NCBI GenBank assembly: GCA_016931415.1
Contig: JAFGEW010000112.1
Span: 1-64,000 of the forward strand
Length of the DNA: 64,000 nt
DNA from: Verrucomicrobiota bacterium
Lineage (GTDB): Bacteria > Auribacterota > JABMQX01 > JAFGEW01
Direction: 5' to 3'
Shown: piece by piece, positions 1 to 64,000 of the stretch
Numbering within the stretch: position 1 is the stretch's first letter
How the letters are laid out: every line of letters starts with the position of its first letter
The notes under the pieces: generated by a model
Database searches by the model: none
Told to the model about the DNA's origin: nothing
The model's input: only the letters and a program-made list of their open reading frames with translations
Position numbers and translations under genes: made by a program

Positions 1-3000
1 AGTGGCTGCGGCGCCACTTCCAGAAGAACTCGCGGATCTCGGGCACGTTCGAGCCGCCCGAGATGTACTCGACCGACTTGTCGTAGACGCTCATGACCAC
101 CGAGCCGACGAACGGCTCGCCGAAGAAGTCGGTCAGCTTGACCTTGACCTTCGCCTTCTCGCCCGGCTTGTACGACTCGGCCGACGGCACGACCTCGACG
201 TTGAGCACGCGCTTCTCGGGCGGCACGATAACCTCGCGCACTTCGCTGTAGATCTTGCCATCCGCCACCGTGAACGCCTCGATGAAGAAGTTGGGCATGT
301 CCTTCTTCGTCACGGCGATTTCCTCGACGGTGCTCTTGCCCGTCAGGCGGATGATCTTCGGCGGGAGGTAAATGCCGTTGGCCGGGCGGATGAATAGCAG
401 CACCGTGCTGCCGACCCGGTCGGTGTTGATCATGAGGTTGACCGTCTCGCCGTCAGCGTACTCGCGCTTGTCGGTGACGAGCTCGAGCTCGTTGAAGCGG
501 TAGTCCTTGCCGTCGAAACCCTCGCCTCGCACGACGAAGATGTAGCCGCCCTCGATCGTGTGCGCCTTCGCGTCGGTCACCTTGTATGAAAGCCGGTACT
601 GGCCCGCGCGCGAGGCCTTGATCTGCACGCTTGCCTCGCCGCGGTCGTTCGTGTCGAGCTCCCACGTCTGCACCGCGGTCTCAACGGGCTTGTTGTCCTT
701 ATCGTAGGTGATGCGCAGCAGCTCGAGCGCGCCCTTGCCCTCCACCGGCTTGTTGTCGAGCGTACGCGCCGAGAAGCTCGCGCCGACGACGTCGCCGACG
801 CGGTAATGGCCGCGATTGACCCAGGCGTAGACCTTGAACGGCCGCCGCGCGACGAGCACAACGCCCTGGCCGACGATCGTACGGCGCGATTCGTCCACGA
901 CCTCGGCCGTGATCTCGTAGCGGTGGTCCGTGTCGCCGTGCACGGCCTTCGTCTGCGCCGTGTCGAACTCGACCTTGACCGTTCCGTCGTCGCCGATCTC
1001 GACCTCGTTCTGCATGACGACCTCCGGCGGTTCGTGGCGCGCGGGCCACCACCACCAGTACGGCCGGCTGCAGCCCCAGTGCTTCCAGCCGGGATACCAG
1101 GGATAGTCGTACGCGTACCACCAGTAGCCGGGGCCATAGAACCAGTCCCAGTACGCCCATGGATACCAGTTGGCCGAATGGCTCGAGCGCAGCACCTTGT
1201 ACTTGACCGTTGCCTTGGTCACCGGCGCGCCGAAGTAGTACTTCGCCTTGATCGTCGCCGTGATCTTCTCACCGAGCATGACGGGCTCGGTCGGCGCGTC
1301 AACCGTCACCTCGAATTCGGGCTTCTTGTATTCCTCGACGCGGAAGTTGCTGCCGCCCGTGCCGGGGATGAAGATGCGATAGACGCCGAGCATCGCCTCG
1401 TCTTCGAGCATGAACTCGCCGTTGAAACCGCCGTACTCGTCGGCTATGAATTGCTTTGAGAAGACGATTTCGTTCTTCGGGCCTCGTACCTCGACGGAGA
1501 AGGACTGCCCGGCAAACGCCGAGGTGTTCTCCTGGTCATACTTGGCGTGGCGCACCCAGAACTTGAACTTGACCGGCTGCTTCGGGCGATACACGGGCCG
1601 GTCGGTGACGACGTAGACCTTCGTCTGGTTGTATTCGCTGTCGTAACGGCGGCTGTACCAGACGTTCGAGAAGCCCAAAAAGGCGAACCGGCCGCCCTCG
1701 GTCCGCGCGATGATGAGCCACTGATAGTCGTGTGACTGCTCCTTGTCGTCAACGATGACCTGGCCGTCGGGATCGCTGAACTCGGCGAAGCTCTGCGTTA
1801 CCACATCGTGGTGGACCTCGCCGGTTTTCTCGTCGCGGCGGACCTGCCGGTAGCCGAAGAACTCGACGTTCGCCTTCTCAATCGGCGTGCCGCTCACGGC
1901 GTCCGCGATGTAATAAAGGTTCTTCCCGTCGAGCGGCTTGCGGACGATCGCCGTGTCGTTGAGCCAGATGACGATGTGGGTCGTGTTGCCGTCGGCCATC
2001 TTCGAAGTGAGCAGGTAGGCGCCCGGCTTCTGCAGCGGCGTGGTGACCGTGATGCGCTTGTCGAAGTGGTTCGGCGCCGGCTCGAGATCGAGATCCCATG
2101 CGGCGACCTGCTTGCCGACATACTTCTCCTTGTCCGTGGTGAGCAGCCGGTAGCCGATGTCGTGCAAGTTGAGCTCGTTCCAGTCGAGCCGCGGCGGGTT
2201 GGACCTCAGGTAGGTCTTGATGTCGTCGAGGAGCTGCGCCACGTTGATCTCGTGGGCCTCGAAGCGCACCTTGTTCCCGTTGCGGAAGACGAACTCAAGC
2301 GTTGCACCCTTGCCCGCCGGCTGCGACAGAATCGGCTCGAATCGCCCCCAATTGCCAAGGATCTGGTCGATCTGTTGCTGCTTGCCGCCATTGTGGTCGC
2401 CGTACTCGTCGATGCTGCGCTTCCAGTACGTGACCGCCGTGTCGTATTGACGCCGGTTCTGGAAGATGCCCGCGAGCGTGTTGAGAGCCTGCTCGCCGCA
2501 GCCCCACTGACGATCGTCGGCGATCTGCTTGTAGATGCGGATGTAGTTGAACTCGTCGGGCAGCGTGAAACGTTTTATGCCCGTGGCGAGCCGCGCAATG
2601 GTCTCGTTCTCAGCGAGCGTGTGGACCTCGTACGGCCCGCTCTCGTCAACGCGATCCGACTCGGGGTCTGTCTGTGTCTGTTCCCGTATGGGGTAGTACC
2701 AGCCGTATCGGGCCATGGTCTGGACGCCGAACTGGGACTGGAGGAAGCTCGCGAAGGCGTACCGGACCACGTTCGTCTGAGCCGAGTCGATCTCCATCGC
2801 CTGCATGAGCAACCAGCGCCAGCGTTCGCCGTCGGTCTGGGCCGCCTCGTAGCTCTCGGGCAGCTTGTGGAAGACGGGATCGCCGTTCTCGTCTACGGGC
2901 GCGCCGCCCTGGCCCTCGCCGTAATAGTAGTAACCGTAGTAGCCGTCCTCGTAATCGGGCAGCGTCGTGAGATCGCTCAGGTACTGGAGCCGCCACGCGC

Positions 3001-3562
3001 GGCTGGAGCCGCGGTCGCCGAGGAACATGCCGGCGAACTCCTGGTAGAACTGGCCGACGGCGTGCTTGTCTTCCTCGCCCTTGGTCAGCTTCATCGCCTG
3101 CTCCATGAGCTGGAGCGAGCGGATGCGGTCGCGTTCGTAGGCGTTGACCGGCTTGCCGCCGCCGCGGTGATGGCCACGCTCGAACTTGCCGGCGATCATG
3201 AAGCCGTTGTGGTCGTAGTTCATGGCGCTGCGCGCGGCCGCCACGAGCAACCGCCAGTTCTTCGAGTGGATCTCGATGACTTTCTCGCGGAACGCGTCCA
3301 TTTCGTTGACGCGATTGAGACTGTTCAAGCAGTTGAGCGCCCAGGTGAGGTCATCGCCGACAAGCATCGGGTCGTCCCGGCGGTCGAGCGCGAGCGCGCT
3401 GAAGATCTCGTAGGCTTCCTTGTAGTTGCCGTCGTTGCTCAGCGTCCTGGCTTTCTCCCGCTGCGCCGCCATATCCGGCTCGGGCGTCATGACCGCCACC
3501 CCCACACAGCAGGCCAGAACCGCGCCAAGCACAATGAGGTAGACTCGGAGGTTCCCGCGCAT
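1..3562 (-). CDS. Alpha-2-macroglobulin-like family protein (3' end beyond window)
   Basis: The reading frame is open from an ATG at 3562 (AGGGAG ribosome-binding site about 9 bases upstream) through the window edge, giving at least 1187 residues. The N-terminus is a hydrophobic signal with a possible lipobox (AVLACC, about residues 14-19). A long, mostly helical, TPR-like region follows. Beta-sandwich MG-type domains then appear; the segment DRPVYRPKQPVKFKFW at about 654-669 matches the macroglobulin MG2 consensus. Bacterial members of the family are envelope proteins thought to trap proteases; that role is inferred here. Any thioester or C-terminal complement-like domain would lie outside the window. 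Odd feature: residues 799-840 contain 13 Trp and 9 Tyr in 42 positions, in frame. It is separated from the next minus-strand gene by about 200 bases. Confidence 0.8.
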   Translation of the reverse strand, partial: MRGNLRVYLIVLGAVLACCVGVAVMTPEPDMAAQREKARTLSNDGNYKEAYEIFSALALDRRDDPMLVGDDLTWALNCLNSLNRVNEMDAFREKVIEIHSKNWRLLVAAARSAMNYDHNGFMIAGKFERGHHRGGGKPVNAYERDRIRSLQLMEQAMKLTKGEEDKHAVGQFYQEFAGMFLGDRGSSRAWRLQYLSDLTTLPDYEDGYYGYYYYGEGQGGAPVDENGDPVFHKLPESYEAAQTDGERWRWLLMQAMEIDSAQTNVVRYAFASFLQSQFGVQTMARYGWYYPIREQTQTDPESDRVDESGPYEVHTLAENETIARLATGIKRFTLPDEFNYIRIYKQIADDRQWGCGEQALNTLAGIFQNRRQYDTAVTYWKRSIDEYGDHNGGKQQQIDQILGNWGRFEPILSQPAGKGATLEFVFRNGNKVRFEAHEINVAQLLDDIKTYLRSNPPRLDWNELNLHDIGYRLLTTDKEKYVGKQVAAWDLDLEPAPNHFDKRITVTTPLQKPGAYLLTSKMADGNTTHIVIWLNDTAIVRKPLDGKNLYYIADAVSGTPIEKANVEFFGYRQVRRDEKTGEVHHDVVTQSFAEFSDPDGQVIVDDKEQSHDYQWLIIARTEGGRFAFLGFSNVWYSRRYDSEYNQTKVYVVTDRPVYRPKQPVKFKFWVRHAKYDQENTSAFAGQSFSVEVRGPKNEIVFSKQFIADEYGGFNGEFMLEDEAMLGVYRIFIPGTGGSNFRVEEYKKPEFEVTVDAPTEPVMLGEKITATIKAKYYFGAPVTKATVKYKVLRSSHSANWYPWAYWDWFYGPGYWWYAYDYPWYPGWKHWGCSRPYWWWWPARHEPPEVVMQNEVEIGDDGTVKVEFDTAQTKAVHGDTDHRYEITAEVVDESRRTIVGQGVVLVARRPFKVYAWVNRGHYRVGDVVGASFSARTLDNKPVEGKGALELLRITYDKDNKPVETAVQTWELDTNDRGEASVQIKASRAGQYRLSYKVTDAKAHTIEGGYIFVVRGEGFDGKDYRFNELELVTDKREYADGETVNLMINTDRVGSTVLLFIRPANGIYLPPKIIRLTGKSTVEEIAVTKKDMPNFFIEAFTVADGKIYSEVREVIVPPEKRVLNVEVVPSAESYKPGEKAKVKVKLTDFFGEPFVGSVVMSVYDKSVEYISGGSNVPEIREFFWKWRRSH

Positions 3563-3770
3563 CGCACAAGCTCCCTTCAACAATGTGACCTCACCACCAT
3601 ACAGGCTTTGGACACCCAACGCTCGGGGAAGTTCCCGAAGCACCTGCGCAATCACCGGGAAGTGAAGGGGGTAGCTCTCCGCTCACCCTCTGCGGCCGGG
3701 GGAGCGAAACGAACTGCCTGTGCGGGTCACGCGTTCCGCGTTGGAGGCTGTGGGAGGTGCGGAAGAATCG

Positions 3771-5297
3771 CTATCCTCGCGCCTCCTTCATCCTCCTCAG
3801 GTGGGTCTCGGCGTGGCCGACGAGCTTGTCCGTGTCCGCGTACCAGTGGAATGCCCTGTCCTTGCGCTCGGCTTTGTCGGCAGAGGCGGCCTGGACAGGT
3901 TGCGCCTCGAACCTGACTCGGCTCGTGCGCACGTTGTCGATCCTCAACTCGGCGAGCATCTCATCCTTGTACGTCTTGACGCGGCGAAGGACGGCGTCCC
4001 GCGTTGTGGCGCCGCAGAAGTTGTCCTGGAAGAGCACGTCCTTTGCTCCATCGAGCTCGATGAGCGTCTTGCAGCCGATGAAGTTGTTCAGGCTGATCGC
4101 GTGGCTGCGCGAGCCGTTGATGATCTCGACGGCGGTCGCGCATTTCTTGAAGGTATTGCCGGTGATCAGCGCTCGCCTCGAATTGCCGAGCGTTACCCCG
4201 TTCCGGCACTCCTCGAACGTGTTGCCGATGACGCGGTTGTCACGCGACTCGCGCCCCGCCTTGGAGGAGCGGAGAAGCACGATGCCCCGTAATGCGCGGC
4301 GAATCTCGTTGCCGCTGAAGACGTTCCCGAACCCGGTGTCGACCGACACGCCCCACTCGACGATGTTCTCGATGATGTTGCCGACGATCTGGTTGTGCGT
4401 CGAGCCGCCGATCCAGAAGCCGTGGCGGCTGTTCGAGGCGATGTTGCCGATGAACTGGTTGCGCGCGGCGCCGGTTGATTCGAACGCGTTGTGCGGCGAG
4501 TGCGAGCCGTCGTTGAACGCGATGACGTTGTCGTTGCACGTCGGCGCGCCGGCCGGCCCGCTGAGGAAGAAGCCGTCGCCGCCGTAGCGCATGGTGTTAT
4601 GCGCGATCAGGTTGTGGCAGTTGTTGTTCGAGAGCATGATGCCGGCCGAGTCGCCGCCCGCGGAGAACCGCTCCGGGTCCTCGCATCGCACGCACCAGTC
4701 GCAGTTGTTGTAGAGGATCGTGTTGTGGCTCGATTCCCACATCCAGATCCCCCAGCCCGTGTTGTGCGAGAAGTCGTTGTGAACGACGAACGTGCCCGTG
4801 CTCCGGATCAGCCAGAGCCCGTTGACCGCGCCGTGCGACTCGCACCGCTGCACGCGGCAGTCGCTGCACGCCTCGATCGACACGCCCGAGCCGTACTCGC
4901 GCCACGCCCGCTCGTCGAAGATGTCGAGCCAGTCGCGCTGGTCGTACTCGTGAATCCCGAGGAGCGGCTTCATGAAACTGCCGCTTGCGTCGCAGTCGGT
5001 CACGAGGACGCGTTTCGATTTCCGCACGACGATGTTGTGCTTGTAGCCGGAGACTGTGGCGTTCCTGAGGACCACGTTCTCGGCGTGCTCGACGAGAATG
5101 CCGATGCCCGCGTACGTGCTCTGGTCGGTCTTGCCCGACGACAGCGTGAACCCGCGGCAGTCCACCTCGATGTTCTTGCCCGTGATACGTATCGCGCCAG
5201 CCGACTTCGCGTCGGCGATCGTCGCCTTGCCCGCCGCTACGCGGCAGCTCTCACGGATCGTCACCCTGCGTCCCGACTGGACACTCGTCTCCTTCAT
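3771..5297 (-). CDS. Right-handed parallel beta-helix repeat protein
   Basis: 508 residues, starting at an ATG preceded by GAGGAAAGGGT. From about residue 60 to 420 the protein shows repeated N-x-[IFV]-x-x-N rungs (for example NQFIGNIASN, DNRVIGNTFEEC, RALITGNTF), the pattern of NosD / pectate-lyase-like right-handed beta-helices that bind or cleave polysaccharide. No signal peptide or lipobox is visible at the N-terminus, which is unusual because most such proteins are exported. The last 60 residues are charged and outside the rungs. No catalytic site can be assigned, so the substrate is unknown. It stands alone between the macroglobulin-like gene and a PIG-L deacetylase. Confidence 0.75.
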   Translation of the reverse strand: MKETSVQSGRRVTIRESCRVAAGKATIADAKSAGAIRITGKNIEVDCRGFTLSSGKTDQSTYAGIGILVEHAENVVLRNATVSGYKHNIVVRKSKRVLVTDCDASGSFMKPLLGIHEYDQRDWLDIFDERAWREYGSGVSIEACSDCRVQRCESHGAVNGLWLIRSTGTFVVHNDFSHNTGWGIWMWESSHNTILYNNCDWCVRCEDPERFSAGGDSAGIMLSNNNCHNLIAHNTMRYGGDGFFLSGPAGAPTCNDNVIAFNDGSHSPHNAFESTGAARNQFIGNIASNSRHGFWIGGSTHNQIVGNIIENIVEWGVSVDTGFGNVFSGNEIRRALRGIVLLRSSKAGRESRDNRVIGNTFEECRNGVTLGNSRRALITGNTFKKCATAVEIINGSRSHAISLNNFIGCKTLIELDGAKDVLFQDNFCGATTRDAVLRRVKTYKDEMLAELRIDNVRTSRVRFEAQPVQAASADKAERKDRAFHWYADTDKLVGHAETHLRRMKEARG

Positions 5298-5598
5298 ACC
5301 CTTTCCTCCCGAGGCTCGCTGCGGTTTCTTGCGGTGATTGCCTCTGCCTGGAACACGTATGGTAGGCGTGCCACGGGATCAGATCAACTGCTTTGGAGCT
5401 GGGGCCTGCCTGGTTGCCGACACAGCAGTGGAACGGGCGCGCGCCGGGTGCCGGAGCCCGGCCGCGGAGGGTATGGCCTCTCGCTGTGCTGAGGAAGGCA
5501 TGAGCGACGCCATGATGCATCTCCTTGCCGGGACGGAACATGCCGCCACCATCTCGATCAAGGTCGTCTGCCTCTGGAGAGATGTGGCACTGCCCAGA
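5298..5598. other. Intergenic stretch without a convincing gene
   Basis: About 300 bases between the beta-helix gene and the deacetylase. Short frames on both strands lack ribosome-binding sites and protein-like composition. It presumably carries the promoter of the beta-helix gene; I see no clear hexamers. Confidence 0.4.
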
Positions 5599-6450
5599 CT
5601 ACCGCAGCTTCTTCAGCCGCGCGGCGACGTCCCGGGCGAGGCGGTCAATGTGCGCCTGAAGGAAGGCATGGGTGTCGGCGGCGTCGTTCTCGACGAGCGG
5701 CGTGAGGTCCATGGCGAAGATGAGGCCCGTGGCGGCGTCGGTGGCGTACGAGTCGTGGTACGTGGCATGCGCGCGGCGGCGGCCCATCGTAGCCAGGTCG
5801 TAGCGTTTGCCCCCGGCGATCTGCGACTCGAACACGCCGAGGAGCGCGCGCTGGAGGTCCTCGTACGTCGAGCAATCGAGAGCGACCTTGTCGGCATCGA
5901 CGAGCCAATCGAGATCGCGCCACACCTCGCAGCCGAGCACGCGCTTGGGACGCTTCGAGGCCTCGATCGAGCGGACTGCCTCGATCGTGCGCAGCGCCAC
6001 GGCGACGTGCGTGTCGTGCTTGTCGGCCAGGTTGTGCGTGTAGACCACCTCGGGTTGGGCCGTCTCGATGAGATGGCCGATATCCTCGACCGGCCGCCTA
6101 TCGGACGCGCTGCGAAGGGCCGCGCTCGGATAGTCGAGCAGCGCGACGGCCGCGTATCGGCCGAGAACCGCTGCCTTCTTCTGCTCTTCGCGCCGGACGG
6201 CGCACATCGCCTCGTCGGTATGGTGCTTGTAGGCGCCGTCGCGCGGCGAGTCGGCGCCGTCGGTGACCACGACGCCCGTGAACCACCTGTCCGCTCGCTC
6301 ATAGCACTGTGCGATGCCGTCCCAGGCGAGGATCTCCAGGTCGTCGGCATGCGCCCCGATGCCCAGGTGCGTTGTGCGGGCCAGCGCGTCCTTTACGGGC
6401 GTGTCGTCGGGCACGTAGATTTCGGCGGTCTCCATTCTCAGGCGCATCAT
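5599..6450 (-). CDS. PIG-L family (LmbE-like) N-acetylglucosaminyl deacetylase
   Basis: 283 residues. The chosen ATG at 6450 has GGAG 7 bases upstream; the frame extends further but that part is repeat-derived. PIG-L/LmbE enzymes are zinc-dependent and remove acetyl groups from GlcNAc-type substrates. The zinc motif is present as AHADDLE (residues 33-39, usual form AHPDDxE), with a second metal-binding segment HDTHVA at 145-150 and HN at 139-140. The Pro-to-Ala change in the first motif is a known kind of variation and leaves His and Asp intact. The natural substrate cannot be told from the sequence; neighbours give no pathway. A CACGGGG-type repeat arm lies directly upstream. Confidence 0.82.
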   Translation of the reverse strand: MMRLRMETAEIYVPDDTPVKDALARTTHLGIGAHADDLEILAWDGIAQCYERADRWFTGVVVTDGADSPRDGAYKHHTDEAMCAVRREEQKKAAVLGRYAAVALLDYPSAALRSASDRRPVEDIGHLIETAQPEVVYTHNLADKHDTHVAVALRTIEAVRSIEASKRPKRVLGCEVWRDLDWLVDADKVALDCSTYEDLQRALLGVFESQIAGGKRYDLATMGRRRAHATYHDSYATDAATGLIFAMDLTPLVENDAADTHAFLQAHIDRLARDVAARLKKLR

Positions 6451-6465
6451 GTCGGCTCCATGCCA

Positions 6466-6532
6466 ACCACGGGGCGCACGGGGAACACGGGGGGTGAGGA
6501 CCTCCGAGCCCTCCGCGCGCACCTCCGCGGTA
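6466..6532. repeat. CCACGGGG-family repeat, single arm
   Basis: ACCACGGGGCGCACGGGG followed by AACACGGGGGG, then a CTCCGAGCCCTCCGCG-like stretch. It belongs to the same dispersed family as the elements near 7.2, 11.3, 15.9 and 16.3 kb. Only one arm is recognisable here. It lies upstream of the deacetylase start. Confidence 0.6.
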
Positions 6533-6559
6533 AGGCTTGATGTCTGCTGGATCCGTGGC

Positions 6560-7087
6560 TTATTCCTCCACGGTCACCGTGACGGTGAACGTCTTCTCCG
6601 GCGCCACGTCCACTTCCCACGAGCGGCGGTAGACGAGCTTCAGTTCCACCGTGCCCGCCTCAACTGCCTTGAACGTGAAGGTCTCCCAGCCGCCCGAGCC
6701 GACCGTGTGCCCATCGGTCTTGCTCGCCTCATAAACAGTCTCGCCCTCCTGCTCGACGACGGCCGGGTCGATCTCGAGCACCTCCCACCCGAACCCCGTC
6801 GTCGGGTTCGACTCCAGCCTGATCTCCAGCGTCTGCCCGACCTTCAGCGTGACCGCCTCCCCCTCGTCGCCGTCGGTCAGCTTCACCGCCTCGGGCCCCG
6901 CTGCGTCCGACTGTGCCTGCGATCCGCCTGCCGCCAGCGAGGGGCGGTCGCCCGTGTCCTTGGCCGCGCCGTCGCCCGTCTTGGCGTTCTCCTGCGATCC
7001 GCGTTCGCGCGACCCGCACCCGCCGAGCGCCGTCACGAACGCCAGCGTAACCAACCCGGCCATCACCACACGCCCAATCGTCTTCAC
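6560..7087 (-). CDS. Chagasin-like (inhibitor family I42) lipoprotein
   Basis: About 175 residues from a GTG at 7087 that has AGAGGG 8 bases upstream; an in-frame TTG at 7114 has poorer spacing. The N-terminus is a signal peptide ending in a lipobox (TALGGC, Cys about 24), so the protein is probably a lipoprotein. A low-complexity linker follows, then a chagasin domain with the three cysteine-protease-binding loops: NPTTGFGW (about 94-101), the Gly-rich GSGGWETFTF (about 130-139) and YRRSWE (about 153-158). Family I42 proteins inhibit papain-like cysteine peptidases. The closeness to the macroglobulin-like gene suggests, by inference only, an envelope anti-protease theme. Confidence 0.85.
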   Translation of the reverse strand: MKTIGRVVMAGLVTLAFVTALGGCGSRERGSQENAKTGDGAAKDTGDRPSLAAGGSQAQSDAAGPEAVKLTDGDEGEAVTLKVGQTLEIRLESNPTTGFGWEVLEIDPAVVEQEGETVYEASKTDGHTVGSGGWETFTFKAVEAGTVELKLVYRRSWEVDVAPEKTFTVTVTVEE

Positions 7088-7182
7088 CGTTTCAGCCCTC
7101 TTGCGTCTCGTCAAACACCCCCTACCGACACCCCATCACACCGCATTGTTCCCGCCAACGCAAGCGGGAAAGAGGGTGTGTT

Positions 7183-7362
7183 CTACCACGGAGGACACGG
7201 GCGAGGGGTCAAGCCAGACAATGAACCAAGCCCGTCTCGACGGGCCAGGGGATGGCGCCGTGTCACCCGCGCGACCAGCCCTGAAGGACCGGCCTACGGA
7301 ACACGGGCAGAGGCCGCTGGAACGGCCTTGTTCATGTCCTCCGTGTCCTCCGTGGTCAGGAA
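7183..7362. repeat. CCACGG-family repeat with widely spaced inverted arms
   Basis: An arm ACCACGGAGGACACGGG near 7186-7202 and its inverted counterpart TCCTCCGTGTCCTCCGTGGT near 7338-7357 flank about 130 bases with no convincing gene. It is the same family as the other CACGGGG elements, but with GGAGG in place of GGGG. Confidence 0.55.
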
Positions 7363-7389
7363 TCCCCGCGCTTCCCCTGACCCCGCGGC

Positions 7390-7698
7390 TCACTTGAGGA
7401 CGTGCCGCCTTCGTCTCAGCACCCCGGTCCACACGAACCACAGCACACAGCCGGGCGTGAGGATGACGGCTGTATTCATGAACCACCACGCGGGGTTGAC
7501 GGCCGGACGGCCCTTTGCACACAGACACCAGTCGACCCGCCACGGAAACGGGTGCCCGTACGCGCGCGTCGTGCAGAACTCGAAGAATGAGTTCCGTGTC
7601 CCCGCCAGGCTGAGAATCCACACGGCCATGGAGGCCGTCGTGACAAGAAACACGAGTAGCGGAAGCGTCCGGCATCTCGGGATCCTTGTCGTGCCCAT
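7390..7698 (-). CDS. Small membrane protein of unknown function
   Basis: 102 residues from an ATG at 7698 with AAGGTGG upstream; a longer in-frame start exists but lies in a relic-like segment. Two hydrophobic segments are visible, around LPLLVFLVTTASMAVWILSL near the N-terminus and FMNTAVILTPGCVLWFVW near the C-terminus, with a Cys/Trp-rich loop (WRVDWCLCAKG) between them. The tail is basic (RRRRHV), consistent with a cytoplasmic end. I do not recognise a family. It lies among other short accessory genes on the same strand. Confidence 0.5.
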   Translation of the reverse strand: MGTTRIPRCRTLPLLVFLVTTASMAVWILSLAGTRNSFFEFCTTRAYGHPFPWRVDWCLCAKGRPAVNPAWWFMNTAVILTPGCVLWFVWTGVLRRRRHVLK

Positions 7699-7702
7699 CT
7701 CG

Positions 7703-7765
7703 CCCCACCTTCTTCGGGTCACCTTCCGCAAGCCCCTTGGGCAGCTTCCCGCGCTGTTGCCAGAG
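7703..7765 (-). pseudogene. Short relic sharing a GxLPxGLA segment with the small frame at 8225-8344
   Basis: On the minus strand this stretch reads GKLPKGLAEGDPKKVG, closely resembling GELPGGLAQADLKRVG at the end of the small frame at 8225-8344. The DNA matches over about 48 bases. No intact source gene is in the window. The two copies flank the small secreted gene at 7780-8085. Confidence 0.35.
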
Positions 7766-7779
7766 CCGTCTGGACGCTC

Positions 7780-8085
7780 TCAGTACTCGAACCCGTGCTC
7801 GCTCTTTGTGACCTTCCTGTCGGAGCTCACGTTGACCCACAAGTCCTTGCCATCTTTGGACGAGAACCGAAACGCCCAGTCGCCGTCGGAGAAGGTCTTC
7901 GCCACCGACGCCGCGATGCAGTAGTACTCGACTTCCTCCTTCTCCAGCTCCGCTTCCGCCAGCGCCAACGCGAGCCGAAGCGATACCGGCGGCTCATCCG
8001 TGCTCTTCCACATGATGCGCCTGGCGTACGCCACGCTGCAGAGCAGAACAGCCGCCATGGCCAACAGGAGCATGCACTTCTTCAT
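7780..8085 (-). CDS. Small secreted protein of unknown function
   Basis: 101 residues from the ATG at 8085 (GAGGAGAGAG upstream); the longer frame lacks a ribosome-binding site. A clear signal peptide (MKKCMLLLAMAAVLL, cleavage after AYA near residue 21) precedes a mature domain of about 80 residues with helix-then-strand character: an Ala/Leu/Glu-rich helix (LRLALALAEAELEKEEVEYY), then WAFRFSSKDGKDLWVNV. This resembles small PepSY-like periplasmic domains, but the match is by eye only. It is flanked by two copies of a short GxLPxGLA relic. Confidence 0.6.
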   Translation of the reverse strand: MKKCMLLLAMAAVLLCSVAYARRIMWKSTDEPPVSLRLALALAEAELEKEEVEYYCIAASVAKTFSDGDWAFRFSSKDGKDLWVNVSSDRKVTKSEHGFEY

Positions 8086-8224
8086 GGCACTCTCTCCTCG
8101 AACCGGGGCCCCTTTCGAGGCCCTTGTCATCCACAGTCGCTGATGCCGGCGGTTCTCGCAGCACTTACCGCACCCGCCCGCGCCGGCGCAGAGACGTCTC
8201 CGCGCCCTCCGTAGTTCGGCCTCC

Positions 8225-8344
8225 TCACCCAACTCTCTTGAGGTCAGCCTGCGCCAGCCCTCCGGGGAGCTCTCCGTCATCGATGTAGTTGAAGCCGCAC
8301 CCGACGCCGAACGACGGCATCCCGAGTAAGCGTACTAGCGCCAT
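8225..8344 (-). CDS. Possible 39-residue protein coupled to the DUF4272 gene, or a relic of a gene 3' end
   Basis: The ATG at 8344 overlaps the TAA stop of the upstream DUF4272 gene (TAATG), an arrangement typical of translational coupling. The frame encodes 39 residues rich in Gly, ending in GELPGGLAQADLKRVG. The last 16 residues recur in degenerate form at 7703-7750. It may be a genuine small protein or the remnant of a longer gene whose 5' part was lost. No function can be assigned. Confidence 0.35.
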   Translation of the reverse strand: MALVRLLGMPSFGVGCGFNYIDDGELPGGLAQADLKRVG

Positions 8345-9093
8345 TACGTGTCGGTTGTGATGTCATCCCACTCATCCGCATACCAGGTGAGCCAGTTGAG
8401 CGCGTAGTGCCGCTCCACGACAACGTCAGCGTCGAGCCCTGCGGGCATCGGTCTCCTGTTGATCTGGGCGTCGCGCACGGCCCAGTGGATGCGGTAGATG
8501 CGGTCTGTCTCGTCAAGAATCTCGGAGACCGGCCGCAGCTTGGCGGACTCGATGAACTCGGCGAAGCTGTCGTCGGGTCCTGGCATGAGCTCGTGGACAC
8601 GGTCTGGATCGCACATGCCAGTCGGGAGATCGAGCTTGTCCACCTTTCCCAGGGCCCACAATAAGGTCCAGACCGCCTCCATGCGCCATGACGCGCCGGT
8701 CAGGGCTTGCTGCGATGGGCTGGCGTCCTCAAGGAATCGCCTCTCGTCCGGACTCACGTATTTCCACAACTCCTGCCTCTGAAGAATGCTCAGGATCTTC
8801 TCACGACTCTCGTTGTCCCCAACGGCGGTCAGCCCGTAGAGGATGAGAGCGCGCCTCGCGACGTCTTTCGCATCCCTTGTTCGCGCCTCATCCTCGGAAT
8901 CCACCCGCGGCAACCATGGGTTGACCGGGATGCCGAGGCTCTTCAGAGCCGCTTCGGTCCGCTCCTTTCTTGGGTCAGACGGGGGCTGCCGCTCGGTGTC
9001 GCTGTCCTTCGATTTCCCGCAGCCGAACAACGCAAGCAGCGACGAGAGCACTCCCATGACAGCAATCCTCCTGGTCAATCCCTGGCGGCGCAT
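8344..9093 (-). CDS. DUF4272 family lipoprotein
   Basis: 249 residues from an ATG at 9093 preceded by AGGGGAGGCACG. The signal ends in a lipobox-like LLALFGCGKS. The DUF4272 domain is recognisable from its opening (RTEAALKSLGIPVN followed by LPRVDSEDEARTRDAKDVAR) and its closing motif (RHYALNWLTWY then WDDITTDT). DUF4272 proteins are widespread and of unknown function; several sit near secretion-system or immunity-like loci. Here the domain is exported, whereas many relatives look cytoplasmic. The stop codon overlaps the start of a possible 39-residue frame. The next upstream minus-strand gene encodes another small lipoprotein. Confidence 0.8.
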   Translation of the reverse strand: MRRQGLTRRIAVMGVLSSLLALFGCGKSKDSDTERQPPSDPRKERTEAALKSLGIPVNPWLPRVDSEDEARTRDAKDVARRALILYGLTAVGDNESREKILSILQRQELWKYVSPDERRFLEDASPSQQALTGASWRMEAVWTLLWALGKVDKLDLPTGMCDPDRVHELMPGPDDSFAEFIESAKLRPVSEILDETDRIYRIHWAVRDAQINRRPMPAGLDADVVVERHYALNWLTWYADEWDDITTDT

Positions 9094-9125
9094 CGTGCCT
9101 CCCCTCTTTGCCGAGTCGTTGATGC

Positions 9126-9464
9126 TCATGGCCCCATTACATCCTCCGTAATCTCGACGAGGTAGGCGTGGGTGCGCTCGGGGCCGAAGGTCTTGATGTT
9201 CCGTTGGATCTGGTCCTCGGCGCTCGTGTAGCCGTCGCTCCAGCCGCAAACCTCCGAGTCCCACCCGATTCCGTACGCCTCCATGTAGCGTTGGCAGTCG
9301 CTGAAGCCATTCGTCCAGCCGCGCAACTCAGTCTGATACCGCCGCGGAATCTCCATGTCGTAGGACATCACCGGGCCCGCGGGCCGCGGCTCAACGTGCG
9401 CCGCCTGCCGTCCCGCGCACCCGGCCAGGGTCACGACGATAAGCAGAGCCACGAGCATGCGCAT
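9126..9464 (-). CDS. Small lipoprotein of unknown function
   Basis: 112 residues from the ATG at 9464. The N-terminal MRMLVALLIVVTLAGCAG is a textbook lipoprotein signal with a lipobox at LAGC. The mature part is hydrophilic and aromatic, with two similar segments (GWTNGFSDCQRYMEAYGIGW and GWSDGYTSAEDQIQ), suggesting an internal duplication of a G-W-x-[ND]-G-[FY] unit. Two mature cysteines could form a disulfide. No family recognised. Confidence 0.6.
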   Translation of the reverse strand: MRMLVALLIVVTLAGCAGRQAAHVEPRPAGPVMSYDMEIPRRYQTELRGWTNGFSDCQRYMEAYGIGWDSEVCGWSDGYTSAEDQIQRNIKTFGPERTHAYLVEITEDVMGP

Positions 9465-9505
9465 GATCCGTCTCCCGTCTGTGGGCGCGAAGGCAGTCTG
9501 TCTTG

Positions 9506-10414
9506 TCACACGCCGCCGCCGACCTGCGCTATCTCGCTCGCCGCCTTCGGCAGGGCGACGAGTATGCTCGTGTTGCGCTTGCCATCGACGGTCTGGTTGT
9601 TGAGTGTCACCTTGATGTGGTGGGCGTCGCAGCGCGGACAGCGGTGCAGGTCGTATTGGATGTAGGCGATCGCCTTGCTCGGCGCGGCACGCGTCAACTG
9701 GCTCAGCGCCGAGATCGTCTCGTCGAGCGGCGCGGTGGCGAGGTACTCCATCACCTTGTCCTTGAGCGCCGAGACCTCGACGATGGCGGCGGCGATGGCG
9801 TCCTTCTTCTCCTGCTTCTTGCGCTTCTTGAGATCGGCGACCTGGGCCGTCGAGCCGGCGTAGAACGATCCCGCCGAGGTCATGTACATCTGGCACGCCG
9901 GGCAGTAGGAGAACTGTCGCAGGGTGAGGACCGGGATCACGGCGCCGAAGGCAAACCCGACAGCGGCCAGCGCCTGGAGCCCGTAGCCGAGCTTGCCCAA
10001 CTCGGTCTCCTTCGCGTCGGCCTCCATCTCCTTGTAGGTCATGTTCTCGCTCGTGAGCTGGACGTAGCGGACGAACGATACCTGCGAGCGCGAGATGTCG
10101 TTCGCCTTGAGCACCTGGAGGTAGGTGAGGTATTGCGCCCCCACGTACGTCGCCAGCGCCAGCACAAACACGGCCCCAAGGAACGCCTTGGACACCCGCA
10201 CGTTGGCCAGCTTCGACCCGATCGCGTAGCCCGACCCGCTGGCCAGCCCCACGACGATCGCGCCGGCCGGCACGATGTACCACAGGTAGAACTGCATGAG
10301 CTCGAACCCGGTCTTGTTCAGCAGGAAGATGAGCGCGAGGCAGACGACCGACGACGACACGCCGGCAATCAGGATGGACAAGCTCGGCTTGCGACGCGAC
10401 ACGACACGATCCAT
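9506..10414 (-). CDS. Membrane protein with a cytoplasmic zinc-ribbon-like half
   Basis: 302 residues from the ATG at 10414 (GGAGGG 8 bases upstream). Four hydrophobic segments occur at about 12-32, 42-60, 77-97 and 147-167. The C-terminal half is soluble and has two CxxC pairs: CPAC at 171-174 and CPRC at 259-262, which could bind zinc together. Between them is a Lys-rich helix. The layout suggests a membrane sensor or scaffold, but no known family is recognised. Codon use matches neighbours. Confidence 0.6.
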   Translation of the reverse strand: MDRVVSRRKPSLSILIAGVSSSVVCLALIFLLNKTGFELMQFYLWYIVPAGAIVVGLASGSGYAIGSKLANVRVSKAFLGAVFVLALATYVGAQYLTYLQVLKANDISRSQVSFVRYVQLTSENMTYKEMEADAKETELGKLGYGLQALAAVGFAFGAVIPVLTLRQFSYCPACQMYMTSAGSFYAGSTAQVADLKKRKKQEKKDAIAAAIVEVSALKDKVMEYLATAPLDETISALSQLTRAAPSKAIAYIQYDLHRCPRCDAHHIKVTLNNQTVDGKRNTSILVALPKAASEIAQVGGGV

Positions 10415-10535
10415 GGCGAGACCCTCCCAGCTACTCGATGTCCAACACAGGCCCCCGGGCACAGCGGCCAGCCCGACAGGGCAATGATACAAGTGCGCCG
10501 ACCCGGCGGCAAGTGCCGGAGTCGGCGGCGTGTGG

Positions 10536-10883
10536 TCAGTCGTCGTGTTCCTCGAAAGGTACCTGGGCGAAGCGCCCTGTCTGCGGATCGCGTTCAAAAG
10601 CCGTTCCGGGCGGCGAGTTCAGGAAAGGGATCACCGACGGATCGTAGTTGCAGATCGTGTTCACCTCGTATATGGCGAAGTTGCGCGCGTCGTCGGCGTA
10701 GTCCTGCGACTCGAAGCCTGAGAAGAAACACCAGCCGCTGTCCTCGGGGTAGTCGGGCTTCTCCCGCCGCATATAGCCCACGGGCTTTCCCTCAACTGTA
10801 ATCATGTCGGACGCATAGCAGCCGCCCATGTTCGGGATCAGCTGCTTGATCTGTTCCGCACTCAGTCTGAACTGCTTCGCCAT
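10536..10883 (-). CDS. DUF2185 (Imm33-like) protein
   Basis: 115 residues from the ATG at 10883; no strong ribosome-binding site is visible. The domain is recognisable from CYASDMITVEGKPVGYMRRE, DSGWCFFSG, and NTICNYDPSVIPFLNSPPG followed by AFERD, all hallmarks of DUF2185, which includes the Imm33 immunity-like group. Such proteins are found beside polymorphic toxins or as stand-alone genes. No toxin gene is recognisable nearby, so an immunity role is only a possibility. Confidence 0.78.
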   Translation of the reverse strand: MAKQFRLSAEQIKQLIPNMGGCYASDMITVEGKPVGYMRREKPDYPEDSGWCFFSGFESQDYADDARNFAIYEVNTICNYDPSVIPFLNSPPGTAFERDPQTGRFAQVPFEEHDD

Positions 10884-10963
10884 TGTCACATCAGGTATCC
10901 GCTGATTGCACAGGGTCCACGGCGCAGGCGAGCACACACTGCGGCCCATTGCTCTTCCAGCAT

Positions 10964-11215
10964 CTATACGCCCTTCTCTCTCCTGAATCGCCTTCGCTTC
11001 CGTTTCAGATCACGAGGCTGTCCTTCGATGACCTCAACCGCAGCGAGCGCTAGCGCTCTTGCGATCAGCATTCCTGTGAGCGAATGCTCGAAGGAAATCT
11101 CCCCGATCCTCGTCAGATCGGCCTCAGACAGCGCACAGATCCTGGCCGCGACCTTCTCTTCGCCCTAGTCCCTAAGGTCCTCGACCAGGCTTCCTATGGG
11201 CGTGTGGATCATCAT
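10964..11215 (-). pseudogene. Broken small gene with an in-frame amber stop
   Basis: From the ATG at 11215 the frame reads 16 codons, meets TAG at 11165-11167, then continues 66 protein-like codons (for example KVAARICALSEADLTRIGEI and LIARALALAAVEVIEG) to a TAG at 10964. The downstream part has a natural amphipathic-helix composition and a basic tail (RKRRRFRR). Either it is a decayed gene or it uses a start inside the second part that I cannot identify. No function assigned. Confidence 0.4.
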
Positions 11216-11249
11216 TTCCGGTGCTCGCTTGCTCAATACAGTCCCAGCA

Positions 11250-11340
11250 TCCCCGTGTCTCCCGTGCCCCCCGTGGTTGAGACATCATCCTTATAACCAC
11301 GGGACCACGCCTCCGGCGGGCGAACACGGGGAGCGCGGGG
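11250..11340. repeat. CCACGGGG-family palindromic repeat with a CCTCCGG insert
   Basis: The left arm CCCCGTGTCTCCCGTGCC then CCCCGTGGTT, a short centre, and the right arm AACCACGGGACCACG then GAACACGGGGAGCGCGGGG. The right arm is interrupted by CGCCTCCGGCGGGCG, a second small hairpin also found in the element near 15.95 kb. It lies between the broken gene and the gene at 11470-11901. Confidence 0.65.
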
Positions 11341-11469
11341 ATCTGTGTTCTCTGTGAGAATCTGTGGCCGGTTCCTCGTCCTACTCCAGCACGCGTGCTA
11401 TTCCAGCACGTGGATGCTCTTCTTCGCGCAGATGTCCTTGAGCTGCTTGGACCAGACGGCACTGTCTCC

Positions 11470-11901
11470 TCAGTCGGAGGGACCCGACCACAAGAAGCGT
11501 TCTGCCTTCCGCGGCGAGGCGAGGAAACGGCCAAGACACCCCGTCGTGCCAGCGCCTTGCGGTTCCCGATCGGCATAGTACCAGCCCCCAAGCCTTCGGC
11601 CGGGAGTCCTCCACAAGACCACCTTGTCCGCGAACAGGTCTGCCAAGAAGGCAACCACCTGCTTGGCGACTTCCTCGTGGATCTGTTCCTGAGACAGGGC
11701 CCCGTCGTAGGCACCGAAATGCCCGTGTGTGATGTCGCCGATCGCGACCGTCGCCTCGTCGCCGTCGTCCCATATGCTCACGTCGCCAACTTCAGGGTGC
11801 ACCGCGGGGAACACAGCGATGGGCTCAGGCGGCGTACCGCACGTCATGCCTGAGTCGGGAAACTTCGTTCGTAGTGCCGGCACAAGCTTGTCTGCGATCA
11901 T
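11470..11901 (-). CDS. Conserved-looking protein of unknown function, possibly truncated by a TGA
   Basis: 143 residues from the ATG at 11901. The sequence is protein-like throughout: PEPIAVFPAVHPEVGDVSIW, GDEATVAIGDITHGHF, and a helical stretch EVAKQVVAFLADLFADKVVLW. I recall similar uncharacterised planctomycete proteins but cannot name a family. The frame ends with FLWSGPSD and a TGA, after which the same frame continues for 23 codons (ending KKSIHVLE) to a TAG at 11398. The tail is coding-like, so the TGA may be a nonsense change or the natural end with a residual tail. Start choice is uncertain because no strong ribosome-binding site is seen. Confidence 0.55.
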   Translation of the reverse strand: MIADKLVPALRTKFPDSGMTCGTPPEPIAVFPAVHPEVGDVSIWDDGDEATVAIGDITHGHFGAYDGALSQEQIHEEVAKQVVAFLADLFADKVVLWRTPGRRLGGWYYADREPQGAGTTGCLGRFLASPRKAERFLWSGPSD

Positions 11902-12003
11902 GCAGCGACCCATTAGACGCAGCGAACGTCTGCAGTATGACATCCCCGGCCGGCGCACCCGCGCGCTCCGCGATGAGCCGCCCCGGTCGCGTCGGCAGGA
12001 AGC

Positions 12004-13242
12004 CTAGAAGACCTTGGCCAATTCGCTGACGACGATGTCGCCATACTCAGGATCCTTGATCGAGAACTCGCCGACGCTCTTCCCTGGATTAAGGTTAAGG
12101 TATACCTGCCCTTCGTCGTCGCCCAGGCCAAGAAAGATCTTTGTGGTGATCCACTCCCCATCGGGATCATCAACAAAGCCTCCCCCAGGATGCTTGCTCT
12201 GGCTTACTCCAAGGATTGCCAGATCGAACTCAAGCCGGTCGGTTCTCGGCACCGCCTCGGGAGAGATTGCACTTGAAGCCTCGATGGCCTCGGCCAGGTC
12301 CTTCAGGAAGAGCCCGCTGGCCGAACCAAGGCGCCGCGTGAACGCCCCTTTCCCCGACGAGAAGAGGGAATGGCCGGAAGGGGGCCTGAGATGGACCTCA
12401 ATGCCGAACTCACACTTCTCTCCGTCTTTCTTGCGAGTCGCCACGCACGTAAGGATCTCGCCATCCTCGGTTTTCTCGAATACGACCTCCGAGATCCGGA
12501 ATGACACGCTACCGATCTCGGCCTGTGCGTCGGCATCTCGCGAGCCCGTCATGGAGACGGCGATATTGGGGTTTTTCGCTCGCGCCTCGATCCACTCGGC
12601 TGGCTCAGGCGGTATCGAATCCGTCCTCGCAATGTCCACGTTCCTCTGGAATGGCACGAGGCTTGGGTCGCAATAGATGACGACGTCGCCCGGCCAGCTC
12701 GACTGCGACAGCCGAGCCAGCCGGTCGTCGGCGTTGTACTCGGCGACCATGCACATGTTCCACTCGTGCCACTTGTCCTCCCATTCTGGAGGGGATGACG
12801 AGATGCGTAGCCGCTGTATAAGCCGCTCGCGGTGCGTGTACCAGATGTCGCGATTCCCGTTTTCTGCGCTGGGGACACCGAAGTAGCCGGCCAGCCGAGC
12901 CCGATTCATGCCCAGCCAAAGCTGCTGTTGCTGAAGTGCGAAGCCGATCCCGTACCACGGTGCTGAAGTGAACTCGCCCGCAACATAGGAACGCGCCAGC
13001 GTGCGGCCGACGAGGCCGGATCGCGCCAACTGGTCCAGGTGGGTGCAGCGGTATCCCGTCTCAGCATCGATGCTGAGCTTGTGGTAGAGGTAGAGCGGCC
13101 GATGGAGCCACAGGCCCGTGGCAATCAGCGCGCAGGCCACACAGATGACAACGATGATCTTGCGCCGATGCCACAGAACGCCCCGCGATGTCTGTGGCTT
13201 ACTCGTCGAGGGGATGCCGCCTTCGTCGTCGTCCGGATCCAT
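12004..13242 (-). CDS. Single-pass membrane protein of unknown function
   Basis: 412 residues from the ATG at 13242, with GGGAGGG upstream. An acidic 20-residue N-terminus is followed by a transmembrane helix around residues 27-50 (KIIVVICVACALIATGLWLH), then a large extracytoplasmic region. The region from about 85 to 200 holds aromatic, strand-like segments (WYGIGFALQQQQLWLGMNRA, DIWYTHRERL). The last 70 residues (KIFLGLGDDEGQVYLNLNPG, then EYGDIVVSELAKVF) look like a compact alpha/beta domain of the kind found in many immunity-type proteins, but that resemblance is only suggestive. Not recognised overall. Confidence 0.6.
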   Translation of the reverse strand: MDPDDDEGGIPSTSKPQTSRGVLWHRRKIIVVICVACALIATGLWLHRPLYLYHKLSIDAETGYRCTHLDQLARSGLVGRTLARSYVAGEFTSAPWYGIGFALQQQQLWLGMNRARLAGYFGVPSAENGNRDIWYTHRERLIQRLRISSSPPEWEDKWHEWNMCMVAEYNADDRLARLSQSSWPGDVVIYCDPSLVPFQRNVDIARTDSIPPEPAEWIEARAKNPNIAVSMTGSRDADAQAEIGSVSFRISEVVFEKTEDGEILTCVATRKKDGEKCEFGIEVHLRPPSGHSLFSSGKGAFTRRLGSASGLFLKDLAEAIEASSAISPEAVPRTDRLEFDLAILGVSQSKHPGGGFVDDPDGEWITTKIFLGLGDDEGQVYLNLNPGKSVGEFSIKDPEYGDIVVSELAKVF

Positions 13243-13399
13243 TGCCACAGCCCTCCCGTTCGGATCTGGACTCCAGGGTTGCACCCGCCGGCGCGGGGTG
13301 TCAAGATGTACCTGCCTTGCCCGGTTCTTGCGCGAGGCAGGGGCCGATCCTCTCTCGATGGCGAAATCAGTGCCATCTGCGGCAATCAGTGGCGAATTC

Positions 13400-13530
13400 C
13401 TATCCCTCTTTGATCACCGCGATCAGGTCCAGGACGGCCTTCTTGCCGTCGCCGACGCGCGACCGCTGCAGGTCGCGCGCATGATGATGCTGTCGGCGGC
13501 GAACAGCGGGTCAGCGACACCGGCGAAGCA
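13400..13530 (-). pseudogene. Orphan 3'-end fragment of pntB
   Basis: On the minus strand the segment encodes FAGVADPLFAADSIIM and then, after a 26-base insert that shifts frame, GDGKKAVLDLIAVIKEG followed by a stop. This matches the last 35 or so residues of the intact pntB at 14505 (FAGIPNPLFAADNTIM, GDGKKALLDLIAAIKEG). The insert is a near-perfect hairpin (CGCGCGACC, 6-base loop, GGTCGCGCG). Similarity continues about 40 bases past the stop into repeat-like DNA. The fragment lies one gene downstream of pntB. Confidence 0.8.
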
Positions 13531-13556
13531 CTAACCCGGCCCAGCATCCACGCCGT

Positions 13557-14357
13557 TCAGTGGCAGAACGTGTCGATCCACTGTCTGCGCACCCACTCCT
13601 TGAGGCGTTCATCGTCTTGCACGGGGACTGCCTGGAATAGGATGACTGCGTGCTCGTGCATGCGCCAAAAAAGTTGAAGAACGATGTCCGGCTTGACTTG
13701 TTTCTTGGCATCGATTGCGGCAATCAATCTCCTGATGAACCTGAGCCGGTAGACGAGAAGAGTCAGGCTCTCATCTGGTTGTCCGGTGCCCGGCGTCCGC
13801 TCAACGACAAACACTTGGTACGGCTCGACGCCAAGAAGATCAGCGTACTCGCCGGTCTCGTCAAGTGACTCAAGCGAACGTACACGCCAGCCTTCCTTCT
13901 TCAACTCATCGCTCAAAGCCAGAGAGACGGGCGGTGACTGACGCTCCACTCTCGTCAAAAAGGAAAGAGGGTTCGGAAAGGCAGGATTGCCGCCTTTCTT
14001 CCATGCCTCGTAGTTCTCAGGAACCTTGGGCCCGTCAGCCAGCGCACGGATCCGTGCGTCCAGCCTCGCCAACACCCCGGCATGGGCCCTGCGAGTAATA
14101 CCATGGGCAGACATGTCGAGGAAATCGTAGATCAGGTCTCGCAAGACTGCCTTGGCCTGCTCCTCGGCGAGTTCCTGTGGGGCAAAGGCGGCAATCAACC
14201 CTTTGACCGCCTCCGGCAGATACGTCTCCTCATAGAACGTGCCTGCGCGGGTGCGATAGCCGGGATTCTGTTCCTGGAATCGGTTCCCGGCATCGCCGCC
14301 GGCGCTACACGCTGTGACAGCCAGCACGGCCACGAGCGTAACCACGGAACGAACCAT
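13557..14357 (-). CDS. Lipoprotein of unknown function, placed between pntB and an orphan pntB 3' end
   Basis: 266 residues from the ATG at 14357; the GGGGAGGA site suits this ATG better than the one 6 bases upstream. The signal peptide ends in a lipobox (AVTACSAG). The mature protein is mostly helical and hydrophilic, with segments such as AVKGLIAAFAPQELAEEQAK and YEAWKKGGNPAFPNPL, and no recognised domain. It is co-directional with pntB and is bracketed by the intact pntB 3' end on one side and a degraded copy of that 3' end on the other, which suggests it arrived by insertion. Confidence 0.65.
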   Translation of the reverse strand: MVRSVVTLVAVLAVTACSAGGDAGNRFQEQNPGYRTRAGTFYEETYLPEAVKGLIAAFAPQELAEEQAKAVLRDLIYDFLDMSAHGITRRAHAGVLARLDARIRALADGPKVPENYEAWKKGGNPAFPNPLSFLTRVERQSPPVSLALSDELKKEGWRVRSLESLDETGEYADLLGVEPYQVFVVERTPGTGQPDESLTLLVYRLRFIRRLIAAIDAKKQVKPDIVLQLFWRMHEHAVILFQAVPVQDDERLKEWVRRQWIDTFCH

Positions 14358-14470
14358 CGTCATTCCTCCCCACTGGGTGACGTCAGACGGTACCCGCATA
14401 GCTCTTGGACACGCAACGAGACCCTCATGTTCCCAGCCAGCGGGCTCAGATCAGTCCGATCTGTGGCAAT

Positions 14471-14495
14471 CCCTTCGACAAGCTCAGGGCAAGCT
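14471..14495. repeat. TTCGACAAGCTCAGG-type dispersed repeat
   Basis: The segment CCCTTCGACAAGCTCAGGGC is a short imperfect palindrome that recurs in many environmental bacterial genomes, where it produces spurious peptides such as STSSGQA. Here it interrupts the DNA just past the pntB stop; the same flanking DNA after the pntB fragment at 13400 lacks it. Confidence 0.6.
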
Positions 14496-14504
14496 GTGGC
14501 GAAC

Positions 14505-15911
<1,407 letters not shown>

Positions 15912-15929
15912 GTCCCTGTGTTTGTCCTT

Positions 15930-16018
15930 GCCCCGTGTTCCCCTGTGCTTGCCCGCCGGAGGCGGGTTCCCCGTGGTTCAGATAATCTGAAAACCACTGG
16001 GACACGGGGGGCACTGGG
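15930..16018. repeat. CCACGGGG-family palindromic repeat within the pnt operon
   Basis: Arms CCCCGTGTTCCCCTGTG and ACACGGGGGGCACTGGG flank a palindromic centre TTCAGATAATCTGAA. The first arm is interrupted by CCCGCCGGAGGCGGG, the same secondary hairpin module seen near 11.3 kb. It fills the whole gap between pntA2 and pntB. Confidence 0.7.
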
Positions 16019-16297
16019 TTATTTCCTGCTCTTGTACATGCCGAGCATGCGGTGCGTAACGAGGAAGCCGCCGACGACGTTGATCGTCGCGAAGATCACG
16101 GCCACGAGCCCCAGCACCGTCGTCAACGCCTTGTGGCCGCTGCCCGCCATGACGAGCGACCCGACGAGCGTGATGCCCGAGATCGCGTTCGAGCCCGACA
16201 TGAGCGGCGTATGCAGCGATGGCGGCACCTTCGTGATCACCTCGAAGCCCACGAAGATCGCCAACACGAATATCGTCAACGCAATCTCAATCGGCAT
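16019..16297 (-). CDS. pntA2: NAD(P) transhydrogenase alpha subunit, membrane part
   Basis: 92 residues from the ATG at 16297; a GTG nine bases upstream is an alternative start. The protein is the separate membrane domain found in split alpha subunits: MPIEIALTIFVLAIFVGFEV, then KVPPSLHTPLMSGSNAISGI, the conserved loop, and two further helices. In three-subunit enzymes this chain joins PntB to form the proton channel. It lies between pntA1 and pntB, with palindromic repeats filling the gaps on both sides. Confidence 0.93.
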   Translation of the reverse strand: MPIEIALTIFVLAIFVGFEVITKVPPSLHTPLMSGSNAISGITLVGSLVMAGSGHKALTTVLGLVAVIFATINVVGGFLVTHRMLGMYKSRK

Positions 16298-16322
16298 AAG
16301 CGTCACCGTCCACGTTGTGTCT

Positions 16323-16399
16323 TAACCACGGGGGACACGGGGGCACAGGGTTCTTCTCTCCTAGTCCTTCTCCGTGTTCCCCGTGCTCCCCGTGGTTAG
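16323..16399. repeat. CCACGGGG-family palindromic repeat overlapping the 3' end of pntA1
   Basis: TAACCACGGGGGACACGGGG at the left and its inverted match CCCCGTGCTCCCCGTGGTTA at the right surround a short pyrimidine-rich centre. The right arm is translated as the last residues of PntA1 (TTGSTGNTEKD) and supplies its stop codon. Confidence 0.75.
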
Positions 16400-17557
16400 A
16401 TCCTTCTTCTTCAAGCCAAGCAGCTCGCGCAGACGCGGATGGACGATCTCGCCGTCCCGCGTCATGAGCGTCTCGCGCGTGATCTCGTCGTTCATGTCGA
16501 GCGCGAGTGCGCCATGCCTGACCAGGTGCACCAGCAGACTGGTCATATTCCTCGCGTACATCTGGCTCGCGTGATACGGCACCGTGGCGGGCAGGTTGTC
16601 CGGAGCGATGATCGTCACGCCGTGCGCAACGACCGTTTCGCCGGGCCGCGTGAGTTCGCAATTCCCGCCGCGCTCGGCGGCGAGATCGACAATGACCGAG
16701 CCCGGCGCCATCCCCCCAACCATCTCGGCCGTGATGAGCACGGGCGCCTTCTTGCCCGGCACGACGGCCGTCGTGATCACCACGTCCACCCCGGCGACCA
16801 CCTTCGCCATCAGCTCGCGCTGGCGGCGGTAGAAGTCGTCGCCCATCGCCTTGGCGTAGCCGCCCTTGTCCTCCGCATCGTCTGCCTCGATCTCCATTTC
16901 TACAAAGCTCGCGCCGAGGCTCTCGACCTGTTCCTTCACGGCGGGTCGCACGTCGTACGCCTTGACCACCGCGCCGAGCCGCTTGGCTGTCGCCACTGCC
17001 TGCAGCCCGGCCACGCCCGCGCCGATGACAAACACCTTCGCGGGCGACACCGTCCCCGCCGCCGTCATGGACATCGGGAACATGCGCGGCAGCGCCTCCG
17101 CCGCGAGCAGCACGGCCTTGTAGCCCGCCACCGTGGCCTGCGACGACAACGCGTCCATGCTCTGCGCGCGCGTAATGCGCGGCATCAGCTCCATGCCGAA
17201 GAGCGTCACGCCCCGCCCGGCCAGTGCCTCGGCCGCATCGAGCGCCGTGAACGGTTCGGCCAGCCCGATCACCGCCTGCCCCTTGCGCATCAGGGGCAAG
17301 TCGGCCTTGCCCGCTTCCGGATTCGCGCCCAGCGTGCGCACCTGCAGGATGACGTCGGCCTTGGCGAAAACCTCGGCCCGCCCGACAATCGCCGCGCCCT
17401 TGTCTCGGTACTCAGCGTCAGGGAAGCCGGCCGCGTCGCCCGCGCCTGCCTCGACGAGCACGCTCACGCCCGCCTTCGTCAGTGCCGGCACCACGCCCGG
17501 CACGACGGCCACCCGCCGCTCACCCGGATACGTCTCCTTCGGCACCCCGACGATCAT
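16361..17557 (-). CDS. pntA1: NAD(P) transhydrogenase alpha subunit, NAD-binding part
   Basis: 398 residues from the ATG at 17557, chosen because the family begins with MIVGVPKETYPGERRVA. The alanine-dehydrogenase/PNT fold is clear: the N-terminal domain with GVPKE and LMRKGQAVIGL, and the Rossmann motif VFVIGAGVAGLQAVATAKRL. This is the NAD(H)-binding dI component of the membrane transhydrogenase. It is the first gene of the pntA1-pntA2-pntB operon. The last 11 residues (TTGSTGNTEKD) come from a palindromic repeat, so the native tail probably ended near LLGLKKKD. Confidence 0.95.
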   Translation of the reverse strand: MIVGVPKETYPGERRVAVVPGVVPALTKAGVSVLVEAGAGDAAGFPDAEYRDKGAAIVGRAEVFAKADVILQVRTLGANPEAGKADLPLMRKGQAVIGLAEPFTALDAAEALAGRGVTLFGMELMPRITRAQSMDALSSQATVAGYKAVLLAAEALPRMFPMSMTAAGTVSPAKVFVIGAGVAGLQAVATAKRLGAVVKAYDVRPAVKEQVESLGASFVEMEIEADDAEDKGGYAKAMGDDFYRRQRELMAKVVAGVDVVITTAVVPGKKAPVLITAEMVGGMAPGSVIVDLAAERGGNCELTRPGETVVAHGVTIIAPDNLPATVPYHASQMYARNMTSLLVHLVRHGALALDMNDEITRETLMTRDGEIVHPRLRELLGLKKKDLTTGSTGNTEKD

Positions 17558-17802
17558 TGCGTACCTGTCACCACGTGCCTCGTTTCTCCGGTTCGCCTTC
17601 ACCTGCCTCCCAAAACATGACTGAATCGAGCAGAGTTCCCGGGCAATGCCGTGATCCCTTCCGGCCGCGTTCTCCCCTGGTGCATGCTTCCCACGCAGGC
17701 CCCCACGTGATACACTTAGGTTACGTCGGAGTGCACCGGCGGCTGGGCAGTTGGGCTACACCGCGTTCCGGCGCCGTCCAGCCGTTGTCGGGAGGACCCG
17801 CT

Positions 17803-20800
17803 GTGCGGACGATCAGGTTCTCGCTCGCGCTCGTTGCCGCGGTCGTTGCCATCGTCATTGCCGTCCACATCCTTCGGAGGGATACGGCGCGCGATGAGAC
17901 GCCGTCGCCGCCTGGCACCACCGAGCCACGCGTGGCGAATGCGCAAGCGGTCGAATCGCACTTGCCCGAGACGGACGCAACCTCCGAATGGGGACCACTC
18001 GGCCCCTCATGGCCCTTCATGGACTTGAGGACCTCGCTCATCGAGGACTCCGCGGTCGAGGAAGTCAAGCCGGCGGTAACGGGCATCGTAAGACGCGCCG
18101 ACACAGGCGCTCCCGTTGAGGGCGCCATCGTTTTCTGCACCTCGCACGACATCGGCGTGCGCACGGGGGGCGACGGCCGGTACTGCCTCTCCGATGTCGG
18201 CATTGGCAGCCATGAGTTAGTCGCCTACGCACCCGGTCTCGCGACGGCGGAGTCCGCCGCGCTGATTCTGAGGGCCCGAATCACCTTGAAGCTTGATCTC
18301 GTGCTCGAACCCTCCAAGGGTCTGGAAGGGCAGGTCGTTGATGTCGAGACCGGCGCGCCCGTTGCCGGCGCCATCGCCATGGCGGCTCCCTACGACGAAG
18401 GGCACGCGCCGGACCTGATGGGCATCGTGCCCGAATCCGTTCTGGCCGATGCGGAATCCAAGCCCGAACAGCTCGTCATGTACTGCCGCGACCATCCCTT
18501 CCTGGCACTCACGGATGTAGATGGCCGCTTCGCGATGCCGGTGGTGCCGCGCGCGCCGGCCGTTCTCGTCGTGCGCGCGCGCGACCATCTCGTCAACCGG
18601 GTTGGCCTCAACGCGGCCGAGCTCAAGGCACCGCTGCGCGTCGAACTGGGGTGGGGGCGGGTGATTGCCGGGCGCGTGCTCTCCTCCGACGGTGAGCCGA
18701 TCGCGGGCGCGACGGTGACGTGCAGGACGGCATCCGCGAACGACTTCCCGGGGAGCAATCGGGCGCCGATCTGGCTCGGGGGAGACAGAGCGGTCACGGA
18801 AACCGACCAGGCGGGGCGTTTCTCATTCAGCGGTCTCGCGCCGAATGTGTACCGGCTCGGTGTGGAACACGCCGAATACGCCGGTGTCCGGGTCAGCTCC
18901 CTGGACCTAGAGACCGACGAGAAGATCGCCGACGTGACCGTCCGGCTCGAGCCCGGCGGATGGATCGCGGGCAGGGTGGCCAACGATCGCGGCGCGCCGG
19001 TGAGGAACGAGAGCGTCGAGTTCACCAAGCCGTCGGCACGAGACGATGCGCAATCTGCGGATGACGGTGACTACGACGAGGACTACGACGCCTTCTTCTT
19101 CATGGACAAGGAGGAGCTACCTCGGCGTTGGGCGACCACCGGGCAGGACGGTACCTACACTTCGCCCCCTCTCGCACCTGGCGACTACATCGTTGCGCTC
19201 CATGCTCCCTGGCTCGAGCATGGCCCCTCGAGGACCGTCACCGTGACGGCCGGTCACACGGTCGTCGACGTCGACTTGGTTACCCCAACAGGTTCCGGCA
19301 TCACGGGCCGCGTCGTTGACCAGGACGGTGCACCCGTCGAAGCTGCGACTATCCTTGTCACACGAGGCCGACGGTTGGAGGGCCGAGCGTGCACCGAGGC
19401 TGACGGCGCGTTTGTTTTCGCGGACCTGGAGGCCGGCGACCACGATATCCGCGTCCATGCCGCAGGCTTCCCGAGGTACCAGCGCGCCCACACAGTGCCC
19501 GCGTCCGATGTTGAAATCGTCCTCAGCCGAGGCGGGCGGATCTCCGGCTGCGTCATTGACACGAACACGCAGAAGCCCGTCGAAAAGTACGACGTGTGGA
19601 CGCACACGGATGCGGACAGGGGCAACACGTTCGAGTCGGGCTCGGTCGAGCGCCTGACAACGGAGGACTGGGACGGCGATCTGCATCCCGAAGGCCGCTT
19701 CGATGAGACGGGGCTTTCGCCGGGCAGGTATTCCGTCGTGGTCTCGAGCGGCCCCTACAAAACGGCTATAGTTGGCGACGTGCGCGTAGAGGACGGCAGA
19801 GACCCAGAAGATCTGCTCATCGAGCTTGTCCCCGCGACGACTGTCACGTTGCGCGTGGTCTCCGCTGCCGACGGCACCTCGGTCGAGGATGCGATTGTTA
19901 CCGCGAAGCCTCGTGCGGCCTCGAGCCTCTTCCCCTATGGCGGGACCGAGGACCGGTTCGGCTACGCCACGCCCACGACGGGTCCCGACGGCGCCTGCAC
20001 GCTGCTCGGCATGGTCGCCGGGCGCCACGAGCTTGTCGTGTCGCACCAAGCCTACGCGCCCAAGACCGTCCGCTTCGACATCGCGGAGGGCGAGCTGAGG
20101 CGCGAGATTGACGTTGCGCTCGATGAGGGGCTGACGCTTCGGGGTCGCGTCGTCGCCAAGCCCGACGGAGTACCCGTCGAAGGTGCGACCGTCTTCCTCG
20201 ATGCCGACGACAGCGTGCGTCTGACCTATGACGAGAGTCGCGGGCCGTCCGCCGAGACAGACGAGGACGGCGGCTTCACTCTCGAGCGCATCATCCCCGG
20301 GGCGTACACGCTGTGCGCCGACCACGACGCGCATGGGCCGTATCGCGCCGACATCGACCTTACGGTGGCCCCTCTCGCCGATGTGCTCATCGAGCTTGGC
20401 GCCGGCGGGCGCGTCATTGGCACTGTCAAGACCGTCGACGGGCTCCTGGCGCAGGGCGTCGCAATAAGGGTTACGAACCTGGCGCGACCACACGCCGATG
20501 CCGACGAGACCCTCACGGACCCGACCGGCGCCTACAAGATCGCACATCTCGCACCGGGACCGTACGCGGTCGAGCTCAGCCGACCACACGGTGGCAACGT
20601 CGTCGATTCCGTCTTTGTCGCCGACGAGTACCACGGGGGCACGCGCGAAGCGCTACGTGCGGTGGTGACGGAAGGCGAGGCCGCCCGCGTTGACTTCGTC
20701 GTCGGCGGAGGCGCCGCCGTCTATGGGGCGATCACGCTCGATGGCGAGCCAGTCGACACAGCCGCCGTTGACCTCCGGCCGGCCAATCACCTGTGCACAC

Positions 20801-21849
20801 CCGTTGAAGGCACGTGGGGCTGGACTGGCCGCTGCGATCTGGAGGGCGAGTATCGTTTCGAAGGTTTGAAGCCGGGACGCTATGCGCTCAGTGTGTTCTT
20901 CCTCGATCGGCAGTCCGACTCCCTGCGCAGATCTCAGAAGGAGTTCGAGATCGGGACGGAAGGTGTCCGGCTGGACTTCGAGTTTGATGCCTGCCTCGTT
21001 TCCGGCAAGATCCTCGATAGCGCCGGGAACCCGATAGTCCAAGCAGGCGTCGCCTTGTTGCCGGACTCTGGCACGACGAAGCGGACCGCCGCACTCCATG
21101 CTGCAACTCGCATGTCCGGCTTCACCCGGGCGGACGAAAACGGGGCATTCCAGTTCTCCAACATCGAACCGGGCACTTACCGTCTCGTCGCGACGGCCGA
21201 CGGGTACGCCCCGTCGTTTCAGTCAATCGAGAAGCTTCCCGACCGCGACGTCGAGAGCCTCGTTGCCTCTCTCGAGAAGGAGTGCGTTATCACCGGGCGA
21301 ATCGTGACGCCGAACGGCACCTCGCCCGCGGGCATCGTGCTCACGATCATGGACGCCGACGGCCGTGCCTGGAGCGGGAACAACGTGCACGTGAACCCGC
21401 ACACGGGAGAGTTCAGCATCAAGGGGCTTGCCCCAGGCCGTTTCACGATGGTAGCCAACGCCAAAGGCTACGCGCCCGCGCGCGAGAACGTTTTTGTCAC
21501 GTCCCGCGATCAGACTTCCACGGTCGAGTTCCACCTCACCAAGGGCCGCGCTCTCACCGTCAGCACCGTTGACGCCTCCGGCTCGCCCGTCTTCGGTGCC
21601 ACGGCCTTCGTAGACGACGGCGGCGACCCCCTCATAACCGCATACAGCGTGCTCCGCATGGCCGAGTGGTACCCCGAGCACCTTGTGGCGGGCACCGACG
21701 AGAACGGTATTCTTGTTCTGCCCCACCTCCCCGACGGCGCCTACACCGTCCACGTCCAGTGCGACGGCCACGAGGACGCCAGCGTCCCGGTAAGCATCGC
21801 CGGGCAGGACGCCGAAGTCACGGTCACATTGAAGCCATGGAGCGAGTAG
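17803..21849 (+). CDS. Membrane-anchored giant with about 13 carboxypeptidase-regulatory-like repeats
   Basis: 1348 residues from a GTG at 17803 with GGAGG 7 bases upstream; the frame extends further upstream without a ribosome-binding site. A single N-terminal helix (FSLALVAAVVAIVIAVHIL, no lipobox) suggests an inner-membrane signal anchor with a periplasmic body. The body is about 13 repeats of roughly 80-115 residues with the transthyretin-like pattern I-x-G-R-V-[VL] ... G-x-P-V-x-G-A-x-V ... T-D-x-x-G-x-F ... L-x-P-G-x-Y-x-L. Such folds bind proteins or glycans or act as stalks; no catalytic domain is present. The last repeat ends GAYTVHVQCDGHEDASVPVS, a motif shared with the two paralogues that follow. 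First of a three-gene tandem set, 12 bases from the next. Confidence 0.85.
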   Translation: MRTIRFSLALVAAVVAIVIAVHILRRDTARDETPSPPGTTEPRVANAQAVESHLPETDATSEWGPLGPSWPFMDLRTSLIEDSAVEEVKPAVTGIVRRADTGAPVEGAIVFCTSHDIGVRTGGDGRYCLSDVGIGSHELVAYAPGLATAESAALILRARITLKLDLVLEPSKGLEGQVVDVETGAPVAGAIAMAAPYDEGHAPDLMGIVPESVLADAESKPEQLVMYCRDHPFLALTDVDGRFAMPVVPRAPAVLVVRARDHLVNRVGLNAAELKAPLRVELGWGRVIAGRVLSSDGEPIAGATVTCRTASANDFPGSNRAPIWLGGDRAVTETDQAGRFSFSGLAPNVYRLGVEHAEYAGVRVSSLDLETDEKIADVTVRLEPGGWIAGRVANDRGAPVRNESVEFTKPSARDDAQSADDGDYDEDYDAFFFMDKEELPRRWATTGQDGTYTSPPLAPGDYIVALHAPWLEHGPSRTVTVTAGHTVVDVDLVTPTGSGITGRVVDQDGAPVEAATILVTRGRRLEGRACTEADGAFVFADLEAGDHDIRVHAAGFPRYQRAHTVPASDVEIVLSRGGRISGCVIDTNTQKPVEKYDVWTHTDADRGNTFESGSVERLTTEDWDGDLHPEGRFDETGLSPGRYSVVVSSGPYKTAIVGDVRVEDGRDPEDLLIELVPATTVTLRVVSAADGTSVEDAIVTAKPRAASSLFPYGGTEDRFGYATPTTGPDGACTLLGMVAGRHELVVSHQAYAPKTVRFDIAEGELRREIDVALDEGLTLRGRVVAKPDGVPVEGATVFLDADDSVRLTYDESRGPSAETDEDGGFTLERIIPGAYTLCADHDAHGPYRADIDLTVAPLADVLIELGAGGRVIGTVKTVDGLLAQGVAIRVTNLARPHADADETLTDPTGAYKIAHLAPGPYAVELSRPHGGNVVDSVFVADEYHGGTREALRAVVTEGEAARVDFVVGGGAAVYGAITLDGEPVDTAAVDLRPANHLCTPVEGTWGWTGRCDLEGEYRFEGLKPGRYALSVFFLDRQSDSLRRSQKEFEIGTEGVRLDFEFDACLVSGKILDSAGNPIVQAGVALLPDSGTTKRTAALHAATRMSGFTRADENGAFQFSNIEPGTYRLVATADGYAPSFQSIEKLPDRDVESLVASLEKECVITGRIVTPNGTSPAGIVLTIMDADGRAWSGNNVHVNPHTGEFSIKGLAPGRFTMVANAKGYAPARENVFVTSRDQTSTVEFHLTKGRALTVSTVDASGSPVFGATAFVDDGGDPLITAYSVLRMAEWYPEHLVAGTDENGILVLPHLPDGAYTVHVQCDGHEDASVPVSIAGQDAEVTVTLKPWSE

Positions 21850-21861
21850 GAGAGCACAGCC

Positions 21862-24606
21862 ATGAAACCGGTGCACACGTGGGCGGCAATCGCGGCGGCC
21901 GCCGTGGTTGCCGTTGCGTGCCTTCTCATGCTTCGGTTTGCCTCAGATGATGAGGGAGCGAAGCCCAAGGGCGTCAAGTCGTTCACCCCGGATGTGGAGC
22001 CGCCCGAGCCGAAGACTATCGCCAAGCGCCCTGGTCTGGACGCGCCCATCGTCGAAGAGACGGCCACGGACGCGCCGCAGGATGCGGATGCCTCGCGATC
22101 GCATAATGCCGCCGTGAGCGGCCGCGTGGTCGATGCTGACGGCAACCCCGTCGCCCGGGCCGGTGTGCTTCTCGCGAACGACGGAATGACTAGCTCGGTC
22201 TGCACCGACAAGGCAGGAGCCTTCTCTGTTTCCAGTCTGTGTGAAGGGACTTTTGCGGTCACTGCCGACGCGAGAGACTTTGTCACGTACGAGGGCCTTG
22301 TCGAAGTCCCATCGGACAACGTGCTGATTGTGCTCGATCGGGGCTGTTGGATTACCGGCCGCGTTATCGATAAGGAGACGCGCGAACCGGTCGAGTCGTT
22401 CCGGCTGTCGATTACCCCCCAGCTTCCCGCGGAGGGTTTTGCACGCATAGGCTGGGAGGGGAGGAGGAAGCTCCGCGACGAGGTTGGCTCTGCTTTCAGC
22501 ATGGGCATCTATCCTGACGGGCGGTTCGCACACGCGGGCTTCAGACCGTGGACGTTCACGCTCAGCATCGAGAGCGACGATTACCTGCCGGCGGAGATCA
22601 CCGAGATTGGACTGAAGGAAGGGGTCGAACTCGAGGAGATCGTTGTCGAGCTCGATCGCGGCGCGGAAGTCGAGGTTGTGGTGACCGCCGCGAGCGACGG
22701 CTCGCTTGTTGCAGGCGCAAGGGTGATTCTCGACAACTACAGACCGCGCGTGATGGACGATCCTCCGGATTTCCCGACCACGAATGCCGACGGCGTCTGC
22801 CGGCTCAAATCGCTGATGCCGCGAGACTATTCATGCCGCATCGAGCACGAGCACTATCAGTACACCGAGGTCAACTTCGACCTAGCGCCCGGCGAAATGC
22901 ACAAAACCGTTGCCGTCGCCCTTGAAGCCGGGCTGAGCGTGCATGGGGTCATTGTGTCGAAGAGCGACGGCCTGCCTATCGAGGGCGCGTCTGTTCATCT
23001 CGACGGGCCGCGGACATGCCGGGCCACCACCGACGAAATGGGGCGCTTTGCATTGGACGTGGTCGATCCGGGGCGTTACCGCTTTCTCGTCGAAGCCGAG
23101 GGCTTTGCCCCACACCGAGAGATGATCCAACTCGACGTCGCGCCGGGCGGTGGGTTGTATGTCGAGCTGGGCCGCGGCGGCGCGATCGCCGGCACCGTGC
23201 TCGCCGCGGACGGCGCCCCCATCGAGGGCGCCGCTGTGCAGGTCTGCACGGCGATCCTCGATAGGCCTTGGACCTACGGCAACTCGACGGACGCCGAGGG
23301 TGCTTTCCGTATCGATATGCTTCCACCCGAAGCGTATCGGGTCGTTGTTACACAAAAGCGATCCGTCCGGTCCATACTCTCCCAGCGAGTCGTGGTGCGC
23401 GAAGGCGAGGTGACTCGCGCCGATTTCGTGCTTGGGGCAGGCGCCGCCGTCTTCGGCCGCATTACCCGCGGCGAGAAACCGGTGTTCGTTGATGTTAAGG
23501 TTTCCCCTGTCTATAGCGCACTGTTGTACACCGACAGCGTCGCACATTGGACGCGTGCCAACAGGCAGGGGTATCGGGTCGAGGGCCTGGGTCCCGGGCA
23601 GTACGTCCTTTTCGTGGATTTCGAGGAGCACACAGAGAAGAGCGTTTCCTACGAGTTCTCAATTGCCGATACGGACGTCGAACTCAACGTCGATCTCGAT
23701 GCCGATGCCATCGCCGGTGTCGTGCAACGCGAGGACGGCTCGCCATGCGAGATGGCTTCTGTTGAGCTTGTTCCGCGGTTTGCCGACACCGACCGTATCA
23801 CGACCATCAACACTATTGGAACCAGGACGCGGGGGTTCTTCTGGACTGACCAGAATGGCGCCTTCCGGATCACGGGCGTTGCACCGGGCCGGTATTGCCT
23901 CTCTGTTGATCCGCCTTGGAGGCCTTTCGATTTCGACACACGCGCGTTCGAAAGCGAGCCCTTCGCCACCGCCGTTGTCGACCTGACCAAAGAGGACGGT
24001 CGCGACATCACTGATCTCGTCGTGACGCTTCGCGACATCGTGGAGGTCGAGGGCCGCCTCACGACGGACAATGGTGTTCTGCCGAACCGCGTCACGCTCA
24101 TGATCTCCGACGACGCGGGTCGCTTCCTCACCGAAGGCGGCGGCTCCGTCGAGTCGCAAACGGGCCGGTTCCCCGTCGGGCGGCTTGCGCCAGGTGACTA
24201 CTCGATCCTGGCCAACGCCCCCGGCTACGGACTCGCGCGCGCCAACCTCCACGTCGCGGCGGAGGGCAACACCCGTTTTGACCTCGCCTTGACCCAGGCG
24301 CACAACCTCGTCGTGAGCGTCGCCGACGCCACCGGCAGCCCCGTTCCCGGCGCCAACGTCATCCTCGACCTCGACGCCGACGTCCGCATAACGGCTTCCA
24401 CCTACGACACGCAATTCTACGCCGACTTCGACAAGGCGGAATTCCTTGCCTCCGACGCCGCCGGCCGGAAAGCCTTTCGCGCCATCGGCGATGGCGCCTA
24501 CACCCTCCGCGTCCGCTGCGATGGCTACGAAGACGCCAGTGTGCCCGTCACCATCGCTGGACAAGATGCGCAGGCAACGGTAACGTTGAAGCCGCGAACG
24601 GAGTAG
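21862..24606 (+). CDS. Membrane-anchored carboxypeptidase-regulatory-like repeat protein, about 9 repeats
   Basis: 914 residues from the ATG at 21862 (GGAG about 10 bases upstream). The N-terminal anchor MKPVHTWAAIAAAAVVAVAC resembles that of the next paralogue. About nine transthyretin-like beta-sandwich repeats follow, the first opening AAVSGRVVDADGNPVARAGV and the last closing GAYTLRVRCDGYEDASVPVT. The order of the final five repeats parallels the other two paralogues (for example AAVFGRI after a DFVLGAG end, then DAIAGVV), whereas the N-terminal repeat number differs. Probably co-transcribed with its neighbours. Function unknown; a periplasmic structural or binding role is inferred from the fold alone. 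Confidence 0.85.
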   Translation: MKPVHTWAAIAAAAVVAVACLLMLRFASDDEGAKPKGVKSFTPDVEPPEPKTIAKRPGLDAPIVEETATDAPQDADASRSHNAAVSGRVVDADGNPVARAGVLLANDGMTSSVCTDKAGAFSVSSLCEGTFAVTADARDFVTYEGLVEVPSDNVLIVLDRGCWITGRVIDKETREPVESFRLSITPQLPAEGFARIGWEGRRKLRDEVGSAFSMGIYPDGRFAHAGFRPWTFTLSIESDDYLPAEITEIGLKEGVELEEIVVELDRGAEVEVVVTAASDGSLVAGARVILDNYRPRVMDDPPDFPTTNADGVCRLKSLMPRDYSCRIEHEHYQYTEVNFDLAPGEMHKTVAVALEAGLSVHGVIVSKSDGLPIEGASVHLDGPRTCRATTDEMGRFALDVVDPGRYRFLVEAEGFAPHREMIQLDVAPGGGLYVELGRGGAIAGTVLAADGAPIEGAAVQVCTAILDRPWTYGNSTDAEGAFRIDMLPPEAYRVVVTQKRSVRSILSQRVVVREGEVTRADFVLGAGAAVFGRITRGEKPVFVDVKVSPVYSALLYTDSVAHWTRANRQGYRVEGLGPGQYVLFVDFEEHTEKSVSYEFSIADTDVELNVDLDADAIAGVVQREDGSPCEMASVELVPRFADTDRITTINTIGTRTRGFFWTDQNGAFRITGVAPGRYCLSVDPPWRPFDFDTRAFESEPFATAVVDLTKEDGRDITDLVVTLRDIVEVEGRLTTDNGVLPNRVTLMISDDAGRFLTEGGGSVESQTGRFPVGRLAPGDYSILANAPGYGLARANLHVAAEGNTRFDLALTQAHNLVVSVADATGSPVPGANVILDLDADVRITASTYDTQFYADFDKAEFLASDAAGRKAFRAIGDGAYTLRVRCDGYEDASVPVTIAGQDAQATVTLKPRTE

Positions 24607-24615
24607 GGGAACGCC

Positions 24616-27600
24616 ATGGTGAAGCCGGCACGCACATGGCTTGCGGTTCTGCTCGTTGCCGTGGTCCTCGTCTGTCTCCTCGTCCTGCGCTTTGCGCTGA
24701 TGTGCGACGACGCGGCACGCGACCATGCCCGCTCGCCCGCCACGCACACCCGCAAGCCGCACACTTCACCTCAGCCGGAACAGCCTGCCGAGCGCGACAC
24801 GGCAAGCAGAGCGCCGACCGCCTGCGGCGACGCCGTAGCCTCGCCCGAGCAGGCGGACGAGGAGCCTGTCATCCGGGTGCTTGTGCTCTCGCCCGAGGGA
24901 ACACCGGTCAAGGGCACCCAGGTTGGCGTGTCCAGCAGGACAGATCCGTGGGGCCGCACCGGGAGCGACGGCCGATGCACGATCACGGCCGGTCCTGGGC
25001 ACGACGGGACGCTGGGCCCTGAGTGGACGGGCTACCCTGCTGAACATGGTTCCGGAGGCATGGTCAGAACGACTCAGTTCTATATCACCGCGTCACATCC
25101 TGACTATGCCTACACCAGGTCGGGCCCCTACAGCCGGTCCGAGCCGCCTGACGAGGTGACGATTACGATGCTTCGTGGCGGGCGGATCGTTGGAGTCGTC
25201 GTTGACGAGGCGGGGCACCCGATAGGCGGGATCCATATCATCGTCACGGTCGACGCAGAAGACGCAGGCGAATCGCTGGACGTATTGGAGCGACAGACGC
25301 CAGGATTCCTTTGGGCCGACCCGGACGGTTCGTTCACGTCGCCAACGCTTCTTCCTGCAACGTACCTGGTGGTCGCCGATACGACCTACGAGCCGTACGG
25401 CTCCGGCCGGGGCGAGCAGATTGCCGAAGTCGCGCCGTGTGAGGCCGTCAAGGTCCGAGTCGGGGCCGACGAGACCACCCAGAACGTCGAGCTCGTGGTC
25501 GCCGGGGGGTACACCGTCTCGGGCTGTGTGCTCGATCTGGACGAGAAACCGGTCCAGGGCGCGCGCGTCAGTTGCCGCGATCCCTCCCGCTCCGTGTTGA
25601 CCGCCGAGGGCGGCTCGTTCGTGCTCCGCGCCCTGCCGTCGGGCGAAGTCAAGGGCTGTGCCTGGGCCGATGGGTGCCTGCGCAGGGACCTCAGCTACGA
25701 GCCGCCACAAGCGGACCTTGTGATCCATCTTCTCCCGGCGCCACGGATCGCTGGGCGCGTCGTCGACAAAGCCACCGGCCAGCCGATCGAGCATTTCTGC
25801 GTTGCGCTGCAGTCGGCATCGCGTGCAAGCCGTTACGTCGAGCGAGATGTCTATGATGATGTCTTCATGAAGGGGTTCGATTCGCCCGACGGCCGGTTCG
25901 AGCTCTGCCTGGATCGCCCTGACAGTCGCACCATCTACGTCAGCGCCCCGGGCTACGCGACCTACTGCGCAGAAGTAGTCCAACCCCGAGACACGCTCGA
26001 ACCCGACGAGCTCCTCGTGAAGCTGGTCTCCGGCGCGGCCCTCACGGTCTCGGTCAACTCGGCCGTTGACGGCTCACCGATAGCGGGCGCGTCTATCTCT
26101 CACCCCGCCTTCGACGTGACCACCGTCGACGAGCGCGTAGACCTTGATCGCCAGTGCGTCGAGACGGGCGAGGATGGCCGTTGCTTCCTCGAACGTATCC
26201 CGCCCGGCCGTTACCGTCTTACCGTCTATCATTCCGAGTACGAGAGCCGGTCGCAGGACGTCGAGGTCTTGGAGGATATGACCGAGGTTGCCGCGCAGTT
26301 CACGCTTGGCGACACATTCACGCTCCGCGGCCGCGTCGTAACCGATAGGGGCGCAGCGCCTGTTCCCGGAGTCCGAGTGCGGGCGTTTGCGGGTGGGGCC
26401 GACCCCTGCTGGCAGGAGCCTGTCGCCCAAGCCTTCACAGACGAGAGCGGGTGCTTCGAGATACCAGGCTTGAGCCAGCAGTCCTGCGAGCTGCAAGCCG
26501 ACTGCGATGACTCCGCCACCGTCCCGGTGTCTGTTGACCTTCCCCAAGCGCTCGGAAGCGAGACTGTTATCGAGATCACATCGACCGGCCGTGTGATCGG
26601 CTCCGTCAAGACCCGCGGCGGGCAACCGGTCAGAAACGCCTCGGTAATGTACTGGCCGTCCGGTCATGCAGGAAGGGTCGAGAACATTGGCGCCGATGGG
26701 CAGTACTCGGTTTCTCAGATCCCGGCGGGGCCATGCTTGATCTTGATAGAGTTCCACTCCCAACGGCTGCGGTCTGCGATGGCAAGATCAGTCGTTGTCC
26801 CTCCAGCCGACGAGATTCGTGTCGACTTCGTTCTTGGCAGCGCGTCGGTTCTGGGAGAGGTGTCTCGCGGCGGCGAGCTGGCTTGTGGCGGCAGAGTCCT
26901 GGCCAATCCCAAGACGGGCGCGTTCCAGACGGTGGCGGGTTACGTAGCTGCCCACATCGATCGTTCAGGCCGCTATTGCCTGGAGAACGTGGCGCCAGGC
27001 ACGTATTCCCTCGAGGTCACGGCGTCTTTCCCGTCGAACCCGCGGTTCGAGGCGCACGCTGCGAGCGAGGTGACTGTGGCCGATGCGGACGTACCGTTCG
27101 ACGTGAACATCGGGAATGCCGGCCGCGTTGCTGGCGCCGTGAAGCTCCACAACGGCTGGCCGGCGAGCGAAGCCCGCGTGCGCCTTGTTCCGCGTATCGC
27201 GGACGGCGAGCGCTTCGCACGTCTCGAGCAGGCATACGCCGGCGGCAACGCAGAGACCAGGACGGACGACGACGGCGTGTTCGAGCTTCCCCACATCCCG
27301 CCGGGCCAGTACACGCTGACGGTGACCAGACCCGGCTACGCTGTGACCACTGTCCCCATCGACAGAGCCGATGAACGCGACCTGACCGGCCTTGATATCG
27401 TGCTCCAGCCGGAGGCAAGAGTCCTTGCCCAGCTCGACGTTGCAGACGGCGAGTTGCCTCGACGAGTCGCCGTCTCCGTATGCGATCCGTCCAGCCGCTT
27501 GCTCGCCGTCCATGATGATGTGCTTATCCGGAGCGACGGTACGTTCGAAATACCGAACGTGCCTCCCGGCTCGTACCTTCTCAGCGTCACCGCCGATGGC

Positions 27601-27948
27601 TACGCCCCGAGCCAGAAGGCGGTCGACGCTCCAACCGGAGATCGCATCCGCGTAACCCTCTATCGAGGACAGACCGCCTCGGTCACCGTGCGCGACCGGT
27701 CCGGCAGCGCGATTCCGCTGGCCGTCGTCGTCCTCGACGCAGGTGGCGACCTGCATTACGCGGCGCAGCTCATCCGCTCCCACGGCCTTGCCCGGACCGA
27801 CGAGATCGGCAGCGCCCAGATCACCCACGTCGCCGACGGCGCCTACACCGTCCACGTCCAGTGCGACGGCTTCGCTGACGCCGCTGTGCCGGTGACCATC
27901 GCCGGGCAGGACGCGGCGGTGACGGTGGTGCTGGAGCGCGCGGAGTAG
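24616..27948 (+). CDS. Membrane-anchored carboxypeptidase-regulatory-like repeat protein, about 11 repeats
   Basis: 1110 residues from the ATG at 24616, ten bases after the previous stop, with AGGGGAACG upstream. The anchor is MVKPARTWLAVLLVAVVLVC. A Pro/Ser/Thr-rich linker leads to about 11 repeats; the first is diverged and long, later ones are typical (RIAGRVVDKATGQPIEHFCV, FTLRGRVVTDRGAAPVPGV). The C-terminus repeats the shared motif GAYTVHVQCDGFADAAVPVT. The gene is followed by a single co-directional gene and then by a short degenerate copy of its own 3' end, suggesting insertion of that gene. Confidence 0.85.
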   Translation: MVKPARTWLAVLLVAVVLVCLLVLRFALMCDDAARDHARSPATHTRKPHTSPQPEQPAERDTASRAPTACGDAVASPEQADEEPVIRVLVLSPEGTPVKGTQVGVSSRTDPWGRTGSDGRCTITAGPGHDGTLGPEWTGYPAEHGSGGMVRTTQFYITASHPDYAYTRSGPYSRSEPPDEVTITMLRGGRIVGVVVDEAGHPIGGIHIIVTVDAEDAGESLDVLERQTPGFLWADPDGSFTSPTLLPATYLVVADTTYEPYGSGRGEQIAEVAPCEAVKVRVGADETTQNVELVVAGGYTVSGCVLDLDEKPVQGARVSCRDPSRSVLTAEGGSFVLRALPSGEVKGCAWADGCLRRDLSYEPPQADLVIHLLPAPRIAGRVVDKATGQPIEHFCVALQSASRASRYVERDVYDDVFMKGFDSPDGRFELCLDRPDSRTIYVSAPGYATYCAEVVQPRDTLEPDELLVKLVSGAALTVSVNSAVDGSPIAGASISHPAFDVTTVDERVDLDRQCVETGEDGRCFLERIPPGRYRLTVYHSEYESRSQDVEVLEDMTEVAAQFTLGDTFTLRGRVVTDRGAAPVPGVRVRAFAGGADPCWQEPVAQAFTDESGCFEIPGLSQQSCELQADCDDSATVPVSVDLPQALGSETVIEITSTGRVIGSVKTRGGQPVRNASVMYWPSGHAGRVENIGADGQYSVSQIPAGPCLILIEFHSQRLRSAMARSVVVPPADEIRVDFVLGSASVLGEVSRGGELACGGRVLANPKTGAFQTVAGYVAAHIDRSGRYCLENVAPGTYSLEVTASFPSNPRFEAHAASEVTVADADVPFDVNIGNAGRVAGAVKLHNGWPASEARVRLVPRIADGERFARLEQAYAGGNAETRTDDDGVFELPHIPPGQYTLTVTRPGYAVTTVPIDRADERDLTGLDIVLQPEARVLAQLDVADGELPRRVAVSVCDPSSRLLAVHDDVLIRSDGTFEIPNVPPGSYLLSVTADGYAPSQKAVDAPTGDRIRVTLYRGQTASVTVRDRSGSAIPLAVVVLDAGGDLHYAAQLIRSHGLARTDEIGSAQITHVADGAYTVHVQCDGFADAAVPVTIAGQDAAVTVVLERAE

Positions 27949-28061
27949 GGGCGTGCAGTGCGGGGCGCCGGCGCGTTACATTGGCGTTACGTTCGGTTCG
28001 CGTCATTCGGGCGTAGTATGAGGGTGTGAGCATGGACGCGTGACGTGGGAGGCCCGATGTC

Positions 28062-29297
28062 GTGAGGTACGTGATCGCGTGGTGGTTGGTGGCGGCGGTG
28101 TTTGCGGCGCCGTGGGCGGGCGCGGGCGAGGCGGCGTGTCCGCAGGTTCCGGATCACGGCTATCCGGCGCTCGTGTTCGTGCGGGGCACGGACGAGGCGA
28201 GCACGCTGTGCATGGCGTGTGTCGAGGGCGGAGAGGTGCACACAGCCGAGGTCGTTGCGGCACGGCCGGGCCAGGTGCGCCAGCTCGACGACGCCATATT
28301 CCTTGCGTACGGCGGCTTCGGGGCGGAGGTGCGCCTCTACGCCATCGACCTTGCCAAGGGCCGCATGAAGCCCGTCGAGCCGAGCGAGCTGCTCTGCTCG
28401 GTGCCCGAACGCCGAAAGGCGATGCTTCTGCACCGGCACATCCAGGCCGGCACCTTCGACCTGATCGAGCTTGAGCTCGACACGCTCGAGACGAAGCCCG
28501 CGCAGACGGTCACGCGGGAGAAGCTCGGCGACGAGTTCGGCAGCTTGCTCCACGGCAGCATGAAGCTCTCGCCCGACTTCAGGCACCTGGCCTACGCCGT
28601 GGTCAACGGCGACCTGCCGGGCATCCACGAGCCCGCCGTGTACTCGATCAAGGTGCTCGACCTCTCGACGATGAAGTCCACCGTCGTGGACGGCGGCGTG
28701 CAGGTGCGAATCGGCATGTTCTCGTCCATGGCGCACGGCCGCCCGGCGTTCGAATGGCTCGGCGACGACGAGATCGTCTACCAGCACATCCCCGGCGAGG
28801 GAGACGGCCTCGAGGCGGAGCACGTGCTCAAGATCGCCGACATCAAGAAGGGGACGACGCGGGAGGTCATGCGTCCCATGATCCGCATGACGTTCGACGG
28901 CGGGGGCCTCGACCGCGACCCCGTCAGCGGACGCATCGCGTACAACCGTGAGCACGTTCTCGACCTCGAGCACAAGGCGCTGCTCGGTCGCGACTATCCG
29001 TTCTCCGTCGAGCAGGCGCGCAATCCCGACAGGACGACCGTGCGCCGCGGCGACACCGTGGTGTTCGATGGACCAGGCTGGTGCGTCGGCACGTGCCTTT
29101 CGCCATCGGGCAAGCACTTCGCCTTCATGATACAGATTCCAAGGCACCCCAAACGCGGCGGGCCCCTTACCATCATCTACGCCGTCTTCGCTGGGCGACG
29201 GGAAGCCGTTGCTGTGAGCGAGAAGCCGGAATACCCCGCTTTCCTCGCCTGGGTTGAGAAGCCGAACGCACAGGACGACGCCGAAGACACCGAGTAG
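28062..29297 (+). CDS. Secreted WD40/TolB-like propeller protein (tentative)
   Basis: 411 residues from a GTG at 28062 with GGGAGGCC upstream. A signal peptide (YVIAWWLVAAVFAAPWAGA) leads to a Cys-containing N-terminal segment and then strand-rich repeats with propeller-like phrases: MKLSPDFRHLAYAVVNGDLP, WLGDDEIVYQHIPGEGD, DRDPVSGRIAYNRE, CLSPSGKHFAFMIQI. The S-P-[DS]-[FG]-[RK]-H-[LF]-A-[YF] motif is characteristic of TolB/PD40-type beta-propellers. No catalytic domain is seen. It follows the third repeat giant in the same direction and is itself followed by a fragment resembling that giant's 3' end. Confidence 0.6.
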   Translation: MRYVIAWWLVAAVFAAPWAGAGEAACPQVPDHGYPALVFVRGTDEASTLCMACVEGGEVHTAEVVAARPGQVRQLDDAIFLAYGGFGAEVRLYAIDLAKGRMKPVEPSELLCSVPERRKAMLLHRHIQAGTFDLIELELDTLETKPAQTVTREKLGDEFGSLLHGSMKLSPDFRHLAYAVVNGDLPGIHEPAVYSIKVLDLSTMKSTVVDGGVQVRIGMFSSMAHGRPAFEWLGDDEIVYQHIPGEGDGLEAEHVLKIADIKKGTTREVMRPMIRMTFDGGGLDRDPVSGRIAYNREHVLDLEHKALLGRDYPFSVEQARNPDRTTVRRGDTVVFDGPGWCVGTCLSPSGKHFAFMIQIPRHPKRGGPLTIIYAVFAGRREAVAVSEKPEYPAFLAWVEKPNAQDDAEDTE

Positions 29298-29301
29298 GTT
29301 C

Positions 29302-29379
29302 GCGCCGATGGTTATCGGCATGCTCCGACCGGCCGTCGTCGTGCCGGCGGTGACCGTGACGCTCGAGCCGCCGGAGTAG
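29302..29379 (+). pseudogene. Probable orphan 3'-end fragment of a repeat-giant gene
   Basis: The plus-strand frame ends VPAVTVTLEPPE and stop, resembling the ends of the three giants (AEVTVTLKPWSE, QATVTLKPRTE, AAVTVVLERAE). The preceding APMVIGMLR lines up with VPVTIAGQD. The similarity is short, so chance cannot be excluded. It begins immediately after the propeller gene's stop. Confidence 0.4.
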
Positions 29380-29400
29380 GGGGCGGCGGTCCAAACAAGG

Positions 29401-30009
29401 CTATTGGCCTGCCCCGGTCGAGGTGTTGGGTGTCGCGGTGTCTCGCCTGATCTCCGCCACCGGCAGCGGGCGGCCGCGCCAGTAGTCCTTGATCGGCAGC
29501 GTGCGGACGATGACCGGGCGCCAGTCGTCGGGGTTGACGAGCTCGTGGTCGACGTCGACGTGGACGCGGCCTTCCCTCCCGCTGTCGTAGTCGGGTGGGG
29601 CCCCATCGCGCTCGTAGTCGTAGGTGATCGTCGTCGAGGGCAGGGTGGCCACTGCGCCCACCTCGTAGCGGTACCCCTCCTGAGCGTGGAACGCGAGACC
29701 GTGCGCGTAGCGCGACCAGTAGTGGACCGTCGTTTCGAGCTCGAGGTCGCCCACGTAGTCCAGGTCGCTTCGGTCGTAGTTGTAGCGGGCGACGATCGTA
29801 TGCTGGCCGGGCGTGAGCCGCAGCTTGGGCATCGAGAACGCGGGCCGGTTCACCGGCAGGCCGTCAATCTCGATGAAGTCGACGCCCGCGTCCTCTACGG
29901 CGAGCGCGTGCGGTTCGTCCTTGCCCGGCATGCCGGGGTAGTCGAGCGTCGCGCACCCGGCCCAGAGGGCCGCCGACGCCGTGAGCGCTAGAATCGCCGC
30001 CGTTCTCAT
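29401..30009 (-). CDS. Lipoprotein of unknown function
   Basis: 202 residues; two adjacent ATGs are possible and the second has better spacing from GAGGAGGCG. The signal ends in a lipobox (ALWAGCATLD). The body is strand-rich, with a segment typical of PEGA-like or carboxypeptidase-regulatory-like surface modules (IEIDGLPVNRPAFSMPKLRL followed by TPGQHTIVARYNY), then charged, Tyr-rich sequence. Function unknown. It converges with the propeller gene and precedes the tRNA region divergently. Confidence 0.6.
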   Translation of the reverse strand: MRTAAILALTASAALWAGCATLDYPGMPGKDEPHALAVEDAGVDFIEIDGLPVNRPAFSMPKLRLTPGQHTIVARYNYDRSDLDYVGDLELETTVHYWSRYAHGLAFHAQEGYRYEVGAVATLPSTTITYDYERDGAPPDYDSGREGRVHVDVDHELVNPDDWRPVIVRTLPIKDYWRGRPLPVAEIRRDTATPNTSTGAGQ

Positions 30010-30158
30010 CATCTCGCCTCCTCGTCAACATGCAGCGGGCCACGCCCGCCTCCCTCGTATAATGATGAGACGGGCATGTTTCGTCCAGTGTTATGATCGG
30101 ACCTCCTGAGGCCGGAACCGCCTGTGCGCCAGACGATTGGGTGGCGTCCAGATTGGCC

Positions 30159-30188
30159 TTGATCTTGCACGTGCATCAGTGTTACACA
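30159..30188 (+). promoter_or_regulatory. Candidate promoter for the tRNA pair
   Basis: TTGATC, 18-base spacer, TACACA, about 44 bases before tRNA-Leu. The match to the sigma-70 consensus is partial. Confidence 0.3.
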
Positions 30189-30231
30189 CCAGCCGGTGAG
30201 CGCTGAAGCCGCCCTGGCCGCGCCCGCCGAC

Positions 30232-30316
30232 GCGAAAGTGGCGGAACTGGCAGACGCGCAAGACTTAGGATCTTGTGCCTTCGGGCGTGGGGGTTCGAAT
30301 CCCCCCTTTCGCACCA
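30232..30316 (+). tRNA. tRNA-Leu (anticodon UAG)
   Basis: The acceptor GCGAAAG pairs with CTTTCGC. The anticodon stem CAAGA/TCTTG encloses the loop CTTAGGA, giving anticodon TAG. A variable arm built on GCCTTCGGGC fits a class II tRNA, and the T-arm is GGGGG-TTCGAAT-CCCCC. The 3' CCA is encoded. It reads CUA and probably other CUN leucine codons. Confidence 0.97.
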
Positions 30317-30443
30317 TGTGCGGAGCCCTGGACAGAGGCGCTTGCGGGGCGAAAAGGGCTTGACGCACAAGCCCTTGGCTGATAGAAACTGGCTCGGTGA
30401 CTTGGGAATGCCCATTGGGCCGCCCGCGAGGTCACCGAACAGA

Positions 30444-30519
30444 GCGAGCGTAGCTCAGACGGTAGAGCACAACGTTGCCAACGTTGTTGTCGTGGGTTCG
30501 ATTCCCATCGCTCGCTCCA
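30444..30519 (+). tRNA. tRNA-Gly (anticodon GCC)
   Basis: 76 bases. The acceptor GCGAGCG pairs with CGCTCGC, the D-arm is typical (TAGCTCAG), and the anticodon stem CAACG/CGTTG encloses TTGCCAA, giving GCC. The discriminator is T and CCA is encoded. It lies about 130 bases after tRNA-Leu and 97 bases before tig. Confidence 0.97.
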
Positions 30520-30616
30520 CTTTTTTGTTTCCACGCGGTTCGGACGCCTTGGCGCGGGTGGCGTTCGCCGGTGCTTGTCGCAAATCGAGGTGTAGTCGCC
30601 GTCGCTGGGAGTACGA

Positions 30617-31888
30617 ATGGAAGCCATCGTCGAAGATCTGAGTCAGAGCAAGAAGCTGATCCGGTTCTCGGTGCCCGCCGAGCGTGTCGCCGGCGAGATC
30701 GAGGCCGCCCTGAGCGAGGTGAAGCGGTCCGCCTCGGTCAAGGGCTTCCGCCCCGGCCACGTGCCGGAGCGCATCCTCCGCACGCGCTTCGCCGAGACGA
30801 TCCGCAGCGAGGCGATCAGCCACCTCGTGCCCCAGGTGTTCCGCGAGGCGCTCGCCGTGAACAAGCTCCGGGCCATCGGCGAGCCCGACGTGCAGGACCT
30901 CAAGTATGAGAAAGATCAGCCGCTTACGTTCACGGCCACGATCGAGGTGCTGCCCGATTTCGAGCTGCCGCCGTACAAGGGCATCCGCGTCGTGCCGCTC
31001 AATGTCGAGCCGCCGACCGAGAAGGAGATCGACGAGCTCGTCGACAGCTACCGCCAGAGCCGCGCTACGCTTGAGCCCGTCGAGGGGCGGCCGGTCGAGC
31101 TCGGCGACACAATCATCTGCACGATCGAGCAGACGCTCGACGGCAAAACGGACACCATGAAGGAGCGCTTCGTCGAGGTCATCGAGGAGCAGCTCGTGCC
31201 CGGCCTGGCCAACGAGCTCGTCGGCATCGAGCGCGATGCCACCAAGCGCTTCGAGCTGACCATTCCCGACGACTACCCCGGCCAGGACCTCGCGGGCAAA
31301 ACAGTCGCCTACGCGGTCACCTTGCACGAGATCAAGCACAAACGGCTTCCCGAGCTGACCGACGGGTTTGCCAAGGAGGTCGGCAGTGTCGAGAGCGTCG
31401 AGGCGCTCCGCGACAAGCTTCGCACCATGGTCAGCGACCAGCGCAAGGCCGAAGAACGCCGCCGCCAGGAGCACGTGCTGCTCGACGCGCTGGCCAACGC
31501 GGCCCACTTCGAGGTGCCTGAGTCGCTGCTGACGAAGCAGACCGAACGGAACGTGATGCGCACCTATCAGCGCGCGCAGTACTCGGGCGTGCCGCGCGAG
31601 AAAGTGCTGGAACAGCACGACGAAATCGTCAAGAATGCTTCTGTCGCCTCCGCGCGGCAGATCAAGCTCACGCTGCTCTTCGAGCGGATCGCCGAGGCGG
31701 AGGGGATCACCGTCGGCGACGACGAGATCGACCGGTGGTTCGACGACGCGGCCGCACGCCGCGGCACGACGCCCGACAAGCTGCGCGAGCTGTACGAAAA
31801 AGAGGAAGGCGCGATCGAGGGGCTCCGCGACGAGCTACTCGAAGACAAGCTCCGTGCCTTCCTCATGAAGCATGCCGACATGAGCTAG
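30617..31888 (+). CDS. tig: Trigger factor
   Basis: 423 residues from the ATG at 30617 with GGGAGTACG upstream. All three domains are present: the ribosome-binding N-terminal domain with the signature KGFRPGHVPERIL (usual G-F-R-x-G-x-x-P, about residues 42-54), a central FKBP-type region (about 150-245), and a long helical C-terminal chaperone domain. Trigger factor binds near the ribosomal exit tunnel and folds nascent chains. It opens a protein quality-control cluster tig-clpP-clpX-lon, an order conserved in many bacteria. The start lies 97 bases after tRNA-Gly. Confidence 0.95.
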   Translation: MEAIVEDLSQSKKLIRFSVPAERVAGEIEAALSEVKRSASVKGFRPGHVPERILRTRFAETIRSEAISHLVPQVFREALAVNKLRAIGEPDVQDLKYEKDQPLTFTATIEVLPDFELPPYKGIRVVPLNVEPPTEKEIDELVDSYRQSRATLEPVEGRPVELGDTIICTIEQTLDGKTDTMKERFVEVIEEQLVPGLANELVGIERDATKRFELTIPDDYPGQDLAGKTVAYAVTLHEIKHKRLPELTDGFAKEVGSVESVEALRDKLRTMVSDQRKAEERRRQEHVLLDALANAAHFEVPESLLTKQTERNVMRTYQRAQYSGVPREKVLEQHDEIVKNASVASARQIKLTLLFERIAEAEGITVGDDEIDRWFDDAAARRGTTPDKLRELYEKEEGAIEGLRDELLEDKLRAFLMKHADMS

Positions 31889-31966
31889 AAGCTCATGTCG
31901 GCCCGTGGGCCGGTATGGGCCGCGACACGACGATTGAGAACCGACAGCGCACCGGAGATATTGCGA

Positions 31967-32584
31967 ATGGCCACGATCTACGTTCCGAGTGTGTATGAGC
32001 GCTACGGACGCGACGAACGCCCGTTCGACTTGTTCTCGCGCCTGCTCAAGGACCGCATCATCTTCCTGGGCACGCCGATTAACGACGACGTCGCCAACGT
32101 CATCGTCGCCCAGCTCCTGTTCCTCCAGATGGAGGACTCGAGCAAGGACATCCACCTCTACATCAACAGCCCGGGCGGCTCGGTCACCGCCGGCCTGGCC
32201 ATCTACGACACGCTCCGGTACGTCAAACCCGACATCTACACCTACTGCATCGGTCAGGCCGCGAGCATGGCCGCTGTGCTGCTCGCCGCGGGCACCAAGG
32301 GCAAGCGCTACGCGCTGCCGCACGCGCGCATCATGCTCCACCAGCCGTGGGGCGGCGTCCAAGGCCAAGCCACCGACATCGACATCCAGGCCAACGAGAT
32401 CCTTCGGCTCAAAGAGCGGCTCAACGAGATCCTGGCGAAACATACCGGCCAGGACATTGCACGGATCGAGGAAGACACCGACCGCGAGTTCTTCATGGGA
32501 CCCGACGAGGCAAAGGCGTACGGCCTTCTCGACGAGGTTGTCCAGAGCCGCAGCGAAGTCGCAGCCGGTGCACCGAGCGAATAA
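31967..32584 (+). CDS. clpP: ATP-dependent Clp protease proteolytic subunit
   Basis: 205 residues from the ATG at 31967 (GGAGA upstream); the longer frame lacks a ribosome-binding site. The serine-protease triad is intact: Ser100 in GQAASMAA, His125 in RIMLHQP and Asp172 in EEDTDREFF. The N-terminal axial-loop region ([20 protein letters not shown]) is typical. ClpP forms a double-heptamer chamber that degrades substrates fed by ClpX, encoded directly downstream. Confidence 0.97.
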
Positions 32585-32646
32585 CCAAGGGCGTTTCCGG
32601 GCGCCCCGGGCGCTTCCGAGCGACCCGGGCGCCGAGGACCGAGACC

Positions 32647-33891
32647 ATGGCCTCGAAAGAACACGGACACTTGCTCATGCACCGGTGCTCGTTCTGCGAC
32701 AAGACCGAGGACCAGGTCGACAAGCTCATCAGCGGGAAAGACGCCTTCATCTGCAACGAGTGCGTCGATCTGTGCAAGAACCTCCTCGAGCGCCGGCCCG
32801 CGCCGCGCAAGCTGCGCCTGCTCAAGCCCAAGGAAATCAAGGAGCGGCTCGACGAGTACGTCATCGGCCAGGAACGCGCCAAGCGCTCGATCTCGGTTGC
32901 CGTCTACAATCACTACAAGCGTATCACGTCGGCCTCGGCCGATGACGACGTCGAGATTCAGAAGAGCAACGTGATGCTCATCGGCCCCACGGGCTGCGGC
33001 AAGACGCTGCTCGCGAGCACGCTCGCGCGCATCCTCGACGTGCCGTTCTGCGTCGCCGATGCGACAACGCTCACCGAGGCGGGCTACGTCGGCGAGGACG
33101 TTGAGAACATCATCCTGCGCCTGCTCCAGGCGGCCAACTACAACATCGCCCAGGCCGAGATCGGCATCGTCTACATCGATGAGATTGACAAGATCGGCCG
33201 CACCACCGGCAACGTGTCGATCACGCGCGACGTCTCCGGCGAGGGCGTCCAGCAGGCGCTGCTCAAGATCATCGAGGGGACGACGGCCAACGTCCCGCCC
33301 AAGGGCGGCCGGAAGCACCCGCACCAGGAATACATCCCCGTCAACACCGAACACATCCTGTTCATCTGCGGCGGGACGTTTACCCATCTCGACAAGATCA
33401 TCCGCAAGCGCATTGGGCGGACCACCATCGGATTCACCAAAGGCGAGCGCGCAAAGCTCGACGATGAGGCCAATGTCGGCGCCGTGCTCGCGCACGTCGA
33501 GCCTGAAGACCTTATCGAGTTCGGCTTGATCCCCGAATTCGTCGGCCGCCATGCGGCGATCCAGTCGCTCTACTCGCTGACCGAGGAGGACCTCGTCACC
33601 ATCCTCACGACGCCCAAGAACGCGATGGTCAAGCAGTACCAGAAGCTCTTCGAGATGGAAGGGATCACCCTGACGATCGAGCGCGGTGCGCTTGAGGCCA
33701 TCGCCCGCAAGGCTATCGAGAAAGGCACCGGCGCCCGCGGGCTGCGCCTGATCCTCGAGTCGCTCATGCTGGACGTGATGTACGAGACGCCCTCGCTCGA
33801 CAACATCGAGGAGTGCACGATCACCCAGGAGACGGTTGAGCAGGGCGCGCGCCCCAAGCTCCGGACGCGCAAGAACAAGAAGATCGCCTGA
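32647..33891 (+). CDS. clpX: ATP-dependent Clp protease ATP-binding subunit ClpX
   Basis: 414 residues from the ATG at 32647. The N-terminal C4 zinc finger (Cys14, 17, 36, 39) recognises adaptors and substrates. Walker A is GPTGCGKT (113-120), followed by the pore-loop segment GYVGEDVE, Walker [11 protein letters not shown], the RKHPHQEYI loop and the sensor-2 region GARGLR. A hexamer of this AAA+ unfoldase threads tagged proteins into ClpP. It follows clpP by 62 bases in the conserved tig-clpP-clpX-lon order. Confidence 0.97.
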
Positions 33892-33907
33892 CGACGGACC
33901 GGCCCCT

Positions 33908-36255
<2,348 letters not shown>

Positions 36256-36259
<4 letters not shown>

Positions 36260-37383
36260 AGAAGGAGTATCTCTACTCGCCCGGCCCGACGACGGTGCCG
36301 CCCGAGGCCCTCTCCGTCATGGGAGCACCCATGTTCCACCACCGCACGGCGCGGTTCCAGGCGCTCTTCGCCGAGGTCGTCGCCGGCCTCAAGGACGTGC
36401 TCCAGACGGCCAACGATGTGCTCGTCTTTGCCGGCTCCGGTACCGCCGCGATGGAAGCGTCGGTGGTGAACGTCTGTTCGCCCGGCGACCGCATCATCAC
36501 GGTCAACGGCGGCAAATTCGGCGAGCGCTGGGGCCAGATTGGCCGCGCGTACGGCCTCGATGTTGACGAGATCACCATCGAATGGGGCCAGGCCGTCACG
36601 CCGGCACAGATCGCCGGGCACCTGAACGACAAGGTCAAGGCGGTCTACATCCAGCAGTGCGAAACCTCGACGGCCGTGGTGGCCGACGTCAAGGCGATCG
36701 CTGAGGTTGTTGCCAAGACGAATGCCATCCTTGTCGTCGACGCGATCAGCGGCCTGCTCTGTGACGAACTGCTCACCGACGCCTGGGGCGTTGATCTTGT
36801 CGTCGGCGGCTCGCAGAAGGGCCTCATGGTCCCGCCGGGCCTCGCGTTTGTCTCTGTGAGCAAGAAGGCCTGGGGCCTCGTCGAGCAGGCGAAGCTCCCG
36901 CGGTATTACCTCGACTTCAAGAAGGCCAAGAAGGCTGTCGACAAGAACGACACTCCCTACACGCCTGCCGTGAGCGTCATCCGCGGCCTGCGGGAGACGC
37001 TCGCCCTGGTGAAGGCCGAGGGCCGCGACACGATGATGGCGAACGCGGCCCGCTACGCCGAGGCGATCCGCGCCGGCATGACGGCCATTGGGCTGAGGAT
37101 CTTCGCCCAATCGCCGTCGAACGCGGTGACCGCCGTTCTCATGCCCGAGGGCGCCGACAGCGGCAAGTTCAACAAGCTTCTCTACGAGAGGTTCGGCGTC
37201 ACATTCGCCGGCGGCCAGGACGCGCTCAAAGGCAAGGTCTTCCGCATCGCAAGCATGGGCTATCTCAACGAGTTCGACGTCCTGACCGCCGTGGCCGCCG
37301 TCGAGCACACGCTCAAGGCGATGGGCATCGCTTTCGAGCCGGGCGCCGCCGTCAAGGCCGCGCAAGAGACCCTGGTGAGGTGA
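36256..37383 (+). CDS. Class V aminotransferase (serine-pyruvate / alanine-glyoxylate type)
   Basis: 375 residues; its ATG overlaps the lon stop (ATGA). Family marks are the opening YSPGPTTVPPEALSVMGAPM, HHRTARFQ, the PLP pocket GSGTAAMEASVVN, the cofactor-binding VVDAISGLL, and the Schiff-base lysine in GGSQKGLMVPPG. Relatives transfer amino groups between serine or alanine and glyoxylate or pyruvate. Because serA follows at once, this enzyme may act as the phosphoserine-forming aminotransferase or in serine-glyoxylate exchange; that is inferred from context and not shown by residues. Confidence 0.88.
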
Positions 37384-37388
37384 TCACG

Positions 37389-40299
<2,911 letters not shown>

Positions 40300-40305
40300 G
40301 CGAGG

Positions 40306-41049
40306 ATGCAGGACGCCCTGGACAAGTACGGGCTCGATCGCAAGACGCTGCCGCGCCACATCGCCATCGTCATGGACGGCAACGGCCGGTGGGCGCGCCG
40401 GCGCGGGCTGTCGCGTATCGAAGGCCACCGGCATGCCGAGGACGCTGTGCGCGACACGGTCGAGGCCTGTGCCGAGCTCGGCATTGGCACCCTCACCCTC
40501 TACGCGTTCTCGATCGAGAACTGGTCGAGGCCCAAGCGCGAGGTCAACGCGCTCATGCGTCTGCTGCGCCGCTTCATCAGGAAAGAGACCCCGAACCTGA
40601 TGAAGAACCGCATCCGCTTCCGTGCCATCGGACGAGACGAGCCGTTGCCGGCTGAAGTGCTCGCCGACCTGCGCGAGCTCGAGCAGAAGACAGTCGCCAA
40701 CGAGGGGCTCACCGTTGTGCTCGCCGTCAACTACGGCGGCCGCACGGAAATCGCCGATGCGGCCAAGCGTCTCGCTGCCAGAGTGAAAAGCGGCGATCTT
40801 GCCCTGCGTGACGTCGACGAGCAGGCCTTCGCCGATTGCCTCTACACGCGCGGCATCCCCGACGTGGATCTGCTCATCCGCACCAGCGGCGAGAGCCGCG
40901 TCAGCAACTTCCTGCTCTGGCAGGCGTGGTATGCCGAGCTCTGGATCACGCCGGTGCTCTGGCCCGACTTCCGGCGCGCGCACCTCATCGAGGCCATCAA
41001 GGAGTATGCCAGGCGCGACCGGCGCTTCGGCGGGGTGGGGGAGTCATGA
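40306..41049 (+). CDS. uppS: Isoprenyl transferase (undecaprenyl diphosphate synthase type)
   Basis: 247 residues. Cis-prenyltransferase motifs are present: HIAIVMDGNGRWARRRGLSR with the catalytic Asp, GHRHAEDAVRDTV, TLYAFSIENWSRP, and DLLIRTSGESRVSNFLLWQ. The product is the long-chain carrier for cell-wall precursors. The stop overlaps the cdsA start by four bases, an arrangement common for uppS-cdsA. Confidence 0.96.
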   Translation: MQDALDKYGLDRKTLPRHIAIVMDGNGRWARRRGLSRIEGHRHAEDAVRDTVEACAELGIGTLTLYAFSIENWSRPKREVNALMRLLRRFIRKETPNLMKNRIRFRAIGRDEPLPAEVLADLRELEQKTVANEGLTVVLAVNYGGRTEIADAAKRLAARVKSGDLALRDVDEQAFADCLYTRGIPDVDLLIRTSGESRVSNFLLWQAWYAELWITPVLWPDFRRAHLIEAIKEYARRDRRFGGVGES

Positions 41050-41906
41050 TCGTTCAACGCACGATCAGCACGGTCGTCCTCGCCGTCGTGTTCATCGTCG
41101 CGCCGGCGTTCGCCTACAACGTGCCCGGCTCGATCGTGCTGCTCGTGGTGATGAACCTGACCCTCGGCCTCGGCCTGTTCGAGTTCTACGACATCGTCGA
41201 GAAGAAGGGCAGCACCTCGCTCATGCTCTACGGCATCATTGCCGGGCTTGTCTATAACACCTTCTCGTTCCTGACCGCGGCCAACGGCCCGATCGGCCTC
41301 TTGCCGCCTGCTGCATTCACATCAAGCTTCTACCTGCTCATCGTCGTGTTCTTCATCATGCAGCTTGCGCGCCGCGACGGCTCGTCGGCCATCTACAACT
41401 TCTCCGGCACGATCGGCGGTATCATCTACGTCGCGTGGTTTTTCGGCTTCGTCGCGCAGATCACCTACTTTGACAAGACGAGCACCCGCTGGTGGCTCTA
41501 CTTCGCGATGACCATTCTTGTGACCAAGGGTACCGACGTCGGCGCTTACCTCGTCGGCTCACTTGTCGGGCGGACGCCGCTCGCGCCGCGCGTGAGCCCG
41601 AAGAAGACCGTCGAGGGCGCCGCGGCGGGGCTCATCGTCGGAATCCTGGCTGGGATCGCCTGTGCCGCGTGGCTGCCGTTCCCGCGCGAGCTGGCGCTGT
41701 GGCGCGGCGCGCTCGTCGGAGCCGTGCTCAGCGTTGTGGGCCAGTTCGGCGACGTCGCCGAATCGGTGCTCAAACGCGACGCCGGCGTGAAGGACTCCGG
41801 CGCGCGGCTCCCGGGCCTCGGCGGTGTGCTCGACGTGATCGATAGTATGCTGTTCGCCACGCCGCTCATGCACTTCTTCATGGTGTTCGGAGTGATGTGG
41901 GACTGA
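41046..41906 (+). CDS. cdsA: Phosphatidate cytidylyltransferase
   Basis: 286 residues starting at an ATG that overlaps the uppS TGA. A multi-pass membrane protein with the CdsA signature SVLKRDAGVKDSGARLPGLG near the C-terminus (residues about 238-257) and the upstream SPKKTVEGAAAG motif. It makes CDP-diacylglycerol from phosphatidate and CTP, the branch point of phospholipid synthesis. The stop overlaps the cmk start by one base. Confidence 0.96.
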   Translation: MIVQRTISTVVLAVVFIVAPAFAYNVPGSIVLLVVMNLTLGLGLFEFYDIVEKKGSTSLMLYGIIAGLVYNTFSFLTAANGPIGLLPPAAFTSSFYLLIVVFFIMQLARRDGSSAIYNFSGTIGGIIYVAWFFGFVAQITYFDKTSTRWWLYFAMTILVTKGTDVGAYLVGSLVGRTPLAPRVSPKKTVEGAAAGLIVGILAGIACAAWLPFPRELALWRGALVGAVLSVVGQFGDVAESVLKRDAGVKDSGARLPGLGGVLDVIDSMLFATPLMHFFMVFGVMWD

Positions 41907-42571
41907 TGGCCGGAAGCGTGATCGCCATCGATGGCCCCGCCGGCTCGGGCAAGAGCACGATCGCCGTCGCGCTCGCACGCCGGCTCGGGCGGCTCCATGT
42001 CAACACCGGCGCCATGTACCGTGCCATCACCGTCAAGGTGTTGCGTGCCGGACTCAGGCCCGACGACCGGGATGCCGTTATCCGCCTGGTCGATGCGACG
42101 CACGTCGAGCTCCGTCCGGCCAAGGACGGCGGCGTGAGCGTGTTCCTCGACGGTGAAGATGTCACGCACGAAGTCGGCACGGCGGAGGTGAGCCGCTTCG
42201 TCTCGCCCGTGTCGCTCATTCCCGAGGTGCGCAACCTCATGGTCCGCGAACAGCGCCGCCTCGCCGAACGCTGCGACGTCGTTGCCGAGGGACGCGACGT
42301 AACCACCGTGGTCTACCCCAACGCGCAGCACAAGTTCTACCTCGACGCCAGCCCCGAAGAGCGCGCGCGCCGCCGTCTCAAGGAATTCGCTGAGCGTGGC
42401 GAGCGGGCAACCTTTGACGAGGTGAAGCGCGAGATCGAGGAGCGCGATCACCGCGACTCGACGCGCGCCGTCTCACCGCTGACGCAGGCGAAGGATGCGA
42501 TCATCGTCGATACCACGAGTATGAAGCCCGACGAGGTCGTCGACCGCATCCTCCGGATTATTGAGCCATGA
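41906..42571 (+). CDS. cmk: Cytidylate kinase
   Basis: 221 residues from the ATG at 41906, sharing one base with the cdsA stop. The P-loop is IDGPAGSGKSTIA (about residues 6-18), the CMP-binding motif is NTGAMYRAIT, and the AEGRDVTTVV and ERARRRLKEF segments match the family lid and base-binding regions. It phosphorylates CMP and dCMP; next to cdsA and plsC this may help recycle CMP from phospholipid synthesis. The stop overlaps plsC. Confidence 0.96.
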   Translation: MAGSVIAIDGPAGSGKSTIAVALARRLGRLHVNTGAMYRAITVKVLRAGLRPDDRDAVIRLVDATHVELRPAKDGGVSVFLDGEDVTHEVGTAEVSRFVSPVSLIPEVRNLMVREQRRLAERCDVVAEGRDVTTVVYPNAQHKFYLDASPEERARRRLKEFAERGERATFDEVKREIEERDHRDSTRAVSPLTQAKDAIIVDTTSMKPDEVVDRILRIIEP

Positions 42572-43224
42572 AACGGCTGCCCGGTGAACGCTCGCACTAC
42601 AGCACGTTCTACGGGTTCGGCCAGCTCGTGTGCTCGCTCATGTCGCGCCTGTTCTTCTGGCGCAGCATCGTCGGCCTCGAGCACTGGATCGACGGCCCCG
42701 CGCTCATCACTCCCAACCACGCGAGCTTCCTCGACCCGCCGCTGCTCGGCAGCGCGTGCCCCGAGCAGATCGCCTACGTCGCGCGCAAGGACCTGTTTGG
42801 CAATCCCCTGTTCCGAGCGATCTGCTTTGGCGTCGGTGCGATCCCCATCGAGCGGTACGCCGCCGACTTCGGGAGTATGAAACGCGTGCTTCGAACGCTG
42901 GCGCAAGGCAAGAAGGTTCTCCTCTTTCCGGAAGGCGTGCGCACGCATGACGGCAACTTCGGCGCGGCCATGCCCGGTGTCGGGTTCCTGGTGTACCGTT
43001 CACAGGTGCCCGTGATACCCGTTTACATCCACGGCACCTATCGCGCTTGGCCCCGCCATCGCCGCTTCCCGATTCCAACCCGCACCGTTGTCGTATTCGG
43101 CGAGCCCATGCGCTTCGACCGTGACGCTACGACGCCTCCAACCCGCGAAACCTACAAGGCCATCGCCGACGAGATCATGGCCCGCATCCGCGCGCTCAAG
43201 CCCCGCGCCATTGCCGTCCTTTGA
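42568..43224 (+). CDS. plsC: 1-acyl-glycerol-3-phosphate acyltransferase family protein
   Basis: 218 residues, ATG overlapping the cmk stop. The acyltransferase motifs are NHASFLDPP (the catalytic H-x4-D), GAIPIERY and the phosphate-binding FPEGVRTHDG, with VPVIPVYIHGT as the fourth block. It probably makes phosphatidate, the CdsA substrate. It ends the 11-gene plus-strand run; its stop lies in the first copy of an 18-base tandem repeat. Confidence 0.9.
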   Translation: MKRLPGERSHYSTFYGFGQLVCSLMSRLFFWRSIVGLEHWIDGPALITPNHASFLDPPLLGSACPEQIAYVARKDLFGNPLFRAICFGVGAIPIERYAADFGSMKRVLRTLAQGKKVLLFPEGVRTHDGNFGAAMPGVGFLVYRSQVPVIPVYIHGTYRAWPRHRRFPIPTRTVVVFGEPMRFDRDATTPPTRETYKAIADEIMARIRALKPRAIAVL

Positions 43225-43253
43225 CGGCGCGCCGTCCTTTGACGGCGCGCCGT
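43213..43253. terminator. Tandem palindromic repeat at a convergent gene junction
   Basis: Two perfect copies of GCCGTCCTTTGACGGCGC plus a partial third. Each junction forms the 14-base palindrome GACGGCGCGCCGTC. The element lies between the plsC stop and the convergent gene at 43274, so a bidirectional terminator is plausible, although there is no T-tract. Confidence 0.45.
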
Positions 43254-43273
43254 GCTCTGAGCTCGATCGGCGC

Positions 43274-44071
43274 TCACTTGCTCTCGAGCGAGGAGACGCG
43301 GCTCGAAAGCGATGACACCGAGCTGCTCAGACTGCTCACAGTGCTCTCGATCGAGCTGGTTTTCTGTTCGACCGAGTTGGCTTTCTGTTCGACCGAGGAG
43401 ACCTCGTTCTTGAGTTGGCCGAGCTCGCCGCTCATGCGCGTAACCGAGCCCTCGACACGGTCAATGGACGCGCCGATGCTCTGGCGCGTGCCGTCGACAG
43501 CCTGTCTAACCTCCGCGATGGCCTGAGAAAGCTCATGGAGCCTGCCGGCCGTCTGCTCGCTGGGGGCCTTCTCGCGGTACAGCGTCAGCACAGCACGGTA
43601 GAAGCGGCCCGTCGTGTAGAACTCGACGCGAAACGCTTGATAGCGTACCTGGCTCTCGCGTGACTCGGCGTACGTGCGCAACGCCAGGCGCAGCCCGTCG
43701 CGCCACATGCGTTGCTCGAACCGAACGATATCTTCCTCAGCCGCCGCCGACAAGTTGAGGAAGCCGCCCAGCCGCAACTCGATGACTGGCTGGTAGCGGT
43801 CGAATTCGCTGGTGTCGACCACCTCGAACCGCTCAGGTTGCGGGGGAACGCGCACCTCGCGAATGATTGTGACTGCATCCGGCACGAGTAGCGCCCCCTC
43901 GACGAGAATGAACGTTTTCTGGTCAATCTCCTCCGGATAGACGTCGCGGGGGGTGATCTCGGGCGGCTTGAACGGGTCGTACTTCGCGATGTCGTCGGCC
44001 TCCGCCTTATCTTGGGCGACGGCGAGCGCCGTGCTCAACACCAGCAGCAGGATGGCAAGGACTCGGCACAT
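43274..44071 (-). CDS. Secreted protein with C-terminal coiled coil, paralogue A
   Basis: 265 residues from the ATG at 44071, with GGAAGGAG upstream. A signal peptide (VLAILLLVLSTALAVAQ) precedes a strand-rich domain of about 150 residues containing VYPEEIDQKTFILVEGALLV, then RFEQRMWRDGLRLALRTYAE and RYQAFRVEFYTTGRFYRAVL. The last 90 residues form a Ser/Val/Gln-rich coiled coil with near-heptad repeats (VSSVEQKANSVEQKTSSI). The whole layout matches the gene at 44121, so the pair arose by duplication. No known family recognised; a periplasmic oligomer is likely. Confidence 0.7.
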   Translation of the reverse strand: MCRVLAILLLVLSTALAVAQDKAEADDIAKYDPFKPPEITPRDVYPEEIDQKTFILVEGALLVPDAVTIIREVRVPPQPERFEVVDTSEFDRYQPVIELRLGGFLNLSAAAEEDIVRFEQRMWRDGLRLALRTYAESRESQVRYQAFRVEFYTTGRFYRAVLTLYREKAPSEQTAGRLHELSQAIAEVRQAVDGTRQSIGASIDRVEGSVTRMSGELGQLKNEVSSVEQKANSVEQKTSSIESTVSSLSSSVSSLSSRVSSLESK

Positions 44072-44120
44072 GGCATCTCCTTCCGGTTTCTCGGTGTGCA
44101 GCCGTCCGGACAGGACGGTC

Positions 44121-44882
44121 CTATTGCCTGTGTTCGAGCGTGCCGACGCGCCGGTCGATCGACTGCACCACGCGGTCCACTGCCTCGATGCTGGACTCCA
44201 GGCTTTTGAGCTTCACTTCAACCGCCGTGAGCTGACGCTCGATCTTGTCGTTCGATTCCTTTGACTCCCGGGCTGCTTTCTGCACGGACTGATTGACCTT
44301 CTCGAGGCGGTCCACCGTGTCGCCGACACGTGTTGTGACGGCGTCAATGTGCTGCTTGAGCGTCGTCTGGGCGGCGTACAGCGTGACCGTGGCGCGATAG
44401 AGATCGCCGGCACTGTCGAACGTGACGCGGAACGCCGTGTAGCGCACGACGACAGCACCTGGCTTCCGGTAATCGCGCACAACGAGCCGCAGCCCCTGCC
44501 TCCACATGCGTTGCTCGAAGCGAACGATCTCGACACCCGGCTGGGCCCCGCTCCGAACCTTCGTCAGGTCCAGCGTGTCGGGCAGCCGGATCTCGGCCAC
44601 GGCCTCGATCCCGTCGAACTCATCGGTGTTGACGACCTCGATGTCGTAGGTCCGCCCCGGATCGTGGAACCGGATTCGGTCCGGCACGAACAAGGCCCCC
44701 TCGACCAGAACAAACGTCTTCGCGTCGATCTCGCCGGGGAACACATTCTCGATGACGACCAACGGCGCCGCGTCGGGCGTATACGTTTCCACGTCGCCTG
44801 TGCCCGCTCCGCCCGGCTCGGCGGCAGGCGTAGGCGCGGCAAGAACCGCGCAGATAATGAGAATGGCGGTGAGCCCTCGCAT
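44121..44882 (-). CDS. Secreted protein with C-terminal coiled coil, paralogue B
   Basis: 253 residues from the ATG at 44882, with GGAGGGCGC upstream. Signal peptide (LTAILIICAVLAAPTPAAE), then a domain matching paralogue A: VFPGEIDAKTFVLVEGALFV, IVRFEQRMWRQGLRLVVRDY and RYTAFRVTFDSAGDLYRATV. The C-terminal 90 residues are coiled coil (KVNQSVQKAARESKESNDKI). Paralogue A lies 49 bases downstream, so the two are probably co-transcribed and may form a heteromeric complex. Confidence 0.7.
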   Translation of the reverse strand: MRGLTAILIICAVLAAPTPAAEPGGAGTGDVETYTPDAAPLVVIENVFPGEIDAKTFVLVEGALFVPDRIRFHDPGRTYDIEVVNTDEFDGIEAVAEIRLPDTLDLTKVRSGAQPGVEIVRFEQRMWRQGLRLVVRDYRKPGAVVVRYTAFRVTFDSAGDLYRATVTLYAAQTTLKQHIDAVTTRVGDTVDRLEKVNQSVQKAARESKESNDKIERQLTAVEVKLKSLESSIEAVDRVVQSIDRRVGTLEHRQ

Positions 44883-44999
44883 AGCGCCCTCCGTGATCCG
44901 GTGCAAACACTTCCCGTCTGTTTATACGGCGAGGCCTGGCCAGTTGTTCAGCGCAGGAGAATAGATCAGTGCGGGCGCCGCGGTCGGGGCTGGGCAGGC

Positions 45000-45290
45000 T
45001 CAGGCGAGAAGGTCCAGGACAGTCTTGTCCATCTCGGTCTGGGTGCGGAGCACAGCGGCGTTCGCCTTCATCTCGTGCGCGGCGCTCATGCCTTCGACCG
45101 TCTCTTGCACAAAGGAGACAGGCTGGTCGGTGCGCTCGACGTTCGCATCGACGCCGCCGCCCGCTCGGGAGACGTTCACCACACGGTGGTCCGTATGCCG
45201 TTCGGTGTTGGCATTGGCCACGTCGTTGGCCGAGACTCGCAGCCGGATCAGCGCGGCGCGGATGCCGCTCATGCTGGCTTCGTAGCTCAT
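45000..45290 (-). CDS. Orphan small flagellar-rod-like (FlgC-like) protein
   Basis: 96 residues from the ATG at 45290 with GGGGGATCTC upstream. The N-terminus (SGIRAALIRLRVSANDVANA, then NT) carries the rod-protein motif S-A-N-x-[VI]-A-N-x-N-T, and the C-terminus (MKANAAVLRTQTEMDKTVLD) is the conserved C-terminal helix of flagellar basal-body rod proteins. The usual central domain is reduced to about 35 residues. No other flagellar gene is in the window. It may be a relic, a stand-alone axial component, or a repurposed helix-bundle protein. Confidence 0.7.
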   Translation of the reverse strand: MSYEASMSGIRAALIRLRVSANDVANANTERHTDHRVVNVSRAGGGVDANVERTDQPVSFVQETVEGMSAAHEMKANAAVLRTQTEMDKTVLDLLA

Positions 45291-45377
45291 GAGATCCCCC
45301 GTTGCTCTGCGGCACACGGCCGCCAGTAGACCATCGGAGGAAACAGCGTCCCGCTTGAGTGAAAAGTCGCGGGGGGC

Positions 45378-46964
45378 TCAGGCGTAGCAGCGGAAGTCGA
45401 TATCGGGGAACAGGTTGTCCTTGTGCTCGAGATCGGCCAGGTAGCCCTCGTCGATCCGGTCTGTTCTGATCTGATGGTAGAGCTTGGTGAACCGGCCGAT
45501 GTGGTCCTTGGTGCGCTTGACGGCGTACTCGACCACCGTCCCACCCTTCATGATGAACGCCCAGTCGCTCGCTTGCGCCAGCAGCAACTCCCGCGCCGCC
45601 TGATTAAGCGCCCGGCGAAACAGCCCGTTGTCGCTGTTGCGGAACCGCCGCGCGAGCTCGACCATCCGCTCGGCTCCCTTGGTCAGGTGCAGGTAGATCC
45701 AGTCGTTCGAGCCTTCGAGCCATACCTCGCTATAGCCCTTCCAGCCCCAGCTCGACATCGACGGCGTCGAGACCTGATTCCTCGGGTTGGCCTTGAGGTA
45801 CTCCATCGGGGTGATCGCTGAGATACTTGTCTGGTCGAAGTAGAGCTTGCGGAACAAGAACTCGAGCCACTCCGGCCCTTCGTACCACCAGTGGCCGAAC
45901 AACTCGGCATCGTATGGCGCGACGATGATCGGCTTGCGCCCCATAAACCCGTGAAGGAACTCGGCTTGCTTCTCGCGGTTGAACATGAAGTTTCCCGCGT
46001 GCGAGGCGGCCTTCTCGCGTGCCATGGCCGGGATGTACGGCTCCTTGTGATCGCCCTGGCCCGTGATACGGTAGTACTTGATCCCCGTCATCTTGCGGAT
46101 GCCGAGGTGGTGGATGTACGGGCGGATATAATCGTAGTCGAGATCGAATCCGACGTCGCGGTAGAAGTCGCGGTAGTAGTAGTCGCCCGGATAGCCCTCC
46201 TGCGCGCTCCAGACCTGCTTCGAGCTCTCGAGGTCGCGCCCGAACGCCGCCACGCCGCTCGGGCAGAAGATCGGCGCGAACACCCCGTACTTCGGGCGCG
46301 GCGTGGCGTGGAGCACGCCGTGCGCGTCGGTGAAGAAGAACTTGATCCCAAACTCGCGCAGCACCTCGTCGATGCCCGGCTCGTAGCCGCATTCGGGTAA
46401 CCAGATACCGTTGGGCCGGCGGCCGAGATACTTCTCGTGATGCTCCACGGCCGTGGCAATCTGCGCGCGGACGGCGTTCACATTCACCGCCATGAGCGGC
46501 AGGTAGCCGTGCGTGGCTCCGCAGGTGAGGATCTCGAGCTTGCCCAGGTCGAGGAACCGGCGGAACGCCTCGACCAAGTTGTGGTGGTACTGCTCGGCGA
46601 ACACGTGGCGCACGCGCGTGAGCTTGTAGTGGTACATGAGCGCGAGTTCGTTGAACTCGGGCTGCCAGCGCGTGCGCTCCACCTCGCGGCTCGCCAGCTC
46701 GATGAGCTTGTCGAGGTGCCGCAGCAGCCGGTACTGGAGGAGCGGATCGACCAGCATCGACAGCAGCGTCGGTGAAAGCGACATCGTGAGCCGGAAGTCC
46801 ACCCCGTCGTTGACGAGCCGCTCGAACGCCTCCAACAGCGGCACGTACGTCTCGATGACCGCCTCGAAGAACCAGTCTTCCTCAAGAAACTCGTCGTGTT
46901 CGGGGTGCCGCACGTACGGCAGGTGCGCGTGCAGAACGAGAGTTAGATAGCCGTGTTCTCCCAT
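45378..46964 (-). CDS. GH57 (DUF1957) 1,4-alpha-glucan branching-type enzyme
   Basis: 528 residues from the ATG at 46964. GH57 motifs are intact: HAHLPYVRHPE (12-22), CGATHGYLPLM (about 148-158), the nucleophile Glu191 in IWLPECGYEPG, and the acid Asp352 in APYDAELFGHWWYEGPEWL. The C-terminal helical domain (TPSMSSWGWKGYSEVWL, then SNDWIYLHL) matches DUF1957-type members, several of which are branching enzymes of glycogen-like polymers. The DUF4912 gene follows upstream in the transcription order, an association seen in other candidate phyla. Whether this one branches or hydrolyses glucan cannot be told from sequence. Confidence 0.88.
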   Translation of the reverse strand: MGEHGYLTLVLHAHLPYVRHPEHDEFLEEDWFFEAVIETYVPLLEAFERLVNDGVDFRLTMSLSPTLLSMLVDPLLQYRLLRHLDKLIELASREVERTRWQPEFNELALMYHYKLTRVRHVFAEQYHHNLVEAFRRFLDLGKLEILTCGATHGYLPLMAVNVNAVRAQIATAVEHHEKYLGRRPNGIWLPECGYEPGIDEVLREFGIKFFFTDAHGVLHATPRPKYGVFAPIFCPSGVAAFGRDLESSKQVWSAQEGYPGDYYYRDFYRDVGFDLDYDYIRPYIHHLGIRKMTGIKYYRITGQGDHKEPYIPAMAREKAASHAGNFMFNREKQAEFLHGFMGRKPIIVAPYDAELFGHWWYEGPEWLEFLFRKLYFDQTSISAITPMEYLKANPRNQVSTPSMSSWGWKGYSEVWLEGSNDWIYLHLTKGAERMVELARRFRNSDNGLFRRALNQAARELLLAQASDWAFIMKGGTVVEYAVKRTKDHIGRFTKLYHQIRTDRIDEGYLADLEHKDNLFPDIDFRCYA

Positions 46965-47043
46965 GGGCTCACGACACACTCAGGCTACGTCCATTCCGGG
47001 TTTCGTCACGCAGAAGGGCCTCACGAACGTTAGTCGACCTGGC

Positions 47044-48294
47044 CTACCGGCGTGCAACAGTCCGCTCGCTCGATGTGGTCTTGCGTGACACGACGGGCGT
47101 GATCGTGCGCTCCTCACTGCCGTCGGCCGACGTCGCTACGGTCTCGATCTCCTGGAGCCCGTCGGGCAGCGCCATGCGAACCGTGAACGTCCCATCGGGC
47201 CGCAACTTCACCGGCCGGCCCTGCATCGTGACCGTTGCGTCCGGCTCGGTGGCGCCATAGACGATCAGCTCGCAATCGAGTGTGAACCAGAAGCCGCTTA
47301 CCTTCTCAGCCTTCATGAGCGGACTGGCGCCGAAGCTCGACACCATGCCGGATGCCCCACCCGCCTGGAGGCGGCGGTGCATCTCGCTCACGAGCTCGGC
47401 CGAACTCCGGCCTATCTCGAGCCCACCGGAGAGCGCATACATTTTCTCGTAGAAATCGTCGATCTCCATCCACTCTTCGTCGAGCACGCTCGACATGCCG
47501 TCGCGCGGCGTCGCCGCTATATTCGAGCGCGCCAGCACGAAGAAGTCGTTCTCCGGCGAGACACGTCCGATGTCGACGACCCACGACCGGTTCGGATTGC
47601 CGGCGTGGATGTACCAGCTCGAGGCATTGCCGCTCAGCTCGATGTCGAACGACGCGTGTGCGTTGGTGCCGTCAAAGTCCACGGCCGTCACGTCGTAGAC
47701 GCGGAGCACCGAGCGCGTCCGCTCCCAGCGGTCACCGAAGTGGGCCGCCGCCTCGCCCAGCCGGTCGGGCGACACTTCCCAGAAGCTGTGCAGCCACCAC
47801 GGGTCGCGCGCAAGCAGCACGATGAAGCTTCCGCCGTAGCGCTCCGGCAGCGCCTCGATCGGCGCCTCGGCGGCCCGCGGCATCTCGGGTCCGTGGAATT
47901 TCGCCTCCTCTACCCGTTCCTTCACCGTGCGCCGTGAGCGCTCAACCGCCTCGGACAAGATCCGGTGGCGCAAGCTTGCGCGAGCCGCGATCGCTTCTTC
48001 CGTCTCTCTCGACAGCTTCGGCCGCGCCTCGGTCGTGCCGGTTTTCCTGGCCGTTTTCTTGACCGCCTTCTTGGTCCGGGGGTCCTTCTTCAGGCTCTTG
48101 TTCCCAGTCATCGGCTGGGAGAGGGGCGCCTTTTTTGAGGCAGACGCCTGCTTCTGACTCGCTCCCTGCTTCGGGGACACGGTCTTCCCGCTTGGCGTTG
48201 CCTTCTTGGCTGGCTTTGCTGATTGCGCTGTCTTTTTCTTGCTCATTGTCTCATCAGACACCGAGGCCTTCGTAATCCTTCTCTTCGTGGCCAT
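47044..48294 (-). CDS. DUF4912 protein with a basic Lys/Ala-rich N-terminal tail
   Basis: 416 residues from the ATG at 48294 with AAGGAG upstream. The first 90 residues are highly basic and low-complexity (KKKTAQSAKPAKKATPSGKT), like histone-H1-type tails. The DUF4912 domain spans about 135-260, with FIVLLARDPWWLHSFWEVSP, LRVYDVTAVDF and SWYIHAGNPNRSWVVDIG. A C-terminal strand-rich segment (TLDCELIVYGATEPDATVTM, GRPVKLRPDGTFTVRMALPD) follows. The DUF is linked to glycogen-type GH57 genes in several lineages; a carbohydrate-related binding role is inferred from that linkage and its W-rich surface. Confidence 0.85.
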   Translation of the reverse strand: MATKRRITKASVSDETMSKKKTAQSAKPAKKATPSGKTVSPKQGASQKQASASKKAPLSQPMTGNKSLKKDPRTKKAVKKTARKTGTTEARPKLSRETEEAIAARASLRHRILSEAVERSRRTVKERVEEAKFHGPEMPRAAEAPIEALPERYGGSFIVLLARDPWWLHSFWEVSPDRLGEAAAHFGDRWERTRSVLRVYDVTAVDFDGTNAHASFDIELSGNASSWYIHAGNPNRSWVVDIGRVSPENDFFVLARSNIAATPRDGMSSVLDEEWMEIDDFYEKMYALSGGLEIGRSSAELVSEMHRRLQAGGASGMVSSFGASPLMKAEKVSGFWFTLDCELIVYGATEPDATVTMQGRPVKLRPDGTFTVRMALPDGLQEIETVATSADGSEERTITPVVSRKTTSSERTVARR

Positions 48295-48347
48295 CGAGAT
48301 GACTCCTTGTGGAGGCCCAGAGATCGGGGCCATGCATCTCCACAACC

Positions 48348-48376
48348 CTTACCACACGAGATCGTACTGATGTCAA
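48348..48376 (-). promoter_or_regulatory. Candidate promoter of the DUF4912-GH57 genes
   Basis: A perfect TTGACA (-35) on the minus strand at 48376-48371, 17-base spacer, and a weak -10 (GGTAAG). It lies about 54 bases upstream of the DUF4912 start. Confidence 0.4.
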
Positions 48377-48506
48377 GCCTATTCTCGCGCGGACAGGGCT
48401 TCGCATTCACGTTCTGAACGCGCTTCCCAGTTCTTATACGGATCAGGAGGCGGGCACTCACTCCAGACGCTGACTGAAACAGCCACTCCCCCCTCTGAGT
48501 TCCAGC

Positions 48507-49901
48507 CTACGACACGGCGGCGGACTGCGCCATGGAGATCGCGTTGCGCGACGCATCGCGGTAGAAGAAGTCGCGGCGAATGCCGCGCGAGACCAAGTGG
48601 TGGACAACCCGCTCGGGCATGCTGAGGGCCCGCACCTTCCATCGCCATTTCTCGCCCGGGAAGTAGCCCTCATCAAGCGAGTCGATCAGCTCCTCGAGTG
48701 CACGCAGGTCGGCGGGGTTGAATACCGTTTTGAGGAGACGGTTATCTTTGGGCCCGCTCGCCGGCGCCGCCGGCTTCCCCGCGGCAGGGGCACTCGCGCC
48801 GAGGCTCCTGCTCTGGCTGCTCTTCTCGGTCAGCTCGCGCCCGACCGCCTCCACTTCTCGCTGCGCGACGCCCGCGAGCAAGCCCTCGAGCATACCGCCA
48901 AGATTGCCGGGCCGGCTCGAAACGAACGTCTGCACCGTCGGCTGCGTGGGGCGCGCGGGTGAAAGCGCCGGGTCGAGCTGCGCACTGCCGAGCGTCGAAG
49001 ACTGGATGCACTTGTGACCGATCCGCTGCATGGCCACCGCCGCGCGGCTGTTCGGACGCCGAAGCACGATCGGATCCTCGATCACGTGTGCCCGATCGAT
49101 GGCGGGGTCTTCGTAGACGAATCCGAGGTACTCGAGTCCAATGGAAAGGTAGCGCCGGCAGATGACGCGCAGCTTGTCGCCCAGTTCCATGTCCTTGAGC
49201 GATCGGCCCGCATTGACGATCAGCGCCGGAGCGAATGTCTCACAGATCTCGTCAAGTGCACTCGCCTCGTCCGGATCGCGATGCCGCACCAGCCCCGTGA
49301 TCTGGGCAATCGTCGCCGTGCGCGCCCCGTGGTCGGTGCGTTCGATCTGCGCCAGCAGCCGGGCCGTCTCGGATTGCGGTCCCAGCCGCCGAACGATGGT
49401 CTTGTGTAGCGCCGTCTTGATGAACTGGTAGGACCGGAGCACTTGCTCCGGCTCGGCGGACAATACCAGGATGCCGCCGTTGGTCAGCGAGAAGAACTCA
49501 GCCGCGTCGCCCGAGAGGTCGCTGCCCAGATCGGCCAGCACGAAGTCTCCCTCGATGCTCGCGAGCGCCCGCAGGATGCGGACCCGCTGATCCGGCGTGT
49601 AGGCGAGCGGGCCGAAACCGTTCAGCTCCGCGCCCGGCGCGACGATCCATAGGTTCGGCACCGGCGACGGGCTGAGGTAGCGCTCGATTGAGCGGCGCCC
49701 CGATGTGGAGAACTCCCGCAGCCCTTCCACCTTGCGGAACAACCCCAACAAGCGCCGCAGGTCCGAGCGGCCGAAGTCGGCCACCGTTGTGCGCTTGCCG
49801 AGCTGCGCCAGCGCAACGCCTAGGTTGAGAGTTACAACACTCGGCCCACCATCACGACGGGTCCCGATCACACTGAGAAGACGCGGTGGTGAAACTGGCA
49901 C
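48507..49901 (-). CDS. MinD/ParA-like protein with a degenerate P-loop
   Basis: 464 residues from a GTG at 49901 with GAGGGA upstream. The N-terminal 300 residues have the MinD/FlhG layout: LLSVIGTRRDGGPSVVTLNL in the P-loop position, GDFVLADLGSDLSGDAAEFF (Walker B-like), and LVLSAEPEQVLRSYQFIK. The usual KGGxGK[ST] is replaced by RRDGGPSVV, lacking both conserved lysines, so ATP binding or hydrolysis is doubtful. The C-terminal 160 residues are Pro/Ala-rich and then form a compact domain (LRALEELIDSLDEGYFPGEK). It sits between DUF4912 and coiled-coil genes; a spatial-organising scaffold role is inferred. Confidence 0.75.
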   Translation of the reverse strand: MPVSPPRLLSVIGTRRDGGPSVVTLNLGVALAQLGKRTTVADFGRSDLRRLLGLFRKVEGLREFSTSGRRSIERYLSPSPVPNLWIVAPGAELNGFGPLAYTPDQRVRILRALASIEGDFVLADLGSDLSGDAAEFFSLTNGGILVLSAEPEQVLRSYQFIKTALHKTIVRRLGPQSETARLLAQIERTDHGARTATIAQITGLVRHRDPDEASALDEICETFAPALIVNAGRSLKDMELGDKLRVICRRYLSIGLEYLGFVYEDPAIDRAHVIEDPIVLRRPNSRAAVAMQRIGHKCIQSSTLGSAQLDPALSPARPTQPTVQTFVSSRPGNLGGMLEGLLAGVAQREVEAVGRELTEKSSQSRSLGASAPAAGKPAAPASGPKDNRLLKTVFNPADLRALEELIDSLDEGYFPGEKWRWKVRALSMPERVVHHLVSRGIRRDFFYRDASRNAISMAQSAAVS

Positions 49902-50120
49902 GGCACAAGTCCCTCACAGTGAGGCGATTAACGTTACGCCCGAGCCCGCGGAAGGCCCGCAGGACTCAGCTGTGCAACTCCCGTGCCAGAGGAAGGTTAA
50001 AGCGGTGGCCGGGTATCGGCTCTACGAAGGCAAAAATGAGATACCGACACGGCGTGTGCAGGATCAAGATGAAGAACAGCTCGACTTGCGACAGCGATTG
50101 AGCTACGCGCGCAACGCGGC

Positions 50121-51083
50121 CTACTGCTTCGGCTCGCCCGAGCCGCCCATGCGTTTGTCGAGGATCGTGCGCGCCTTGCGCTGCGACGTCTCGAACGCCG
50201 ACTGAAGCTCGCCGAGGATCTTGCGTGCGGTCATCACCTCGTCGTGGGCGGCCTGGTACTTGGCGTCGAGCTGGTTGAGCGCCTGCTCGAGGCGGCGCCG
50301 TTCGTTGGCGGCGTCCTGCTTCTCGGCGCTGAGCGCCTCGACCTGGGCCGCCATGCGCGTACGCTCCTCACGCAGCGACTGGATCTGCTCCTTGAGATCG
50401 ATGGTCTTGGACACCATCGCATCGTGGCTTGCGTTGAGCTCGGCGATGAACGAGTCCTTCTGCTGGATCGTCGCGTCGCGGGAACGGATCTCCGAGCGCA
50501 AGCCTTCGGTCTCCTTGCGGCTGGCATCGACTGTGGCGGTGAGCTGCTCGATCTCGTGCTCGAGCGGGGCGAAGCGCTTCGTCTCCTCGTCGAGTTCGGC
50601 GATGCGCCGCGTCTGCTGGGCCACCGTGCGCTCCAGCGAGGCGATGTGCCTCTTCAGCTCGACTGTCTCGGCCTCCAGGTTCTCCTTCATCTCCTGGATC
50701 TGGTCGAGCTGACGGTTGAACGACTGGATGAAGCTGAGCGTCGTGTCCTCGATCTCCTCGGTCGCCGGCAGCAGCACGCCGGCCGCCACAAGGCCACCCT
50801 CCTGTGCTGCCGATTCGGCTGGCTCGGCATCCAGATCGGGTTCGGCGAAGGCCACTGCCTCTTCAGCCGGAAGCTCTTCGGCCATCTCCCCGGTCTCGCC
50901 GCGAAGCTCGTCGGCCTCTGAGGCGGTGTCCGGCTCTTGCTGTTCAGCCAAGGCCTCAGCCGCCTGTTCGAGCGCCTCGTCGCCCTCGTCCAGGCCCTTG
51001 CCGGGATACGGCGATCCGTTCAGGTCACGTTCGTCATTCTCGTTGTGCGCCGCTTCGTGCGCCGGTCGGTCCGCGTTGGACAT
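50121..51083 (-). CDS. Acidic coiled-coil protein
   Basis: 320 residues from the ATG at 51083. The first 110 residues are acidic and low-complexity. A long coiled coil runs from about 115 to the end (LERTVAQQTRRIAELDEETK, LNASHDAMVSKTIDLKEQIQ, RRRLEQALNQLDAKYQAAHD). There is no signal peptide or membrane helix. It precedes the MinD-like gene in the same direction, about 220 bases away. Such pairs suggest a filament or scaffold with a partner ATPase, but this is inference. No named family. Confidence 0.65.
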   Translation of the reverse strand: MSNADRPAHEAAHNENDERDLNGSPYPGKGLDEGDEALEQAAEALAEQQEPDTASEADELRGETGEMAEELPAEEAVAFAEPDLDAEPAESAAQEGGLVAAGVLLPATEEIEDTTLSFIQSFNRQLDQIQEMKENLEAETVELKRHIASLERTVAQQTRRIAELDEETKRFAPLEHEIEQLTATVDASRKETEGLRSEIRSRDATIQQKDSFIAELNASHDAMVSKTIDLKEQIQSLREERTRMAAQVEALSAEKQDAANERRRLEQALNQLDAKYQAAHDEVMTARKILGELQSAFETSQRKARTILDKRMGGSGEPKQ

Positions 51084-51316
51084 GCAAGGCCCCTTGCCAC
51101 CACGTGGCTTCTCGAGTAGATTATACGACTAGTATACGGGGCCACTGGGGCTGTCAAAGCATTTTTCCAGCGACCCTGGGGGCGTCGGCGGCCCTGACCG
51201 CGCCGGCCCGCGTATTGCGGGAACCCCGGCGCCCACGCCCCGTCCAACGCGTGTTGGAAAGCAATCATGGTGCCAGAGCCGCCTGTCTGGCTCCCCTGAT
51301 GAGAAAGGAGACCTCC

Positions 51317-52318
51317 GTGCACATCCCCAGGTTCCTCACCATCGTACTTGTGTGCCTCGTCGTTCTGCTTGGCGCTGCGCTCCGCATCTCGGCGCAGGAC
51401 ACGACGGCCGGCACCGAACCCGCCGCCGCAACAGACGATGCGATCGTCGCCACGGTCAACGGCGATCCGATCTACCAGTCGGACGTCGACGCGCTCAACA
51501 AGAAGATCGAGGCTGCCGGTGGGTTCCAGTGGGGCGCTCCGAGCGACGCCCAGCTTGCCGAGGAGTTGATCCGGCGCAAATCAGTCGAGAGCTACCTCGC
51601 TGTTAAAGAGGTAAAGGTCACCGACGAGGAAGTCGCCGCACGCCTCAAGGAGATCGAAGAACGTGTCACCGCCGACGGGCTCGACCTGGATGAGATTCTC
51701 AAACAGCGCCAAATGACCAGGAATGAGCTTCAGGAGATCATTCAGATCGAGATGGGCATGAACCGGCTCGCCGAGGCCAAGCTCACTGACGAGGAACTGG
51801 CGGGGCTCGATGAGCAGGTGCGCGCCAGCCACATCCTCGTCGGGGTACCGCAACCCAACCCGAACGAGGAGGACTTCACCAAAGCCAAGGAGAAGATCCT
51901 CACCATCAAGGCCGAGATCGAGGCCGGAACCAAGACCTTTGAGGCCGCCGCCGCCGAGTACTCCGATTGCCCCTCGAAGGCCAAGGGCGGCGATCTTGGC
52001 TTCTTCCCTCGCCAAGGTGCTATGGTCGAGCCGTTCGCTGAGGCCGCCTATGCGCTTAAGGTGGGCGAGATGAGCGAGCCGGTCCGTACGCAGTTCGGCT
52101 ACCACCTCATCAAACCGACCGAACGGAGCAAGGAGCCAGCCAAGGAAGCGCTCATCAACTCCAAGATAATGGACGTTGTTCGGGACATCGAGAAGGTGGT
52201 CAAAGTCGAGCGCCTCTACGAAGGCGCCCCCGAAGATGAGGCGATCACGCCCGAGGACGAGGTGGCCCCGGACGACACCGGCTCGGACGCCGGGGACGGG
52301 GCTCCGGAGACGGAATAG
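51317..52318 (+). CDS. Exported parvulin-type peptidyl-prolyl isomerase
   Basis: 333 residues from a GTG at 51317 with AAGGAG 6-7 bases upstream; an ATG six codons earlier is possible. A signal peptide (FLTIVLVCLVVLLGAALRIS) precedes a SurA/PrsA-like N-terminal helical chaperone region starting at IVATVNGDPIYQSDVDALNK. The rotamase domain spans about 180-280: VRASHILVGVPQPN, FEAAAAEYSDCPSKAKGGDL and GFFPRQGAMVEPFAEAAYAL, ending FGYHLIKPTERS. It assists folding of envelope proteins in the periplasm. The C-terminal 40 residues are acidic. It diverges from the coiled-coil gene. Confidence 0.9.
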   Translation: MHIPRFLTIVLVCLVVLLGAALRISAQDTTAGTEPAAATDDAIVATVNGDPIYQSDVDALNKKIEAAGGFQWGAPSDAQLAEELIRRKSVESYLAVKEVKVTDEEVAARLKEIEERVTADGLDLDEILKQRQMTRNELQEIIQIEMGMNRLAEAKLTDEELAGLDEQVRASHILVGVPQPNPNEEDFTKAKEKILTIKAEIEAGTKTFEAAAAEYSDCPSKAKGGDLGFFPRQGAMVEPFAEAAYALKVGEMSEPVRTQFGYHLIKPTERSKEPAKEALINSKIMDVVRDIEKVVKVERLYEGAPEDEAITPEDEVAPDDTGSDAGDGAPETE

Positions 52319-52392
52319 CGCAACGCAGCAAGAGAGCCGGCAGGGCGTCAGGCGCCTTGCCGGCAGCTCTTCGCGCGACGAAAGAAGACCTC

Positions 52393-52779
52393 GTGTTCAC
52401 GTACTGGGTCCAACACGCCGACTTATCTGTCGATGAGCTCGGTAGGATCACACGTGAAGAGGCGCTCGCCTTGTTCCGCGACTGGCGCGAGCATGGCCGG
52501 AGTCCCCAAGCGCCTGCTGATCCTCTGCCCGTTGCCATCGGCTTCGATGGCGAGAACGACTACCGGCTCATGGTCTCAACGTTCGGTGACGGCTACGGTC
52601 TCTGGCTGACCGCCGAGAGGCCCCGCAGATGGTTCGGCCGCGGCAACGTTCTCGGCAGCCAGTTCAGGGACGGCGTCAGCAACGAACAACTCCTGGAGGT
52701 CATAGACGCCTTCTTCACGCGCGAAGGCCACGAGGTTCTTCGAATGCTGGCCAGACTCGGCAAGCGTGCGGGCCGGTAG
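52393..52779 (+). CDS. Small cytoplasmic protein of unknown function
   Basis: 128 residues from a GTG at 52393 preceded by AAGAAGACC. The sequence is protein-like (FTYWVQHADLSVDELGRITR, ALALFRDWREHG, LMVSTFGDGYGLWLTAERPR), with an N-terminal phrase Y-W-V-Q-H-A-D-L that I recall from uncharacterised planctomycete proteins. The C-terminal 40 residues are helical. It follows the isomerase gene by about 75 bases. No domain recognised. Confidence 0.55.
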   Translation: MFTYWVQHADLSVDELGRITREEALALFRDWREHGRSPQAPADPLPVAIGFDGENDYRLMVSTFGDGYGLWLTAERPRRWFGRGNVLGSQFRDGVSNEQLLEVIDAFFTREGHEVLRMLARLGKRAGR

Positions 52780-52792
52780 GAGTCACCATACT

Positions 52793-52851
52793 CGCGCCTC
52801 ACGCGATTCCGATCGCGCCTCACGCGATTCCGATCGCGGCTCACCCGGTTT
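52793..52851. repeat. 21-base tandem repeat at a convergent junction
   Basis: Two exact copies of a 21-base unit beginning CGCGCCTCACGCGATTCC (52793-52813 and 52814-52834) and a diverged third. It lies between two convergent genes. Confidence 0.6.
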
Positions 52852-52867
52852 CTCTCCCACCGCGCGT

Positions 52868-54100
52868 CTATGCCAGCCCGGCCAGCCTCACGACGAGCAA
52901 CAGCGCGGCCTTGATGGCGCGTTCGCGGCCGGTGAGGTCAATCCGCTCGTCGAGCGTGTGGGTGTTGTGGCCGCGCCCCCCCTGCGGGATCGTCACCGCT
53001 GGGATGCCGGCCACCATCGGGAACGTGGCGTCCGTTGACGCGCAGATGCAATCGAGCGGCAGTCCGAACTGCGCGTATGACTCGAGCGCGGCGCGCACGA
53101 TGGGTGCGTTCCGCCGTGTGCGTCCCGCCGGTCTGTCGCCGATGCACTCGACGCGTGCGCGCAGCGATTCGGCGTCCCGCGTCGCGAAGTGCCGCTCCTC
53201 TTTCAGCGCGCGCTCGATCGCAGACCTGAACGCCCGGTCGAGCCGGTCGAGCGAACGCGCCGTTTCGGATCGCAGGTCCACCTCGATCGCCGCGCTCGCC
53301 GGCACGGCCGTGACGATGACTCCCGCGCGCCCGGCCGGCTCGTCGCCATCGCTCACGATGCCGACGTTGAACGTCGTCCGGGGCCGGTCGGGTACACGCA
53401 TCGAAGCCAGTCGCGCGATGAGCCGCCCGGCGCAGTGGATGGGACTCGGCGTGCCGAACCGCCCCCAGGAATGACCGCCACGCGCACGGAATGTGACCCG
53501 GTAGCGCCTGATAGCGGGACCGCTCGTGACGAGCTTCTTCGGATTCGCTCCGTCGAGGGCGATGAACCCCGCGACGCGCCGGCGGAACGACGCCTGACGC
53601 AGCAAGTGACGGACGCCGCGCAGGTTGCCGAGCGCTTCCTCGCACACGCTGCCCACGAATAACACGTCGTGGCGCGTGCGGATGCGCGCATGATCCAGTG
53701 CGTCAGCGACCGCCAGCATCGTCGCAAGGCCGCCCGCATTGTCGGCGATGCCCGGCGCCTTGAGCACTTGCCCGCGACGGCCCGACTGGACCACCTGCGG
53801 CGCAACGCCGGACCCGAACACGGTATCAAGATGCGCGGCAACGACAATGCAGCGCCGGCCCTCTGCGCCCCTGCGCACAGCGACCAGATTGCCGACTCCA
53901 TCGGTGGAAATGCTCGATAGCGACATGGGGCGCAGCAGCTTGCCGACGAACCGCGCGCGATGTTCCTCGTGGAACGTCGGCGCAGGGATCTCGCAAATGG
54001 CGATCTGCTGCGCGGTCGTCTTGGCGCGCCGAGTCTCGACGAATGACAACGCCGGACGCAGCGCCTCGACAAGACAGCCGCCTGCGTGCGCGTCGCTCAT
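52868..54100 (-). CDS. M20 family metallopeptidase
   Basis: 410 residues. The ATG at 54100 overlaps the TGA of the upstream Cys-cluster gene (ATGA), which decides the start. Zinc ligands of the M20 fold are visible: His90 and Asp92 in VVAAHLDTVFG, Asp120 in GIADNAGG, the Glu pair in SVCEEALGN (about 153-154), and a C-terminal His in GGRGHNTHTLDE. The lid/dimerisation domain begins near RYRVTFRARGGHSWG. Closest in style to peptidase T or related aminopeptidases and amidohydrolases; the substrate is not predictable. Confidence 0.87.
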   Translation of the reverse strand: MSDAHAGGCLVEALRPALSFVETRRAKTTAQQIAICEIPAPTFHEEHRARFVGKLLRPMSLSSISTDGVGNLVAVRRGAEGRRCIVVAAHLDTVFGSGVAPQVVQSGRRGQVLKAPGIADNAGGLATMLAVADALDHARIRTRHDVLFVGSVCEEALGNLRGVRHLLRQASFRRRVAGFIALDGANPKKLVTSGPAIRRYRVTFRARGGHSWGRFGTPSPIHCAGRLIARLASMRVPDRPRTTFNVGIVSDGDEPAGRAGVIVTAVPASAAIEVDLRSETARSLDRLDRAFRSAIERALKEERHFATRDAESLRARVECIGDRPAGRTRRNAPIVRAALESYAQFGLPLDCICASTDATFPMVAGIPAVTIPQGGRGHNTHTLDERIDLTGRERAIKAALLLVVRLAGLA

Positions 54101-54717
54101 CGAGGTGTCCATTCGTCGCCCGCGCCGTTGTCGAAGCGCCTGGTCAGTGTGCCGTCGGGCATCATGACGATGAACGGTTTGCGAAGCCGCCGGTGGCGCG
54201 CCTCGGTCTGGCGGCATAAGTTGACGTGGAATGCCTTCTCGCCCTCGTGCCGTTCGAACAGCAGGTTCCAGAACTGCACGTGATTGCGGATGAACGCCTG
54301 TCGCACCAGCTCGGGACGGCCGACAAGATGGCACTTGTCGCGCAGGCAGGTGTTGAAAAACAGACCGACCGCCCGCTCGTCGTCGTCCACGTACGGATAC
54401 GTCGGGAAGATGCGGCACACGATGCTGCGCCAAGGCCGCTCGCACCGCGCGGGGCCCGGACACTCGACAAAGAGGTGGTACTCGAGTTCGTCCAGCTTCT
54501 CCTTCGGGTCCTTGGGCACGTATGGGCGCCACATCGCGGAGTGGCGCCGTACGTACTCGTACTCGTCGAAGTACATGAGCGGGATGGCCTTCGAGATGTC
54601 GCAGCAGTACGGCATCTTATTGCGGTTGCGGGCCGCGCACACCGCCCCGCAGTCGAAATCGGCGATCTCCTCGTCGAGCAACGCGTAGAACTCTTGGATG
54701 TCCTGGGGTCGAAGCAC
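54097..54717 (-). CDS. YkgJ-like cysteine-cluster protein
   Basis: 206 residues from a GTG at 54717. It has nine or more cysteines in metal-site-like spacing: FDCGAVCAARNRNKMPYCCD, ECPGPARCERPWRSIVCRIF and NTCLRDKCHLVG. This arrangement fits the YkgJ family, thought to bind zinc or an iron-sulfur cluster. It is translationally coupled to the M20 peptidase gene by a four-base overlap, implying a shared process, but no partner function is known. Confidence 0.75.
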   Translation of the reverse strand: MLRPQDIQEFYALLDEEIADFDCGAVCAARNRNKMPYCCDISKAIPLMYFDEYEYVRRHSAMWRPYVPKDPKEKLDELEYHLFVECPGPARCERPWRSIVCRIFPTYPYVDDDERAVGLFFNTCLRDKCHLVGRPELVRQAFIRNHVQFWNLLFERHEGEKAFHVNLCRQTEARHRRLRKPFIVMMPDGTLTRRFDNGAGDEWTPR

Positions 54718-54756
54718 GTGTCAAATTGCCCTTCTGTCTCTTGCTGTCACACGCGG

Positions 54757-54765
54757 AGTATAGCA
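54757..54765 (-). promoter_or_regulatory. Extended -10 promoter for the Cys-cluster/M20 pair
   Basis: On the minus strand TGCTATACT, an extended -10 (TGn plus TATACT, five of six to consensus), about 40 bases upstream of the GTG start. No good -35 is present. Confidence 0.45.
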
Positions 54766-54889
54766 GCGCGCGCCCGCCGGTTCCAGCATGGGCCGGTCTG
54801 CCCCACGCCCTTGCGACCGCGCGGCCGAGGCGTGCGCCGCGCTGCGGTTGCCGCGCCGTCCGGAAACGCACCGCGCCGCCACAATTCGC

Positions 54890-54918
54890 TTGACGACGCG
54901 CGCGTGTCCTGCTACCGG
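54890..54918 (+). promoter_or_regulatory. Candidate promoter of the PAS-domain gene
   Basis: TTGACG, 17-base spacer, TACCGG with an upstream TGC. The -35 is good and the -10 poor. It is about 130 bases upstream of the start at 55050. Confidence 0.3.
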
Positions 54919-55049
54919 ATGTCTGTGCAGCGCGGATGTCCCGCCTCCGGCAGGATTCCGCGAGACCTGAATGCTTTATTCGTTCTGTCCTGCTGGGCGG
55001 CGCTGTGTCCCCATCATTCGGGCGCCGTGCGGCGGGAAAGGAGGCGACA

Positions 55050-55556
55050 ATGTCTCCCGGGGAGGCTCTGTCTCAGATTGTCGAGGAGAACGTCGTTCTG
55101 CGCTCGGTGCTCCGCGAGCAGCGTAAGCTCCAGAGCGCCTTGAGCCACATGAACGGACGCCTCCGGTCGTTTTTGGCCACCGTGCCTGGCGTTCTCTATA
55201 GCTTCCGTCCCGACGGCCGGCTCGAGTACATCAGCCCATCAGTTCAGGGCCTGCTCGGGCAGCCTGATAGATTCTATCTCGGCGACGCAGGCCGCTATCT
55301 CGACCAGGTCCATCCAGACGACCTTGGCCGCGTGTTCCATTGGCGCCTGCAGCTCATCTATGCACGCGGACCAATGGCTTCAGAGCTGCGCTATCGCATT
55401 GTCCGGCCCGATGACACAGTTGTCGAGGTGCTCGACCGCGCCACGGCCGTCTTTGAGGACGGGGAACTCGCCCGCGTTGACGGCCTCATCGTTGTTGCAG
55501 CGGCGCACGATGCCTTCCCCGGCGAGCGGCACACGGCGGCTGTCGCTCAAGCCTGA
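55050..55556 (+). CDS. Stand-alone PAS-domain protein
   Basis: 168 residues from the ATG at 55050, preceded by an ideal AAAGGAGG. A short helix (EENVVLRSVLREQRKLQSAL) leads into one PAS fold (about 45-150): ATVPGVLYSFRPDGRLEYIS, YLDQVHPDDLGRVFHWRLQL and LRYRIVRPDDTVVEVLDRAT. There is no kinase, cyclase or DNA-binding output, so it may act through a partner. A PAS histidine kinase begins at 63323, but nothing shows that they interact. Confidence 0.8.
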   Translation: MSPGEALSQIVEENVVLRSVLREQRKLQSALSHMNGRLRSFLATVPGVLYSFRPDGRLEYISPSVQGLLGQPDRFYLGDAGRYLDQVHPDDLGRVFHWRLQLIYARGPMASELRYRIVRPDDTVVEVLDRATAVFEDGELARVDGLIVVAAAHDAFPGERHTAAVAQA

Positions 55557-55730
55557 ACCAACCGCAAAGCACGCTGAGACCGCAGCGACCTCGTTCATGG
55601 ATGGCGCGCATGCGCGTCCGCGCCCGCGTGTTCACGCGCGCCTCCGGGGCGAATCTCCTTGTTGCCCTCACGGTGCGCGCCTGCTACTGTCCAAGCCTCG
55701 ACGAGAACCTGTTGGTGGGCCGCGCCGTTG

Positions 55731-56669
55731 GTGGACGCTTCAATCGTCATTCTCACACTCAACGCCGGGACGCGCTTCCGGCGCGTGCTCGAGGCAATCG
55801 ACGCCCAGCGTTTTGACGGCTCGGTCGAAGTCCTCGTCCTCGACTCCGGCTCGACCGACGGCACGCTCGAGCTTGCCGCTGCGCATAACCGCGTGCGCGT
55901 GCATTCCATCGCCAACTTCGGCCACGGCCGCACGCGCAACGAAGGCGCCCGCCTGGCCGCGGGCGAGTTCATCGTCTACCTGACCCAGGACGCCCTGCCG
56001 CTCGGCGAGCGCTGGCTGGCCAACCTGCTCGCGCCGTTCGACGATCCCAAGGTTGCCGCGACATACTCGCGCCAAGTGCCGTACGCCGACGCCACGCCGA
56101 TGGAGCGCTTCTTCCTCAGCAAACGATTTCCCGACGTGCGCGTTGTCCGGCCTGAGCCCACCAAGCACCGGCTCGGCCTTTACACCGTCTTTTTCTCCAA
56201 CGTGAGCTCGGCTATCCGCCGGACGATCCTGCTCGAGCACCCGTTCGACGACGACCTCATCATGAGCGAGGACCAGCAGTTCGCCCGCGACGTCATCGCC
56301 GCCGGCTGGCGCACCGTCTACGAGCCGGCCTCTGTCGTGCGCCACTCGCACCGCTACACGCTCTGGCAAGTCTTCACCCGATACTTCGACTCGCTCTACT
56401 CGCTCGAGGAGATCTTCGACGACTCGACCGGCAACGTCTCCTTCGAAGGGATCAAGTACACCCTCAGCGAGCTCTGGCACGTTCTTACCCATCACCTTCA
56501 CTGGCTCCCGTACCTTCTTTTCTACGACGCCTCCAAAGCCGCCGGCACACTCGCCGGCCACCTCGGCCACCATCTTCCCATCCGCATCCGCCGCGCCCTG
56601 TCGATGCATAAGAACTACTGGCACACATCCGGGGAAGTCGAGCACGAGGGAACCCGTCGAACACGATGA
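55731..56669 (+). CDS. Family 2 glycosyltransferase
   Basis: About 312 residues from a GTG at 55731, chosen because homology-like sequence starts at DASIVILTLNAG; no strong ribosome-binding site is visible and an ATG 24 codons upstream is possible. GT-A features are EVLVLDSGSTDGT (nucleotide-sugar binding), NFGHGRTRNEGARLAAGEFI, the metal-binding-like region FIVYLTQDALPLGERW, and MSEDQQFARDVIAAGWRTVY. The pattern resembles rhamnosyltransferases that act on surface polysaccharide. The donor and acceptor are unknown. Confidence 0.85.
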   Translation: MDASIVILTLNAGTRFRRVLEAIDAQRFDGSVEVLVLDSGSTDGTLELAAAHNRVRVHSIANFGHGRTRNEGARLAAGEFIVYLTQDALPLGERWLANLLAPFDDPKVAATYSRQVPYADATPMERFFLSKRFPDVRVVRPEPTKHRLGLYTVFFSNVSSAIRRTILLEHPFDDDLIMSEDQQFARDVIAAGWRTVYEPASVVRHSHRYTLWQVFTRYFDSLYSLEEIFDDSTGNVSFEGIKYTLSELWHVLTHHLHWLPYLLFYDASKAAGTLAGHLGHHLPIRIRRALSMHKNYWHTSGEVEHEGTRRTR

Positions 56670-56727
56670 GAGTCTCAAGTGGGGTAGTGCTGTCCAGAGA
56701 GCTGGACGTCAGATGGGGAGGGAGGCT

Positions 56728-57300
56728 ATGACGCGTTTGCTCGTCCGCGGACCCGCGATCCTGCTTGTTTGTCTGGGCCTCCTGACACTTTCGTGCGTGC
56801 GTCCATCGAGTCTCGTGTTCGACTCGATCGTGACCGAAAACCTCATCCGGCACGGGTGCGAGAACGAGGTGCCTTTCGAGTTCGGGACGAGCGAGAGTCC
56901 GGGAGAGCGGTGTTACTCGGCTGGGTTTGTCTTTGGCCCTGACTACCCGAATAGCCATGCGTATGTCAGCGTCACGGTTGCGCGGGCGGGGAAGCTACTG
57001 GATCTGCGTGAATACCACCGTTTCAAGAGGAAAGTCCGGATGGAAGACAAAGACCAGCCCCATGACATGCAGTGGGGTTCTTCCCTTTTCCCGGACATAG
57101 GCAGAAGGGCGATGGTTGGTCTGGTTCTGAGTCCGAACGGAGGCGGAGACGCCGTGGTCTTCACGACCAGCGATGGCCGCTTCGATATCAAGGTCGAACA
57201 GGGCAACCACTTGGCCAAGGGCCTTGAGGGGCCGAACGTTCTGTGTGGGAAGATCGCCCGGGAAGTCTGCAGGCTCTATGGCAGCAAGCCCGGGCGCTGA
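56728..57300 (+). CDS. Lipoprotein of unknown function
   Basis: 190 residues from the ATG at 56728 with GGGAGGGAGG upstream. The signal ends in a lipobox (LLTLSCVRPS). The mature part has strand-rich stretches (AYVSVTVARAGKLLDLREYH, DAVVFTTSDGRFDIKVEQGN) and three Cys. No domain recognised. It lies directly upstream of the attenuator region but ends before its promoter. Confidence 0.6.
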   Translation: MTRLLVRGPAILLVCLGLLTLSCVRPSSLVFDSIVTENLIRHGCENEVPFEFGTSESPGERCYSAGFVFGPDYPNSHAYVSVTVARAGKLLDLREYHRFKRKVRMEDKDQPHDMQWGSSLFPDIGRRAMVGLVLSPNGGGDAVVFTTSDGRFDIKVEQGNHLAKGLEGPNVLCGKIAREVCRLYGSKPGR

Positions 57301-57411
57301 ATGCGAGGTCAGCCCAAGTCCGGGAAGCTCTGGTCGCAGAGCAATCCGCTACGGGGCGAGCCTCGCTGCCTCGGTGAGCTTGCGTGGCGGTCTCCAGTCG
57401 CGGGAAAGCCC

Positions 57412-57440
57412 TTGAATTCCGCACCGATGTGTGCTATATG
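57412..57440 (+). promoter_or_regulatory. Promoter of the aromatic leader
   Basis: TTGAAT (-35), exactly 17-base spacer, TATATG (-10) preceded by TGC, forming an extended -10. Transcription would start near 57447, just ahead of the leader ribosome-binding site GAGGGG. Confidence 0.6.
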
Positions 57441-57461
57441 AGAGACATTGTGAGGGGTCGT

Positions 57462-57548
57462 ATGTTCGCGTTGAACGTACAGCGTAGCGGTTACTATTTC
57501 GGCTTTTGGTGGTGGTACGCCTCCGGCGTGCCCGCTGCCGACCGCTAG
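57462..57548 (+). CDS. Aromatic-rich leader peptide of a transcription attenuator
   Basis: 28 codons from an ATG with GAGGGG 5-6 bases upstream. It opens MFALNVQRSG and continues YYFGFWWWY, eight aromatic residues in nine, including three Trp codons in a row at 57507-57515. The start MFA, the WWW run and a following PAA resemble the trp leader of Streptomyces as I recall it. Ribosome stalling at the aromatic codons would sense charged tRNA-Trp, -Phe and -Tyr. Immediately downstream are a terminator and a competing antiterminator. The peptide itself probably has no function beyond regulation. Confidence 0.7.
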   Translation: MFALNVQRSGYYFGFWWWYASGVPAADR

Positions 57549-57581
57549 GCCCCGAAGGACTGGTTCAGGCCGCGAGCACGC
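57526..57581 (+). promoter_or_regulatory. Antiterminator pairing of the aromatic attenuator
   Basis: GCGTGCCCGC at 57526-57535 can pair with GCGAGCACGC at 57572-57581 (nine of ten positions). The second strand is the 5' half of the terminator stem, so the two structures exclude each other. A ribosome stalled at the Trp codons leaves the first strand free; a ribosome at the stop codon (57546) covers it. Confidence 0.6.
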
Positions 57582-57608
57582 TGAGGTGTTCGCGGCCTTT
57601 CTGTTTTT
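57567..57608 (+). terminator. Attenuator terminator
   Basis: Stem GGCCGCGAGCAC (57568-57579) with GTGTTCGCGGCC (57586-57597), twelve pairs including one G-U, extended by an A-T pair, with a six-base loop, then TTTCTGTTTTT. A textbook intrinsic terminator, 19 bases after the leader stop codon. Confidence 0.85.
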
Positions 57609-57704
57609 CCGCGAACGCCAGAGCACATCGGCAGCCTCTGAAGACGCCGTGCCCGCGGCCTTGGAAGCACTGGCCGAGGCCATCGAAAGATAGGGGACAG
57701 GCAG

Positions 57705-58340
57705 ATGAGCAGGATCGTGACCTACGAGACGGATCCCGGAGGTGGTATCCCCCCGGCTGTGGCGGGCGCTGAGGATGAGACGCCCATCCTCGTTCTGGGC
57801 GGGCCCGCGAAGAAGGCGCTCGGGCACTTGGCGGGCTCTGCTCAGCGCGGGATCGTCTGGCCGGGGCCTGAACGCTCCGGTGTCGCCGTGATGTCGGTCG
57901 AGGCAAGCTCCGAGCTGGTGCGGCTCACGCGCGTGATTGTCTCGGCGCTGACCATGGGCGGCAACGGCACCGTGGCCGCCATGATCGAGGCGATGGAGAA
58001 GGAAGAGGCCAAGCCGGAGAAAGGTTTCTCGTCACCGCTGCAGGAGGCCGTCTTCTTGCTCCTGCTGCGTCCTCGCGTCCTGCGCGTCCGGCCGTCAAAA
58101 CGCCACCTCGGACCCCTCATGCAGGATCTCGCCAAACGCCTTCAAGTCCTTCTCAGAATGAAGGTTGCCGCTCCGCGCGTGATCGTTCTTACCTCGACGA
58201 ACGGCACGGCCCACGCCGAACCGGAAGCCGACGAAATGGAGTCAGAAAGCACCAGCACCGGCCAGCTCGGCCCACGCGACATCTACCGCGAAGTTCTCGC
58301 CCGTGTCCGCGCCGCGCTCACCGCCCGGACAACAGGGTAG
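57705..58340 (+). CDS. Protein of unknown function behind the aromatic attenuator
   Basis: 211 residues from the ATG at 57705 with AGGGGACAGG upstream, 96 bases past the terminator. The N-terminal 60 residues are strand- and Gly-rich (ETPILVLGGPAKKALGHLAG); a helical region follows (VAAMIEAMEKEEAKPEKGF, MQDLAKRLQVLLRMK) with an ILV-rich segment AVFLLLLRPRVLRV between. The C-terminus is acidic. I do not recognise a family and see no link to chorismate, Trp, Tyr or Phe enzymes. As the only plus-strand gene before convergent transcription, it is the apparent target of the attenuator, unless the regulated gene was lost. Confidence 0.55.
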   Translation: MSRIVTYETDPGGGIPPAVAGAEDETPILVLGGPAKKALGHLAGSAQRGIVWPGPERSGVAVMSVEASSELVRLTRVIVSALTMGGNGTVAAMIEAMEKEEAKPEKGFSSPLQEAVFLLLLRPRVLRVRPSKRHLGPLMQDLAKRLQVLLRMKVAAPRVIVLTSTNGTAHAEPEADEMESESTSTGQLGPRDIYREVLARVRAALTARTTG

Positions 58341-58432
58341 GCGCGAGTTATCCACAATCGGTGCCGCCGCTCATACGGGAACAGTCGAGTCGGGTAAAGA
58401 CACAACCACGTCATTCGCAATAAGGTTGAGGT

Positions 58433-59008
58433 CTAGTGGCTCAACGTCGTCTGCGCTAGGCTCTTACGGACCCGGAAGAACATCAAGCAGGACGCGAGGC
58501 ATGCCAGTGTAAGGCTAGGGACCGGCAGTTCGGGCACAGGGGGCAGTTCGGCAATGATTGTGTAGCCCCAGAACCCTATGTAGCCCATCTCCGGGGCACT
58601 CGGTTGGTTCGTGTTCTCGATCCACCACGCGACATCGCTCTCGACGAATGTCGGGTAGCCGTCCAGGATCTCGATCGTGGCGAACGCGAAGGACTGGAAC
58701 TCGGTCACGTGCCACGACCATTCGGGCGCGCCCGGCGCGAGCCAGTCGCGGTTGATGCCGTCCGCGCCGGCCTCGATCGCGGCCACCACGATCGGGTCGC
58801 CGACCGCCTCCGGTCCGAGCGTGATGAGGTCGCGGGCGTGCTGGATGTCCAGCGGGCGCTGGATCGGCACCACGTACGAGTCGCCGTAGATCTCCTGCCC
58901 CGGCCATTCGCCAACCACGAAGTACACGGTCTCGGCGAGAACCGGCTTGGCGGCAAGCCCGATCAGACCGGCTGCCAGCGCCGTGAGCAGCAAGCGAAGA
59001 CCCTTCAT
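58433..59008 (-). CDS. Secreted protein with a PEP-CTERM-like C-terminal anchor
   Basis: 191 residues from the ATG at 59008 (GGAGAGGGATC upstream). A signal peptide (LRLLLTALAAGLIGLAAKPV) precedes a domain with ETVYFVVGEWPGQEIYGDSY, LDIQHARDLITLG and DGINRDWLAPGAPEWSWHVT. The C-terminus has VPELPVPSLTLACLASCLMF and then FRVRK: a VPEL-type motif, one hydrophobic helix and a basic tail, resembling PEP-CTERM or related exosortase sorting signals. No exosortase gene is in the window. The N-terminal domain is unrecognised. Confidence 0.7.
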   Translation of the reverse strand: MKGLRLLLTALAAGLIGLAAKPVLAETVYFVVGEWPGQEIYGDSYVVPIQRPLDIQHARDLITLGPEAVGDPIVVAAIEAGADGINRDWLAPGAPEWSWHVTEFQSFAFATIEILDGYPTFVESDVAWWIENTNQPSAPEMGYIGFWGYTIIAELPPVPELPVPSLTLACLASCLMFFRVRKSLAQTTLSH

Positions 59009-59276
59009 TGATCCCTCTCCGAACCCCGTTTGGCCTGCACGCCGTGAATCGGTTTGAGAGACAGGAGTAATCACCTGTCCCTAGCACGAGACCTCGGCAT
59101 CGTCCAGAGACGAAATGGGCGGGCACTGGGCGTTTCTGATCGAGAAGCTTCTCGCCCCGAGCCGCGCCGAGAGCCGACGCATGACGGGCAGTGGACGCGG
59201 CGTCCCCCGATTCAGCCAACTGCAACTGGACCCGACGGCGCTGCCGGCGAGCTTGTTCGTCGGTCCTGCTCGCGTC

Positions 59277-60146
59277 TCACGCGCATCCCGCGATCCGATC
59301 CTCCAAAGCATACCGCCTGGCTGCTCGGGCAACGCGGTCCCGGATCTGCGCCAGGTACGCTTCGCGCACCTGGCCATCGAACAGGATCCGCCTGTATTGC
59401 TCGTACAGGCCCGGGAACTCCTTGCGCAGGAGACTCGCCACAGCAGGCCACACCTTGGGCCTGGGATTGAGCGCGTCCACCCAGATCAAGTCAATCGCCA
59501 GGTCGGCGGCCCGCTCGAGCATCGAGTCAATGGCGGCCTGGCTGTCCGACAGGAACGGCAGCAGCGGGCCGAACATGACGGCCGTCTTCAGCCCTGCGCG
59601 TTGCGCTTCCTTGATGACCCGGAATCGCTCCTCCACGCTCGAGCATCCAGGCTCCCAGAGCTGCCTCAGACGCTCGTCGAGCGTGGTGACGGTCACCCCA
59701 ATCTGCGCTCGTCGTCCCGAAAGGATGTCGAGATCGCGCAGCACGAGCGCGCTCTTGGTCAGAACGTCCACGTGGAATCCGCACATGAGCAACAGCTCGC
59801 AGCAGCGGCGCGTCAGTTTCCGCTCGGTCTCGATCGGCTGCCACGCGTCGCACGCGCTGCTGACGAAGACATGACCCGGCCTTGCACGCCGCAGTTGCCG
59901 TTCGAGCGCTTCCACCGCGTTGACCTTGATGTCCACGAACTCACCCCATGGCTCCGCATGGGGATGGAATCGCTGCATGAAGCGCGCGTAGCAGTAGACA
60001 CAGCCGTGCGCGCAGCCGGTGTAGCAGTTGAGGGAGTAGTCGCTGATGGAGCTCCGATTCAGGATCGTCTTGCAGGCCGCCTCGCGCACGACGATTCTGC
60101 GCGGTGCGCTCATCCCGCCGTCGGCAGCTCCGTTGTGTGTCAGCAT
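59277..60146 (-). CDS. Radical SAM protein related to spore-photoproduct-lyase-like (Rv2578c-type) proteins
   Basis: 289 residues from the ATG at 60146 (GCGGAG about 10 bases upstream); an ATG 11 codons later is possible. The iron-sulfur motif is SLNCYTGCAHGCVYCYARFM, containing C-x3-C-x2-C. Further segments FVSSACDAWQPIETERKLTR, VLTKSALVLRDLDIL and VTVTTLDERLRQLWEP are typical of the COG1533 group (SplB-related). These enzymes use SAM radicals; most members lack a proven reaction. No DNA-repair neighbour is visible, so a lyase activity should not be assumed. Confidence 0.87.
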   Translation of the reverse strand: MLTHNGAADGGMSAPRRIVVREAACKTILNRSSISDYSLNCYTGCAHGCVYCYARFMQRFHPHAEPWGEFVDIKVNAVEALERQLRRARPGHVFVSSACDAWQPIETERKLTRRCCELLLMCGFHVDVLTKSALVLRDLDILSGRRAQIGVTVTTLDERLRQLWEPGCSSVEERFRVIKEAQRAGLKTAVMFGPLLPFLSDSQAAIDSMLERAADLAIDLIWVDALNPRPKVWPAVASLLRKEFPGLYEQYRRILFDGQVREAYLAQIRDRVARAARRYALEDRIAGCA

Positions 60147-60529
60147 CAGACGAACTCCGCGCTGGAAGTCAGTCAGGTGAACGCCACCTACGCGGGGTGG
60201 TTCCCGCCCCGCGACGCGCTCCGTCCTCTCGATCCGCGCCTCGTGAACGCCAGAATGACCGGGGCATCCCCAAGCCTGCAAGGCTGCCGGCGGAAGCGCA
60301 GACCCGGCCGACACAGAGCCATAGCCCGCTTGCGGCAGCGTCGGGACTGGCCGAACTGCTTGACGCACTGCCCGTCTCGTTCCATGGACGGCCGTATGGC
60401 CTTGTTCTGCAGCGGCCGGTTCGTGGTCTCGTGTGGCGCGAAGATCGTTAGATCCGTTCTGCGCGCCGGTCTCAGTACGGACAGAGTGTGGCGCAGGTCG
60501 TGGGACAAGGCAAGAGCAGACCGTGTCAT
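60147..60529. other. Intergenic stretch without a convincing gene
   Basis: Between the radical SAM gene and the ImmA-like fragment. The frames present are basic and Cys/Arg-rich without a ribosome-binding site or family resemblance. It probably contains the radical SAM gene promoter; no hexamers stand out. Confidence 0.35.
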
Positions 60530-60620
60530 CACGACGCCGTGTCGAGCGAAGTTCTCGCGATCACGCGCTTGAAGCCGTTTTCGAAGATGGGGCAGGCGGT
60601 GACAGAGGCGCTTTTCCGTT
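60530..60620 (-). pseudogene. Orphan 3'-end fragment of the ImmA-like gene
   Basis: The minus strand reads ASVTACPIFENGFKRVIART then SLDTAS and stop. The intact ImmA-like gene ends ASAAAYPIFENGFKRVILRT then TLDPACL. The DNA match is close over about 75 bases and fades upstream near TGGG. One gene (60682-61476) separates the fragment from the intact gene. Confidence 0.8.
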
Positions 60621-60681
60621 AGCCCAATGCGCGTCGAGCACGGAGAAGCTTCCAGCGCATCTCGACTGGAGTTGCCCCCGG

Positions 60682-61476
60682 TCAGCGCCCTCGCCCCATC
60701 TGAGCCAGCATCTGCTCCAGTGCCGCTTGGCCGGGAGGGACAACGGGGGCTGAAGTCGGGACCGCCTCAAGCACCTCCAACAACTGCTCGGTTCTCCCCT
60801 GCGCCAGTGGCAGGTGTCCCGAGAAGATCGTCTTCGGGGCAATCTGACGGATCTTGTCCAGTGCCTCACTGAAGACGCCGGGGTCGACCATGTGGACCCA
60901 CGGGTTGTCGGTGCTCGCCCAACTGAGCATGCCTTGAGCCAGGTCCGCCGCCGAGACACCATCGGCGTTCTGAGCGGGCGACGGGATGAGGGCGCCAAAG
61001 CAGTCGGCAGAGAAGAACGCTTCCGTCTTGCTGTCGTACATGCCGATGGTTGTTGGGTTGTCGAACAGGGGCGGTCTGACGGCGGTCAGCTTACGGTCGC
61101 CCGCGTTGATGCTGTCTCCGGGATTCAGCCAGTAGACCCGATCCATGGGCACCGGCCACGCCGTGCTCATTCTCAGCACGGCCAGGGAGTTGGCCGCAAG
61201 CCGCGCGTCAGGCGCGGCGTCGAGAACCCGTTGGATGCTGCCTGTGTGATCTGCATCATCGTGGGTCAGCCATATCCACTTCAGGTCTCGGGGGTCGATG
61301 ACCGACTCGAGGGTCTTCATGAACTCGTCACTGTCGATCCCCATCCCCGTGTCAACAAGGACCGGCTCTCTGGCCTTGATGACGAAGGCATTAACCGGAA
61401 GGAATCCCGCGCCGGGGATCGGGAAGTGCGCGGGAAGGACCTCGACGTCCGGTGTTACATGGTATGGTCTGTCCAC
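60682..61476 (-). CDS. Metallo-beta-lactamase-fold protein of the flavodiiron/ODP type
   Basis: 264 residues from a GTG at 61476 with GGAGGAGCTT upstream. The metal motif is WLTHDDADHTGSIQ: His72-x-Asp74-x-Asp76-His77, close to the H-x-E-x-D-H of flavodiiron oxygen- and NO-reductase diiron domains. Later ligands are in FFSADCFGAL and FSGHLPLA. There is no flavodoxin domain, so it is the stand-alone ODP type, possibly needing a separate electron donor or acting as a hydrolase or sensor. It lies between the intact ImmA-like gene and the orphan copy of that gene's 3' end. Confidence 0.85.
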   Translation of the reverse strand: MDRPYHVTPDVEVLPAHFPIPGAGFLPVNAFVIKAREPVLVDTGMGIDSDEFMKTLESVIDPRDLKWIWLTHDDADHTGSIQRVLDAAPDARLAANSLAVLRMSTAWPVPMDRVYWLNPGDSINAGDRKLTAVRPPLFDNPTTIGMYDSKTEAFFSADCFGALIPSPAQNADGVSAADLAQGMLSWASTDNPWVHMVDPGVFSEALDKIRQIAPKTIFSGHLPLAQGRTEQLLEVLEAVPTSAPVVPPGQAALEQMLAQMGRGR

Positions 61477-61659
61477 TGGAAGCTCCTCCGTTTGCCACTC
61501 CTGAACACCGCGCGTGTCTGAAGCGTCACACTTCTTTTCACTTTTTCGTGGGTGCCGGTCTCTCTTCCCGCTGACAGGGGGCGGGGGAGAGTCGTACGTG
61601 CTCGCCCGGCACGACGGGCGCGTCTCACACAGCCGTGCGGGTCAGGGAGGAAGCGATTC

Positions 61660-62364
61660 CTACAGGCACGCCGGGTCGAGCGTCGTCCTCAGAATCACAC
61701 GCTTGAAGCCGTTCTCGAAGATGGGGTAGGCGGCGGCGGAGGCGCCGTCCCAGGTCTCCTCGCAGATCTCGCCGGAGCGCATGGCGCGGCGCATGACGTC
61801 GCGTTCCTGCGGGGTGACGGGCTGGATGCCGAACGGGTGGCTGGTCTGGCGGTTGACGAGGCGGCCGTTGTCGAACACGGAGATGGTCGCCTCGGCGAAG
61901 TCGAGCGAGCGGAGTGCGACGACCTCGTGCGAGGCGGTCGAAAACGCGGCTTTGAGGCGCAACAGGTCGAAGGGTCGCGCTCCCGCGTCCTCGCGCAGGC
62001 AGGCGCGGAAGAAGCGGCCGGGACACAGGAGCGCGGCGGCGCCGCGCATGGCGATGTCGTGTTTGAGCTGCTTGTTGTGGAAGCCGATGGGGAGCTCGAG
62101 TTCCATGATCTCGTGGGCGAGCGTGAAGTTGCGCCGCTCAGTGCGGCCCGTCTTGCCCAGATCGACGAACTTCATGCCTCGGTAGAGGTAGCTCTGGCCG
62201 CGGCGCTGCGGCAGCTCGCGGTCGAGCACGCTGATGCGCGCGGCGCGGGCGATGCGTGTGGGATCAACGGGCGGCCCGTCGATGCGCGCCGACATGAGCA
62301 GCCGCTCGACGGTCGCCTCAATGAGGGCCTCGCGTTCCTCGAAGTCGTACACGGCCTGTTCCAC
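61660..62364 (-). CDS. ImmA/IrrE-like protein with an altered zinc motif
   Basis: 234 residues from the ATG at 62364. The fold resembles ImmA/IrrE: an N-terminal helix pair, RIARAARISVLDRELPQRRG, then NFTLAHEIMELELPIG in the position of the metalloprotease motif. The usual HExxH appears as His84-Glu85-Ile-Met-Glu88, lacking the second His. Downstream helices (CPGRFFRACLREDAGARPFD) match the family layout. Such proteins cleave partner XRE repressors after a signal; the XRE gene lies 26 bases upstream. With Glu at the second ligand position, catalysis is uncertain. Confidence 0.75.
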   Translation of the reverse strand: MEQAVYDFEEREALIEATVERLLMSARIDGPPVDPTRIARAARISVLDRELPQRRGQSYLYRGMKFVDLGKTGRTERRNFTLAHEIMELELPIGFHNKQLKHDIAMRGAAALLCPGRFFRACLREDAGARPFDLLRLKAAFSTASHEVVALRSLDFAEATISVFDNGRLVNRQTSHPFGIQPVTPQERDVMRRAMRSGEICEETWDGASAAAYPIFENGFKRVILRTTLDPACL

Positions 62365-62390
62365 TTCCCCCTGACGGCGGAACGCCGTGT

Positions 62391-62918
62391 CTATTGGGAG
62401 TCCGCCTCGATCTCGCCGCTATCCAGCGCGTCGCCGAAGGCCTTGACGTAGGCCTCGACCATGCGCGCCACGGCCTCCTGGATCTTGGCGTCCTGCCCCT
62501 CGAGCGCCTGCTGGATGCGCGACGTGGGGCGGTGGCGGATCTCCTCGAGGATCTTCTTGTAGCCCTCGGGCGTGGCCTCGGAGCCTTCGTAGTTGGAGTG
62601 CGAGGCGAGTGCCTCGACCTCGTCAACGGAGACGTCCGGCGGACACTGGGTGGACCGCAAGAAGCCACGGAGGTTGTCTGGAAGCTCATCGACCTCCGGC
62701 TCGAGGTATCCCAGATCCCGGAGCATCTGCCGGAGCGAGATGTTGAGCGCCTTGGCGATCTTGCACAGCGTTTCGATCTTGGGCAGACCGCGCTCCTCTT
62801 TCGACAGGCGGCTGATGTGGGCGTCCGAGATCCCCGAGCGGTACGAGAGCTGGCTCTGCGAGATCCCGTGCTCCCGAAGCTTGCTTGTCAGGTACTGCCC
62901 GAACCTGCTCATCCCCAT
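62391..62918 (-). CDS. XRE-family transcriptional regulator
   Basis: 175 residues from the ATG at 62918 with GGAGGGAC upstream. A Cro/C1-type helix-turn-helix occupies about residues 6-65 (LREHGISQSQLSYRSGISDA, HISRLSKEERGLPKIETLCK). The C-terminal 100 residues are acidic and helical, with EEIRHRPTSRIQQALEGQDA, and probably mediate oligomerisation or contact with the ImmA-like partner downstream. The pair resembles ImmR/ImmA or DdrO/IrrE-type switches, but no mobile-element genes are near. Confidence 0.85.
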   Translation of the reverse strand: MGMSRFGQYLTSKLREHGISQSQLSYRSGISDAHISRLSKEERGLPKIETLCKIAKALNISLRQMLRDLGYLEPEVDELPDNLRGFLRSTQCPPDVSVDEVEALASHSNYEGSEATPEGYKKILEEIRHRPTSRIQQALEGQDAKIQEAVARMVEAYVKAFGDALDSGEIEADSQ

Positions 62919-63322
62919 GTAGTCCCTCCTCTAACGGCATGCCGGCCATGCTGGGACGGCATAGCTGGCGCCGCAGTCACCCAACGCCGGTGGGTCTGGG
63001 CAACGATCCACACCCGAGAACACCTACCAGCTCTACCCCAACATCAACAATAGCACCGGAAATGTAGAAAAGCAAGGGGGGTCTTACACAAAAGCAAGCA
63101 TGGCTGGACCTTAGGCTTTGGCCTGCATGCCCGGCCCTGACCGGTCCCGGGGTGTTGCACGTGGCGAAATCCGTCAACTCCGGCCCCCATTGCGCCGACA
63201 TCTATCCTGGATGCGCTGTGATAGGGCCTCTGAAGGAGGCCGGCGTATGCCCAGCACCAGTTGGCGGTGAAGGCAGCGCGGACGTCGTCGGTTGCACGGC
63301 ACCAGAAGGACGGTTGCAGGCC
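62919..63322. other. Divergent intergenic region between the XRE gene and the histidine kinase
   Basis: About 400 bases without a convincing gene. It should carry promoters for both directions and the direct repeats listed separately. Confidence 0.4.
63068..63098. promoter_or_regulatory. Possible XRE operator: direct repeats of AAAAGCAAG
   Basis: AAAAGCAAG at 63068-63076 and again at 63090-63098, 22 bases apart (two helical turns), about 150 bases upstream of the XRE start. Same-face spacing suits a dimeric or cooperative repressor. Confidence 0.35.
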
Positions 63323-64000
63323 ATGACAGAGACAGACCTTGTTCATCTCGAAACGCGGCTGCACGAACTCGAACACCAGGTGCTCAAGGCGCAGCGGTTC
63401 ATGCACGACTTCATCGAGAGTGCGCGGCTCATGGTCATCGGCCTGGATCGCGAGGGCCGGATCACGATCTTCAACCGGAAGGCCGAGGAGACGACCGGCT
63501 ACGCCAAGGAAGACGTGCTCGGCTCGAAGCTCAGCGAGGTGTTCGGCCCTGAGCATGGCAGCACGATGCACACGTTGGCCGAGCAGTTCGAGGTTTGCGG
63601 CGGCCACGGCTTTCGGTGCGAGACGCAGGTTGTGCTCGCATCGGGCGAGCAGCGGACGATCGTCTGGCATTCGAGCTGTCTGACCGACGAGGACGAGGTG
63701 GTCGGCCTCATGGCGTTCGGCGAGGATCGCACCGCCGAGAAGTGGGAGAACGACCGGCGGCGCTGGTTCGACCGGATGAGCGTGTTCCAGCAGTTCTCCG
63801 GCGAGATGGCGCACGGCTTCAACAACCTGCTGGGCATGGTGCTCGGTTACGCCTCGCTGCTGCGGGGCCTGTGCCTGCCGGGCAGCATCCAGCATGAGTA
63901 CGCCGAGCAGGTCGAGGAAGGCATTCGGCGCAGCGCCCAGGTCCTGTGGCGATTGCTCGAGTTCGCTCGCGGCGGCGCGCCCAAGCCCGAGCGGTTCGAC
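63323..64000 (+). CDS. PAS-domain sensor histidine kinase (3' end beyond window)
   Basis: 226 residues to the window edge from the ATG at 63323. A short coiled helix leads into one PAS domain (about 30-150): SARLMVIGLDREGRITIFNR, AEETTGYAKEDVLGSKLSEV and FRCETQVVLASGEQRTIVWH. The dimerisation/phosphoacceptor region follows, with His164 in FSGEMAHGFNNLLGMVLGYA, the H-box form typical of NtrB-like and hybrid kinases. There is no membrane segment, so it senses a cytoplasmic signal. The ATPase domain and any receiver lie outside the window. Confidence 0.9.
   Translation, partial: MTETDLVHLETRLHELEHQVLKAQRFMHDFIESARLMVIGLDREGRITIFNRKAEETTGYAKEDVLGSKLSEVFGPEHGSTMHTLAEQFEVCGGHGFRCETQVVLASGEQRTIVWHSSCLTDEDEVVGLMAFGEDRTAEKWENDRRRWFDRMSVFQQFSGEMAHGFNNLLGMVLGYASLLRGLCLPGSIQHEYAEQVEEGIRRSAQVLWRLLEFARGGAPKPERFD

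Follow-up and report, generated by a model that had tools for sequence, protein, structure and literature searches.

Background

Leader-peptide systems were recorded in a 2010 survey as known in Proteobacteria and Actinobacteria only, and the survey added the Firmicutes (PMC2965389). In the trpL/rnTrpL leader of Sinorhizobium meliloti, consecutive Trp codons are followed by an antiterminator segment and then by an intrinsic terminator. The same order of parts is found in the DNA described here, a stretch of 64,000 nt (the window) that represents positions 1-64,000, forward strand, of contig JAFGEW010000112.1 from Verrucomicrobiota bacterium GCA_016931415.1 (GTDB lineage Bacteria; Auribacterota; JABMQX01; JAFGEW01). 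Unlike the window unit, rnTrpL controls trpE(G) (PMC7298713), its control codons are for Trp only, and its leader peptide has 14 aa.

At Rfam gathering thresholds the window displays only tRNAs, and the thresholds of Trp_leader (RF00513), Phe_leader (RF01859) and RcsR1 (RF02552) are not reached. The best leader-like match is a full-length one to RcsR1, but its 20.6 bits fall far short of the cut-off, which is 60. RcsR1 is transcribed from the position of rhizobial rnTrpL, the attenuator RNA of trpE(G) (PMC7143759).

The unit in the window consists of a leader and a single gene, at 57705-58340, which is referred to as the orphan; the next gene downstream is convergent. To our knowledge, attenuation by leader peptides is undescribed in this phylum. 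The unit is read here as a ribosome-mediated attenuator that probably senses a shortage of charged aromatic tRNA and controls the orphan (probability roughly 0.7).

Leader open reading frame and candidate promoter

The leader peptide open reading frame, MFALNVQRSGYYFGFWWWYASGVPAADR* (57462-57548, + strand, as are all features of the unit), extends over 28 codons from an ATG at 57462 to a TAG at 57546-57548. A Shine-Dalgarno-like GAGGGG is present at 57452-57457, 4 nt 5′ of the ATG. The control codons, YYFGFWWWY, are at 57492-57518 and are aromatic in eight of nine positions, and the frame has a positive score by codon usage. By its predicted translation, the leader is a short frame in which codons for the putatively sensed amino acids are clustered. 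An earlier note on this DNA had described both the ribosome-binding site and the 28-codon leader with its aromatic run, and both are found in place.

Upstream is a candidate sigma-70-type promoter with an extended -10 (57412-57440), with the putative -35 TTGAAT at 57412, a spacer of 17 nt and TGcTATATG at 57435. The extended -10 promoter with 17-base spacer previously proposed is thus present as a sequence, but it matches the consensus at only 8 of 12 positions, lacks the conserved last T, and was not reported by a consensus promoter scan that required at least 9 of 12. The promoter is the weakest element of the unit.

To estimate chance, a null set of 418 copies of the window, generated by a second-order Markov model and amounting to 26.8 Mb, was searched. 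Small open reading frames with five aromatics in nine codons were found 114 times and those with six were found four times, but none had at least seven. A single aromatic frame of the null set, with five of nine, was followed by a strong terminator, as compared with eight of nine plus a terminator in the real leader.

Terminator and alternative pairings

The intrinsic terminator (57567-57608), which lies between the leader and the structural gene, begins 18 nt past the leader stop codon. It has a stem of 13 bp (57567-57598) with the loop GCTGAG and a U-tract at 57599-57608 (tail TTCTGTTTTT), and a folding energy of -26.7 kcal/mol. The strong terminator of the earlier note was also found independently by a terminator scan.

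Two further pairings compete for the same RNA. Strand 1 (57507-57521), made up of the WWW codons plus one codon each for Tyr and Ala, pairs in the minimum free energy structure with 57525-57540; this 1:2 hairpin thus includes the WWWY codons and is equaled by 9 of 500 shuffled sequences. Strand 2 (57524-57540) is a partner of either strand 1 or strand 3, the latter being the 5′ arm of the terminator (57568-57583). In the 2:3 pairing, CGGCGUGC.CGC.GCC (57524-57539) is opposite GGC.GCG.GCACGCUG (57568-57583), and the duplex has 14 bp, two 1x1 mismatches and -27.5 kcal/mol. In two runs of dinucleotide shuffling, 8 and 5 of 2000 sequences matched it in strength. No comparable pairing with the terminator arm is seen for the more upstream portion of the leader (1060 of 2000 shuffles). 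Thus the alternative pairing with the 5′ terminator strand that had been noted is real and is longer than was stated, and the classic attenuation geometry proposed with it is supported by a full 1:2/2:3/3:4 set that is stronger than first described. The entire leader RNA has a folding energy of -85.4 kcal/mol (z = -4.6).

Stalling of the ribosome was simulated with a footprint edge 13 nt past the A-site. For a simulated stall at any of the three Trp codons, the 2:3 antiterminator is the structure adopted by the nascent RNA as far as strand 3, at -29.8 to -32.4 kcal/mol. When the simulated ribosome stands at the stop codon, it covers strand 2, and the terminator alone remains. By folding and shuffling, the antiterminator and the terminator are predicted to be mutually exclusive, the choice being set by the position of the ribosome, with the control codons in strand 1. 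In equilibrium folding the terminator is the more stable structure at every simulated ribosome position once strand 4 exists, and therefore antitermination would have to be kinetic. For the E. coli trp leader, too, the outcome has been depicted as a race (PMC1183508).

A segment nearly identical to strand 2, termed strand 5 (57645-57662), is found 3′ of the terminator. In read-through RNA it may form a duplex with strand 3 (-26.9 kcal/mol, 9 of 2000 shuffles), perhaps by chance.

It could be argued that the whole arrangement is accidental, i.e., that a terminator of the usual kind happens to stand beside a short aromatic frame or to close a small gene for a membrane protein. The weak promoter match and the failure to find a conserved homologue would fit such an origin. 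However, 26.8 Mb of shuffled sequence gave nothing equally aromatic, the 1:2 and 2:3 pairings are each significant and aligned with the control codons, and trpE leaders of similar type are found elsewhere in the phylum. Chance is therefore considered a very improbable source of the unit.

Another reading is that the product acts in trans, either as a standalone RNA (the terminated transcript of ~155 nt) or as the 28-residue aromatic peptide. It has a precedent in rnTrpL/peTrpL of Sinorhizobium (PMC7298713, PMC7143759), and the top leader-like Rfam match, although weak, is to RcsR1, the rnTrpL locus. Yet when the leader RNA was compared by crude pairing with 135 translation-initiation regions, trpE was at rank 67 and the DAHP synthase genes were at ranks 26, 71 and 122, and a complete antiterminator in cis would be superfluous for such a role. 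A function in trans is thus improbable.

Leader-terminator units elsewhere in the phylum

The DNA around trpE-type (PF00425) and DAHP synthase (PF00793) genes of the phylum was scanned. In one genus, here designated g3, trpE units are found in eight genomes. Their leaders have the form M.(T/A)K.N(N)FWWWYAF.GLFQAG...PRS (...NFWWWYAFTG... is an example) and, with a 15-bp terminator, are situated directly 5′ of trpE; CAAGCCGGG is able to pair with CCCCGCUUG in the terminator arm. In addition, DAHP synthase leaders of the NFGYWFYFYFTELSQAGGTLS type (GYWFYFYF-type) are found at six g3 loci, and these, like the trpE leaders, are accompanied by a strong terminator. The presence of leader-terminator units at both trpE and DAHP synthase indicates, at the level of sequence, that leader-peptide attenuation of aromatic genes occurs in this phylum. 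When four g3 loci were tested against Rfam, none exceeded a cut-off, and the best leader match was to Phe_leader, 28.2 against 55 bits.

The g3 units resemble that of the window in having a short open reading frame that contains a run of aromatic codons (at trpE, FWWWYA), a terminator at a short distance from the stop codon (24-34 nt in g3, 18 nt in the window) and an alternative pairing that occupies the 5′ terminator arm. They differ in the ..GLFQAG.. or ..ELSQAG.. tail of their leaders, which the window leader lacks, and in their position before aromatic biosynthesis genes. The similarity between the window and g3 DNA is restricted to ~17 nt of control codons, and a common descent of these units is possible.

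Phylum-wide, WWWY runs followed by a (G/T)CN codon are found only in the g3 trpE leaders, in the window and at chance sites that have no terminator. The exact leader motif has no other occurrence in 84,980 species genomes. Sequences of the phylum that come close to it were rejected, as they are inside or antisense to unrelated genes or are without a terminator. No locus homologous to the combined leader and orphan was found in the genomes searched.

Aromatic loci of the source genome

The source assembly is 4.06 Mb in length and 98.9% complete, and its nearest relative among the genomes compared shares only the class. The window is not contaminating or foreign DNA by its GC content and tetranucleotide profile, which agree with the remainder of the assembly (r 0.94-0.97). 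Flanking repeats were sought as signs of a mobile element and none was convincing.

An aromatic leader with a terminator is absent from the two PF00425 loci of this genome (C93 and C19) and from its three PF00793 loci (C99, C31 and C49). The trpE gene on C93 begins 6 nt after the preceding gene. The trpE product of this genome (L016:9485-10966) has no Trp in 493 residues, which is consistent with low cognate bias. All WWWY sites of the genome, together with most runs of six aromatic-like codons, were checked for a second leader, and none is followed by a terminator. WWWYWY and YWWYWY runs elsewhere in the genome were dismissed, since they are within long protein frames. Thus the putative attenuator in the window is the only unit of its kind found in the genome, and it precedes the orphan.

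The orphan gene and its surroundings

The orphan (57705-58340, + strand) encodes 211 aa, has a ribosome-binding site of its own, and is the presumed regulated target. Its coding score by codon usage is +46.6, while the tested antisense and alternative-frame open reading frames of the region score below 0. Profile searches of Pfam, PHROGs, NCBIfam and PADLOC show no match to the protein, and the gene thus stays unrecognised, as in the earlier note. Without a family match, it cannot be placed among genes of aromatic biosynthesis, aromatic transport or tRNA synthetases. Matches in the PDB to Shank PDZ domains (E 0.08) and to TrpRS (E 0.26) are at chance level. Homologs were absent from 44 genomes of the phylum and from the phages, plasmids and viral contigs searched, and a search of 84,980 genomes that reaches close relatives only detected no close relative. 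Among 384 genomes, tblastn gave three weak matches of 16-18 bits (E 0.003-0.01); two of them contain internal stops, and all three were regarded as noise. A single-sequence AlphaFold model of the protein is unusable (pLDDT 33).

The composition of the protein is unusual in that only 5 of its 211 residues are aromatic, a single Trp and two each of Phe and Tyr. This is the second lowest aromatic content among 125 called genes, as against a pooled 7.4%; the binomial P of 1.4e-3 is a post hoc value without correction. A low aromatic content is expected, by low cognate bias, in proteins made during aromatic shortage (PMC4209129). The aromatic poverty of the orphan, noticed after the fact, fits production under aromatic scarcity and is supportive of it, not proof.

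The scan of ~35 window proteins did not reveal a trp, aro, phe or tyr gene, in agreement with what had been noted before. The convergent neighbor of the orphan (58433-59074, - strand) codes for a protein that looks secreted and has a BP74_N domain (E 1.4e-13), in which a hydrophobic segment is followed by a basic tail, as in a C-terminal sorting signal. The gene at 59277-60368 (- strand) encodes a radical SAM protein that is close to two families, PA0069/Rv2578c and mobile pair B, with scores well below the cut-off of either. Elsewhere in the window, at 45378-48345 (- strand), a GH57 branching enzyme adjoins a DUF4912 protein with a glucodextranase-B-like stretch, which suggests an alpha-glucan locus.

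Proposed mechanism

Classic ribosome-mediated attenuation appears to be the best reading of the unit, because of the full 1:2/2:3/3:4 geometry and the g3 units at trpE and DAHP synthase. The sensed signal would be Trp foremost, with Tyr and Phe. When aromatic amino acids are plentiful, the ribosome would reach the leader stop codon at 57546 and cover strand 2, whereby the 3:4 terminator would form and transcription would end near 57605. With Trp or Tyr in short supply, it would stall on WWWY and mask strand 1; strands 2 and 3 would then pair ahead of the synthesis of strand 4, and the polymerase would read into the orphan. We infer the transcription start (near 57447), the stalling, the read-through and the role of the orphan as functional target. 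A separate promoter within the 106 nt between the terminator stem and the orphan is also possible.

The main rival to a regulated orphan is that the attenuator is a detached relic, which once served trpE or another aromatic gene until a rearrangement split the operon, so that the orphan is downstream by accident and is expressed otherwise. The absence of leaders from the trpE-like and DAHP synthase loci of this genome, when g3 has units at both genes, keeps this option open. The trpE start close behind another gene also speaks for it, as does the lack of an aromatic link in the downstream gene. However, all parts are intact with no decay visible, and the orphan, with a ribosome-binding site of its own, is strikingly aromatic-poor and begins within a short distance of the terminator stem. 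Given how little of the g3 sequence is shared, ancestry in common with the trpE units is possible at most. The detachment of the attenuator is therefore thought unlikely.

A live target is favored because the intact parts are followed by a single gene that has its own ribosome-binding site and encodes an aromatic-poor protein. The two options of the earlier note, a new member of the aromatic regulon or a detached attenuator, are thus both kept, the second as the weaker. Tentatively, the orphan may be a non-biosynthetic member of an aromatic-starvation regulon, nearly free of aromatics and made only when aromatic-charged tRNAs are short.

Comparison with known attenuators

The codons of a leader state its signal, and the attenuator would therefore tell when the orphan gene is needed, which is rare for orphans. 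The units described here, which precede trpE, DAHP synthase and an orphan, belong to a phylum that has been sampled only sparsely and may extend the range of leader-peptide systems. Together, the window and g3 units provide an opportunity to ask if an attenuator can pass from one gene to another. The locus appears to carry a switch of a familiar type that has either gained the orphan as its target or been left with it.

The principle is common to the window unit, the E. coli trp attenuator (RF00513) and the Phe leader (RF01859), in that the codons are in strand 1 and the 1:2/2:3 and 3:4 structures are mutually exclusive. Unlike these leaders, the window has mixed Tyr, Phe and Trp codons and a putative target that is no known biosynthetic gene. 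The trp and trpS attenuators of Actinobacteria (PMC1262725) are similar to the window in their double or triple UGG codons, GC-rich terminators and poly-U tracts; they differ in that their targets are the trp operon or trpS and their control codons are for Trp only. Thus the window unit would work like an attenuator of the trp/phe type, the structural features of which, so far as they can be read from DNA, are present.
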